DNA of 42,284 bases, from contig JAHBWH010000059.1 of NCBI GenBank assembly GCA_019637115.1, forward strand, positions 1 through 42,284, written 5' to 3'. The notes under the pieces were generated by a model, which searched no databases, had not been told where the DNA came from, and was given only the letters and a program-made list of their open reading frames with translations. This document shows positions 1 through 42,284 of the stretch, one piece after another (positions within the stretch are counted from its first letter, which is position 1; the number at the start of each line of letters is the position of its first letter). The DNA is from Myxococcales bacterium. Its GTDB lineage: Bacteria; Myxococcota_A; Polyangia; Polyangiales; Houyiibacteriaceae. The position numbers and the translations under genes are program-made.

Positions 1-1177
1 CGCCGTCGTGAATCGACTCGGCCTCGACGGGCGGCGTCGCGTTCGTGAGGCGATCGACGAGGAAGCCCTCGGGGAGCGAGACCTTCTGTGTCCCCGAGGT
101 CTTGCCGCGCGAGACCCGCATCGCGCCCGGCGGGAAGGGCTCGTCCGGATCGTGCGACCTCAGGATGCGCTCGAGGGCCTCGAGCGTGCTCACCTGCATC
201 AGCTCCTGTCGGAGCTGCGCGCTCCCTCGGAAGCCCTTGGTGTACCAGGAGCTGTGCCGGCGGAAGGCACGCATGGCGGGCCCCTCGCCCATCCAGCCGG
301 CGAGCCGCCGCGCGTGCTCGAGTGCGACGCTTGCGACCTCTCCGAAGGTCGGCGGGTCGGGGGGCTCCTCCCCCGCGAAGACCGCGGCGAGGTCGCGGAA
401 GAGCCACGGGCGGCCGAGGCAGCCGCGGCCCACGACCACCCCGTCGCAGCCGGTCTGCCGCATCATGCGCAGCGCGTCCCAGGCCTCCCAGATGTCACCG
501 TTGCCGAGCACCGGGATGCGCGTGACGAGCGCCTTGAGGCGCGCGATCGCGTCCCATTGGGCCTCGCCGTCGTAGAGCTGCGCGGCGGTCCGTGCGTGGA
601 GGGCGACCCACGCGCAGCCCTCGTCTTCGCCGATGCGGCCAGCGTCCTCGTACGTGAGCAGCTCGTCGTCGATGCCCATCCGGAACTTGATCGTCACTGG
701 CACCGCGCCGGCGTTCGAGACCGCGGCCCGGACGATGTTGCGCAGAAGCAGCGGGCGCACCGGGATGGCCGAGCCGCCCCCCTTCGCGGTGACCTTCCGC
801 ACCGGGCAGCCGAAGTTCATGTCGATGTGGTCGACCCGGCCCTCGTCGACGAGCCGCTTGACGGCCTCGCCGACGTAGTAGGGATCGACGCCGTAGAGCT
901 GCAGCGAACGCGGCGACTCGTCGGGCCCGAAGTCGGCGAGCTTGAGCGTCTTCTCGCGCCCCTCGACGAGCGGGCGGGCGGTGATCATCTCGCTCACGTA
1001 GAGCCCGGCGCCGAAGTCGCGGCAGAGCGTGCGGAAGGGCCAGTTCGTGACTCCTGCCATCGGGGCCAGCACCACGGGCGGCCAGACCTCCCGCTCGCCG
1101 AGGGGGATCGGCGCGAACTCGCCCGGCCGCGCGGGCGGGACGTCGCGATTGGGCTCGCCTCGGTAGACCGACTGCAT
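1..1177 (-). CDS. dusB: tRNA-dihydrouridine synthase (DusB-like), 3' end outside the window
   Basis: This flavoenzyme reduces uridine to dihydrouridine in the D-loop of tRNAs, using FMN and NADPH in the cytoplasm. The frame is open from the ATG at 1177 to the left edge, about 392 codons, so the C-terminus is missing. Landmarks in order are the FMN-barrel opening APMAGVTNWPFR (about residue 38), the SEMI motif, the catalytic loop DMNFGCPVRKVTAKGG with the presumed acid Cys near residue 124, HARTAAQLYDG, and the phosphate-binding GNGDIW and GVVVGRGCLG motifs. The roughly 35-residue leader before the barrel is longer than usual, but no better start is visible. The family is certain. The DusB subgroup is chosen from the MAGVT and SEMI segments and is less sure. 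Confidence 0.93.
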   Translation of the reverse strand, partial: MQSVYRGEPNRDVPPARPGEFAPIPLGEREVWPPVVLAPMAGVTNWPFRTLCRDFGAGLYVSEMITARPLVEGREKTLKLADFGPDESPRSLQLYGVDPYYVGEAVKRLVDEGRVDHIDMNFGCPVRKVTAKGGGSAIPVRPLLLRNIVRAAVSNAGAVPVTIKFRMGIDDELLTYEDAGRIGEDEGCAWVALHARTAAQLYDGEAQWDAIARLKALVTRIPVLGNGDIWEAWDALRMMRQTGCDGVVVGRGCLGRPWLFRDLAAVFAGEEPPDPPTFGEVASVALEHARRLAGWMGEGPAMRAFRRHSSWYTKGFRGSAQLRQELMQVSTLEALERILRSHDPDEPFPPGAMRVSRGKTSGTQKVSLPEGFLVDRLTNATPPVEAESIHDG

Positions 1178-1296
1178 GGAGCCGACCGAATTAGCGCGGT
1201 CGGGCCCGCGAGGCCAAGCGCGCGGCGTTGCTCAATCCGTGCCTCCGATGGACGCCGCTTGGACGACGGCGCGCATCGCGCGCATCCTCCGGCGCC

Positions 1297-1785
1297 ATGA
1301 GCGACACCCTCGACGGGCGCCTCTTCGGAGAGGACCAGATGTGCTTCGGCTGCGGGCCGAACCACCCCATCGGCTTCCGGCTCTCCTTCGCGAAGGAGGG
1401 CGACGTCGCCATCTCGCGCTTCACCCCGGGCGAGCGCTTCCAGGGGCCGCCAGGCATCTTCCACGGCGGCCTCGTGCTCACCCTCGCCGACGAGGTCGCG
1501 AGCTGGGGGGTCGTGCTCCTGCTCGGGCGCTTCGGGTTCACGGGGCGCGTCGAGGGGTCGCTCAAAAAGGCCATCCGGATCGGCCGCGAGGTCGAGGCGC
1601 GAGCGCGGATCGCCGAGGATCGCCGGCGCATCGTCGACGTCGACGTCGACCTGCACCAGGACGGCGCGCTCTGCTTCGATGGACGCTTCCGGTTCATGGT
1701 GATGGACGAGAAGGGCGCCGAGCGGCTGCTCGGAGGGCCCCTGCCCGAGGCCTGGCGCCGCCTCGCACGCGACGGCGTCGCGTGA
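1297..1785 (+). CDS. PaaI-type hotdog-fold thioesterase
   Basis: A 162-residue cytoplasmic protein of the PaaI/YiiD hotdog superfamily, which hydrolyses acyl-CoA thioesters; the substrate is unknown. It begins with a cysteine-containing CFGCGPNHPIGFRL segment typical of these single-domain thioesterases. The hotdog helix follows with IFHGGLVLTLADE, containing the HGG motif and the acidic residue expected for catalysis. Beta strands continue through VEARARI and VDVDVDL. The ATG at 1297 is chosen because the family starts close before the CFGCG motif; an in-frame start at 1228 would add an Arg-rich, unsupported leader. The gene is divergent from the dihydrouridine synthase, with about 120 bp between the two starts, so a shared promoter region is likely. 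Confidence 0.85.
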   Translation: MSDTLDGRLFGEDQMCFGCGPNHPIGFRLSFAKEGDVAISRFTPGERFQGPPGIFHGGLVLTLADEVASWGVVLLLGRFGFTGRVEGSLKKAIRIGREVEARARIAEDRRRIVDVDVDLHQDGALCFDGRFRFMVMDEKGAERLLGGPLPEAWRRLARDGVA

Positions 1786-1790
1786 GCGAT

Positions 1791-1807
1791 GGGGGCAGTC
1801 GCCCCCT
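1791..1807 (+). terminator. Short GC hairpin after the thioesterase
   Basis: Perfect 6-bp stem GGGGGC / GCCCCC with a 5-nt loop, starting 5 nt after the thioesterase stop. No T-run follows, so this is only a candidate terminator. Confidence 0.35.
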
Positions 1808-1842
1808 CATGACGCGACGGTCGAGGGCTCCGGTTCATTGGT

Positions 1843-1859
1843 TCCGATGATAACGGAAT
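1843..1859. promoter_or_regulatory. Inverted repeat TTCCG-N7-CGGAA
   Basis: A perfect 5-bp-arm inverted repeat in a locally AT-rich patch of the 265-bp gap before the DUF1592 gene. It could be an operator, but no regulator can be assigned. Confidence 0.25.
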
Positions 1860-1990
1860 ATGCGAGGCTCGCGGCCCCCTCACGCTCCGCCGCTCGCGGC
1901 CAGATGGGGTCTCGTGTCCTCGTTTTTCGTGACGACGTGTCTCGGTCGGGGGTTCGTGGTCCCCAGAGTCTGTCAGGTGAATCCTGCTCT

Positions 1991-2010
1991 CAAGTGACCG
2001 AGATCACTTG
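1991..2010. promoter_or_regulatory. CRP/FNR-type palindrome upstream of the DUF1592 lipoprotein gene
   Basis: Perfect 7-bp arms CAAGTGA and TCACTTG are separated by 6 bp. The core GTGA-N6-TCAC matches the half-site layout recognised by CRP/FNR-family dimers. It ends 40 bp before the ATG at 2051, a position that could overlap the promoter or leader. That the site is bound is inference. Confidence 0.5.
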
Positions 2011-2050
2011 GCTGGGGGCGGTGGTACCCAGCTTGCACAGCAGCTCGCCC

Positions 2051-3697
2051 ATGCGAACTGGACTCGCGCTCTGCCTGGCGCTCGCCCTCGGATGCACGGG
2101 TGAGATCGACGACCCCTCCGGCATGCCTGGGACGGGGCCGGGGACCCGCAACCCGACAGACCCACCGCCGCGCGGACCTGACGGCCGATACGTCTGCGAG
2201 GTGCCGGTCGTGCCGGGCGGACCCATCCGTCGCCTGACCCGCGACCAATACGATCTCACGGTCCGGGACCTGCTCGGGGACGCGACGAGCCCGGCGCGCG
2301 GCTTCCCGGCCGACGACGACGGGGAGGGCTTCCACCTCGGCGGCCTCGCGAGCTCGCTCCACGTCGAGCAGTGGGCCGCCGCAGCCGAGGCGCTCGCCGA
2401 GCGCGCGGTCGGTGATCTCGGGGCGCTCTTGCCCTGCGACGCGGGGGCCGCGACGTGCTCGAACACCTTCATCGAGGACTTCCTCGGTCGGGCGTTTCGG
2501 CGCCCGCCGACCTCGGCCGAGATCGCGCGCTACGGCGCGGTCTTCGACGTCGGCAACACCGAGGGCGGCTTCGCGAACGGCGTGAAGCTCGTCGTCCAGG
2601 CGGTGCTGCAGTCGGCGAGCTTCCTCTACCACGTCGAGCTCGCGCCCGAAGGCGAGCCGGAGGGCGCGATCATCCCCGTCGAGGACTACGCGCTCGCCTC
2701 GCGCCTCTCGTACTTCTTGTGGGCCTCGATGCCCGACGACGCGCTGCTCCGCGCGGCGGCAGAGGGGCGCCTGCAGACGCGCGAGGGCCTGCTCGCGGAG
2801 GCCGAGCGCATGCTCGATGATCCGCGCGCCGCCGACGGCTCACGCTCGTTCTACCGGCAGTGGCTCAAGCTCTACGGGCTCGCGAGCATGCAGAAGAACC
2901 CGGAGTACTACCCGCTCTTCGACGCGGCGGTCGCGGCCGACCTGCAGCGCTCGCTCGAGCGCTTCCTCGACGAGGTCTTCGCGTCCGGCGACGTCGAGAC
3001 GCTCTACACCTCGAACGTCGCCTACGTGAACGCGCGCCTCGCGCCCATCTTCGGGCTCGACCCGGCGGACTTCACGAGCGAGCTCCAGCGGGTCACGCTC
3101 GACCCGACCCAGCGGGCCGGCCTGCTCACGCACCCCGCGCTCATGGCGCTGCTCGGCAAGGCGGATCAGAGCGACCCGATCCACCGGGCCGTCTTCGTCC
3201 GCGAGCGCCTGCTCTGCCAGCACCTGCCGACGCCGCCCGACGACCTGACGATCGTCGCGCCCGACCCGGCGCCCGGCACCTCGACCCGCCAGCGCTTCGA
3301 GGAGCACAGCTCGAACCCGGCCTGCGCGGGGTGCCACCTCTTGCTCGACGGAGTCGGCTTCGGCTTCGAGCATTACGACGCGGTCGGCACGTGGCGGAGC
3401 GAGGACAACGGCGCGCCCGTCGACGCGAGCGGCGAGGTCCACGGCACCGCCGACATGGACGGGCCCTTCAACGGCGCGGTCGAGCTCGCGCAGCGGCTCG
3501 TCGGCAGCGAGCAAGCGCGCCACTGCGTGGCCCGACAGGTCTTCCGCTTCGCGCTCCAGCGCGTGGAGGTCGCGGTCGACGCCTGCAGCCTCCAACAAGT
3601 GACCGACGACTTCGGAGAAGCCGCCTACGACCTGCGCGCCTTGCGGCTCGCGGTGGTGGGGAGCGACGCCTTCCGTTTCCAGCAGGTGCAGCGATGA
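2051..3697 (+). CDS. DUF1592/DUF1588/DUF1585-type lipoprotein with a CxxCH motif
   Basis: A 548-residue predicted lipoprotein of the planctomycete/myxobacterial DUF1587-1592-1588-1585 family, whose biochemical role is unknown; it is usually paired with a DUF1552 protein. The start at 2051 gives a lipoprotein signal peptide (MRTGLALCLALALGC) with Cys15 as the lipidation site. Domains in order are a DUF1587-like RLTRDQYDLTVRDLLG (about 60-75), a DUF1595-like FLGRAFRRPP, DUF1592 with LASRLSYFLWASMPDD, DUF1588 with GLLTHPALMALLGK and RAVFVRERLLC, and DUF1585 with RQVFRFALQR at the C-terminus. CAGCH at about 425-429 is a single c-type heme-like motif. The stop overlaps the start of the next gene (ATGA), implying co-translation. 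A longer in-frame start at 1838 is rejected because it would bury the signal peptide. Confidence 0.88.
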   Translation: MRTGLALCLALALGCTGEIDDPSGMPGTGPGTRNPTDPPPRGPDGRYVCEVPVVPGGPIRRLTRDQYDLTVRDLLGDATSPARGFPADDDGEGFHLGGLASSLHVEQWAAAAEALAERAVGDLGALLPCDAGAATCSNTFIEDFLGRAFRRPPTSAEIARYGAVFDVGNTEGGFANGVKLVVQAVLQSASFLYHVELAPEGEPEGAIIPVEDYALASRLSYFLWASMPDDALLRAAAEGRLQTREGLLAEAERMLDDPRAADGSRSFYRQWLKLYGLASMQKNPEYYPLFDAAVAADLQRSLERFLDEVFASGDVETLYTSNVAYVNARLAPIFGLDPADFTSELQRVTLDPTQRAGLLTHPALMALLGKADQSDPIHRAVFVRERLLCQHLPTPPDDLTIVAPDPAPGTSTRQRFEEHSSNPACAGCHLLLDGVGFGFEHYDAVGTWRSEDNGAPVDASGEVHGTADMDGPFNGAVELAQRLVGSEQARHCVARQVFRFALQRVEVAVDACSLQQVTDDFGEAAYDLRALRLAVVGSDAFRFQQVQR

Positions 3698-5112
3698 CGA
3701 ACGAGCACAGCAAGTCCTCGGGTCGTACGCCCGGATGGCGCGACGGGAAGAACCTCCTCCGCAACGGGCCGCGTCAGCTCGGCCTCTCGCGTCGAGACTT
3801 TGCCCGGACGGTGGGGATCGGCGCGCTGGCGCTGCCCTTCCTGCGGACCCTCCGTGGGCAGGCACAGGCGGGCGCGGCGCCCAAGCGATTCCTCGTCTTC
3901 TTCAGCCCCAACGGCACCATCCCCGAGGAGTTCTTCCCAGACGGGGGGGAGACCGACTTCCGCTTCCGCCGCATCCTCGAGCCGCTCGCGCCCTTCCGCG
4001 ACAAGGTGATCGTGCTGCGCGGCGTCGACCAGACCTCGAGCAACTCGGGCCCCGGCGACGGACACCAGGTGGGCATGGGTCATCTGCTCACGGGTCGCGA
4101 GCTCTTGCCGGGTGACACGATGGGCGGCTGCGACAGCTGCCCTCCGGTGAGCTGGGCGTCGGGCATCAGCATCGACCAGCGCATCGCCAACGAGATCGGG
4201 GCCACGACGCCCTTCCGCAGCGTCGAGCTCGGCGCGCGCGTGAGCGGCTCGAACATCTGGACGCGCATGTGTTATCGCAGCGCCTCCGAGCCCATCCCAC
4301 CGGAGATCGATCCCGTGCGCGCCTTCGAGCGACTCTTCGCCGGGGTCGAGGTGGACACCGGCGAGGCGGAGCGCCGCCTCCGCGAGGGACGCAGCGTGCT
4401 CGACGCGGTCCAGCAGGACTTCGCGGCGCTCCAGCGCCGCGTGGGCCGTGACGATCGCGCGCGCCTCGAGACGCACCTCGAGGTCGTGCGCGAGCTCGAG
4501 CTCCGCCTCGGCTCGTCGATGTCGACCGCCGCCGAATGTCGCGTGCCGATGCTGGGCGATCGCGTGGACCCCGGCCGCAACGAGAACTTCCCCCGCCTCG
4601 TCGAGATGCAGATGGACGTGATGGCGGCGGCCTTCGCGTGCGGCCTCACGAACGTCGGCTCGCTCCAGTGGACGCAGAGCGTCGGTAACATCCCCTTCAA
4701 CTTCGACGGCGTCGGCGTGGAGCGCCGCCACCACGACCTCAGCCATTACGGCGACGGGGACCTGGACGCGCGCGAGGACCTCATCCGCATCAACCGCTGG
4801 TATGCCCAGCGCTACGCCGAGATGCTCGCCCGCCTCGACCGCATCCCCGAGGGGGGCGGCTCCGTGCTCGACAACACCGTCGTCGTCTGGGTGAACGAGC
4901 TCGGCAAGGGCAACTCGCACACCCGCCGCGACATGCCCTTCGTGCTCGGCGGGAGCGCGGGTGGCGCGCTGCGCACCGGCCGCTCGATCAGCTACAGCCG
5001 TCGTCCGCACAACGACCTGTGGGTGACGATGCTGCGCGCCTTCGGGATCGGCGACTCGACCTTCGGCGACACGCGCTTCAACACGGGCGCGATGAGCGAG
5101 ATCCTGGTGTAA
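3694..5112 (+). CDS. DUF1552 domain protein with Tat signal
   Basis: A 472-residue DUF1552 protein, the usual partner of DUF1592 lipoproteins; its function is not established. A twin-arginine motif SRRDF (32-36) followed by a hydrophobic GIGALALPFL indicates Tat export of a folded protein. Family landmarks include FFSPNGTIPEEFFP, LRGVDQ, HQVGMGHLLTGREL, SWASGISIDQRIA, NTVVVWVNELGKGNSH and, near the end, HNDLWVTMLRAFG. The fold resembles alkaline-phosphatase-like DUF1501 proteins, but no metal site is claimed here. The start ATG at 3694 overlaps the preceding stop by 4 bp. Tat export together with the partner's heme-like motif suggests an envelope redox or hydrolytic pair; this is inference. 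Confidence 0.88.
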   Translation: MTNEHSKSSGRTPGWRDGKNLLRNGPRQLGLSRRDFARTVGIGALALPFLRTLRGQAQAGAAPKRFLVFFSPNGTIPEEFFPDGGETDFRFRRILEPLAPFRDKVIVLRGVDQTSSNSGPGDGHQVGMGHLLTGRELLPGDTMGGCDSCPPVSWASGISIDQRIANEIGATTPFRSVELGARVSGSNIWTRMCYRSASEPIPPEIDPVRAFERLFAGVEVDTGEAERRLREGRSVLDAVQQDFAALQRRVGRDDRARLETHLEVVRELELRLGSSMSTAAECRVPMLGDRVDPGRNENFPRLVEMQMDVMAAAFACGLTNVGSLQWTQSVGNIPFNFDGVGVERRHHDLSHYGDGDLDAREDLIRINRWYAQRYAEMLARLDRIPEGGGSVLDNTVVVWVNELGKGNSHTRRDMPFVLGGSAGGALRTGRSISYSRRPHNDLWVTMLRAFGIGDSTFGDTRFNTGAMSEILV

Positions 5113-5224
5113 CGGCCCTGCCCGTCCACGCGGCGAGCGAGGCCTTCGCGTCGAGCGCGCTTGCTGCGGCGGGCGCATGGTTTCGTCGCGCGCCACCCAA
5201 ACGTCGTCGACGAGCGATCGATGT

Positions 5225-5848
5225 ATGCTCGCGCAGGTGGACGAAGACTTGGAGGCAAGCATCCGGGGGCATCTCGAACGAGGCGATCTGGACATGGCCG
5301 CGACGACGGCGTTTCGTGGATACGGGCCGGCTGTGCTGCGGTTCCTGTTGTCGAGGACGGGTGACTCGGAGCTCGCTCATGAGGCCTTCTCTCAACTCGG
5401 AGAGGATGTTTGGCGGGGGCTGCCGGGCTTTCGTGGCCGCAGCTCGTTCATGACCTGGATGTTCACGGTCGCGCGGAACGCGGCGCATCGTTTGGAGACC
5501 AAGCCGGAGCATCGGCGCGGGCGACGCGTCACCACTTCCAAGCTCGACCAGGTCGTCGACGAGGTGCGAGAGCGAACCGCGCCCTACCTCCGAACCGACG
5601 TGAAGGATCGCTTCCGCTCGATTCGTGAGTCCCTGCCCGCGAGGGACCGAATGCTCCTACATCTGCGGCTCGAAGAAGACCTCTCCTGGGACGAGGTCGC
5701 CCGCGTGGTCGAGGGCGACGCCGAGCTCACCGGCGCGCCGCTGCGCCGCGCATCCATGCGCCTTCGCAAGCAGTACAGCGACCTCCGGGTGCGCCTGCGT
5801 CGCCTCGCGGAGAGTGAGGGCCTCCTCGCACCCAGCGGCGAGGAGTAG
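5225..5848 (+). CDS. ECF-type RNA polymerase sigma factor
   Basis: A 207-residue sigma-70-family protein with only regions 2 and 4. Region 2 includes LPGFRGRSSFMTWMFTVARN, a diagnostic ECF segment for core binding and -10 recognition. Region 4 includes RDRMLLHLRLEEDLSWDEVARV followed by a basic helix ending near RRLAESEG. Starts at 5177, 5225 (chosen) or GTG 5237 are all in frame; the first adds a Ser/Thr-rich leader unlike a sigma factor. No anti-sigma factor with a membrane segment lies next to it, so control may be by another route, such as the neighbouring kinases. It is the first gene of the accessory island and may direct its transcription (inference). Confidence 0.85.
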   Translation: MLAQVDEDLEASIRGHLERGDLDMAATTAFRGYGPAVLRFLLSRTGDSELAHEAFSQLGEDVWRGLPGFRGRSSFMTWMFTVARNAAHRLETKPEHRRGRRVTTSKLDQVVDEVRERTAPYLRTDVKDRFRSIRESLPARDRMLLHLRLEEDLSWDEVARVVEGDAELTGAPLRRASMRLRKQYSDLRVRLRRLAESEGLLAPSGEE

Positions 5849-5933
5849 CCCGACTCCTCACCCGCCTCGCCTTCGGCTTCCGCTCGCACGAGCCTCTCAT
5901 CGCCCTCGCGAGGTTGTGACTCGGTGGCCTCTG

Positions 5934-5966
5934 CCCCCCCCCACGTCCTGCCCCCCACGTCCTGCC
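5934..5966 (+). repeat. Direct repeat of CCCCCCACGTCCTGCC
   Basis: Two adjacent copies of a 16-bp C-rich unit with a CACGTCCTG core, in the 194-bp gap between the sigma factor and the HTH regulator. The spacing of about 15 bp between cores could suit an operator, but nothing else supports that. Confidence 0.4.
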
Positions 5967-6042
5967 CGCCCATGACCCACGGATTGGGCAGGAGAGCCCC
6001 AAAAAGGACCTCACACATCCGTCGAGCCCTCTCCAATGGAGG

Positions 6043-6630
6043 ATGGGAAGCCGCGATGTGGCCATGGGCGAGCTCTGGGAGGAGCTGATCTGCGGGCGTT
6101 TGTCCGCGAAGGTTCGTCGAGATCCGAATGGATCTCGGCACCTCATCCTCAGGCGCCGACCGGGGCCGCGTCGCTCGTTGACGTCGCGCCAACGTCGCGC
6201 GGCGGAGCTCATCGCGAACGGCTTGGGCTACGGCGAGGTCGGCTACCAGCTCGGGATCGATGTATCGACGGTGGCCTCGCACATCAGCGAGGCGCTCCGA
6301 AGCCTCGGCCTCGAGCGGGTCGACCTGCCGTGGCTCGTGCACGGACCGCTGGACGTCTGGCCTCAAGGGGATGGGACCCTCCTTGCGAGCCCACCTGGGA
6401 TCGACGAGCACCTGCTGGCCGAGCTCACCCCCTCGGAACGCGATGTCGTCAAGCTCTTGGTCGCTGGATGCTCGAATCGGGACATCGCATCCGCGCGATG
6501 CCGGGCCGAGCGGACGATCGCGAACCAGCTGGCGTCGGTCTACCGTACGCTACGTGTTGGTTCGCGCTTCGAGCTCGCAGCCCTCGTCGCGCGCCGTGTT
6601 CGAGAACGAGAGCTCACGGACGCGGCGTGA
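6043..6630 (+). CDS. Tandem LuxR-type helix-turn-helix regulator
   Basis: A 195-residue protein that appears to be built almost wholly of two LuxR/GerE-type DNA-binding domains. HTH1 (about 45-92) reads SLTSRQRRAAELIANGLGYG then VSTVASHISEALRSLGL. HTH2 (about 127-185) reads ELTPSERDVVKLLVAG then RTIANQLASVYRTLRV. No receiver, PAS or autoinducer domain precedes them. Two HTH units in one short chain could let a monomer bind a two-site operator. ATG at 6043 or 6064 are alternatives; the first has its GGAGG directly against it, so the second may be used. The 3' end overlaps the convergent PEGA gene by 17 bp. The domain call is confident; targets are unknown. Confidence 0.78.
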   Translation: MGSRDVAMGELWEELICGRLSAKVRRDPNGSRHLILRRRPGPRRSLTSRQRRAAELIANGLGYGEVGYQLGIDVSTVASHISEALRSLGLERVDLPWLVHGPLDVWPQGDGTLLASPPGIDEHLLAELTPSERDVVKLLVAGCSNRDIASARCRAERTIANQLASVYRTLRVGSRFELAALVARRVRERELTDAA

Positions 6631-7690
6631 GCGTGACGCTCAAGCGCGTCGTTCGCTCCGGGCGGATCTCGAGGTCCGCCGACCACGGGTGATGATCATC
6701 GCGCTCCAGCGTGACGTGGTGCGACCCGGCCGGGAGAAGAAGCGCCACGGGCGTGGTGCCGCGGATCACGCCGTTGACCGAGACCCTCGCGGCCGTCTCG
6801 TCGGTCGTGCTGATCAGCAAGCGGCCCCGGACCCTTGCGAGGTGCGTCGGCTGGAGCTCCAACTCCTCACGCTCGTGTGGGGCGACGAGAGCCCACTGCT
6901 CGAGCGTTCGGTAGCCGGGAGCTTCGACGCGAACCCGATACGTGCCGACCGGGACCGATGTCGGCTCTCCGGGTACGAGGGTCGCGACCGTCGCTCCGCG
7001 ATCGAACAACGTGATGACGGCGTTCGGCGCCGCCGTCCGAACGAGTAACTCACCGCGGAGCCGGACGAGCGTCGCGAGGACGGGAGAGCGCTCGCCGATG
7101 CACGCGTCGACGTCGACCACCATCTCCTCGAAGTCGGGCCGGCGAAGTCGGACCGTGTGGCGCCCCGGCGGCACGGCGATCGTCCGAGGCGCTTGGCCGA
7201 AGTCTCCGAGGGCTTCGTCATCGACCACGATCGTGGCCCCGGGGGGCTCTGTCTCGATCGTGAGTAGGGCCAGTCGAGGAGCGAGCGCCTCGCGCCGCGC
7301 CTCGGCGTCTCGCGAGTGCTCGCGGTCGGTGGCGACTCGCAATACCTCGTCGAAGAAATGGAAGGCGAGGTCGAGGTGGCCACCGAACTCGGCGGCGACG
7401 GCGACGTTGTAGAGCGTGGTTGGGCTCGGTGCGAGCGCGTGTTGCTGGAGGAAATGTTCGAGCGCTTCGACGAAGCGACCCTCGCGGTACGCGCGGCGGC
7501 CCAGTTCGTCGTGGAACCGAGCCTCCGTGGCGGCGTCGGCCACCACCGGCTCGACGTATCCTATGGTCGCCACCAACACTGCGAGCACCCCCGCCCGAAC
7601 GTACGCGCCGGGTGTCCATGGCCAACGGCGCGGATCTCGCTCGCCGACCTCCTCGATTTGGCTTGGGGCGAGGATCCCCGCACGTCTCAT
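6614..7690 (-). CDS. PEGA-domain membrane-anchored protein P2
   Basis: A 358-residue protein with a short basic cytoplasmic leader, one membrane segment (about 33-50, AGVLAVLVATIGYV), a TPR-like helical region (GRFVEALEHFLQQHALAPSP) and then several beta-rich PEGA-type repeats. The clearest are ETEPPGATIVVDDEALG with VPPGRHTVRLRRPDFEEM, VPVGTYRVRVEAPGYRTLEQ and LLPAGSHHVTLERDDHHPW. PEGA domains are extracytoplasmic beta-sandwich modules thought to bind surface polymers or proteins. The ATG at 7690 has a GGGAG ribosome site and overlaps the stop of P1 by 4 bp (ATGA), so the two are co-translated. It is a paralogue of P1 but lacks P1's C-terminal membrane hairpin. Confidence 0.82.
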   Translation of the reverse strand: MRRAGILAPSQIEEVGERDPRRWPWTPGAYVRAGVLAVLVATIGYVEPVVADAATEARFHDELGRRAYREGRFVEALEHFLQQHALAPSPTTLYNVAVAAEFGGHLDLAFHFFDEVLRVATDREHSRDAEARREALAPRLALLTIETEPPGATIVVDDEALGDFGQAPRTIAVPPGRHTVRLRRPDFEEMVVDVDACIGERSPVLATLVRLRGELLVRTAAPNAVITLFDRGATVATLVPGEPTSVPVGTYRVRVEAPGYRTLEQWALVAPHEREELELQPTHLARVRGRLLISTTDETAARVSVNGVIRGTTPVALLLPAGSHHVTLERDDHHPWSADLEIRPERTTRLSVTLTPRP

Positions 7691-9054
7691 TGCCTGCTCC
7701 CTCGAGAGACGGTACCGCGCGAGGCGCGTCGCTCCTCCTTCGCGGTTACGAAGTAGAGGATCGTCGCCACGCTGAACGCTACCAGCGCGGCGATCATCAG
7801 GCCGTCCGTCGCCAGAGCGAGCCCCCTCCCCGTACGGCGCACGCTTGGGTCGGCGGCTTCGTTCCAGCGTCGGGAGGCGCGAAGCGCGAGCGTGCCGGTG
7901 ACCGCTCCACCGGCCATCGAGCCGACGCCGATGCCGCCGATGACCCAGGTGGCGGCGGACCGCTCGATCCTCGGCGGCGACTCGAGGGTCACGGTCAACC
8001 ACGCCGGATCGTCTGCGACGATCTCTACCTCGCCCTCGTAAGGGCGGAGGCCTGGATGAGTGAGGCGAATCGTGTGTGCTCCCACCGGCAGATCGGCGAG
8101 CACGACGGGAGCAAACCCGGCTCCCTCGCCGTCGACCTCGACGACCGCACCCGCGCTGCTAGCGGTCACCGTCAGCTCTCCGGTGGGGGGTGGCAGTCGC
8201 GCCGGCGCCACCAAGATCTCGGCCGCTTCGAGCGGCACGACCCGAACGAGTGACTGCCAGCGCTCGTAGCCCGAGGCCTCGACCGTGAGCGTGTAGTCGC
8301 CCGGAGGGATTCGCGCGGTGCACGGCAACGTCCCCGAGTAGGCGAGCGCTCCCGCGGAGTCACGAGCCTCCACGAGCGCTCCGTTGGGGCCATCGAGGAG
8401 GAGCTCGCCGAGCAGTCGAGGAAGCGCGGCCTCGACGATGGAGCGCTCGCCCGTTCGCGCCGAGATGTCGACGGTCCGGGGCTCGTGGTGCGGCAGGTGA
8501 AGCTCGATCCGGTGCTCCCCGGCCGAGAGGGCGATGAGTCGTGGCGTCGTCCCAAAGCTCCCCCGCTCGCGCCCATCGACGAAGATCTCGGCGCCGGGTG
8601 GATCGCTGCGTACTTCCGCGAGGGCCAATCCCGGCTCGATTCTCCGGCGAGCGCGCTCCGCGAAGTCGCGCCGCGACGGATCGTCGTCCTCGCTCTCGAG
8701 ATACCGAACGTAGAACAAGAAGGCCTGATCGGGCTGCTCGAGCCGCTCGAAGCAGAGCGCGATGTTGAAAAGCGCGGCGGGATGCGGCGCGAGTCGGTGC
8801 AGCGCGAAGAACGAGCGGAGCGCGGACTCGAAGCGTCTCGCGCGGTAGTGGGCTCGCGCGGCGGCGTCGTGGAAACGCGCTTCGGCAGCGACGTCCGCGC
8901 GCACGCTCGAAGTCCACCCGAGACTCGATGCGAGCGAGAGCGCGATCAGGATGGCGGTCACGCCGTGGGACGGACCTCTTGCACCTTGCCCGTGCTGGCC
9001 TCGCGTCGAGCCAGCGACAACTCCGTTCCATCGGGTGAAGGTCGAGCCGAGCAT
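7687..9054 (-). CDS. TPR-PEGA protein P1 with C-terminal membrane hairpin
   Basis: A 455-residue paralogue and operon partner of P2. After a roughly 30-residue leader comes a signal-like hydrophobic stretch (VTAILIALSLASSLGW), then TPR-like helices (YRARRFESALRSFFALHRLA) and PEGA-type beta repeats (RSDPPGAEIFVDGRERGSF, PPGDYTLTVEASGYERWQS, LPVGAHTIRLTHPGLRPY). Two hydrophobic segments follow near the C-terminus (ATWVIGGIGVGSMAGGAVTG and LMIAALVAFSVATILYFVT). This order, TPR then PEGA then a two-helix tail, is common in myxobacterial envelope proteins. The ATG at 9054 is chosen because P2 has a leader of similar length before its hydrophobic segment; GTG at 8961 would start directly at the signal. 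The gene is divergent from A1. Confidence 0.8.
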   Translation of the reverse strand: MLGSTFTRWNGVVAGSTRGQHGQGARGPSHGVTAILIALSLASSLGWTSSVRADVAAEARFHDAAARAHYRARRFESALRSFFALHRLAPHPAALFNIALCFERLEQPDQAFLFYVRYLESEDDDPSRRDFAERARRRIEPGLALAEVRSDPPGAEIFVDGRERGSFGTTPRLIALSAGEHRIELHLPHHEPRTVDISARTGERSIVEAALPRLLGELLLDGPNGALVEARDSAGALAYSGTLPCTARIPPGDYTLTVEASGYERWQSLVRVVPLEAAEILVAPARLPPPTGELTVTASSAGAVVEVDGEGAGFAPVVLADLPVGAHTIRLTHPGLRPYEGEVEIVADDPAWLTVTLESPPRIERSAATWVIGGIGVGSMAGGAVTGTLALRASRRWNEAADPSVRRTGRGLALATDGLMIAALVAFSVATILYFVTAKEERRASRGTVSRGSRQ

Positions 9055-9408
9055 CCACAAAACCCCCACGCGCCTCCCGCCTTGACATCGATCGGCACGG
9101 CGTTCGGACGACGATACGACAGCCAGCCGTGGGAAAGAAGACCCGACGATTGTATCTCGTGCCGAGGAGGCTCGGCCGCGATGGTGGTGCAAGATCGAGG
9201 TGTCGTTCTCCACGCGCGAACGACCACGAGCGGCGCCATGCGAGGCGCTCGGAAGGCCGCACGGGAGCAGGATGGATTGACCATGGACGTCGCCGTCTTC
9301 GCCGACGTAGCCTCCAAGTCGTCCGACGAACGGGCACGATGCGGTCACGAGGCGTCGTTCCGAGATGAGGCCCCGCGAAAGTCCGGGGCAGCAGGGGAGG
9401 AGGGGAGA
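9055..9408. other. Divergent intergenic region between P1 and A1
   Basis: This 354-bp stretch holds no convincing gene; the frames through it are Arg-rich and lack the coding pattern of the neighbours. It must carry promoters for the P1-P2 operon on one side and A1-B1-kinase1 on the other. A TTGACA hexamer at 9082-9087 on the plus strand is a possible -35 element, but no good -10 lies at 16-18 bp. A strong ribosome site (AGGGGAG) sits at the right end before A1. Confidence 0.5.
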
Positions 9409-10329
9409 ATGGTGCGGTTGGTGATGACCGTGGTCCTCGCAGGGGGGCTCGCGTGCGCCGTCGAGGATCAACCGACGTTGGTCGAAGTGCTCCCGAGTGC
9501 CCGTCGCTACTACACTCACGTCATCCCGCCGCTGCTCACGGCTTGCGGCACGGTCCGCCCTGGTTTCGATGCCGACACCTACGACGTGTTCTCGGATGCT
9601 TCCTGCACGATCGCCGTCACCTATCACTTCCGCCGAGACGCGGGCGTGACCTATGTGGAGTGGTGGAACTACATCATCAACATGAGCGAGCCGGACCCGG
9701 CTGCCGATCTGCCGCCGCATCTGGACGCACTCTGGCCGGCGGCGGGAGAGAGCGCGCTGCACACCTACTTCCGATGGCGCGTGGTCGAAACCTCTTCGGT
9801 CGGAACCTTTCGCGAGACCGACATTCAGCGTTGGTCGCTCGTGCTCGAAGATGTCTCGCGGTGGGGGTCGCGTGCATACGTGCCATCTGGATTCTGTCCG
9901 GAGCTCGACCCGCCCGAGGAGTGCTGGAACGCCGAGCGCAACGGCTACGACGTCGACGTTCAAGAGTCGCTCACGATCCGCTCCTCCCGAGACGATGTGG
10001 TCCTCTGGCTGGAGGAGTTCAGCGTGGCGAGACAGGGCGATGATTTCAGGTTCTCCGGTTTCTTGGGCTTTCCGGAGCTCGGCGGATTCCCTTCGGAATC
10101 CGAGCCACAAGGGTGGACGTTCTCCTATCTCCCTTGTGAGCCAAGCGCATCCTCCGACGGGCAGGGTCCCGGCTTCTGCGCGCCGTGTCGCTTCATCAGC
10201 GGCACCAACGAGCTCCCACGCTGCGAATGGGAGAACGTGCGTGCACTGCCTGCGAACCCGTCGCTCATTCACCCGTCTTGGGTCGAGCGATATGGAGTGT
10301 ACTTCGAGGAGATTCATGGTGGTTTGTGA
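9409..10329 (+). CDS. Secreted protein A1 (family A, undescribed)
   Basis: A 306-residue exported protein with no family recognised. The N-terminus MVRLVMTVVLAGGLAC is a short signal peptide ending in a possible lipidation Cys16, though the lipobox is imperfect. It is a divergent paralogue of A2. Both share a CGxxRPGF motif near residue 45-55, a SCTI or FCTI followed by a T(Y)xxxYxxxG(V)xYxE strand pair, an FRWRVVE/FRYRVEA strand, and a C-terminal ALPANPSLI...WV...YFEEIH (A1) versus ALPADPCLI...WV...LFERIH (A2). Conserved Cys suggest disulfides outside the cytoplasm. The start is fixed by AGGGGAGA right before the ATG. It overlaps B1 by a GTGA junction, so A and B are co-translated. The function is unknown; a partner role for B is inferred. 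Confidence 0.8.
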   Translation: MVRLVMTVVLAGGLACAVEDQPTLVEVLPSARRYYTHVIPPLLTACGTVRPGFDADTYDVFSDASCTIAVTYHFRRDAGVTYVEWWNYIINMSEPDPAADLPPHLDALWPAAGESALHTYFRWRVVETSSVGTFRETDIQRWSLVLEDVSRWGSRAYVPSGFCPELDPPEECWNAERNGYDVDVQESLTIRSSRDDVVLWLEEFSVARQGDDFRFSGFLGFPELGGFPSESEPQGWTFSYLPCEPSASSDGQGPGFCAPCRFISGTNELPRCEWENVRALPANPSLIHPSWVERYGVYFEEIHGGL

Positions 10330-12473
10330 CGTGCTGGCGAACAATCTCCTTCGCGATGTTGCTCGCGGGCTGCGCGCTCGCGCTCCCATTCGACGATCTC
10401 GAGGAGCGGGGGCCAGTTCGTTGTGCGAACGGCGTCGACGACGACGCCGACGGCCTCGTCGACTGTGACGACCCCGACTGTGACGGCGAGTGTCCGGAGA
10501 CCTCGTCGGTGGCGTGCACGAACTGTCGCGACGACGACGGGGACGGGCTGGTGGACCACGCGGACCCGGACTGTTGGTTTCCGCTTGGTCCGGCGGCCCA
10601 CGTGGCGCTCTCGGTGGAGGATGAGCGTGCGCGCTGCGCCTCGACTCTTGGGTCCCGGTTGCACGCCAGCCCGTCGTCGGGGGAGTGGCAGATAGAGGGG
10701 ACTTGGGAAGGGGACACGGTACGACTCGACGGGGGCCCGCTCTGTTCCGCGACCGGAGGGACCTCATCCGATTGTGGCGCGGTGTGGACGCTGGTCGCAG
10801 CTCGTGGCGGCGTCTGCTGGACCTTGCGAGCCGAGCTGCAGCTCGAGGAGTCCGGATCCTCCGTCCGGATTGGTCTGAGTCAGGTGCCGGAGACGCTCTC
10901 GGCGGGGTCGAGCATCCTCGTGGGTCTGCGTCGCTCTGGGGAGTCCGTCGAGGTGGGGCTCTCCATGCCTCACGCGGGAGCTCACGAGACGCTCGCTGCG
11001 GGCTCCGGTTGGGTCCAGGTCGAGCTTCGAGCGTCTCCGCTGGAACCGAGCGAGCCCTGCGAGCATGCGTCCGAGGCGGTCCTTCGACTCGTCGCTCGCA
11101 GCGTGGGAAGTCACCTCACGCTGAGTCGGGCGACCGACGGCGCGTTGTTCTCGGTCCCCGCGCATTGGTCTCCCGACGAGGACCTACACCTCGTGGCGCG
11201 CGTTCAGGACCTCGGCACCGTGCGGCTCCGCGGATTCGAGATCGACCGGGAACGCCATGACCCGTGCGGATATCGCTTTCCTCAGATCGAGGGTGATGAA
11301 GGCGGCCCCGCCATCGTGTTGGGGGTGGCGCAGGGGATGGGACGGATTTGTGTGCTGGGGTCGACGCCGCTCGGGCCTCGTCGCGAGCCTTTCTACGAGC
11401 CCGCCCGCCACCACGGGAGCCCCCCGCCGCCATCCGACGTCGGGAAGCCCTTCGCCTCCTGGTTCGTCTCGGATCGCGGGCTGGGCTCGTTCGCGGCCGC
11501 TGAATCGCCGCCGCGCGGCCCGTTCCGGTCGAGCGCGCTGGAGGGCCGGCACGTGCGCGGTGGCCAGCTCGCGTGGGTGCCCGACGAAGGGTTCGAAGCG
11601 ATATTGCTGGTCTCCGACGAGCCCGAGCGCGACGGGCGGCTCGTACGTCTGACGAGCCCCGACTGCGAGCGATGGTCTGAGCTCGGCTTCGACGATCCAT
11701 CGGGTGCGTTCCGTGGAATGCACCCCTTGCTCTACGAAGCGTCAAATCAAACGCGAAGGCTCGTCCTCGGAGAGCCGGGGGAAGGCTATTGCTGCTCGCA
11801 GAGGGTCGGGAGTCGCGATGAGGAGTGCTTCTGCGGAGAGGCGGACACGCGGGCTTTCGTGAAGCCGACCCACGTGCCCTGCTGGGGATATCCGAGGGGT
11901 CGACTGGTGGAGGTAACCTCCGAGGACGGCGCGAGGTGGACGGCGCGTTCATCGAGCAGCCTCCCCGCGATGGATCGATGGAGCTCACCGTGCGGCGGGC
12001 TCGGACCCGCCGCCATTCCGGCCGAAGAGTCGGCGCGAAACTACCCGGTCGAAGTCCGGCAGCTCTGCGAGGTCGGAGGCAGACGACTCTTCGTGGGCTC
12101 TTCGACGGGATCACTCAAGGATCCATCCGTCGGCGTGGAGCTGGTGATGGACCTTGGCGAAGGGACCGGGCGATCTCCGTTGGTCGTGGACGGAAGGCGA
12201 TGGCCGGTGTCGTGGCTCGGCGCGAACGAGCGCCTCGGCACCTTCGACGCGGCGCGGGTTTCCGAGCCGCAGGTGCTTTGGCTCGGGCATCACCAAGGAG
12301 ACCCGCGATGCGCCGTCGAAGCGTTGCTCTTCTATCGCGGATTTCACGAGGTGCGACACGAGCACTCTGGGCTGTCGACGTCCCTCGGGGGAGCCGTGGG
12401 TGTGCTACCCGTGCGCATCGAGCGCGCACGAGAAGAGCGGGTAGCGCCGTTCTGCCGCTGCAACGTCCTCTGA
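10326..12473 (+). CDS. Large secreted lipoprotein B1 (family B: DxDxDG repeats, lectin-like and propeller-like regions)
   Basis: A 715-residue lipoprotein beginning at GTG 10326, overlapping the A1 stop; the signal peptide ends in LLAGC (about residue 17). Next come two Asp-rich Cys repeats, CANGVDDDADGLVDCDDPDC and CTNCRDDDGDGLVDHADPDC, like the Ca-binding DxDxDG loops common in myxobacterial surface proteins. Residues about 120-310 look like a concanavalin/LamG-type jelly roll (CWTLRAELQLEESGSSVRIG, then VRLRGFEIDR). The rest (about 310-715) repeats blade-like beta segments such as RLVRLTSPDCERWSELGF, RLVEVTSEDGARWTA, FDAARVSEPQVLWLG and ALLFYRGFHEV, reminiscent of five-bladed propellers of the GH43/GH32 type. 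Those fold calls are inference. It is a paralogue of B2, and kinase1 follows 14 bp downstream. Confidence 0.78.
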   Translation: MTCWRTISFAMLLAGCALALPFDDLEERGPVRCANGVDDDADGLVDCDDPDCDGECPETSSVACTNCRDDDGDGLVDHADPDCWFPLGPAAHVALSVEDERARCASTLGSRLHASPSSGEWQIEGTWEGDTVRLDGGPLCSATGGTSSDCGAVWTLVAARGGVCWTLRAELQLEESGSSVRIGLSQVPETLSAGSSILVGLRRSGESVEVGLSMPHAGAHETLAAGSGWVQVELRASPLEPSEPCEHASEAVLRLVARSVGSHLTLSRATDGALFSVPAHWSPDEDLHLVARVQDLGTVRLRGFEIDRERHDPCGYRFPQIEGDEGGPAIVLGVAQGMGRICVLGSTPLGPRREPFYEPARHHGSPPPPSDVGKPFASWFVSDRGLGSFAAAESPPRGPFRSSALEGRHVRGGQLAWVPDEGFEAILLVSDEPERDGRLVRLTSPDCERWSELGFDDPSGAFRGMHPLLYEASNQTRRLVLGEPGEGYCCSQRVGSRDEECFCGEADTRAFVKPTHVPCWGYPRGRLVEVTSEDGARWTARSSSSLPAMDRWSSPCGGLGPAAIPAEESARNYPVEVRQLCEVGGRRLFVGSSTGSLKDPSVGVELVMDLGEGTGRSPLVVDGRRWPVSWLGANERLGTFDAARVSEPQVLWLGHHQGDPRCAVEALLFYRGFHEVRHEHSGLSTSLGGAVGVLPVRIERAREERVAPFCRCNVL

Positions 12474-12487
12474 GTGGAGAGCAGGTG

Positions 12488-13582
12488 ATGGAGACGAAAG
12501 AGGACTCGGAGCTCGACCGGTTTCTGAGGTCCCTCCTCCGTCCCGGAGACGGTGAGGAGATCGAAGAACTCGAGCCTGGAACACTGCTTCCGGGTGGGTA
12601 CCAGCTCTCACTGCGGCTTGGTCGAGGGGGCATGGGGATCGTTTACGCAGCGACGCGCGACGGAGATGATCGGCGCTATGCCGTGAAGATCCTCCCACAA
12701 TGTGACCCGGGATCGTTGGAAGTAGCCCGTTTCGTTCGGGAGGCGAAGGTAGTGCGTGAGCTGCGACACGAAAGCATCGTTTGCGTCTGTGATTTTGGTT
12801 TTGTAGGGAACCGGCCGTACCTTGTAATGGAGAGGTTGAGTGGAGAGACGCTCGGTCGTTGGATGGCGCGCGAAGAGCGGACGACACCGTCGATCGCATG
12901 GCGGCTTCTCACGCCCGTCGCAGAGGCGCTGATGCACGCCCACGCGCAAGGGATCGTCCATCGTGACGTCAAGCCGGAGAACGTCTTCCTGGTTCGTTCG
13001 ACGCACCCGGTGGGCGGATCGAGTCAGGCCGAGGTGGTCGACCGGGATCGGACCGAGGTCGGCACCGGGGCGGGAAGGGTTGGCGATCGAGACTCGAGCC
13101 TCGGGCCATCGAGACCTGCGACGAGCTCGCGCGCGAAGGCTCGGGCGTCCGCGAGGGTTCTACCTCGCGCCAAGCTCCTCGACTTTGGGATCGCAAAGCT
13201 GGTCGAGCCCGCGAGCGACGTGCTGACACGCAGCGGGATCCGGCTCGGCACGCCTGCCTACATGGCTCCCGAGCAGATCACGTCGTCGCGCACGGTGGGA
13301 CCGAGCTGCGATCAGTACGCGCTCGCGGTGGTGCTCTTCGAGCTCGTCGGCGGGGCGCTGCCGCACGGAGGCGTGAGCGCAGACGTGATGCTTGCGGTGA
13401 AGGTCGACACGCCGCCACGAGACCTAGGGGAGCTGGCGCCCGAGGCGCCGCCAGCTTTTCAGGACGCAGTGATGCGAGGGTTGTGTGTCGACCCTGCCGA
13501 CCGCTTTCGTGACGTCGGGGAGTTCTGGAGCGCGGTTGGCCGGGCGATCCGGGCGGCACCGCTTGCCTTGAGAGGAGACTAA
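12488..13582 (+). CDS. Soluble Hanks-type Ser/Thr kinase with long insertion (kinase1)
   Basis: A 364-residue kinase with all catalytic signatures: P-loop LGRGGMGIVY (44-53), Lys67 in YAVKIL, HRDVKPEN (158-165), LLDFGIAK (DFG 232-234) and GTPAYMAPEQ. Between HRDVKPEN and DFG is about 54 extra residues (171-226) rich in Ser, Arg, Asp and Thr; most relatives have about 18 residues from HRD to DFG. No membrane segment or C-terminal domain follows the kinase, unlike kinase2 and kinase3, so it should be cytoplasmic. ATG 12488 lies 14 bp after B1, making an A1-B1-kinase1 operon. The stop overlaps that of convergent kinase2 by 4 bp. The likely role is phosphorylating island regulators such as the sigma factor or HTH protein (inference). 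Confidence 0.92.
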   Translation: METKEDSELDRFLRSLLRPGDGEEIEELEPGTLLPGGYQLSLRLGRGGMGIVYAATRDGDDRRYAVKILPQCDPGSLEVARFVREAKVVRELRHESIVCVCDFGFVGNRPYLVMERLSGETLGRWMAREERTTPSIAWRLLTPVAEALMHAHAQGIVHRDVKPENVFLVRSTHPVGGSSQAEVVDRDRTEVGTGAGRVGDRDSSLGPSRPATSSRAKARASARVLPRAKLLDFGIAKLVEPASDVLTRSGIRLGTPAYMAPEQITSSRTVGPSCDQYALAVVLFELVGGALPHGGVSADVMLAVKVDTPPRDLGELAPEAPPAFQDAVMRGLCVDPADRFRDVGEFWSAVGRAIRAAPLALRGD

Positions 13583-15252
13583 CGTTGGTACTGCGAAGGC
13601 GCGAGGTCGGGCAGTGGGCGATGGGTCGCCCGGCTCGGTGCAAGTCGGACGTGAACTCGGCGCGGCCCATTGGGGTCGATGGTGTGCCGTACGGCGCGGT
13701 GTCCCAGTCTTTCGAAGCGAATGCGCGTGGGGCCACGCTCCGAGTCGAGCGTGAGCGTGTGCGGCGTGCGCCCTACGACTTCCCCGTCGACGATCACGTC
13801 GGCACCGGGCGGCGTCGACACGAGCTGGATGCGACGTTCACCGTCGGTGCTGCTCGAGCGCTCGGGGAGATCGTCGTCCGAGGGGCCGGACCTCGTCCCG
13901 GCGAGGTCACCCTCCGACCCCGGCGTCTCGGCGAGGTCGCCCTCCGACCCTGGGGTCTCGGCGGGGTCGCCCTCCGACCCCGGCGCGCCGAGCACCTGCA
14001 CTGCCTCGAGCGCGCCGAGCGCGTGTGTAGGCTGGGTGGCGTCGCTGGGAGGGCGCGACCCGAGCGCCGCGGGGGCTCGTGGCAGGTCGCCTGGCTCCCG
14101 AACCGAGACGAAGCCGAGCGCACTGAGCACGCCGAGCACACCGAGGGCAGCGAGCCACCTGTTCGCGTGACGCCGAGCGCGAACCGGTGGCAGGGCCTCG
14201 GTGTCCGGGGGGCTGCTGGCGCGGGGCGCGGGGTCGAAGAAGGGAGCTGTGTCGGAGTCGGTGACGCAACGCTCGGCGTCGACATCCCAGGCGGATCGCC
14301 AAGCTTCGCGCAGCTCATCAGCCGAGGCCCACCGCTTGCCGGGGGACTTCTCGAGGCAACGTGCCACCAGCGAGGCGACCGTCGCGGGAAGATCGGGGCG
14401 GCGCGCCGCCAGGGGCGGAGGCGGCTCCGTCGTGTGTCTCAGAACGCATTCATAGACCGACGTCGCAGGGAAAGGCAGCTCGCCGGCCAACGCTTCGAAC
14501 ATGATCACGCCGAGCGAGTACAGGTCTGCGCGGTGGTCGACGGGAGCGCCACGGCTCTGCTCGGGCGACATGTAGAGCGGCGTGCCGATGAGCTGGCCGG
14601 TCCGGGTGAGCCGAACGTCATGCCCTTGGCTCTGCGTGATCTTCGACATTCCGAAGTCGAGGATCTTCGCGACCACGCTCTTTCCGCGTCGCGACAGGTA
14701 GATGTTTGCGGGCTTGAGGTCGCGATGCACGACCCCTGCATCATGGGCGGCGGCGAGCCCGCGGAGGACCTCGTCGAAGAGCCTACGCGCCTCGTCGTCC
14801 GGAAGCCACGGCGTGGGCTCACGGGCCTGCCGTTCGAGGCGCTGCGAGAGATCTTCACCTTCGAGCAACTCCATGACGACGTAGACGAAGCCCTCCTCGG
14901 TGTGCCCGAGATCGGTGACGTCGATGATGTGGTCGTGCCGTATCGAGCTCGCGGTGCGCGCCTCTTGCACCAGCCGGTGCGCCGCGTGCGCGTCGCTCGC
15001 GTCCGACGCGAGCACCACCTTCACGGCGAACTTTCGACGAAGCGTGCGGTGCGTCGCCTCATACACCGCGCCCATCCCACCGCGGCCGACGAGACGCTCG
15101 ATCCGATACGTTCCACCGATCACCTTGCCGACCGGAAGCAAGAGTCGGTCGGAGGGCATGGGGGCGGTGTCGGCGTAGAGCGCCGCTGCCTCTTCGCTCT
15201 CGTCGCAACTCGGTCCCTCGCGGGTCGTCGACACAGCCCGAGGGTACATCAT
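13579..15252 (-). CDS. Membrane Ser/Thr kinase with C-terminal PEGA domain (kinase2)
   Basis: A 557-residue bitopic kinase. The cytoplasmic kinase domain (about 45-325) has P-loop VGRGGMGAVYEA, Lys78 in FAVKVV, HRDLKPAN (176-183), ILDFGMSK (DFG 199-201) and GTPLYMSPEQ. After a linker there is one membrane helix (about 365-384), an extracytoplasmic linker with three 10-residue repeats PGSEGDLAET (424-453), and a PEGA domain (about 476-540: VSTPPGADVIVDGEVVGRTP). This is a classic sensor layout: PEGA outside, kinase inside. ATG 15252 is chosen; the frame stays open to 15486, but codon usage just upstream of 15252 is poor and no ribosome site is seen. The gene is divergent from B2, so the two may share control. 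Confidence 0.92.
   Translation of the reverse strand: MMYPRAVSTTREGPSCDESEEAAALYADTAPMPSDRLLLPVGKVIGGTYRIERLVGRGGMGAVYEATHRTLRRKFAVKVVLASDASDAHAAHRLVQEARTASSIRHDHIIDVTDLGHTEEGFVYVVMELLEGEDLSQRLERQAREPTPWLPDDEARRLFDEVLRGLAAAHDAGVVHRDLKPANIYLSRRGKSVVAKILDFGMSKITQSQGHDVRLTRTGQLIGTPLYMSPEQSRGAPVDHRADLYSLGVIMFEALAGELPFPATSVYECVLRHTTEPPPPLAARRPDLPATVASLVARCLEKSPGKRWASADELREAWRSAWDVDAERCVTDSDTAPFFDPAPRASSPPDTEALPPVRARRHANRWLAALGVLGVLSALGFVSVREPGDLPRAPAALGSRPPSDATQPTHALGALEAVQVLGAPGSEGDPAETPGSEGDLAETPGSEGDLAGTRSGPSDDDLPERSSSTDGERRIQLVSTPPGADVIVDGEVVGRTPHTLTLDSERGPTRIRFERLGHRAVRHTIDPNGPRRVHVRLAPSRATHRPLPDLAPSQYQR
13894..13983 (-). repeat. Three 30-bp tandem repeats inside kinase2
   Basis: Three consecutive 30-bp units encode PGSEGDPAET, PGSEGDLAET and PGSEGDLAGT in the extracytoplasmic linker. 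Near-identity at the DNA level points to recent slippage or duplication; copy number may vary between strains. Confidence 0.85.
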
Positions 15253-15611
15253 CGTCCGCTGTGGAGCAGAGCCTGCTGTCGATGGGCAGGCTCGTGTTGC
15301 ACGTCCTATGAGCCGCCGCACGCGGCGCGGGGTGTGAACATGCCTCAGGCCTTGGGCCTGGAGCGCGCGCGCAGCGTGCTCGAAGCGCCGGAAGTGCGCC
15401 GGGATTCGGCCGAGCCGGAGCGCGGCCTCTCGGTCGTTCGGATCCTCGCGAGTGCGGCGCTCGTAGAGTGCGCTCGCGCAAACCATCTTGTGTACCCGCT
15501 GTCGGGGCTGCTAGCGTCCTCACCGGCGTGGGGAAGTGGTCGATCTATCCACGATGGAATCGATCCCCCTGGCGCGTCTGTGGTCGTGGACCGAGCCGAC
15601 GGACGACCTTG
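15253..15611. other. Divergent intergenic region between kinase2 and B2
   Basis: A 359-bp region with no confident gene. A perfect inverted repeat CAGGCC-TTG-GGCCTG lies at 15346-15360. On the minus strand, 15340-15486 reads as a TPR-like peptide with good codon bias (LYERRTREDPNDREAALRLG), in the same frame as kinase2 but separated from it by about 70 bp of poor codon usage. It may be a remnant of an ancestral N-terminal TPR unit. Confidence 0.4.
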
Positions 15612-17792
15612 ATGGCGCGTACGCGAGAAGCTGGCCGTCCGGAGGTCCTTCGACGCACAGTCGCGCTTCGTGCGATCGCAGTCGTCACGATCGTCTGCCT
15701 GCCTGGCAGTTGCAGCGTATTCCTGCCCTTCCAGGACATCGAGGAGACTGGCGCCGAGCGCTGCAGCAACGATATCGACGACGACCTCGACTCTTTGGTC
15801 GACTGCGAAGATCCGGACTGCGACGGCTACTGCCCTGAGGAGTCGCCGGTGAGCTGCTCCAACGGCCGTGACGACGACGGCGACGGAGCGGTCGACTACG
15901 AGGAAGTGATCTGCTGGCCGCACTCGGACGTCGTCGTGGGGTGTGACGGACGAGCGCCGCGCAGCAGCTCCGTGGAAGGGTCGGTTGTTGCCCTCGGCCC
16001 AACCGAGGGGTGGTCATTCACCTGCTTCGACGTGAGCGACTGTTCGCCGTGGGTCCCGAGCCCGACGGGAGACAGCGATGAGCTGGCCCTGCGGCTGCGA
16101 GGCGCAGGACACGATTGCCGCGAGCTGGCGGGCTGCGAGTACGCCATGCCGCCGAGGTCGAACACCGGAGGGCCGTGTTGGCAGCTCGAGGCCGACGTCC
16201 TCCTCGAGCCCGGCTCGGCGCTGGCGTTCGTGTTCACACCGAGCGAGGCGGCCTCGCCGCCGCTGCGCCACCGCGATGCCGCCATCGTCGGGGTCGCGCT
16301 CGAGTCGGGTCCGGGGGGCGTACCGAGAGCACGGGTCTCATTTCGCGGCGACGGCCGGCATCTCGAGGCCCACGCGCCGACTGCAGGAGGATGGCACCAC
16401 CTACGCATCGCGACGCGAGGTGGGGGGCGCAGCTGTCACGCGCCCGAGTACGGGCCGATATCGGTCTCGCTTGCAGGCCCGGACTCGGACGAGACGCTGC
16501 TGCAGTTGGAGCCGATGCCCGTCCCTTCGAGCTGGCGGCCCGAGGCTCCAGTGTCCGTGAGCCTGATTGCCACGGGGACCGGAGCCGGGTGGGTCCGCGA
16601 TCTGACACTCATGCGCACCCGCTACGATCCTTGCGGCCATCCCATCCCACAAGTCACGGGGGTCGATGAAGGCCCGGCCGTCGTCCTGGCTGCCGCGCGT
16701 GGTGGTGGAAGGGTCTGTGCGCTCGGCGCCACGACGACCTCCCCCCAGCCCGAACGCGAGTACGTACCGACGTTGCACCAAGGTACACCGCCCGAGCTTG
16801 GGGAGGACGCTCCGCCGTTTCCCCGTCGATCGTTTGCGGCGTGGCATGCCCAAGACGAGGGGGCCCGCTCGTTCACGGGGGCCATCCTGGGGCCGGTTGG
16901 CGTTGACGCCCTACGAGATGAGAGCGTCCGTGCGGCCGCGCTCATGTGGAACGAGGGCGCCGAGCGATTCGAGGGCATCGTGCTCGTCTCGACGGATCCT
17001 CGCCGTGGCGGTCGGCTGGTTTGGGCAACGAGCCCAGACTGTGAGTCCTGGGGCATCGAGCCCGTCGAGGGGTTGCCCGACCAGCTAGCGTCCGCCCACC
17101 CGGTCCTCCTCGACCCGACTCGGCTGGTGCTCGCGCTCCCCGGCGAGGCCTACAGCGAGACCTTGGACGGAGCCCCCTGCCCCGAGCACCAACCCTGCGC
17201 GCAACCGGCGGACCAAGTCCCCTACATCCGGGCCTTTGCGAGCAATTGCATGCGGTGGCCTCGTGCAGCGCTCTTCGAGGCACGAGCTCGAGGGCCGGCG
17301 AGGTTCGCGGTCGGCCCGGAACCACTGGGCGCGCTACCGACCTTCGAGCGATTTTGGATCACCTGCGGCAACTGGATCGGCGCGGCGCCAGCTGCCACGC
17401 CCCGCTCCTATCCGGTTCAGGCCCACCAGCTCCTCGAGCGTGGTGGGTTTCGAGCATACCTCGGGACGGGGCGTGCTGGAATCGAGGTCGCCATCGGTGG
17501 AACTGTCGAGCCCCGGGACGCCGATGCGCTCCTCCTGCCGCAACCACTGCTCGGACCGAGCGGGTTGCCAGGAACGTTCGACGCCGCTCGAGTCTCGGAA
17601 CCACATCTGCTGCTCTTTGACGACGTTCCGGGCTGCCCGCTCGACGGGCTGCTCTTCTATCGCGGATTCGAGTCGGTGGAGAGCGACGAAGCGGGCATCA
17701 TCCGAGCCCATGGCGGCCGAGTCGGTGTGGTGCCGGTGCGGTTCGACTCGTTTGGGCGTGGCTACTCGGAGATCGAATGCCCAACCAGATGA
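15612..17792 (+). CDS. Large secreted protein B2 (family B)
   Basis: A 726-residue paralogue of B1. A basic leader precedes a hydrophobic segment (AIAVVTIVCLPGSC) that ends in a possible lipidation Cys. Directly after it come FLPFQDIEETGAERC and two Asp-rich repeats, CSNDIDDDLDSLVDCEDPDC and CSNGRDDDGDGAVDYEE, aligned with the same position in B1. Shared later motifs include RYDPCGHPIPQVTG (B1: HDPCGYRFPQIEG), EGPAVVLAAARGGGRVCALG, LVWATSPDCESW, FDAARVSEPHLLLF and GLLFYRGFESV. Homology thus spans the whole chain, yet identity is modest, so the duplication is old. The ATG at 15612 is the only good start before the hydrophobic stretch. A2 follows after 14 bp. The likely location is the outer surface. 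Confidence 0.78.
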   Translation: MARTREAGRPEVLRRTVALRAIAVVTIVCLPGSCSVFLPFQDIEETGAERCSNDIDDDLDSLVDCEDPDCDGYCPEESPVSCSNGRDDDGDGAVDYEEVICWPHSDVVVGCDGRAPRSSSVEGSVVALGPTEGWSFTCFDVSDCSPWVPSPTGDSDELALRLRGAGHDCRELAGCEYAMPPRSNTGGPCWQLEADVLLEPGSALAFVFTPSEAASPPLRHRDAAIVGVALESGPGGVPRARVSFRGDGRHLEAHAPTAGGWHHLRIATRGGGRSCHAPEYGPISVSLAGPDSDETLLQLEPMPVPSSWRPEAPVSVSLIATGTGAGWVRDLTLMRTRYDPCGHPIPQVTGVDEGPAVVLAAARGGGRVCALGATTTSPQPEREYVPTLHQGTPPELGEDAPPFPRRSFAAWHAQDEGARSFTGAILGPVGVDALRDESVRAAALMWNEGAERFEGIVLVSTDPRRGGRLVWATSPDCESWGIEPVEGLPDQLASAHPVLLDPTRLVLALPGEAYSETLDGAPCPEHQPCAQPADQVPYIRAFASNCMRWPRAALFEARARGPARFAVGPEPLGALPTFERFWITCGNWIGAAPAATPRSYPVQAHQLLERGGFRAYLGTGRAGIEVAIGGTVEPRDADALLLPQPLLGPSGLPGTFDAARVSEPHLLLFDDVPGCPLDGLLFYRGFESVESDEAGIIRAHGGRVGVVPVRFDSFGRGYSEIECPTR

Positions 17793-17806
17793 AAGGACGG
17801 GGGAGT

Positions 17807-18808
17807 ATGAGGAACGAGCGACTGAGCATTCTCGGGCTCTGCGTAATCGCAGCGAGCGCGTGCAGCGGACCGGAGCGGGAACCCACGGTGTTGGACCATC
17901 TCGTCGCGCTGGGGACCTTTCAGTACGGGCCCCTCGCCCCCACGCTCAGTCGATGCGGCCGATTCCGACCGGGATTCCGTCAGGGTGACGCAGCGATGGG
18001 GATACCTTCCACACTTCCCGGTGTGACGACGGAGCCGTGCGACGTGGATGCCGATTGCAGCGCGGAAGCTCATGAGGTCTGTCTCGAGAGCGAGTGCCGT
18101 GTTCGCTACGACGTCCTCGCCGACGACTTCTGCACCATCACCTACACCAGTCGGTATTACGAGGCCGACGGAGTCGTCTATCTCGAGGACGACGCGTATG
18201 TTATTGAGATGGGAGAGACCATCCCTTACGACGAGCTGCCAGAGAATATGCAGTACGTCACCGACGAGCTCGCCATGGGGCGGCCGGCCCACTACTGTCA
18301 CTTCCGATATCGCGTAGAAGCCCGGCCGCTCGACAGCTTCTCCGAGCATGACGCGCAGATTCTCCGTTCGACGCTGCTCGAGCCAGCGAGCGGTTTTTGC
18401 ACCAACACCGTGCCTCCTTTCGAGCTCGAACAGGTAGCGATGCGAACCACGAACCCGGGGATCGTGGTCCTCGAAGACCCGAGAGACGAGACACCCCCAG
18501 GCGCGGAACCAGCGGGCTACTTTCGGGGGTACTTCGGGGTGCCGGAGACGGGAACGGCGACCCGAGTCGACTCGGGTGCGACGCTTGGCGCTGGCTACTT
18601 CCGGCACTGCACGCCCACGCCGGGAGGCGGGGGCCCGGGGATCTGCCCCGCGGTCTGCCGCCAGCACGGGCCGGGCGCGGGGCTGCCAGCTTGCAGGTTC
18701 GAGCACATCATGGCCCTCCCCGCAGACCCATGCCTGATCGATCGCGCTTGGGTCATGAACCACCGGTACCTCTTCGAGCGCATTCACGACGCGGAGTGCC
18801 TGTACTGA
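17807..18808 (+). CDS. Secreted protein A2 (family A)
   Basis: A 333-residue exported protein, paralogue of A1, starting at ATG 17807 after GGGGGAGT. The signal peptide MRNERLSILGLCVIAASAC ends at a candidate lipidation Cys (ASAC). Compared with A1 it carries an extra Cys-containing insertion near residue 75-100 (CDVDADCSAEAHEVC, then ECR), a pattern seen in short Cys-rich secreted motifs. The C-terminal signature ALPADPCLIDRAWVMNHRYL then FERIH matches A1. Here the gene order is B then A, the reverse of A1-B1. About ten conserved Cys and the signal imply an oxidising extracytoplasmic location. No known family or catalytic motif is recognised. Confidence 0.78.
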   Translation: MRNERLSILGLCVIAASACSGPEREPTVLDHLVALGTFQYGPLAPTLSRCGRFRPGFRQGDAAMGIPSTLPGVTTEPCDVDADCSAEAHEVCLESECRVRYDVLADDFCTITYTSRYYEADGVVYLEDDAYVIEMGETIPYDELPENMQYVTDELAMGRPAHYCHFRYRVEARPLDSFSEHDAQILRSTLLEPASGFCTNTVPPFELEQVAMRTTNPGIVVLEDPRDETPPGAEPAGYFRGYFGVPETGTATRVDSGATLGAGYFRHCTPTPGGGGPGICPAVCRQHGPGAGLPACRFEHIMALPADPCLIDRAWVMNHRYLFERIHDAECLY

Positions 18809-19509
18809 TCGTGTAGCCCCTACGTGCCCGTCGCCTCGCCGTGGATGCGTCCCGAGTTCGGCCCGGTGCGGGTTTGGCAGTTCGGATGTCTCTTCCAACA
18901 CCGCGTCCGCGGGGACGTGCAGCTCCTGGGTGCGGCGCCGGCACGAAGACCGAGGGCTCGTCCACCTCTTCCATCCCGTGTGCCTCGTCCCCTCGCCGAG
19001 CGAAGCGCTGACCGAGGTCGGCGGGGGTCAGTGTCCATGCCACGTCGCGGCCGTCGACCACGACCGAAAGCGCCTCGAGCGGCTCTGCCGCTACGTCGCG
19101 CGACCGCCGCGCAACCAAGAGCTGCCGCCGCCCAGACTTCACGCTCCGCGAACACGGCGTCGTCGCCGCGCACTCCTCCGTGCACCGCTCGAGCGTACCC
19201 CCATCGTGTCCCGTGAGTGCAGAGCCCGCTGGCTGCGCAGCTGGGGGGAGGGGGGCTGCTTCCGCCCGCCGCGGTCGCCGACCCATGAAGTGCGTTGGAG
19301 AGCTGTGGGGCTCGACCGTGACGGCCCAGGTCGTCGCGTCGCGGTGATCTGCACAGGTGGTGACCGCGTTGTGATCGCGTTGTGACGCGTTGTGGTCACG
19401 CGGCGTCGGCTCATTGACTGGACGAAGTGACCATAGGAAGCGGGCCTCTGTCGAGATAGGTTGGCTCGGCGCCGAACGATGTTCGCCGCCAAAGCTCGAA
19501 GGGGGGCGA
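18809..19509. other. Long gene-poor gap with a possible decayed minus-strand fragment
   Basis: This 701-bp stretch has no convincing intact gene. On the minus strand, about 19150 to 18930 reads with coding-like bias through EPLEALSVVVDGRDVAWTL and EVDEPSVFVPAPH; a different frame then continues as ELHVPADAVLEETSELPNPH. This suggests a frameshifted remnant of a lost gene. The right part holds the repeated element at 19360-19399 and presumably the kinase3 promoter. Confidence 0.35.
19360..19399. promoter_or_regulatory. Three helically phased repeats CGCGTTGTGA upstream of kinase3
   Basis: Copies of CGCGTTGTG(A/G) begin at 19365, 19376 and 19386, spaced 11 and 10 bp, so they face the same side of the helix. 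They are flanked by the inverted pair GTGACC (19360-19365) and GGTCAC (19394-19399). The block lies about 110 bp before the kinase3 GTG. It looks like an iterated operator; the binding protein is unknown. Confidence 0.5.
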
Positions 19510-21183
19510 GTGAGCCAGAGGATCGCAACGGATCATCTCGAAGACGTGGGGCCGAGAGAGGACCCCTACATCGGGACGACACTTGCGAACCGATATCGGG
19601 TGCTTCGGCGTCTCGGCGGCGGCGGCATGGGGAGCGTCTACGAGGCCGAGCACCTCGTGATTGGCCGACGGGTGGCCGTCAAGATGCTGCACGTCCAGTT
19701 CTCGATGGACGCTTCGGTGGTTCGGCGTTTCTTGAACGAGGCCCGCGCGGCCGCGATGGTTCGACACCCGAACATCCTCGAATGCACCGATATGGGGCAG
19801 ACCGACGATGGGTCGCCCTTTCTTGTCCTCGATCTGCTCGAAGGATCAGACCTCGGCGCGCTCTTGGCGCAGGAGCGAATCGTACGGACAGGGCGCGCGG
19901 TGCGGATCGCGCTCCAGGTGGCGTCGGCGCTCTCGGCGGCGCACGCGAAGGGAATCGTTCATCGCGATCTCAAACCGGACAACATCTTCCTCGTCGAAGA
20001 CGACGTCGTCCGGGTGCTCGACTTCGGGATCTCGAAGTTCACGGGTCTCGAGAGCAGCGGCATCGGCACCGCGACCGGCTCGGTCATGGGCACCCCTCAC
20101 TACATGGCCCCCGAGCAGCTCCGCGACGCCAGCCGCGTGGACGCGCGCGCCGACATCTACGCGCTCGGGGTGATCCTCTACGAGTCCTTCGTTGGACACC
20201 CTCCGTTCGAAGCGACCACGCTGCCCGAGCTGGTCCTCATGATCGCCGCGGATCGGCCGGCGCCACTCGGCGAGCTACGGCCCGACCTTCCTGCGGTGCT
20301 CACGGACGCGGTGATGCGCGCGCTCGAACGAGACCTCGACGCGCGCTTCGCGACGATGGACGCGTTCGCTGCGGCGATTGCTCCCTTTGCGGGCCTGGAT
20401 GGGCCAGTGCCAGTCGACCCCGTGACCGCAGAGCGTCCCATTCCGGCCGAGAGCGGCATCGCGCTCAGTCGACGCGGGCTCGAGGCGCTGTCGAGCGCGA
20501 ACGACGTGCCCGTGCTCTCGCTCCCCGTCCAGCGTCCGCTTTGGCTGTTCGTCTCAGCGGCGTTGGTGCTCGTCGCCGCGGTGGCGGCGTGGCTCTGGTG
20601 GGGCGCTGGGGAGCGGGCGCCACTTCAAGCCGAGGGGGGCGTCGAAGGTGCGTCGGCGCCGGACGAAGGAGGGCGAGGGCCCGAAGCGTCGACCGAGCGA
20701 AACGAACTCGAGAACGGGTCCGGCGAGGCCCGCGAGCCGGTCGGGGCGCACGCGAGCGAGAGCACCGACGAGCCTACTGCCGAGACCACTTCCGAACCCA
20801 CCGGTTCCGAGCTTCCGTCTGGCCTCGCACATGCGAGCGCAGAGGGCGAGGGCGCTCCTGCACCGAGCGCCGGGCTACGACCGACGCGCATGAGCGCGAC
20901 CTCCAACGCCCGCCGCAGAGGCGTCGAGGAACGTGAAGCCGCCGTCGTTCCATCGACGAGCCCAGGCCGGGCGGTCGCGTCGGCACCCTCGGCCGCTTCC
21001 GCGCCAATTGCCTCCGGGGGGGCCGCGCCCTCGGCACCCCCGTCGCCCACCGCGCGGGCGCCTGCCCCCACGCCATCGGCCGCCCCCGCGCCATCGGCCG
21101 CCCCCGCGCCATCGGCCGCCCCCTCTGCGCCTACGGCGCCCAACCCCCGTCGAGGAGCCAACGCGGCTCCCATCGGAGACTGA
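19510..21183 (+). CDS. Membrane Ser/Thr kinase with Pro/Ala-rich tail (kinase3)
   Basis: A 557-residue kinase. The GTG at 19510 follows a strong AAGGGGGG ribosome site; longer in-frame starts lack one. The kinase domain has LGGGGMGSVYEA (35-46), Lys58 in VAVKML, HRDLKPDN (151-158), VLDFGISK (DFG 171-173) and GTPHYMAPEQ. One membrane helix (about 343-365, LFVSAALVLVAAVAAWLWW) is followed by about 190 residues of low-complexity Glu/Ser/Thr/Pro/Ala sequence with PSAAPA repeats, probably a flexible stalk through the periplasm or peptidoglycan. No folded sensor domain is seen in the tail. P3 begins 5 bp after the stop and may act as the missing PEGA sensor (inference). Confidence 0.92.
   Translation: MSQRIATDHLEDVGPREDPYIGTTLANRYRVLRRLGGGGMGSVYEAEHLVIGRRVAVKMLHVQFSMDASVVRRFLNEARAAAMVRHPNILECTDMGQTDDGSPFLVLDLLEGSDLGALLAQERIVRTGRAVRIALQVASALSAAHAKGIVHRDLKPDNIFLVEDDVVRVLDFGISKFTGLESSGIGTATGSVMGTPHYMAPEQLRDASRVDARADIYALGVILYESFVGHPPFEATTLPELVLMIAADRPAPLGELRPDLPAVLTDAVMRALERDLDARFATMDAFAAAIAPFAGLDGPVPVDPVTAERPIPAESGIALSRRGLEALSSANDVPVLSLPVQRPLWLFVSAALVLVAAVAAWLWWGAGERAPLQAEGGVEGASAPDEGGRGPEASTERNELENGSGEAREPVGAHASESTDEPTAETTSEPTGSELPSGLAHASAEGEGAPAPSAGLRPTRMSATSNARRRGVEEREAAVVPSTSPGRAVASAPSAASAPIASGGAAPSAPPSPTARAPAPTPSAAPAPSAAPAPSAAPSAPTAPNPRRGANAAPIGD
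21073..21126 (+). repeat. 18-bp tandem repeat encoding PSAAPA
   Basis: Nearly three copies of an 18-bp unit, CCATCGGCCGCCCCCGCG, in the kinase3 stalk. It is likely to vary in copy number. Confidence 0.8.
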
Positions 21184-21187
21184 GCTG

Positions 21188-22147
21188 ATGATTCGTCATA
21201 TCAGGCTGGCGGCTGCGGTCTTCGCGGTCGGCGCGTTGCTGGTGGTGCCCAGGGCTTCGGCGCAGTCGGAGGCCGACGCGCTCATCTCCCGCGCGATCGA
21301 GCTGCGCGGAGAGGGGCGGGACATGGAGGCGCTCGAGCTCTTGGTGGCCGCCTACGAAGCGAGCCCGACGCCGCGGTCCGCCGCGCAGCTCGGCTTCTGC
21401 AACCAGGCCCTCGGGCGTTGGGTCGAGGCCGAGCGCCGACTGCTGGAGGCGGTGCGCGCGGAGGCCGATCCGTGGATCGCGCAACGCCGAGCGACCCTCG
21501 AGGAGAGTCTCGCGTTCGTTCGCAGAAACCTCGGGTCGCTCGAGGTCCTGAGCAACGTCGAGGGCGCGACCGTACGCATCGGCGGCGACGAGGTAGGGGT
21601 GACACCGCTCGATCGGAGGGTGCGAGTGCAAGCCGGACAGGTCGAGATCGAAGTCTCGCACCCTGGGTACGAGCGGCGGGTCGTTGCGATCGTGGTCGTT
21701 CCCGGAGGCGAGGCGCGGCAGCTGGTGGAGCTCGTCGCGCGGACCGGGACCACCGCGGAAGCGGGCGCGGTGGCGAACGAGCATCGAGGCAACGCGCGGA
21801 GCGCTCGCGCGCTGGTGGGACCCATCACGCTCTTCAGCGTGGCGGTGGCGGGGGCGCTCACCTTCGCGGTCAGCGGCGGCCTCGCCCTCAGCGAGGACGC
21901 GCGGCTCGCGGACGATTGTGGCGCCAACGTGGGGGCACGTTGCACGGGCGACGACCTGGCAGCCCTCCATCGGCGGTCGCTCATCGCAGACATTGGATGG
22001 ATCACGGCCGCAGCGGCCTTGGTCGCGGGGGTGACCTGGCTGACGTTCGCGCTTCGTCGCACGGACAGTGGCCCGAGCGCCCTCCGCTTGAGCCCGTGGG
22101 CAACGGCGGGAGCCGGCGGCCTCGTCCTGAGGGGGAGCTTGCAATGA
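21188..22147 (+). CDS. TPR-PEGA protein P3 with C-terminal membrane hairpin
   Basis: A 319-residue exported protein. A cleavable signal peptide (AAAVFAVGALLVVPRASAQ, AxA site) is followed by TPR-like helices (EGRDMEALELLVAAYEASPT), one PEGA domain (LGSLEVLSNVEGATVRIGGD, VQAGQVEIEVSHPGYERR) and two membrane segments near the C-terminus (ITLFSVAVAGALTFAVSG and IGWITAAAALVAGVTWLTF) separated by a Cys-containing loop. The layout matches P1. ATG 21188 is 5 bp after kinase3, and the stop overlaps the next gene. P3 is thus the middle gene of a kinase-PEGA-lipoprotein operon. Confidence 0.82.
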   Translation: MIRHIRLAAAVFAVGALLVVPRASAQSEADALISRAIELRGEGRDMEALELLVAAYEASPTPRSAAQLGFCNQALGRWVEAERRLLEAVRAEADPWIAQRRATLEESLAFVRRNLGSLEVLSNVEGATVRIGGDEVGVTPLDRRVRVQAGQVEIEVSHPGYERRVVAIVVVPGGEARQLVELVARTGTTAEAGAVANEHRGNARSARALVGPITLFSVAVAGALTFAVSGGLALSEDARLADDCGANVGARCTGDDLAALHRRSLIADIGWITAAAALVAGVTWLTFALRRTDSGPSALRLSPWATAGAGGLVLRGSLQ

Positions 22148-24186
22148 TGAATGACGACCAGCGGATGAGCTCAGTGGCGGCGCCGAGCTGCCCCTTCGGC
22201 ACGCGAGTGAAGTCCTTCGGGGTGTCGTGCTTGAGGCGCGCTGTGGACGCGCGCTGGGTCACCCTGTGCGTCCTCGCGCTCGGCTCGAGCGCTTGCTCGC
22301 TGGTGCTCGACGGCAAGCGGCACCACCAAGACGGCGCGGTGGCGGACTCGTCGGTCGAGGGCGGCGCGATGGATGGAGGGGTCGACGCGCACGATGCTTT
22401 GGACGCTGACGCGGGCGGGGGAGATACCGGCGATGCGGGAACCGGTGTCGGTACTCCCTGCGCAACGGAGGGAGCCATCACATGCGACGGCCCGGTCGAC
22501 CCGATTCGATGCGAAGGTGGGGTCTGGGTCGAGGCCGAGTCCTGCGATACCGGTGAGCGTTGCGACACTCGACCCGACAACGAAGGCGCCTGCGAGCCGA
22601 TCGTCCCGGAGTGTGCGGACGCGTTGCCTGGCGAAGCGGCCTGTCGGGGGGTGGAACGTTTCACCTGCGGTCCGGATCTTGTGAGCCGCGAGGAGCTCGA
22701 GCTCTGCGCGGGCGGGTGCGTGGGCGGCGCATGCACGGCTTGCCAACCGGAGGCGCGGCGGTGTCGCGGCCAACTGCCCGAGTTCTGCGAAGCGACTGGC
22801 GAGTGGAGCGAGGGGGCACCCTGCGAGTACCTCTGCGAGGCGGGCGAGTGCGTGGGTGAATGCCTACCAGATACCCAACGTTGCCGACCGGGCGCACCGC
22901 TGACGCCCCAACGATGCGACGCCTCCGGCCGGTGGCAGGACCAACCGCTGTGCGCCACGGCGTGCAACGATGGGGACTGCGGCGCGTGCACGACCGGGGC
23001 CCGGCGGTGCAACGGACAGACCCAGCAGACCTGCTCCGCAGCGGGAATGTGGGGCGATGACGCGTCCTGCGCGACGATGAGTATGACCTGCCGCACGACG
23101 ACCGGAGAATGCGGCGGCGTGTGCGCTGTCGGTGAGGTCCAGTGCACACCGGACAACCGGCAGCAGACGTGCACCGGACACGGGGACTGGGGTTCGGGCG
23201 TGCTCCTCGTCGGGGCCTGCACTGCGGAGTGTACCCCCGGCGCTCGACGATGCGTGGGCAACTCCACCCAGACCTGCGGCGCGAACGCGCGCTGGGGAGC
23301 GCAGGTCAGCTGCGGCGGCACCACGCCGACGTGCGACCCCGGCACTGGCGCTTGTGTTGTCTGCCTGGCTGGAGCGACGAGATGCGTCTCCGGGAACCTA
23401 CGACAAACGTGCACGGCGAGCCAACAGTGGGGAGCTGGCTCGTTGATCGTCGGTCAGTGCGGCGCGGTGTGCACCCCGGGGAGCCGCCGATGCACCGGGA
23501 ACTCGACGCAAACGTGCGGTTCGGATGGGACGTGGGGAGCCTCGACGACGAGCTGCACGTCCACCAACCGAACCTGCATTGTGGCGACCGGGCAGTGCGG
23601 CGGGGTCTGCGTGGCGGGGGCCACGAGATGCAGCGGCAGCAGCGGCACGACGCTTCAGACCTGCTCGACGACGGGGGCATGGGCCACTACTCAATCCTGT
23701 GTTGACTCTTGCCGTACCTCAAGTTCAGGGTTTTCCGAATGTCACGCGGGGTGCGCAACGTTTAACCGACCGTTCACATGGCGATATCAGAGCTCTGGTG
23801 GCGGCTGCTGGAGCAACGGTGACATCTGTGGTGGTACACATCGAGCGCCATCGACCGGATGCACATTTGGCGCGCACACCTACAACATCAACCGAGTCGC
23901 CATCCACATCGACCTCATTCGAGGCGACGGGGGCAGCTGCAAGAACACCAACGAGATCATTGGCCGTTTCGAGCAGTGCACCAGCCCGAGTTTTGGATGC
24001 ACAACGTTGCGAGAGGTGCGGGCAACCGAGTTCTACAACCGGGCTCCGTTGACGCTGTACGCCCAGCCGGGGCGATTCTATCGCTTTTTCAGAACCGCGA
24101 CGGGACGGACGAGCCTTACGGGTCACTGTGAGTTCGGTTACCGAATCAACCGAGTTTGCCCCGGGTGCCCGTTGGAAGTTCCGTAA
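22144..24186 (+). CDS. Cys-rich repeat lipoprotein, C-terminus ended by an IS21-type element
   Basis: A 680-residue surface lipoprotein. After a roughly 45-residue leader, the segment VTLCVLALGSSAC gives a lipoprotein signal; an Asp/Gly-rich linker follows. About ten repeats of roughly 35-45 residues then occur, each close to C-x-G-x(4)-QTC-x(4)-W-x(5)-C (for example RRCVGNSTQTCGANARW, RRCTGNSTQTCGSDGTW). The final 150 residues form a separate, less GC-rich domain (FNRPFTWRYQSSGGGCW to CEFGYRINRVCPGC). The TAA stop at 24184-24186 and perhaps the last two residues belong to the IS21-type terminal repeat, so the natural C-terminus may be lost. ATG 22144 overlaps the P3 stop. The role is probably surface adhesion or recognition (inference). 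Confidence 0.82.
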   Translation: MMNDDQRMSSVAAPSCPFGTRVKSFGVSCLRRAVDARWVTLCVLALGSSACSLVLDGKRHHQDGAVADSSVEGGAMDGGVDAHDALDADAGGGDTGDAGTGVGTPCATEGAITCDGPVDPIRCEGGVWVEAESCDTGERCDTRPDNEGACEPIVPECADALPGEAACRGVERFTCGPDLVSREELELCAGGCVGGACTACQPEARRCRGQLPEFCEATGEWSEGAPCEYLCEAGECVGECLPDTQRCRPGAPLTPQRCDASGRWQDQPLCATACNDGDCGACTTGARRCNGQTQQTCSAAGMWGDDASCATMSMTCRTTTGECGGVCAVGEVQCTPDNRQQTCTGHGDWGSGVLLVGACTAECTPGARRCVGNSTQTCGANARWGAQVSCGGTTPTCDPGTGACVVCLAGATRCVSGNLRQTCTASQQWGAGSLIVGQCGAVCTPGSRRCTGNSTQTCGSDGTWGASTTSCTSTNRTCIVATGQCGGVCVAGATRCSGSSGTTLQTCSTTGAWATTQSCVDSCRTSSSGFSECHAGCATFNRPFTWRYQSSGGGCWSNGDICGGTHRAPSTGCTFGAHTYNINRVAIHIDLIRGDGGSCKNTNEIIGRFEQCTSPSFGCTTLREVRATEFYNRAPLTLYAQPGRFYRFFRTATGRTSLTGHCEFGYRINRVCPGCPLEVP

Positions 24187-24988
24187 AATCTGAGCCGCTC
24201 GTTCCGGAAAATCTGAGCCGCTCGGTGTCGTCCAAATCGTCGTTCAGGGTGGGGTCGTCCGCCAAGTGCTTGGTGCGCATGGAGGGGCCGTCGAGGCGCA
24301 GCAGGCGGCCACGCTCGAGGACGCGATCGACGATGACCTCGGCGAGGTCGTCGTCGTGAAGGACCGGGCCCCAGCGCTTGGGGTGCTTGTTCGTGGTGAA
24401 GATCATCGAGCGCCGTCGGATGTGTCGCTCGTTGACCACGTGGAAGAGCACGTTGGCGGCGTCGCTGCCGTAGGTGAGGTAGCCGACCTCGTCGACGACG
24501 AGGACGTGAGGCTTCACGTAGCGAGCGAGCGTGTCGCGGAAGGTGCCGTCGCGGCTCGCGCGAGAGAGCTCGTCGATCATCTCCGCGCAGTTGGCGAAGA
24601 GGGCCTCGAAGCCGAGTTGCATCGCGCGGTAGGCGAGCGCGATCGCGAGGTGGGTCTTGCCGCGTCCGGTCTTGCCGTGGAGCACGACCGATTGGCCTTC
24701 GGTGACGAAGTCGGGCGAGCACAGCGAGCCGATGGTCGTGAGACGCAGCGTCGATTGGTACGAGAAGTCGAACTCCTCGATGGTGCGTAGGAAGGGGAAC
24801 CGCGCGGCTCGGACGGCGCGCTGCAGCCGGGTGCCTCGACGATGCGCGATCTCTTCGCCGAAGAGCGTCGTGAGCAGCTGCTCGTGGGTCCACTGCTCGG
24901 CTTCGGCGCGGCGCACCATGTCGCGCCACACGCGCCGAGCGTTCGCGAGGTGAAGCCGCTTGAGGATGGGGTCGAGGTCGGTGCTCAC
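24146..24988 (-). CDS. istB: IS21-family helper ATPase IstB
   Basis: A 280-residue AAA+ ATPase that assists the IstA transposase of IS21-type elements. Walker A is HGKTGRGKTHLA (about 104-115), Walker B is VLVVDEVGYL, and TTNKHPKRWG is the usual sensor-region segment. The N-terminal helix bundle has EQWTHEQLLTTLFGEEI. The start ATG 24988 overlaps the end of the istA remnant, as in IS21 operons. The frame does not stop inside the element: it reads through both terminal repeats and ends 32 bp inside the repeat-free Cys-rich gene. The last roughly 12 residues are therefore foreign, and the original stop is probably lost. It is probably inactive without an intact istA. Confidence 0.9.
   Translation of the reverse strand: MSTDLDPILKRLHLANARRVWRDMVRRAEAEQWTHEQLLTTLFGEEIAHRRGTRLQRAVRAARFPFLRTIEEFDFSYQSTLRLTTIGSLCSPDFVTEGQSVVLHGKTGRGKTHLAIALAYRAMQLGFEALFANCAEMIDELSRASRDGTFRDTLARYVKPHVLVVDEVGYLTYGSDAANVLFHVVNERHIRRRSMIFTTNKHPKRWGPVLHDDDLAEVIVDRVLERGRLLRLDGPSMRTKHLADDPTLNDDLDDTERLRFSGTSGSDFTELPTGTRGKLG
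24178..24223 (+). repeat. Two tandem 23-bp terminal repeats of the IS21-type element
   Basis: Units beginning at 24178 and 24201 share GTTCCG, one variable base, then AAAATCTGAGCCGCTC. Multiple repeats at the ends are typical of IS21-family elements. The matching opposite end was not found in the window. Confidence 0.8.
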
Positions 24989-25527
24989 GAGCGACCTCCT
25001 GCGTCGAGCGCGTGTTGGAGAGCACGGCGGACGCCGGCGAAAGTGCGCGCGTTGCCCCGCAGGACGTGACGGATCGCGCGCTTCATCGCGTCGTCGCCGT
25101 GCTCGTCGTAGAGCGCGTACAGGAGCTCGACGATCGCCGTGTTCTGCTTCGGGGCGCGGTGGCGCAAGTCGGTCAGCAGCGCCTCCGCCTCTTAGCCGAG
25201 CTCGAGCAACTGCTGCCGCTTCTCGTAGAGGACGGCACGAGCTCCACGGACCGATGCGAGCTTCGCGCGGCGCAGCTCCGGGGACGAGACGCGCGCGCCG
25301 GGACGACCGCGGAGGTGAGTCGTCTCGTGTCGACCGACCACGGAGCGAATCCGATCCGCGTACACGAACGCGGTCCCCGGCGTGTTGGCGGCCTCGGGAG
25401 GCATGGCGTACCGAACGTTCTCGAACCTCACCTCCGCGCTCGGCCCCACACAGCTCAATGCGGTATACGGTTCCTCGAGCTCGAACATCTGGGCGGTCGG
25501 GAACAACGGCGTCATTCTCCGATACAT
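24985..25527 (-). pseudogene. istA: IstA transposase C-terminal remnant with nonsense codon
   Basis: In one frame, just before istB, lies a C-terminal part of an IS21-type transposase: VRFENVRYAMPPEAANT and GRHETTHLRGRPG resemble the IstA beta-barrel region, followed by helices (LYEKRQQLLELG, then AIVELLYALYDEHGDDAM, IRHVLRGNARTF). An in-frame TAA at 25192-25194 splits it after LLELG. The N-terminal HTH and DDE catalytic domain are absent upstream. The first roughly 30 residues near 25527 are not clearly IstA, so the 5' boundary is uncertain. Confidence 0.6.
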
Positions 25528-25588
25528 GCCCTGAGCTCCTCCGACGCGAGCCCTCGTCTCACGAAACCACAGGGAGCGTCGGCGAACA

Positions 25589-26125
25589 TCAGCCTCCGGC
25601 CACCTGCTTCGCCTCCCGCAGCCAGCCCATCAAGACCTCGTCCTCCACTCCATCCTCGAGCCCCTCCCACGCGCGCCGCAGCCCATCCTCCGCGACGCGC
25701 TCCGCCGCCCCGACCTCGCGGTGCGCGAGCGCGAGCTCTTGGAGCTTCCCGGCGAGCGCTCGATCCGCGACGCGCTCCGACAAACGCAGCCAGCCGGTCG
25801 CGGGCTGCGCGCCCGGCATGACGATCAACTTCCCGGCGAGCGCTTCACCGGCGGCCTTCAAACGCGGATCTCTGGCCCCACAAGCCATCCAGGCGAGCGT
25901 CAGCAAGGGCGCGCTCGGCGAGACCCGCGAGGCGTCGATCGCGAAGCAGATCGCGGAGAGCCGCTCGGCGACGTCCTGCTCGCCGCGCCGCAGCGCAGCG
26001 ATGGCGTCGAGCGCACGCCACGTGACGGTCGGCGCGCCGGGCGGCGGCCCCGCGGTGCCCGACTCGAGAGGATGATCGCCACCGTGGTCGGAACGGCGTC
26101 GAGGGCGGTTCCGCGGTGTACAGAT
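25589..26125 (-). pseudogene. 5'-truncated orphan reading frame of unknown function
   Basis: The frame is open on the minus strand for about 178 codons from an upstream stop (26126) to TGA at 25589, with coding-like composition: WRALDAIAALRRGEQDVAER, LSAICFAIDASRV, PLLTLAWMACGARDPRLK, LALAHREVGAAERVAEDG. There is no ATG or GTG early in the frame; the first possible start is TTG at 25906. It is alpha-helical in look, perhaps a repeat protein. It is probably the 3' end of a gene cut off by rearrangement between the IS21 remnant and the 26126 break. No family is recognised. Confidence 0.45.
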
Positions 26126-26280
26126 TCATCCTTTGCGAGGATTGACTTGGGGGGCGGTAACGAGAGCGAATGCGGGCAGAGAGTCGTCGGTGATCGCCCG
26201 GTGGTTGGACTTCGAGTGCCCCGCGCGGAACTTGGAGAAGACGCGAAGCAACGTACGCATCGTTCATGCGGAGGGGGCTT
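26126..26280. other. Non-coding stretch left of the ISKra4-type element
   Basis: No gene is seen. Removing the insertion sequence and one target copy joins this stretch to the 3' end of the pirin gene, so it was intergenic before insertion. Confidence 0.5.
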
Positions 26281-26288
26281 CGCGTCGA
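26281..26288 (+). repeat. Target site duplication CGCGTCGA (left copy)
   Basis: These eight bases directly before the left inverted repeat are repeated exactly at 27863-27870 directly after the right one. Confidence 0.85.
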
Positions 26289-26311
26289 GGGTCTGGATCG
26301 CGCTCGGAGCA
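26289..26311 (+). repeat. ISKra4-type left inverted repeat
   Basis: It begins GGGTCTGGAT and pairs with the reverse complement of 27840-27862, with four mismatches in 23 bp. Confidence 0.85.
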
Positions 26312-26398
26312 TCACCCGGCGCTGGGGCGAGTTGAGCATGGGCGTTCCCGGCGGGAAGCTGGAGGTGCAAACCAAACCCAGCCCACCGGGAGCCGCCC

Positions 26399-26839
26399 AT
26401 GCCGAAGACCGTGCCTGAAAGCCAAGCCGCTGCCAACCTTCCGCAGCGAACCTCTCTGGGAGCTGCGTTCAAGAAGGAGGTGAGCCGACGAGTATCGGGC
26501 GGGGACTTCGCCGAGCGCGAGAGGGTGGCGTTGGAGGTCGCGAACGAGCTCGTCCGAGAGGAGCTCATCGCGAGCTTGAACACGATCGTCACGTCACAGG
26601 GCACCGGCGATCTGAGCGTCGACGGCGTGCGCTACCGATGGCACGCGGAGGGCTCGGCCAAATACCACAGCCTGGTCGGACCGCTGGAGATCAAGCGTCC
26701 CTCGTTCCGCAAAGCAGACGAGCGCAACGGACCGACCTGCATCCCGTTGGAGCTGGCTGCCGGACTGGTCGAGCGCGCAACACCTGCGCTCGCTGAGCGC
26801 GTCGCGATGGGACGTGGGGACGGGCCTTCGCTTTTGTGA
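26399..26839 (+). CDS. ISKra4-type transposase, N-terminal frame (orfA)
   Basis: A 146-residue frame holding the N-terminal part of the transposase: KKEVSRRVSGGDFAERERVA, ANELVREELIASLNTIV, VDGVRYRWHAEGSAKYHSLV and PLEIKRPSFRKADER, as in ISKra4 relatives (a Tyr/His-containing beta region before the catalytic core). Homology appears to run to about GLVERATPALAERVAMG near 26810, after which the frame reads a few unrelated residues and stops. The C-terminal part continues in the +1 frame. It may be joined by programmed frameshifting, known in some members of this family, or broken by mutation. Confidence 0.85.
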   Translation: MPKTVPESQAAANLPQRTSLGAAFKKEVSRRVSGGDFAERERVALEVANELVREELIASLNTIVTSQGTGDLSVDGVRYRWHAEGSAKYHSLVGPLEIKRPSFRKADERNGPTCIPLELAAGLVERATPALAERVAMGRGDGPSLL

Positions 26840-27842
26840 TCTGCACCAGCAACTCCTCGCGTCCCATCGCGTGCCACCGAGTCGCTCCACCCTCCAGGTG
26901 ATGGGCACGCGCATCGGTACCGCCTTGGACCAGCACACGGCGCAACTCGAGACGTGCGCCCGCGGCGCCGAGAAGCTTCCCCCCGAAGCCGTGACCATCT
27001 GCGTCGGGCTCGATCGTACGTCGGCACCGATGGAAGAGACGCTGCCCGAAGATGCGCCCCGACGTGAACGGGTGAAGCCACGGGTGCGAAAAGCACCGCC
27101 CCCGGTGACGGTGAACTACCGGATGGCCTACGTCGGCACCGTCTCGCTGGTAGATGCCGGTGGCGAGGTCATCCAGACGTACAAGTACGCGGCCACCGCG
27201 GAGGACGGCCCCCAGCAAGTCCTGCATTCGATGATGCAGGACGTGCGGAGGGCGCAGAGGCAGGACCGTTCCTTGCGCGTCATCGTCGTTCAGGACGCGG
27301 CCAGGGAGATGTGGAACCTCGTCGTCGAAGCCCTGCACGCCGAGCCGTCGGTCGACCACTGGGACGAGCTCATCGACCACCACCACCATGGCACCGCCCA
27401 CATGTGGAAAGCTGCCTCGGCGATGGCCGCGAACACCAATGCGACCATGGAGCGATGGCTCGGCGACCTGCGCCGCAGTGACGACGCCATCGACCGGATC
27501 GCCGCCGAGCTCGATGTGGAGCGGCAGCTTGGCTACCACCCGACCTTTCGCATCATCTTGGAGGACGAACTCACGTTCATCACCAACAACGGCGCCCGGC
27601 TCCGCTACGCCTCCCTCCGAGACGCAGGCTTCCCGATCGGCTCTGGCCCCACCGAAGGCGCTTGCAAGTCCTTCTTCTCCATCCGGTGCAAGCGCTCCGG
27701 ACAGCGCTGGCGCAACCCCGGGCTCGCCGCCGTCCTTGCCTCTCGATCCCACCTCCTCAACGGACGACTCTCCGCAGTCATGCGGAACCTACGAAAGCGC
27801 TTCTACACCGCACAGATCGAAACGCTGCCCCGCGCCGCCTGA
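26814..27842 (+). CDS. ISKra4-type transposase, catalytic and C-terminal frame (orfB)
   Basis: A 342-residue frame, +1 relative to orfA, probably not started on its own. It opens with GLRFCDLHQQLLASHRVPPS (helical), then VTICVGLDRTSAPMEE with the first catalytic Asp (GLD), VIVVQDAAREMWN with the second (QDAA), an HHHHGTAHMWKAAS stretch, and GFPIGSGPTEGACKSFFSIR with the Glu of GPTEGACK. The tail RCKRSGQRWRNPGL is strongly typical of ISKra4 transposases. GTG 26814 is only the first start codon after the presumed shift. The stop codon lies inside the right inverted repeat. Confidence 0.88.
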   Translation: MGTGLRFCDLHQQLLASHRVPPSRSTLQVMGTRIGTALDQHTAQLETCARGAEKLPPEAVTICVGLDRTSAPMEETLPEDAPRRERVKPRVRKAPPPVTVNYRMAYVGTVSLVDAGGEVIQTYKYAATAEDGPQQVLHSMMQDVRRAQRQDRSLRVIVVQDAAREMWNLVVEALHAEPSVDHWDELIDHHHHGTAHMWKAASAMAANTNATMERWLGDLRRSDDAIDRIAAELDVERQLGYHPTFRIILEDELTFITNNGARLRYASLRDAGFPIGSGPTEGACKSFFSIRCKRSGQRWRNPGLAAVLASRSHLLNGRLSAVMRNLRKRFYTAQIETLPRAA

Positions 27843-27862
27843 TCCGAGAGTCATCCAGACCC
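27840..27862 (-). repeat. ISKra4-type right inverted repeat
   Basis: The reverse complement begins GGGTCTGGAT and matches the left end at 19 of 23 bases. The transposase stop (27840-27842) is its innermost part. Confidence 0.85.
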
Positions 27863-27870
27863 CGCGTCGA
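27863..27870 (+). repeat. Target site duplication CGCGTCGA (right copy)
   Basis: Exact copy of 26281-26288, immediately outside the right inverted repeat. Confidence 0.85.
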
Positions 27871-27876
27871 GCGCGC

Positions 27877-28950
27877 TCACTCCGGCGGGCGCTCGACCTT
27901 GCCGTCCGGTCGCTTCGCGAAGCGGCCGGCGTCGGCGCCGTGCACGGGGCCGTCGCTCGGCCACGGCCAGCCGCCGAAGCCGTCGCGGCGGTAGTCCATG
28001 AACGCCTGCTGGATCTCGGCCGGCGTGTTCATCACGAAGGGGCCGTAGGCGGTCACCGGCTCGCCGATGGGGCGGCCGCCGAGCACGAGCACCTCACTCG
28101 GCGCCTCGCCGCCCACCAGCTCGATCGTCGCGTCGGGGCGCACGCGCGCGGCCACCCCGCGCGGGAGCGCCTGCCCGGCGACGTGCAGCGTGTCACCGCG
28201 GAAGAAGTAGAGCGTGCGCGTGTGCCCGGGCTCGCCACGCGGCAGCGTGACGCGCGCGTGCGGCGCGAGCGCGAGCGTCCAGATGACGACCGCGCTCTCG
28301 GGGCGCGCGGCCCACGACCGCGGCGGCGGCGGCGGGGGGACGAGCGCCTCCCCTTCGTCGAGCGGGAAGGGGCCCGCCACGACCGTGACCTCGATCTCGC
28401 GTCCCTCGGCGTCGCGCAGCACGCGCCGCGGGACACGCTCCGACCAGAGCATCTCGAAGTGGGGCTCGACGAGCTTGTCCGCGCGCGGGAGGTTGAGCCA
28501 AATCTGGAAGAGCTCGAGGGGGTTGTCCGCGTCCTCGCGCACGAGCGGAAACATCTCGGCGTGGACCATGCCGCGTCCCGCCGTCAGCCATTGCACGTCG
28601 CCGCCGCCGTAGCGCGCCGTCGCGCCCATCGAGTCCGCGTGATCGACGAGCCCGCGCCGGACGACGGTCACGGTCTCGAAGCCCCGGTGCGGGTGCTGCG
28701 GGAAGCCGGGCACCTCGTCGCCGTGGTACATGTTCCAGCCGTCGCGTCCCGCGAAGTCTTGCCCGATCGCGCGGCCCGCGAGCGAGGCGGCCGGTCCCAG
28801 CTTCCCGTTGCCTTTCGGGTAGGCGTCGAGGTGGTGGACGCAGAAGAGGAAGGGGTCGGCGGTCTCCCAGGGGAAGCCGAGCGGCCGGACCGAGAGGACG
28901 ACATCATTCGGCGGGAGGTCGTTCGGCGGAGGGGGCGTGTCGTTGGCCAT
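27877..28950 (-). CDS. Pirin family protein
   Basis: A 357-residue bicupin of the pirin family, iron-binding cytoplasmic proteins with quercetinase or regulatory roles. Metal-ligand motifs are present: GFPQHPHRGFETVTVVRRG (two His) and GRGMVHAEMF (His and Glu). FQIWLNLPRADK and the C-terminal GGRPIGEPVTAYGPFVMNT are standard pirin segments. ATG 28950 precedes a short Pro/Asn-rich leader and the usual DPFLFCVHHLD region. Length is somewhat above typical bacterial pirins (about 240-290 aa) because of the leader and a charged tail ending KVERPPE. The ISKra4 element landed only 15 bp beyond the stop. Confidence 0.93.
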   Translation of the reverse strand: MANDTPPPPNDLPPNDVVLSVRPLGFPWETADPFLFCVHHLDAYPKGNGKLGPAASLAGRAIGQDFAGRDGWNMYHGDEVPGFPQHPHRGFETVTVVRRGLVDHADSMGATARYGGGDVQWLTAGRGMVHAEMFPLVREDADNPLELFQIWLNLPRADKLVEPHFEMLWSERVPRRVLRDAEGREIEVTVVAGPFPLDEGEALVPPPPPPRSWAARPESAVVIWTLALAPHARVTLPRGEPGHTRTLYFFRGDTLHVAGQALPRGVAARVRPDATIELVGGEAPSEVLVLGGRPIGEPVTAYGPFVMNTPAEIQQAFMDYRRDGFGGWPWPSDGPVHGADAGRFAKRPDGKVERPPE

Positions 28951-29021
28951 GGACGCACCATGCGGCTTCGCGCCTCGCGCCGAAAGGCCGCCTCCAGGAA
29001 CGCAGCGTTGCGATCGGAGCG

Positions 29022-29696
29022 CTACGCGAGGCCGAGCCCCACGACGAACGCCGCGACGCCGACCGCGAAGAGCGCGCCGAAGCGGCGAGCGGCGGTGGGG
29101 ACGAAGCGGTCCTCGGCGTCGATGGCGCGCGCGGCGAAGAGGAAGGCCGCGCCGACCCACGCCGCGAAGCCGAGCAGCGCGAGCAGGGCCCAGCCGGGGT
29201 GCGGGCGGGGCACGTCGCGGAGCAAGGCGAGGTGCTCGGCGCGTCGCTCTTCTTCGCTCTTGTGGGCGTCGATCGGCGGCGGGGGCTCGGCGGCCATGAG
29301 CGCGGCGATCCGCTCGTCGGCCTCGGCGAGGCGGTCGGCGTGGGGCGTGTACGTGCTGCGCGTCGAGAGGATCGCGCCGCGGACGGCTCGCCAGGCCGCG
29401 AGGGCGCGCTGCAGACGGCGCGCGTCCTCCGCCTCGCGCGCCAGCTCGCGGAGCGCGTCGAGCGCGGCGGCGCTCCAGGGGTTGCCGGGCGCGTACCACT
29501 TGGCGGCGCGGCGGTAGTGGACGAGCGCGGCGTCGACGTCGCCGGCCGCGCGGAGCGCGTCCCCCTGCCGGAGCTCGCCGTGGGCGCCGACGAGCACGCG
29601 CACGAGCACGACGGCCAACAAGATGCCGACGACGCCCGCGACGCGGGCGGCGCGTCGCGCGAGGGGGGCGTTCAGCTTGGAGCGGAGCGACGTCAT
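29022..29696 (-). CDS. Small membrane protein with TPR-like middle region
   Basis: A 224-residue protein with an N-terminal membrane helix (VAGVVGILLAVVLVRVLVG), a helical TPR-like middle (LRAAGDVDAALVHYRRAAKW, then RLQRALAAWRAVRGAI) and two C-terminal membrane helices (WALLALLGFAAWVGAAFLFA and FGALFAVGVAAFVVGLGLA). The family is not recognised. It is the last of three same-strand membrane genes (with the ABC-2 permease and the gene at 30714), with a 94-bp gap containing a tandem repeat before it, so linkage is likely but not tight. A role as an accessory of the permease is inferred from position only. Confidence 0.72.
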   Translation of the reverse strand: MTSLRSKLNAPLARRAARVAGVVGILLAVVLVRVLVGAHGELRQGDALRAAGDVDAALVHYRRAAKWYAPGNPWSAAALDALRELAREAEDARRLQRALAAWRAVRGAILSTRSTYTPHADRLAEADERIAALMAAEPPPPIDAHKSEEERRAEHLALLRDVPRPHPGWALLALLGFAAWVGAAFLFAARAIDAEDRFVPTAARRFGALFAVGVAAFVVGLGLA

Positions 29697-29708
29697 GAGG
29701 GGGCGTTC

Positions 29709-29764
29709 GGGGCGATGCGTTCGGGGCGAGGCGTGCGGGGCGATGCGTTCGGGGCGAGGCGTGC
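29709..29764 (+). repeat. 28-bp tandem duplication
   Basis: Two exact copies (29709-29736 and 29737-29764) of a G-rich unit starting GGGGCGATGCG. They lie in the gap between the permease gene and the next gene of the operon. Confidence 0.85.
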
Positions 29765-29790
29765 GGCGCGGCGGCGGGACGTCGACCCAA

Positions 29791-30717
29791 TCAGGGGAAG
29801 TCTCGGCGGCGGAAGATGATGGACGCGAAGATGAGCGCGAGGGTGGTGTAGCCGAGGCCGTAGCCGAGGGTCGTCAGCAGGTAGGTGGGCGCGTCCGCGG
29901 CGTGGAGCGCGTGCCGGCCGGGCACGAAGAGGTTGTAGTTCGGGACCACGCGGGCGAGGCCGTGGAGGATGGCCTCGATCTCGTCACCGAGCAGGCGAGA
30001 GCGGATCGTCTGCATCGTGTCGGCGCTGCGCCCGACGAGCCAGAGGCCGACGGTGAACGCGCCCGTGAGGAAGGGGCTCGAGAAGGCGCCGAAGAAGAGC
30101 GCGACGGCGGCGAGGAGCGTGAGCTCGCCGACGTTCAGCGCGAGCGCGTAGAGCACCGGGGCGACCTTCACGTCCGTCGTCGATGCGTAGAGCGCGCCCG
30201 CGAGCAACATCGCGCCGGCCCAGGGCACGCCGAAGCGGGTGGCGTCGCGCAGCTTCCACCCGAGGACGGCCGCGACCAGCACGAAGGCGAGGGGGATCAC
30301 CAAGAAGAGGGCCACGCTGGCGCCTGCCTGCAGGCCCATCACGAGCAGCTGGACGCCGCCCATGATGGCGACGAAGACGAGGCCGGTGACGGAGATGCCG
30401 AGGTGCTTGCCGACGAGGAACTCCCAGCGGTGGATCGGTCGCGGGAGGATCACGTAGAGCGTCTTGCGCTCGATCTCCTTGTAGAGGAGCGAGGAGCCGA
30501 GGAAGACCGCGACGAGCACCGAGAAGAGCGAGATGGAGGCGAGCCCGATGTCCTCGACGACGCGCCGCTGTTGGTCGAGCGAGAGCTCCCCGAGCGCCAA
30601 GGTGAAGAGCAGCATGCCGGTCGCGAGCCCGACGACCGCGTAGAGCACGCGGTCGCGCACCGCCTCTCGGAAGGTGTTGAGGGCGATCGCGTAGATGCGC
30701 TCGAGGGGACGTCTCAT
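29791..30717 (-). CDS. ABC-2 type transporter permease
   Basis: A 308-residue integral membrane protein of the ABC-2/NosY-like permease group, with about six hydrophobic segments. Typical features are the N-terminal RRPLERIYAIALNTFREAVR amphipathic stretch, then LLFTLALGELSL, the coupling-helix region LYKEIERKTLYVILPRPIHR that contacts an ATPase, and RWEFLVGKHLG. The C-terminus ends IFASIIFRRRDFP, as in relatives. ATG 30717 overlaps the stop of the upstream gene by 4 bp. No ATP-binding subunit is encoded nearby, so the ATPase must come from elsewhere or the complex is unusual. The substrate is unknown. Confidence 0.88.
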   Translation of the reverse strand: MRRPLERIYAIALNTFREAVRDRVLYAVVGLATGMLLFTLALGELSLDQQRRVVEDIGLASISLFSVLVAVFLGSSLLYKEIERKTLYVILPRPIHRWEFLVGKHLGISVTGLVFVAIMGGVQLLVMGLQAGASVALFLVIPLAFVLVAAVLGWKLRDATRFGVPWAGAMLLAGALYASTTDVKVAPVLYALALNVGELTLLAAVALFFGAFSSPFLTGAFTVGLWLVGRSADTMQTIRSRLLGDEIEAILHGLARVVPNYNLFVPGRHALHAADAPTYLLTTLGYGLGYTTLALIFASIIFRRRDFP

Positions 30718-31355
30718 GAGCTCGGGTCGGGAGGGGTCGGGAAGAGGGTGTCGGGGGGCGGCGGTGCCCCGACGAGGCGCTCGCCGAGGACGAAGAAGGC
30801 CGCGGCGTCGAGGGCGACGAAGAAGAAGGCGACCGCACCGAGCGTGAGCAGCGCGGGGAGGACCCGGCCGTCGCGACGCTCGCGGCGGCCATGTCGCGCG
30901 GCCCGGTCCTGTCGCGCAGCCCAGGCGGCGCGGAGGGTGAGCTCGAGGTGGAGGGCGAAGAACGCGAGCCCGAGTCCGACGCCGATCGCCGGGAGGGTGT
31001 GCGGGAGCGTCTGGCGCAGCGCCTGGTAGGCGTCGAGCGGCGCGGCGCCGCGCGCGAGCGGCCACCAGAGCAGCGTCGCGTAGCCGGCGGCGAAGGCGAG
31101 CGCGAGGAGCAAGGCGAGCCGCTGCAGCGGGCGCTGCTCGGCGGCGCCGGGCGCCTCGCGGAGGGTCGCGACCTGGAGGCCCGCGCCGAGGAGGAGAGTG
31201 AGCAGGAGGGCGCCCGCGCCGCCAGCGCTCGGCGCGCGGGCGAGGAAGGCGTCGCGGCTCGACGCGGCGCCTCGCAGGGTCCAGAGGAGCGACGCGGCGA
31301 CCGGGAGCGTCCAGAGCAGACCCCCGACGACATGGAGACCGCGCGCGTGCTTCAC
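30714..31355 (-). CDS. Polytopic membrane protein, operon partner of the ABC-2 permease
   Basis: A 213-residue membrane protein with about five hydrophobic segments: LHVVGGLLWTLPVAASLLWT, GAGALLLTLLLGAGLQV, LALLLALAFAAGYATLLWW, AIGVGLGLAFFALHLEL and LPALLTLGAVAFFFVALDAA. The start GTG 31355 (reading KHARGLHV next) has AAGG at a good distance; a longer TTG start at 31391 is less likely. The C-terminal tail is Pro-rich. The family is unknown. The 4-bp overlap with the permease gene indicates co-translation and probably a shared complex. Confidence 0.72.
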   Translation of the reverse strand: MKHARGLHVVGGLLWTLPVAASLLWTLRGAASSRDAFLARAPSAGGAGALLLTLLLGAGLQVATLREAPGAAEQRPLQRLALLLALAFAAGYATLLWWPLARGAAPLDAYQALRQTLPHTLPAIGVGLGLAFFALHLELTLRAAWAARQDRAARHGRRERRDGRVLPALLTLGAVAFFFVALDAAAFFVLGERLVGAPPPPDTLFPTPPDPSS

Positions 31356-31470
31356 GCGCCTTGGGTAGTACGTCGTGGGTCGCGGCGTCAACGAAGCGGT
31401 GGGCGACGCGGCGAGGGACGAGTGATGGGGGGCTCGAGATGGGGGCGGGGCGCGGGGTCCCGGAGCGCAG

Positions 31471-31986
31471 TCAGTCGTCGTCGGGGTAGGGGAGCTCGTC
31501 GTCGTCGAGGCACCGGCGGTAGGTGATCTGCACCTCGCGGAAGCCGAGGCGCTCCATGGCCGCGCGTGTGCCCGTGTTGAAGGGCCAGGTCATCGTCTCG
31601 ACCACGCTGCAGCCCTCGTCGCGGAAGCGCTCGAAGAGCGCGTCGACCAGCTGCCGGCCGACGCCGCGCCCGCGCGCCGCGGGGTCGACATACCAATCAC
31701 CGAGCACGCCCTTGCGGTGGAGGACGCGCCGCGGCTCGTCGCGGACGACCCCGCTCGCGTAGCCGAGCGCGACGTCGGCCTCCTCCGCGACGAGGACGAT
31801 GGCCGCGCGATCGCGGAGCATCGCGTCCACGTCTTCGCGGAGCACGTCCTCGAAGCCCCGATAGGCGTAGAGGATCTCGAGCTCGTCGGGCATGAGCGCG
31901 CTCCGATGGTCGAGGTAGAGCGCGCGATGGAAGGCGTGCACGGCGTCTCGGTCGGCGAGGCTCGCGCGGCGGATGGTCAGGCTCAC
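31471..31986 (-). CDS. GNAT family N-acetyltransferase
   Basis: A 171-residue cytoplasmic acetyltransferase. The acetyl-CoA-binding motif A is clear: LGDWYVDPAARGRGVGRQLV, with the R/Q-x-x-G-x-G/A signature. Motif B follows in TRAAMERLGFREV with the usual GF. GTG 31986 is chosen, just before the first beta strand (SLTIRRASLADRD); a GTG at 32025 would add a basic leader with no support. The very acidic end (DDDELPYPDDD) is unusual. The substrate is unknown. Confidence 0.88.
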   Translation of the reverse strand: MSLTIRRASLADRDAVHAFHRALYLDHRSALMPDELEILYAYRGFEDVLREDVDAMLRDRAAIVLVAEEADVALGYASGVVRDEPRRVLHRKGVLGDWYVDPAARGRGVGRQLVDALFERFRDEGCSVVETMTWPFNTGTRAAMERLGFREVQITYRRCLDDDELPYPDDD

Positions 31987-32040
31987 GCGCGGTCTGTACC
32001 AAACCCGCGGGCGTCTGTCGGGCACGGCGGACGGCGCAGC

Positions 32041-32154
32041 TCATTGGAGGGGGCACCACGGGCAGTTCTTGCTGTCCCCACGCGTGGGCGTGCCCTTCCA
32101 ACGGCAGTTGGCGTCCGCCAGCGATCGGCGGCCGAAATCCCGCCAATCCGCCAC
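32041..32154 (-). CDS. Possible 37-residue Cys/Trp-rich micro-protein
   Basis: A short minus-strand frame from GTG 32154 to TGA 32041 reads ADWRDFGRRSLADANCRW, then KGTPTRGDSKNCPWCPLQ. Third codon positions are about 80% G/C, and the three Cys with four Trp form a C-x(16)-C-x(2)-C pattern suggestive of metal binding. It could equally be the C-terminus of a decayed gene, since no ATG is present and GCGAGG lies directly against the GTG. It is on the same strand as, and upstream of, the acetyltransferase. Confidence 0.3.
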   Translation of the reverse strand: MADWRDFGRRSLADANCRWKGTPTRGDSKNCPWCPLQ

Positions 32155-32189
32155 CCTCGCGGGTCGTAAGTGTTCGGAATTATTGGGGC

Positions 32190-32205
32190 GCGTTCCCTGG
32201 AACGC
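32190..32205. promoter_or_regulatory. Perfect palindrome GCGTTCC-CT-GGAACGC
   Basis: 7-bp arms with a 2-bp centre, 46 bp before the start of the small protein at 32252, in an AT-richer stretch. It is a good operator candidate for the small gene, the divergent micro-ORF, or both. Confidence 0.4.
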
Positions 32206-32251
32206 CGCGTGCTCTGCACTCCCTCGCCGCGCGGCGGCGAGGAGGTCCGAG

Positions 32252-32494
32252 ATGAACGAGAAGAAGAGTCACAAGGTCGTGTTCGCGCTCACCGAGCGCC
32301 AAGGGAAGACGTATTGGATGCGGGTCGGCGTCGCGTGGCCGAACCGCGACGGCAGCCTGACGCTCCAGCTGGACGCGATCCCGATCAGCGGAAAGCTCCA
32401 GGTCCGCGAGCCGGAGGTCCGAGACGAGGCGCCGTGGGAGCCGCGCCGTCGCCCGAACTTCGAGCTGCCCGCGCAGCTCACCGGGAGCGACTGA
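32252..32494 (+). CDS. Small conserved hypothetical protein
   Basis: An 80-residue acidic-basic protein: MNEKKSHKVVFALTERQGKT, YWMRVGVAWPNRDGSLTLQL, DAIPISGKLQVREPEVRDE, then a proline/arginine tail. The W-x-R-V-G-x-A-W-x-N-R-D-G-S-L-T-L pattern recurs in small uncharacterised proteins of many proteobacteria and myxobacteria. It is likely a single beta sheet and cytoplasmic (no signal). ATG 32252 has GGAGG about 8 bp upstream. The function is unknown. Confidence 0.8.
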   Translation: MNEKKSHKVVFALTERQGKTYWMRVGVAWPNRDGSLTLQLDAIPISGKLQVREPEVRDEAPWEPRRRPNFELPAQLTGSD

Positions 32495-32700
32495 AGACAC
32501 GAGCCCGTCGTGCCAGCGCGCACGCGAGGTCCGGGTCGGGGCCCGAGCGCCGACCTCCTCGGGCCGGAGTCCCCCCTTTCCCTTTCGGGCTTGGGGACGA
32601 GGGGCTCGGGCCTCGACTCGGGCCTCGTCCCGTCGAGTCGGGGGCGTCGCGTCGTGCGACGCGCCTCCGCCGACTCTCGAGTCAGTCCAACACCAACCAC

Positions 32701-32745
32701 CCACCAACCAACCCCAACCAACCCCAACCAACCCCAACCAACCCA
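32701..32745 (+). repeat. 10-bp tandem repeat ACCCCAACCA in the leader of the HhH gene
   Basis: Three exact copies (32711-32740) with degenerate copies each side. On the plus strand nearly 70 bases before the ATG at 32759 contain almost only A and C, so the mRNA leader would be unstructured. Confidence 0.85.
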
Positions 32746-32758
32746 CCGAGGAACCCCC

Positions 32759-33103
32759 ATGAACACCCACACTCTGATCCGTTGCCTCTTCTCCGCCCTC
32801 TTCTCGCTCGGCCTGCTCATGACCGGGCCCGCGAGCGCGCAGGGGCCGGAGGACGACGACGTCGTCGAAGCCGAGGCCGCCCCCGCGCCCTCCGGTGCCC
32901 CAGTCGACCTGAACACCGCGACCGAGGCGCAGCTCGTGGCCCTCCCGGGCATCGGGCCCAGCAAGGCGCGCGCGATCATCGCCTACCGCGAGCAGCGCAC
33001 CTTCCGCCGGGTCGAGGAGCTGATGCGTGTGCGCGGGATCGGTCGCGGGACCTTCCGACAGCTCCGGGCGCACATCACGGTGTCCGCCGCCCCGCAGCGC
33101 TGA
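32759..33103 (+). CDS. Exported ComEA-like helix-hairpin-helix protein
   Basis: A 114-residue protein with a signal peptide (CLFSALFSLGLLMTGPASAQ, cleavage after ASA), an acidic linker, and one ComEA-type double helix-hairpin-helix domain: VDLNTATEAQLVALPGIGPS, KARAIIAYREQRTF, RRVEELMRVRGIGRGTF. Such domains bind DNA non-specifically; ComEA is the periplasmic DNA receptor for natural transformation. There is no membrane anchor beyond the signal, so it would be periplasmic. The start is fixed by the signal peptide, although the leader has no strong ribosome site. Its role in DNA uptake is inferred from the family. Confidence 0.88.
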   Translation: MNTHTLIRCLFSALFSLGLLMTGPASAQGPEDDDVVEAEAAPAPSGAPVDLNTATEAQLVALPGIGPSKARAIIAYREQRTFRRVEELMRVRGIGRGTFRQLRAHITVSAAPQR

Positions 33104-33114
33104 GCGTCGCGAGT

Positions 33115-33149
33115 GGCGCCCGCCGAGGCCGCGCGCCTCGGCGGGCGCC
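33115..33149 (+). terminator. Perfect 15-bp hairpin after the HhH gene
   Basis: Arms GGCGCCCGCCGAGGC and GCCTCGGCGGGCGCC with a 5-nt loop, 12 nt after the stop. There is no T-run, but the stem is very stable; it probably terminates the HhH transcript before the aminopeptidase. Confidence 0.65.
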
Positions 33150-33265
33150 CGTCGTGCGCCCTCTCACGGAGATGACCGAAAGGCCCGTGAGCGGGGCGCG
33201 AATCCCTCCTACGACCGGGGCAAAGCTTGAGAATCGCGGCATTTGGTGACAGTCTCGCGCCGCCT

Positions 33266-34735
33266 ATGCGTATTCAGCTCTCGTCGGACTCGCCCCTCGC
33301 CATCGACGCCGACCTCCTGGTGGTCGGGATCGCCAGCACCTCGAAGCGCTCGGTCGACGTCGACAAGATCGATCGCGCGCTCGGCGGCTCGCTCGCCGAC
33401 TGGTGGAAAGACGAGGGCTTCGAGGCGAAGCCGGGGCAGGTCTCGAAGCTCCCCGCGCGGGGCCGCATCAAGGCGCGCTGGGTGGTCTTCGTCGGCATCG
33501 GCGGCAAGGACGCCGTCGCCGACGCGCGTGGCCTCGCGCACGCCGCGACCAAGGCCTCGAGCCGCCAGAAGAGCGCCGCGCTCGTCCTGTCCGAGGTGAA
33601 CGTCGAGAGCGTGCGCGCGGCGGCCGAGGCCCTCGCGACGGGCGCCTACGAGTACACCACGTACAAGACCGGAGATCGCAAGCCGAAGGGGGGCCTGAGC
33701 AAGGCGTTCCTCGTCGGCGCGGACCCCAAGAGCAGCGAGCTCAAGGCCGCGCTCAAGGCGGGCAAGGTGGTCGCCGAGGCGGTGAACCTCGCGCGTGACC
33801 TCGTGAACGCGCCGCCCAACGACCTCCACCCCGTGACCTTCGCGGACATCTTCCGTGAGGAGGCGGAGAAGCTCGGCTTGCCGACGACGGTGTGGGGCAA
33901 GAAGGAGCTCGAGAAGGCGGGCATGAACCTCTTCTTGGCCGTCAACCGCGGCAGCGCGATCGAGCCGCGGATGGTGCATGTGGCCTACGAGCCCGAAGGC
34001 GCGACGCAGAAGGTCGCGTTCGTCGGCAAGGGGCTGACCTTCGACTCGGGCGGCCTCTGCATCAAGCCGCCGAAGTCGATGGACACGATGAAGTGCGACA
34101 TGGCGGGGGCCGCGGCGACCGTCGGGATCGTCTTGGCGGCGGCGAAGCTGAAGCTGCCCGTGGCGGTGCACGCGATCATCGGCTGCACCGAGAACATGAC
34201 GGGCGCGGCCGCATACCGGCCGGGTGACGTCTTCACGAGCCTCGACGGGAAGACCGTCGAGATCATCAACACCGACGCCGAGGGGCGGCTCGTGCTCGCG
34301 GACGTGCTCGCTTGGACTCGCGACACGCTCGCGCCCGACCTCATCATCGACCACGCGACGCTCACCGGCGCGTGCATGGTCGCGCTCGGCAACTACCGCG
34401 CGGCGCTCTACACGGCGGACGACGAGCTCGCGAAGGCGTACGACGCCGCGGCGGGCGCGGCCGACGAGAAGTTCTGGCGCATGCCCCTCGACGAGGATCT
34501 CCGGTCGACGCTCGACTCGTCGATCGCCGACCTCAAGCACGTCGGCGGGCCCTACGGCGGCTCGATCACGGCGGCGCTCTTCCTCAAGGAGTTCGTCGGC
34601 AAGTCGCGCTGGATGCACCTCGACATCGCGGGCCCCGCGTTCCTCGACGGCAGCCACGGGCGCATGCCACGCGGCGGCACGGGCTTCGGCGTCGCCACTG
34701 CGGTGCGCTACCTCGAGTCACTCGCAGGAGCATGA
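33266..34735 (+). CDS. pepA: Leucyl aminopeptidase (M17 family)
   Basis: A 489-residue cytosolic metallo-exopeptidase that removes N-terminal residues, preferring Leu, with two divalent metal ions. Motifs include AFVGKGLTFDSGGLCIKP (catalytic Lys and metal Asp near 255-260), MDTMKCDMAGAAATVG, and the family signature NTDAEGRLVLADVL (335-348). The N-terminal Macro-like domain is present (DADLLVVGIAS). ATG 33266 begins the first beta strand. Length matches the family. The gene for the EF-hand membrane protein starts at the last base of its stop. Confidence 0.96.
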   Translation: MRIQLSSDSPLAIDADLLVVGIASTSKRSVDVDKIDRALGGSLADWWKDEGFEAKPGQVSKLPARGRIKARWVVFVGIGGKDAVADARGLAHAATKASSRQKSAALVLSEVNVESVRAAAEALATGAYEYTTYKTGDRKPKGGLSKAFLVGADPKSSELKAALKAGKVVAEAVNLARDLVNAPPNDLHPVTFADIFREEAEKLGLPTTVWGKKELEKAGMNLFLAVNRGSAIEPRMVHVAYEPEGATQKVAFVGKGLTFDSGGLCIKPPKSMDTMKCDMAGAAATVGIVLAAAKLKLPVAVHAIIGCTENMTGAAAYRPGDVFTSLDGKTVEIINTDAEGRLVLADVLAWTRDTLAPDLIIDHATLTGACMVALGNYRAALYTADDELAKAYDAAAGAADEKFWRMPLDEDLRSTLDSSIADLKHVGGPYGGSITAALFLKEFVGKSRWMHLDIAGPAFLDGSHGRMPRGGTGFGVATAVRYLESLAGA

Positions 34736-35526
34736 TGCGACGACGCACCGCGTCTGTCCTGGTCGCGGTGACGTCGAGACGATTCGGAGTGGCGCTCCTC
34801 GTGCTCGCGGTCCTCGGCGCCGTAGCGCTGTCTGGGCTGCAGCCGTCGACGGCCGAGGCGCACCTCGGGCACGTCGTGCTCCGCGCCGAGCGCTACCTGA
34901 AGCTCGACGTCGGGCCCCAGAGCGCGCGCTTCGTGGTTTCACTCACCCTCGGCGCCGACGAGACCGTCCGCGTGTTGGTGGCCGCCGACGCCGACGAAGA
35001 CGGCGAAGTCACGCCCTCCGAGGCCGAGGCCTACGTGCTCGAGTGGGGGAGGGCGCTATCCGAGGAGCTCCTCTTCGAGCTCGACGGGGAGCCGTTCGGG
35101 TTGGACTTCTCGGAGCCGTGGCTCGATCCGCTCGGGCCGACGGTGCCGGCGCCGTCGATGGCGGAGTCGCTCTCGGGCGTCGTCGAGCTCGTGGCGATGA
35201 TTCCGCTCGACGGGGGACGCCACATCCTCCGCTGGCGTGATCGGATGGACGTCTCGCGCTTCGATCGGACCGACGTCGTGGTCAGCGCGCAGCCGGGGGT
35301 GACGCTCCACGCGGTCGGTCCGAGCGAGCACCCGAGCGACCTCGACGAGCGCTTCGCGTACGCGTCGCACGACGTGCCGGAGGTGGTCACGGCGATCGTC
35401 GAGGTGGCGGGGCTCTCGCCCATCGAGCGCGCGCTCGTCTTCGTCGCGGTCGGCCTGACGGCGATGCTCGTCGTCGCCGCGTGGATCGCGCTCGCGCTGC
35501 GACGACGCCGAGGCGACGCGGCGTGA
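34735..35526 (+). CDS. Exported membrane protein with one EF-hand
   Basis: A 263-residue protein: a basic N-terminus and hydrophobic segment (FGVALLVLAVLGAVALSGL), an extracytoplasmic beta-rich domain, and a C-terminal membrane helix (FVAVGLTAMLVVAAWIALAL) followed by a positive RRRRGD tail. A canonical 12-residue EF-hand loop DADEDGEVTPSE (85-96) with Asp at 1, 3 and 5, Gly at 6 and Glu at 12 predicts Ca2+ binding. Either ATG (34732 or 34735) is possible; AGGAG spacing favours 34735. The AHLGHVVLRAERYLKLDV opening resembles the ectodomain of some HupE/UreJ-like proteins, only weakly. It is translationally coupled to pepA. Confidence 0.75.
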   Translation: MRRRTASVLVAVTSRRFGVALLVLAVLGAVALSGLQPSTAEAHLGHVVLRAERYLKLDVGPQSARFVVSLTLGADETVRVLVAADADEDGEVTPSEAEAYVLEWGRALSEELLFELDGEPFGLDFSEPWLDPLGPTVPAPSMAESLSGVVELVAMIPLDGGRHILRWRDRMDVSRFDRTDVVVSAQPGVTLHAVGPSEHPSDLDERFAYASHDVPEVVTAIVEVAGLSPIERALVFVAVGLTAMLVVAAWIALALRRRRGDAA

Positions 35527-35590
35527 TGGATCTGCTTCGCATCCGTTCGCTCGAGTCGGGGCGCGTCACGTCTCGAGCGAACGCGGGACG

Positions 35591-36286
35591 TCAGCTCCGA
35601 CCGTACACCGGCACGATCGCGCCGCGAGAGGTGGCGTTCTCCGGCGAGGCGAGGAAGACGACCGTCTGGGCGACGTCCTCGACCTTCGGCCATCGCGCGA
35701 AATCTGCATCTGGCATCGCGCCGCGGTTCGCGGGTGTGTCGAGGATCGAAGGCGCGATCGCGTTCACCCAGATGTCCCGCGGCGCGAGCTCCTCGGCGAG
35801 CGCCAGCGTGAGCGTCGCGACCGCGCCCTTGCTCGCGGCGTAGGCGGCGAGATCGGCCGTGGGGACGAGCGCGGGCTTGGCCGTCACGTTCACGAGGCGA
35901 CCGCCGCCGCTCATGTGGCGGCTCGCGGCGCGGCAGCAGAGCCACGCGGTGGTCACGTTCATCGCGAGCATGCGCTGGAGATCGGCGAGCGAGGCCTCCC
36001 CGATGGGGCCCCACACGAAGCCTCCCGCGACGTGGACGCTGGCCCAGAGGCCCTCACCGACGTGCGAATAAAACGCCTCGACGGCCGCCTCGTCCGTGAG
36101 GTCGACCCCCCGCGCCACGCGTGCGCCCGCCGCCTCCGCCGCTTCCGCGTCGGCCTCGTCGAAGGCGGGCACGTGCACGGCGGCGCCGCGCGCGACGAGC
36201 GCTCGTACGACCGCGCGACCCAGCGCGCCGCCGCCGCCGGTGACGACGACGGCCTTCGACTCGAAGCTCGGGGACGTGGCGCTCAT
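35591..36286 (-). CDS. Short-chain dehydrogenase/reductase with altered active site
   Basis: A 231-residue Rossmann-fold SDR. The cofactor loop is VVVTGGGGALGRAVV (GxxxGxG), and the catalytic Tyr/Lys pair is in YAASK. Two usual residues differ: the position 13 before the Tyr, normally catalytic Ser, is Ala (NVTAKPALVP; a Thr lies one further), and the NxAG motif reads HVAGG. VNAIAPSILDTPANR is the usual post-catalytic loop. It may still act as an oxidoreductase using another residue, as in some divergent SDRs, or may only bind nucleotide. It lies 19 bp downstream of the gene ending at 36306 and probably forms an operon with it. Confidence 0.9.
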   Translation of the reverse strand: MSATSPSFESKAVVVTGGGGALGRAVVRALVARGAAVHVPAFDEADAEAAEAAGARVARGVDLTDEAAVEAFYSHVGEGLWASVHVAGGFVWGPIGEASLADLQRMLAMNVTTAWLCCRAASRHMSGGGRLVNVTAKPALVPTADLAAYAASKGAVATLTLALAEELAPRDIWVNAIAPSILDTPANRGAMPDADFARWPKVEDVAQTVVFLASPENATSRGAIVPVYGRS

Positions 36287-36305
36287 CGTGGCCCTCCGCG
36301 CGGGG

Positions 36306-37001
36306 TCAGCTCGCCTTGCGCTTGGCCTCGCCGAGCTCGGCCTTGGCGTCGGGGATGATGGTGTCGAGCTCCTCGCGGAGCTGCGAGAGGAGCTGTAGGA
36401 GCTGCTTGGCGCGCGCCTCGTCGATGCCCTCGACCTGCTGGAGGAGGGCCTCCAGGCGGCGCGTCGCCGAGCGGGTCTTTTCGAGCGCTTCGACCCTCTC
36501 GGCGCCCTCGGGCTTGGGGAAGAAGAGCGGGTCGAAGGTGCGGCGCAGCACCGCGACCGGCGTCTGGTCGTCGAAGACCGCCTGCTTGAGCTCGCTGACG
36601 CGATCGTCTTCGTAGTCGTCGGTCTCTCCGTCGTTCGCCGGCTCGGTCCCGCGGAGGGCCTTGGCGAAGTACTCGACCGCGTCGACGGTCGGGATCGGTT
36701 GGGCGAGCCCGTCGCGCGCGAGGACCTGCGGCGCGTGCTCGCGGACGACGGAGTAGCTGCCCGTGAGCTTGTCGACCGTGGCCTTGGTCAGCAGGAGCTC
36801 GCTCTGGCAGTAGGTGTGGAAGTCCGGGTAACCCCATTGGTGGAAGAGCTCGCCGGCGCGCACCTCGACGAGGGCTTCGGCCATCTCCACCCAGGATCGC
36901 TTGAAATTGCGGGCGCGCCGCACGAGCTCGAGCCGGATCTTGTCGGCGCCGCGGGCCTCGAGCTCTTCGCGGAGCTCGTCCAATCGATCATGTGTCGCCA
37001 T
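36306..37001 (-). CDS. Hypothetical protein with HTH-like N-terminus and coiled-coil ends
   Basis: A 231-residue cytoplasmic, highly charged protein. After MATHDRLDELREELEARG, a region WVEMAEALVEVRAGELFHQW then GYPDFHTYCQSELLLTKATV resembles the small helical, HTH-like domain of KfrA/phage-type proteins (a W-x-x-x-G-[YF]-x-[ST][FV] start and a CxxELxL-x-[RK]-x-T-[AV] helix). The C-terminal 60 residues are coiled coil (ALEKTRSATRRLEALLQQVE, then LLQLLSQLREELDTII). DNA binding is possible but not shown. ATG 37001 is the only sensible start. The SDR follows on the same strand. Confidence 0.72.
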   Translation of the reverse strand: MATHDRLDELREELEARGADKIRLELVRRARNFKRSWVEMAEALVEVRAGELFHQWGYPDFHTYCQSELLLTKATVDKLTGSYSVVREHAPQVLARDGLAQPIPTVDAVEYFAKALRGTEPANDGETDDYEDDRVSELKQAVFDDQTPVAVLRRTFDPLFFPKPEGAERVEALEKTRSATRRLEALLQQVEGIDEARAKQLLQLLSQLREELDTIIPDAKAELGEAKRKAS

Positions 37002-37074
37002 GGGCGGGCGACCATAGCACCCTCGACGGGCGGCGCAGTGGGTCACGAGTGCCCCCACCCCGAACCCGCGACGA

Positions 37075-38283
37075 TCACTCGTCGCGGCTGGCGTTCGCGC
37101 AGCGGTCGAGCCCTTCGGCGATGAACGCCCAGACCTCGTCCGACTCGAAGACCTCGGCGTGGCCGAGCGGGAAGCCGGCGCGTCGCTGCACCTCTTCTTG
37201 CGCCTCGGCCCGAAGCTGGCTGACGAGCGGGACGACGCCGTCGGACGCGCGCCCGTTCTCGTAGAGGAAGACCAGATCTCGCTGGGCGTGGCGGGGGCCG
37301 GGGAGCGCGAAGAGCCGGGAGAGGAAGGGGCCGTCGGGGACGAGATCGCGCCAAGCGGGCGCGACGGCGGGGGACCAAGACACGCCGAAGGCGGCGCTCG
37401 GGACCCCGCCGAAGGGGGTGGCGACGGTGGTCAAGCCACGCACGAAGGAGTCGTCGTCGTAGCGCCCGAGCATCGCGCGCGCTGCGAGGCCGCCCATGCT
37501 GTGCGCGACCACGCAGAGGCGCGAGAGCTCGTATCGCGCGTAGAGCTCGTCGAGGCTCCGGGCGAGCCACTCGGCGACCAGATCGACGGGGAGCCCGGTC
37601 GGGTAGCTCGCGATCCAGGGTTGGTAGCGAGCGCGATCGAGGCGGTCGATCCACGGCGCGAGCTGGCTCGCGTGACCGCCGATGCCGTAGATGAAGAGGA
37701 CGGGGGTGCGGTCGGGATCCCACGGCTCGACGAAGAAGATGCCCATGGGGTAGCGGCGCGGCCAGCGCAGCGGCTGGAAGATGCCGTACTCCCCCGACTC
37801 GGGGCCGAAGCGCGGGTCGTCGAGGTCGACGACGACCCCCAGCTCGTACTCGCGCCGCAGGACCGCGTCGCGAGAGGGCTCTTCGGCGCGCTCGTCGACC
37901 TCGAGCGCGAGAGGTGCGCCGCTCCATCGGGTCGGCGGCGCCCACCACTCGCCCGCGTCGAGGGCGAGATCGCCGTTCTCGTCGACGAAGGTGACGACGT
38001 GATAGCGCGCCCGCGGCACCGAGAAGTGGAAGTCGCCCGGCGCGAAGAGGACGGAGCGTGAGACGATCTCGTCGGGGGCGTTGCGTGAGCGCGCGGGTCG
38101 GAGGAGCTGCACGACGAGCGTCGCTCCCTCCTCCACCGCCGCGCGCGCCTCCTCACCGAGCGTGACGCGACCCTCGACGGCCACGTAGCGATCGAGCTTC
38201 GACGCCTGACGACGCAGGGTCTGGAGTCGGTAACAACCGACGACCCCGGCGAGGAGCAAGAGCGCGAAGGCGGCGCGACGCAC
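37075..38283 (-). CDS. Lipase-like alpha/beta-hydrolase lipoprotein
   Basis: A 402-residue predicted lipoprotein: signal peptide RRAAFALLLLAGVVGC with Cys17 as the lipidation site; GTG 38283 is the start. After a roughly 140-residue N-terminal beta domain that contains a Ca-binding-like DENGDLALDAGE loop (101-112), an alpha/beta-hydrolase domain begins with VLFIYGIGGHASQLAPW (oxyanion loop). The nucleophile elbow is VVAHSMGGLAARAM (Ser262). Asp in ASDGVVPLVSQ and His in FPLGHAEVF complete a likely triad. This is the lipase class-2/PGAP1-like group; an acyl ester in the envelope is the likely substrate, unproven. Confidence 0.88.
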   Translation of the reverse strand: MRRAAFALLLLAGVVGCYRLQTLRRQASKLDRYVAVEGRVTLGEEARAAVEEGATLVVQLLRPARSRNAPDEIVSRSVLFAPGDFHFSVPRARYHVVTFVDENGDLALDAGEWWAPPTRWSGAPLALEVDERAEEPSRDAVLRREYELGVVVDLDDPRFGPESGEYGIFQPLRWPRRYPMGIFFVEPWDPDRTPVLFIYGIGGHASQLAPWIDRLDRARYQPWIASYPTGLPVDLVAEWLARSLDELYARYELSRLCVVAHSMGGLAARAMLGRYDDDSFVRGLTTVATPFGGVPSAAFGVSWSPAVAPAWRDLVPDGPFLSRLFALPGPRHAQRDLVFLYENGRASDGVVPLVSQLRAEAQEEVQRRAGFPLGHAEVFESDEVWAFIAEGLDRCANASRDE

Positions 38284-38304
38284 GCCGCAGCGTAGCAGGT
38301 GCGC

Positions 38305-39138
38305 TCAAGCGCGGGCGGCGGCGGCGGCGAGCTCGACGGGGTCGTGCGCGCAGAAGATGTGCACGCCCTCGTCGCGCGCGCGCAGCTCGCGCAGCCGCTC
38401 GCGGTTGGCCTCCATGGCCCCGCGGTCGAGCGCGGCGAGCCGCTCGAAGGCGGCGATCCCCGCGGGCGCCCACGGTTCGCGCGCGAGCCGCCCGTGGAAG
38501 AAGTAGGCGTCGCCAGCGTGGAGCGTCCAGGCGTCCGTCCCGTCTGCGGCCGCGACCGCGACCCCTGCGTGGCCGCGCGTGTGCCCGGTGAGCGGGACGA
38601 GGAGGAGCTCCGGGGGCAGGCCGTCGAGCTGGCGGACGGCGGGGAAACCCTTCCACGCCTCTCCGGCGGGCTCGTACGTCGCCCAGTCGGGCCCGTGTGC
38701 CCATTGCGCGCTCCGGTAGCGCCGGCGCTCGGCGGCGGTCTGAGGTCGGAGCGCGGCGTCGTGCTCGGCCGCCAGGAGGTGGACCTTGGCCTTCGGGAAG
38801 TCCGCCAGCCCGCCGGCGTGGTCGAGGTCGAGGTGGGTCAGGACGACGTGGCGGACGTCCTCGGGGCGGTGACCGAGCGCGCGGATCCTCGCGACCGCGG
38901 TGCCGAGGGGATCTTGGTTCCAGCGCAGGAGATGGCGCGCGGGCCCGAGCCGCCGGGCGGGATCGGCCAGGTCCGCGGTGCCGAAGCCCGTGTCGATGAG
39001 CACGAGGCCGTGGGCGTCCGTCTCGATCAGGAGGCAGTGGCAGACGAGGGTGCCAGTCTCGAAGAGGTGGCCGTCGCCCTGAATCAGCCGGCGGGCGAAG
39101 GGGCACATCGTGCCGCAGTCGAGGTGGTGCAGTCGCAT
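38305..39138 (-). CDS. Metallo-beta-lactamase fold hydrolase
   Basis: A 277-residue MBL-fold metallohydrolase. The metal motif THLDLDHAGG (101-110) has Asp in place of the second His of HxHxDH, as in some lactonase-like groups. Further ligands are VPLTGHTRGHAG, HAGDAYF and the final FCAHDP. An N-terminal Cys-containing DCGTMCPFARR segment is conserved in this subfamily. ATG 39138 fits the first beta strand. It lies 21 bp downstream of the lipase-like gene, on the same strand. The substrate (lactone, thioester or other) is unknown. Confidence 0.88.
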   Translation of the reverse strand: MRLHHLDCGTMCPFARRLIQGDGHLFETGTLVCHCLLIETDAHGLVLIDTGFGTADLADPARRLGPARHLLRWNQDPLGTAVARIRALGHRPEDVRHVVLTHLDLDHAGGLADFPKAKVHLLAAEHDAALRPQTAAERRRYRSAQWAHGPDWATYEPAGEAWKGFPAVRQLDGLPPELLLVPLTGHTRGHAGVAVAAADGTDAWTLHAGDAYFFHGRLAREPWAPAGIAAFERLAALDRGAMEANRERLRELRARDEGVHIFCAHDPVELAAAAARA

Positions 39139-39195
39139 CGCCCCTGGCGTAGCAGGCTGTCGCCCGATGGGCAGTCGGGCATCGGGTTGGGGGCC

Positions 39196-39231
39196 GAGTC
39201 CGAGTCTGAGTCCGAGCTCGAGTCCGGATCC
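39196..39231 (+). repeat. Degenerate hexamer array GAGTCC
   Basis: About six head-to-tail copies of a 6-bp unit (GAGTCC, with GAGTCT, GAGCTC and GGATCC variants) in the divergent gap between the MBL gene and the FadL-type gene. Confidence 0.6.
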
Positions 39232-39395
39232 GCCCGGATCCGAGCGCGGGCCTGGTCGGCGTGGAGGGGCCGGCGGACGGGGCGGAGGCGGGAAAGAAGC
39301 ACGCTCATGCTGCGCTTTGCCCACCTTTGCGCGCAGCTGAGGTATGGTCTGCGCGTCGCCCCGGGGGGCGCAGCTCGAAGAAGGGGACTTTGGAG

Positions 39396-40871
39396 ATGAT
39401 GCGTTTTCGTTTGGTCGCGCTCGCCGGGTTTCTCGCGATCGCCGCGGGAAGCTCCCCCGCCGCCGCCGGCGGCTACGACACGCCGATCCTCTACACCGCG
39501 CGCCACCTCGGCATGGGCGGGACCGCGATCGGCTACGTGGACGATCCGTCGGCGATCTTCCACAACGTCGCCGGCCTCCGTCACACCAAGCGCTTCAGCC
39601 TTCTCGGTAACGTCTCGCTCCTGCTCGGCAACATCACGGGCTCGCCCGCGGCGGACGCCATCAACACCGACTCCGAGACGACCGTCGCGCCCTTCTTCCT
39701 CGTGGGCGCGTCGGCCCGCGTGAACGACTACCTGACGATGGGCTTCGCGGTCTACCCGGTCGCGTCGGCAGGCGGCACGTACCTCTACCCGCGGGGTGCG
39801 AACACGATCGAGGACTCGACGACGCTCATCTTCCTCGAGGCGTCCTACGGCATCGCCCTCGAGATCCCGAAGCACAACCTCGCCTTCGGCATCGGTTACC
39901 GGCTCACCTACGTCAGCCTCACGCGTCAACGCGGGCCCCAGGACGGAACCAAGGACACCGACTTCTCCGCCAACGGCTGGAACTTCGCCGGCATCCGGCT
40001 CGGCATGCAGTGGCAGCCGATCCCCGAGTTCGAGTTCGGCATGTCGTATCGGCACCAGACCCGAACTCGGATCCGTCAGGAAGCGACGTCGGAAGACGGG
40101 CTCTGCTCTCGCCCGCCCTGCGCGCTCGGCGGCAACATCGACAGCATCGAGACGCACTTCCGGTTGCCCTCGCGCATCGGCGCTGGCACGCGGTTGAACC
40201 TCGGCGCGTTCAGCGCCGCGTTCGATCTGGAGTACGCCTTCCACTCGCAGAACGTCTCGGAGGAGCTGGTCGCCGAGGTGCCCGGCCTCGGCACGACGCC
40301 GGTCCCCAACATCTTCGACTGGCGGGACGGCTTCACGATGCGCTTCGGCGTCGAGTACCGCTTCCTGGACGGCAAGCTGCCCGTGCGCGCGGGCTACATC
40401 CTCGAGGATCGCGTCACGAGCTACCGCTATGTCAGCGCCTTTGGTGGCCCCCCCGGCGCGACCCACGTCGCGACCCTCGGCGTCGGCTACCAGACCGAGA
40501 ACTTCCGCGTCGACCTCGCCTACGCCTACCGCACCTCGAGGGGCAGCGCGACCGAGGAGAACGTCGGACCGGAGCGGGACCCGCGCAACGGGGGCCTCGG
40601 CGGCTGCGCGTTCTGCGGCTTCCAAGGCGACTACGCGCTCACCATGCACGGCATCTACGTGAACGTGGGCTACTCCTGGGGCGCGAGCACACCTGAGCCC
40701 GAAGGGCCCTCGGCCTTCACCCCCGCGCCGCCGCCGGCCCCCGCGCCGCCGCCCGCGCCCGTCGTCGAGCCGGAGCCCGAGCCCGAGCCGGAGGTGGAGG
40801 AGCCCGTCGAGGGCGACGCCGCCGAAGGGGAGGAGGAGGCCGCGGGCATGGACGAGGCGGTCTTCGAGTAG
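39396..40871 (+). CDS. FadL/OmpP1/TodX-family outer membrane protein
   Basis: A 491-residue outer-membrane beta-barrel likely to import hydrophobic compounds. The signal peptide RFRLVALAGFLAIAAGSSPA ends at AAA/G. The family hallmarks follow: GMGGTAIGYVDDPSAIFHNV (the hatch opening, resembling NPA-containing N-termini), and many strands ending in aromatic pairs such as EFGMSYRHQ, AAFDLEYAFHS, MRFGVEYRF and GIYVNVGYSW. The last 55 residues are not barrel but Pro/Ala and Glu/Pro rich (APPPAPAPPPAP, EPEPEPEPEVEEP), with an acidic end, an unusual periplasmic or surface tail. ATG 39396 has AAGGGG at 9 bp; a second ATG follows at 39399. Confidence 0.88.
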   Translation: MMRFRLVALAGFLAIAAGSSPAAAGGYDTPILYTARHLGMGGTAIGYVDDPSAIFHNVAGLRHTKRFSLLGNVSLLLGNITGSPAADAINTDSETTVAPFFLVGASARVNDYLTMGFAVYPVASAGGTYLYPRGANTIEDSTTLIFLEASYGIALEIPKHNLAFGIGYRLTYVSLTRQRGPQDGTKDTDFSANGWNFAGIRLGMQWQPIPEFEFGMSYRHQTRTRIRQEATSEDGLCSRPPCALGGNIDSIETHFRLPSRIGAGTRLNLGAFSAAFDLEYAFHSQNVSEELVAEVPGLGTTPVPNIFDWRDGFTMRFGVEYRFLDGKLPVRAGYILEDRVTSYRYVSAFGGPPGATHVATLGVGYQTENFRVDLAYAYRTSRGSATEENVGPERDPRNGGLGGCAFCGFQGDYALTMHGIYVNVGYSWGASTPEPEGPSAFTPAPPPAPAPPPAPVVEPEPEPEPEVEEPVEGDAAEGEEEAAGMDEAVFE

Positions 40872-40887
40872 TGCGGCGTTCGAGGCG

Positions 40888-42159
40888 ATGACGAGCCGGG
40901 TCGAAGCGCTCCGAGCGCAGAGCGCCGCGCTCGTGGACGTCGCGCGCGACGTCAAGGTGCTCTCGGCGCTGAGCTGGCCAGAGGAGATCGTCCACGACTT
41001 CCTCGAGGCGTGGCGGCGCGGTAACCCCGCGCTGCCCGAGCCGCCGCCGCCGCGCGCCTTGCCCGAGGACACCGGCGCGCGCCTCGAGGCCATCCTGGAC
41101 GCGGTGGACCCGGGCGACCCGGTCGGCCAATACCTCGCCGATACCGCCGAGAGCTACCGCACCATCCTCGGGCTGCTCTCGGCCGCGGGGACGCCGGAGG
41201 CGCACCGCATCAGCCGCGAGGTCTTCGGGGGACCGCGGGCGCGCATCACGGGCTCGACGCTCACGCACCTCGAGGCCGCCGACAGGCTCCTCGCGTCCAC
41301 CGCCGCGCTCGACGAGGCGACGCGCGACTTCGACGAGGAGATCCACCTCGACGCCGATCAGGTCGCGGCGGGCCTGCGCGCGCGTTGGGAGGGGTTCTTC
41401 GAGGCGCCGCTCGAGGTGGTGCTCGACACGCAGCTCGCGGCGAAGGCGGCAGCCAGCGCCGACCGCGTCCGCCTCCACGCCCACGGCGTCTTCACGCCCA
41501 ACGACATCTTGCAGCTCTCCGAGCACGAGATCGGCGTGCACAGCCTGACGAGCCGCAACGGGCGCGCGCAGCCGATCGTGACCGCGCTCGGCCTCGGCGC
41601 GCCGCGTACGACCGCCACGCAGGAGGGGCTCGCCACCTTCGCCGAGCTCGTGACGGGCAGCATCGATCTGTCGCGGCTGCGGCGCCTCGCGTATCGGGTG
41701 CGCGCCATCCACCACGCGGAGGAGGGCGCGAGCTTCCTCGAGGTCTTCGAGTGGCTGCTCTCCATCGGCGAGCCCGACCACGAAGCGGTGCGGACGACGA
41801 TGCGGATCTTCCGCGGCGGCGACGTCCGCGGGCGGCACGTCTTCACGAAGGACGTGGTCTACCTGCGCGGCCTCTTCGCGGTGCATACCTTCTTGCGCAA
41901 GGCGATCGCGGACCACCGGCCGGATCTCATCCGTCGCCTCTTTGCGGGTCGCCTGACCCTCGGCGATTGCTTGGAGCTCGAGGAGGCCTTCGACGACGGG
42001 ACCATCAGCCCGCCGAAGTACATCCCCAGCTGGGCGGGCAACCTGCGCAACCTGGCCGCGTTCCTCGCGTTCTCGACGTTGAGCGACAAGATCGATCTCT
42101 CGGGGGTCGAGCTCGAGGACGTGCACGCCGCGCCGCGGCAGCGGTTGATCCTGAGCTGA
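40888..42159 (+). CDS. QEGLA-motif / DUF1704 putative metallopeptidase (MATCAP-like)
   Basis: A 423-residue protein of the family named for its QEGLA motif (TIGR02421, DUF1704), which also includes the eukaryotic tubulin tyrosine carboxypeptidase MATCAP. The predicted zinc site HEIGVH (213-218) and ATQEGLATFAE (QEGLA 245-249) are intact. The N-terminal helical region (EALRAQSAALVDVARDV) and C-terminal FRGGDVRGRHVFTKDVVYLR match the family. ATG 40888, with GAGGCG just before, is 17 bp after the FadL-type stop, so the genes may be co-transcribed. Bacterial members were once linked to flavohemoglobin expression; the true substrate is unknown. Confidence 0.92.
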   Translation: MTSRVEALRAQSAALVDVARDVKVLSALSWPEEIVHDFLEAWRRGNPALPEPPPPRALPEDTGARLEAILDAVDPGDPVGQYLADTAESYRTILGLLSAAGTPEAHRISREVFGGPRARITGSTLTHLEAADRLLASTAALDEATRDFDEEIHLDADQVAAGLRARWEGFFEAPLEVVLDTQLAAKAAASADRVRLHAHGVFTPNDILQLSEHEIGVHSLTSRNGRAQPIVTALGLGAPRTTATQEGLATFAELVTGSIDLSRLRRLAYRVRAIHHAEEGASFLEVFEWLLSIGEPDHEAVRTTMRIFRGGDVRGRHVFTKDVVYLRGLFAVHTFLRKAIADHRPDLIRRLFAGRLTLGDCLELEEAFDDGTISPPKYIPSWAGNLRNLAAFLAFSTLSDKIDLSGVELEDVHAAPRQRLILS

Positions 42160-42227
42160 GCGGCGATCGGTTCGGGGGGCCGAGAGGTGCGCTCGGGCGC
42201 GGGGCGAGGTGGGGAGTGGGGTGGGGG

Positions 42228-42281
42228 AGTGGGGTGAGTGGGGGGAGTGGGGTGAGTGGGGGGAGTGGGGTGAGTGGGGGG
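42228..42281 (+). repeat. 18-bp G-rich tandem repeat at the right edge
   Basis: Three exact copies of AGTGGGGTGAGTGGGGGG, starting at 42228, 42246 and 42264. It is preceded by degenerate GGGGAGT units and continues at the window edge. It is strongly strand-asymmetric in G and could form quadruplexes. Confidence 0.9.
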
Positions 42282-42284
42282 AGG

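Follow-up and report, generated by a model that had tools for sequence, protein, structure and literature searches.

According to published work on an IS21-family transposase (PMC10122671), the element ends have two direct repeats spaced 23 bp apart and a terminal CA, and the target is duplicated over 5 bp. The closest relative of the copy described here, L150, has 82% IstB identity to it, is complete at 2474 bp with TG...CA ends, and is bordered on both sides by the perfect 5-bp target duplication CCCGC. Two further relatives, L151 (2438 bp) and L153 (2506 bp), are also complete, with flanks that carry no exact duplication. The window, a stretch of 42,284 nucleotides from a Myxococcales bacterium, contains the IS21 hallmarks of an IstB helper ATPase, direct repeats at a spacing of 23 (24178 and 24201) and a terminal CA/TG. 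With its closest IS21 copies, L150, L151 and L061, the window element shares IstB, C-terminal IstA sequence, the two 23-bp-spaced repeats and the TG/CA terminus. Unlike those three copies, it is missing the left end together with the half on the istA side, its istA contains a stop codon, and its outer repeat carries a private T.

The right end of an IS21-family remnant

The missing istA-side half, about 1.2 kb including the left end, amounts to about half of a normal element, and homology to istA stops near 25449. What is left consists of the following features.

24173-25449, minus strand: IS21-family remnant with the right end, istB and the C-terminal part of istA; terminus placed from eight relatives
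24146-24988, minus strand: istB ORF (NCBIfam IS21_help_AAA, NF038214, 220.1 bits against a cut-off of 200; Pfam PF01695, 2.7e-59)
24985-25449, minus strand: istA C-terminal fragment with an in-frame TAA at 25192-25194, from similarity to L061 IstA in six-frame translation
24178-24200, plus strand: outer right-end repeat R1, GTTCCGTAAAATCTGAGCCGCTC, holding the stop TAA 24184-24186 by virtue of the private T at 24184
24201-24223, plus strand: inner right-end repeat R2, GTTCCGGAAAATCTGAGCCGCTC, at the 23-bp spacing of published IS21 ends

The two repeats, each of 23 bp, differ by one base. The repeat pattern has two matches in the window and none in 100 shuffles, R1 and R2 are the sole exact copies in the 8.9-Mb genome, and the repeat is absent from the viral contigs that were searched. 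A third match, at C380:36228, was rejected as weak: it has two mismatches and is near chance for 8.9 Mb, where by our own estimate about one such match is expected.

The terminus of the element was mapped by collecting close IstB relatives and comparing the DNA past istB. Eight distinct relatives finish in GGAACNNNCA, and their sequences diverge directly after it. At the corresponding position the window shows GGAACTTCCA on the minus strand, and so the element starts at T24173 of the plus strand. Among the terminal five bases only the CA is common to the window and all relatives, the preceding three varying among the relatives as well. The first-pass annotation had recognized the repeat as the terminus of an IS21-type element, an identification borne out by the two 23-bp-spaced repeats beside istB and by the match of the terminus to the eight relatives; the end of the element lies 5 bp further out than had been noticed.

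A lipoprotein reading frame that enters the element

The element adjoins the third gene of an operon on the opposite strand, which comprises the following genes.

19390-21183, plus strand: Ser/Thr protein kinase ORF, the first gene of the operon (Pfam Pkinase, 3.5e-46)
21188-22147, plus strand: PEGA-domain protein (Pfam PEGA, 2.3e-08; 43% to the L123 PEGA protein)
22144-24186, plus strand: Cys-rich lipoprotein ORF of 680 aa, read as 3'-truncated and host-derived to about 24172

The kinase is 59% identical to the kinase of a paralogous operon, L123, and 69% to that of L124. The PEGA gene lies 3' of the kinase gene and ends in a TGA that shares bases with the lipoprotein ATG. The N-terminal stretch of the lipoprotein ORF ends in the lipobox-like LGSSAC, after which the Cys-rich repeats follow; its start, CSLVLDGKRHHQDGA, fits the lipoprotein pattern C(S/A)L(V/I/L)... 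with H, and cleavage there is putative.

The lipoprotein ORF crosses into the element within codon 677 and runs for 14 bases inside it (24173-24186). Host sequence supplies the ORF up to Pro676 and one further base, the T that opens codon 677; TG from the element completes this hybrid codon, and codons 678-680 (Glu-Val-Pro) together with the stop are element DNA. It had been observed earlier that the TAA begins with T24184 next to the repeat and that the last two codons, GTT CCG, match the repeat unit. Both observations are correct: the TAA at 24184-24186 overlaps AAAATCTGAGCC, which starts at 24185, and the GTTCCG at 24178-24183 recurs at 24201, where the second repeat begins. Where this TAA has its first base, T24184, the inner repeat and the outer repeat of every one of the eight relatives carry a G, which makes the lipoprotein stop, on the sequences compared, a private difference within the outer repeat. 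With the inner-repeat base at 24184, the lipoprotein frame would extend by ten codons, to a TGA.

Comparison with relatives fixes the terminus of the IS21 right end, and the stop, the three codons before it and two bases of codon 677 all fall within that end. The evidence thus supports the view that the present C-terminus of the lipoprotein was made by insertion, as the first-pass annotation had suspected when it proposed that the protein might be truncated or have been given a new end. Insertion into a coding sequence yields this arrangement, an ORF that enters an IS end without a stop.

The region that precedes the junction is an orphan. Residues 519-680 have no detectable homologue in 289 genomes of the class, no match by peptide patterns in 84,980 species genomes, and none among plasmids or PDB sequences; the full-length lipoprotein likewise has no match among plasmids. 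The same-genus genome G001 yielded neither a lipoprotein match nor an empty site, and no uninterrupted orthologue was found in the class genomes, the species genomes or G001. The DNA encoding residues 519-676 (23698-24171) has a GC content of 0.58-0.64, compared with 0.67-0.73 for the rest of the gene. Long open frames arise by chance in such GC-rich DNA, and the intact lipoprotein ORF is thus weak evidence of selection.

The WAVG fragment and a proposed history of the gene

Just past the IS remnant, on the strand of the lipoprotein gene, lies the end of a coding sequence.

25454-25534, plus strand: end of a WAVG-repeat gene, its last 26 codons plus stop, LNAVYGSSSSNIWAVGNNGVILRYMP (64% over 25 aa to the end of the L123 lipoprotein; motif scan)

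This fragment corresponds to one WAVG-repeat blade and aligns with the extreme end of the L123 lipoprotein. Lipoproteins linked to PEGA proteins were surveyed through the genes 3' of other PEGA proteins. L123, on contig C421 of the same genome, is a second operon with the order kinase-PEGA-lipoprotein that it shares with the window, and its lipoprotein ends in WAVG repeats, ...LNAVSGTGETNVWAVGNGGLILRYQ and stop. Another genome of the order encodes a PEGA-lipoprotein pair, L140, that ends in ...GWAVGEYGTILRYRP and stop. A WAVG end motif followed by a stop occurs at only three places (the window fragment, L123 and L140) in the 681 kb scanned, a rough background in which some loci overlap and about twenty were picked for their PEGA genes.

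The window lipoprotein and the L123 lipoprotein (CALVLDGSRHQDGA) share the start motif C(S/A)LVLDG.(R)H, and the L140 lipoprotein starts with CSLLFTGTEHQ. The L123 and L140 genes (L123:3688-5838 and L140:5463-8444) are examples of bacterial lipoproteins, encoded after a PEGA gene, that combine four to five Sushi repeats of the complement-control type with WAVG repeats. The window protein differs from both in that its Cys-rich repeats are not Sushi repeats and give no Sushi match, an orphan region precedes the IS, and no propeller is left in the ORF. WAVG repeats are absent from the 680-aa ORF and a single blade lies past the IS, so that we infer, and do not observe, former membership of the window gene in this group. 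At L139, in a same-family genome, the PEGA-linked lipoprotein lacks WAVG repeats.

The simplest reading is that the interrupted gene would once have ended in the WAVG fragment; the case for this origin of the WAVG end at 25454-25534 is somewhat better than even. The first-pass annotation had advised looking for the lost 3' part beyond the IS elements. That search returned a same-strand WAVG gene end like that of L123, which goes part of the way: what was recovered is only 26 codons, and its assignment is probable.

We consider it probable that an IS21 element inserted into the lipoprotein gene and that a deletion later removed DNA from within istA into the 3' part of the gene. According to this model, an IS21-family element would have transposed into the third gene of the kinase-PEGA-lipoprotein operon, with its istB-side end pointing toward the 5' part of the lipoprotein gene. 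A later deletion would then have taken the istA-side half of the element and most of the remaining gene, including the bulk of the propeller, leaving the last 26 codons, one WAVG blade, beside the istA remnant. From a remnant that lacks its istA-side half we infer the order of events, insertion first and deletion afterward. The shortened lipoprotein would still be made and anchored, without its propeller. Against this history we count that no uninterrupted orthologue was found, and the gene before insertion is thus not seen; that L139 is without WAVG repeats; that the Cys-rich repeats are not Sushi repeats; and that the WAVG match covers 26 codons only.

An alternative, which we regard as unlikely, is that the IS struck at or just before the natural stop, replacing a few residues at most, and that the WAVG end derives from another, mostly deleted downstream gene on the same strand. 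A structural model of the C-terminal region (176 residues, no alignment used; at a mean pLDDT of 46.6 it did not qualify for a fold search) would agree with this, since in that low-confidence, single-sequence model the last strand, at 160-168 of 176 residues, falls just before the IS and fits a nearly complete domain; the example of L139 points in the same direction. However, the host part has no stop ahead of the IS and its last base is the first of a codon, so a native stop would have had to be exactly the interrupted codon or to lie beyond it, and few WAVG ends occur in the DNA examined, where they otherwise close only PEGA-linked lipoproteins. That the junction arose other than by transposition into the gene, through recombination, deletion or assembly joining a pre-existing IS end with part of a gene, is highly improbable. 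In its favour are the loss of the istA half, a much rearranged setting with a second element and a gene fragment close at hand, and the draft state of the genome (434 contigs). Against it, the element side reaches the exact transposition terminus TG, where a random break would seldom fall, and the IS is single-copy in the genome, leaving the assembly no second copy to confuse.

The DNA that follows the WAVG fragment contains further debris. Positions 25589-26068 (minus strand) encode residues 277-435, the C-terminal portion of a 435-aa protein whose gene is complete in G001 (L050:9672-10979; 87% identity); the 5' portion of that gene did not turn up anywhere else in this genome. The neighbour of the gene in G001 is not a WAVG gene, and no WAVG gene occurs at the other loci of the 435-aa gene that were examined. 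Directly beside the broken gene, at 26399-27842, is an ISKra4-family transposase (NCBIfam, 2.6e-35, below the curated cut-off) in two overlapping frames, the frameshift being either programmed or a sign of decay. Insertions and gene debris form a patch that extends from 24173 to about 27850 and separates the operon from a pirin gene.

An istB frame without a stop inside the element

The istB ORF of the window crosses both repeats, leaves the element and overlaps the lipoprotein gene in antisense by 24-27 nt, reaching a stop at 24146-24148 (minus strand). Such reading into the lipoprotein gene had been described for this locus before; we find that it does happen here, and that it is not peculiar to this copy. 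All eight distinct copies with at least 65% IstB identity (the window, L150, L061, L151, L093, L152, L153 and L062) have no stop between the conserved part of istB and the IS terminus (24146-24240 in the window), and the istB frame continues through both end repeats. L063, in which istB is frameshifted, is also open through its single repeat, as judged by eye. In a more distant relative with 55% identity, L097, istB stops shortly after the conserved part. We tentatively suggest, from these reading frames, that in this IS21 clade istB may have no stop of its own, the repeats being translated in a fixed frame and the C-terminus being supplied by the target DNA. No report of a stop-less istB in IS21 was found in the literature, a weak negative.

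The whole case is an ordinary insertion scar, one that relatives make precisely readable, down to the residues of foreign origin, the probable whereabouts of the lost part and the course that decay of the scar has taken. The annotated C-terminus of the lipoprotein should be regarded as non-native and is unsuitable for defining the end of a family. The stop-less istB represents a small, testable question about IS21 helpers; if it is true, target DNA could influence the length or stability of the IstB helper.
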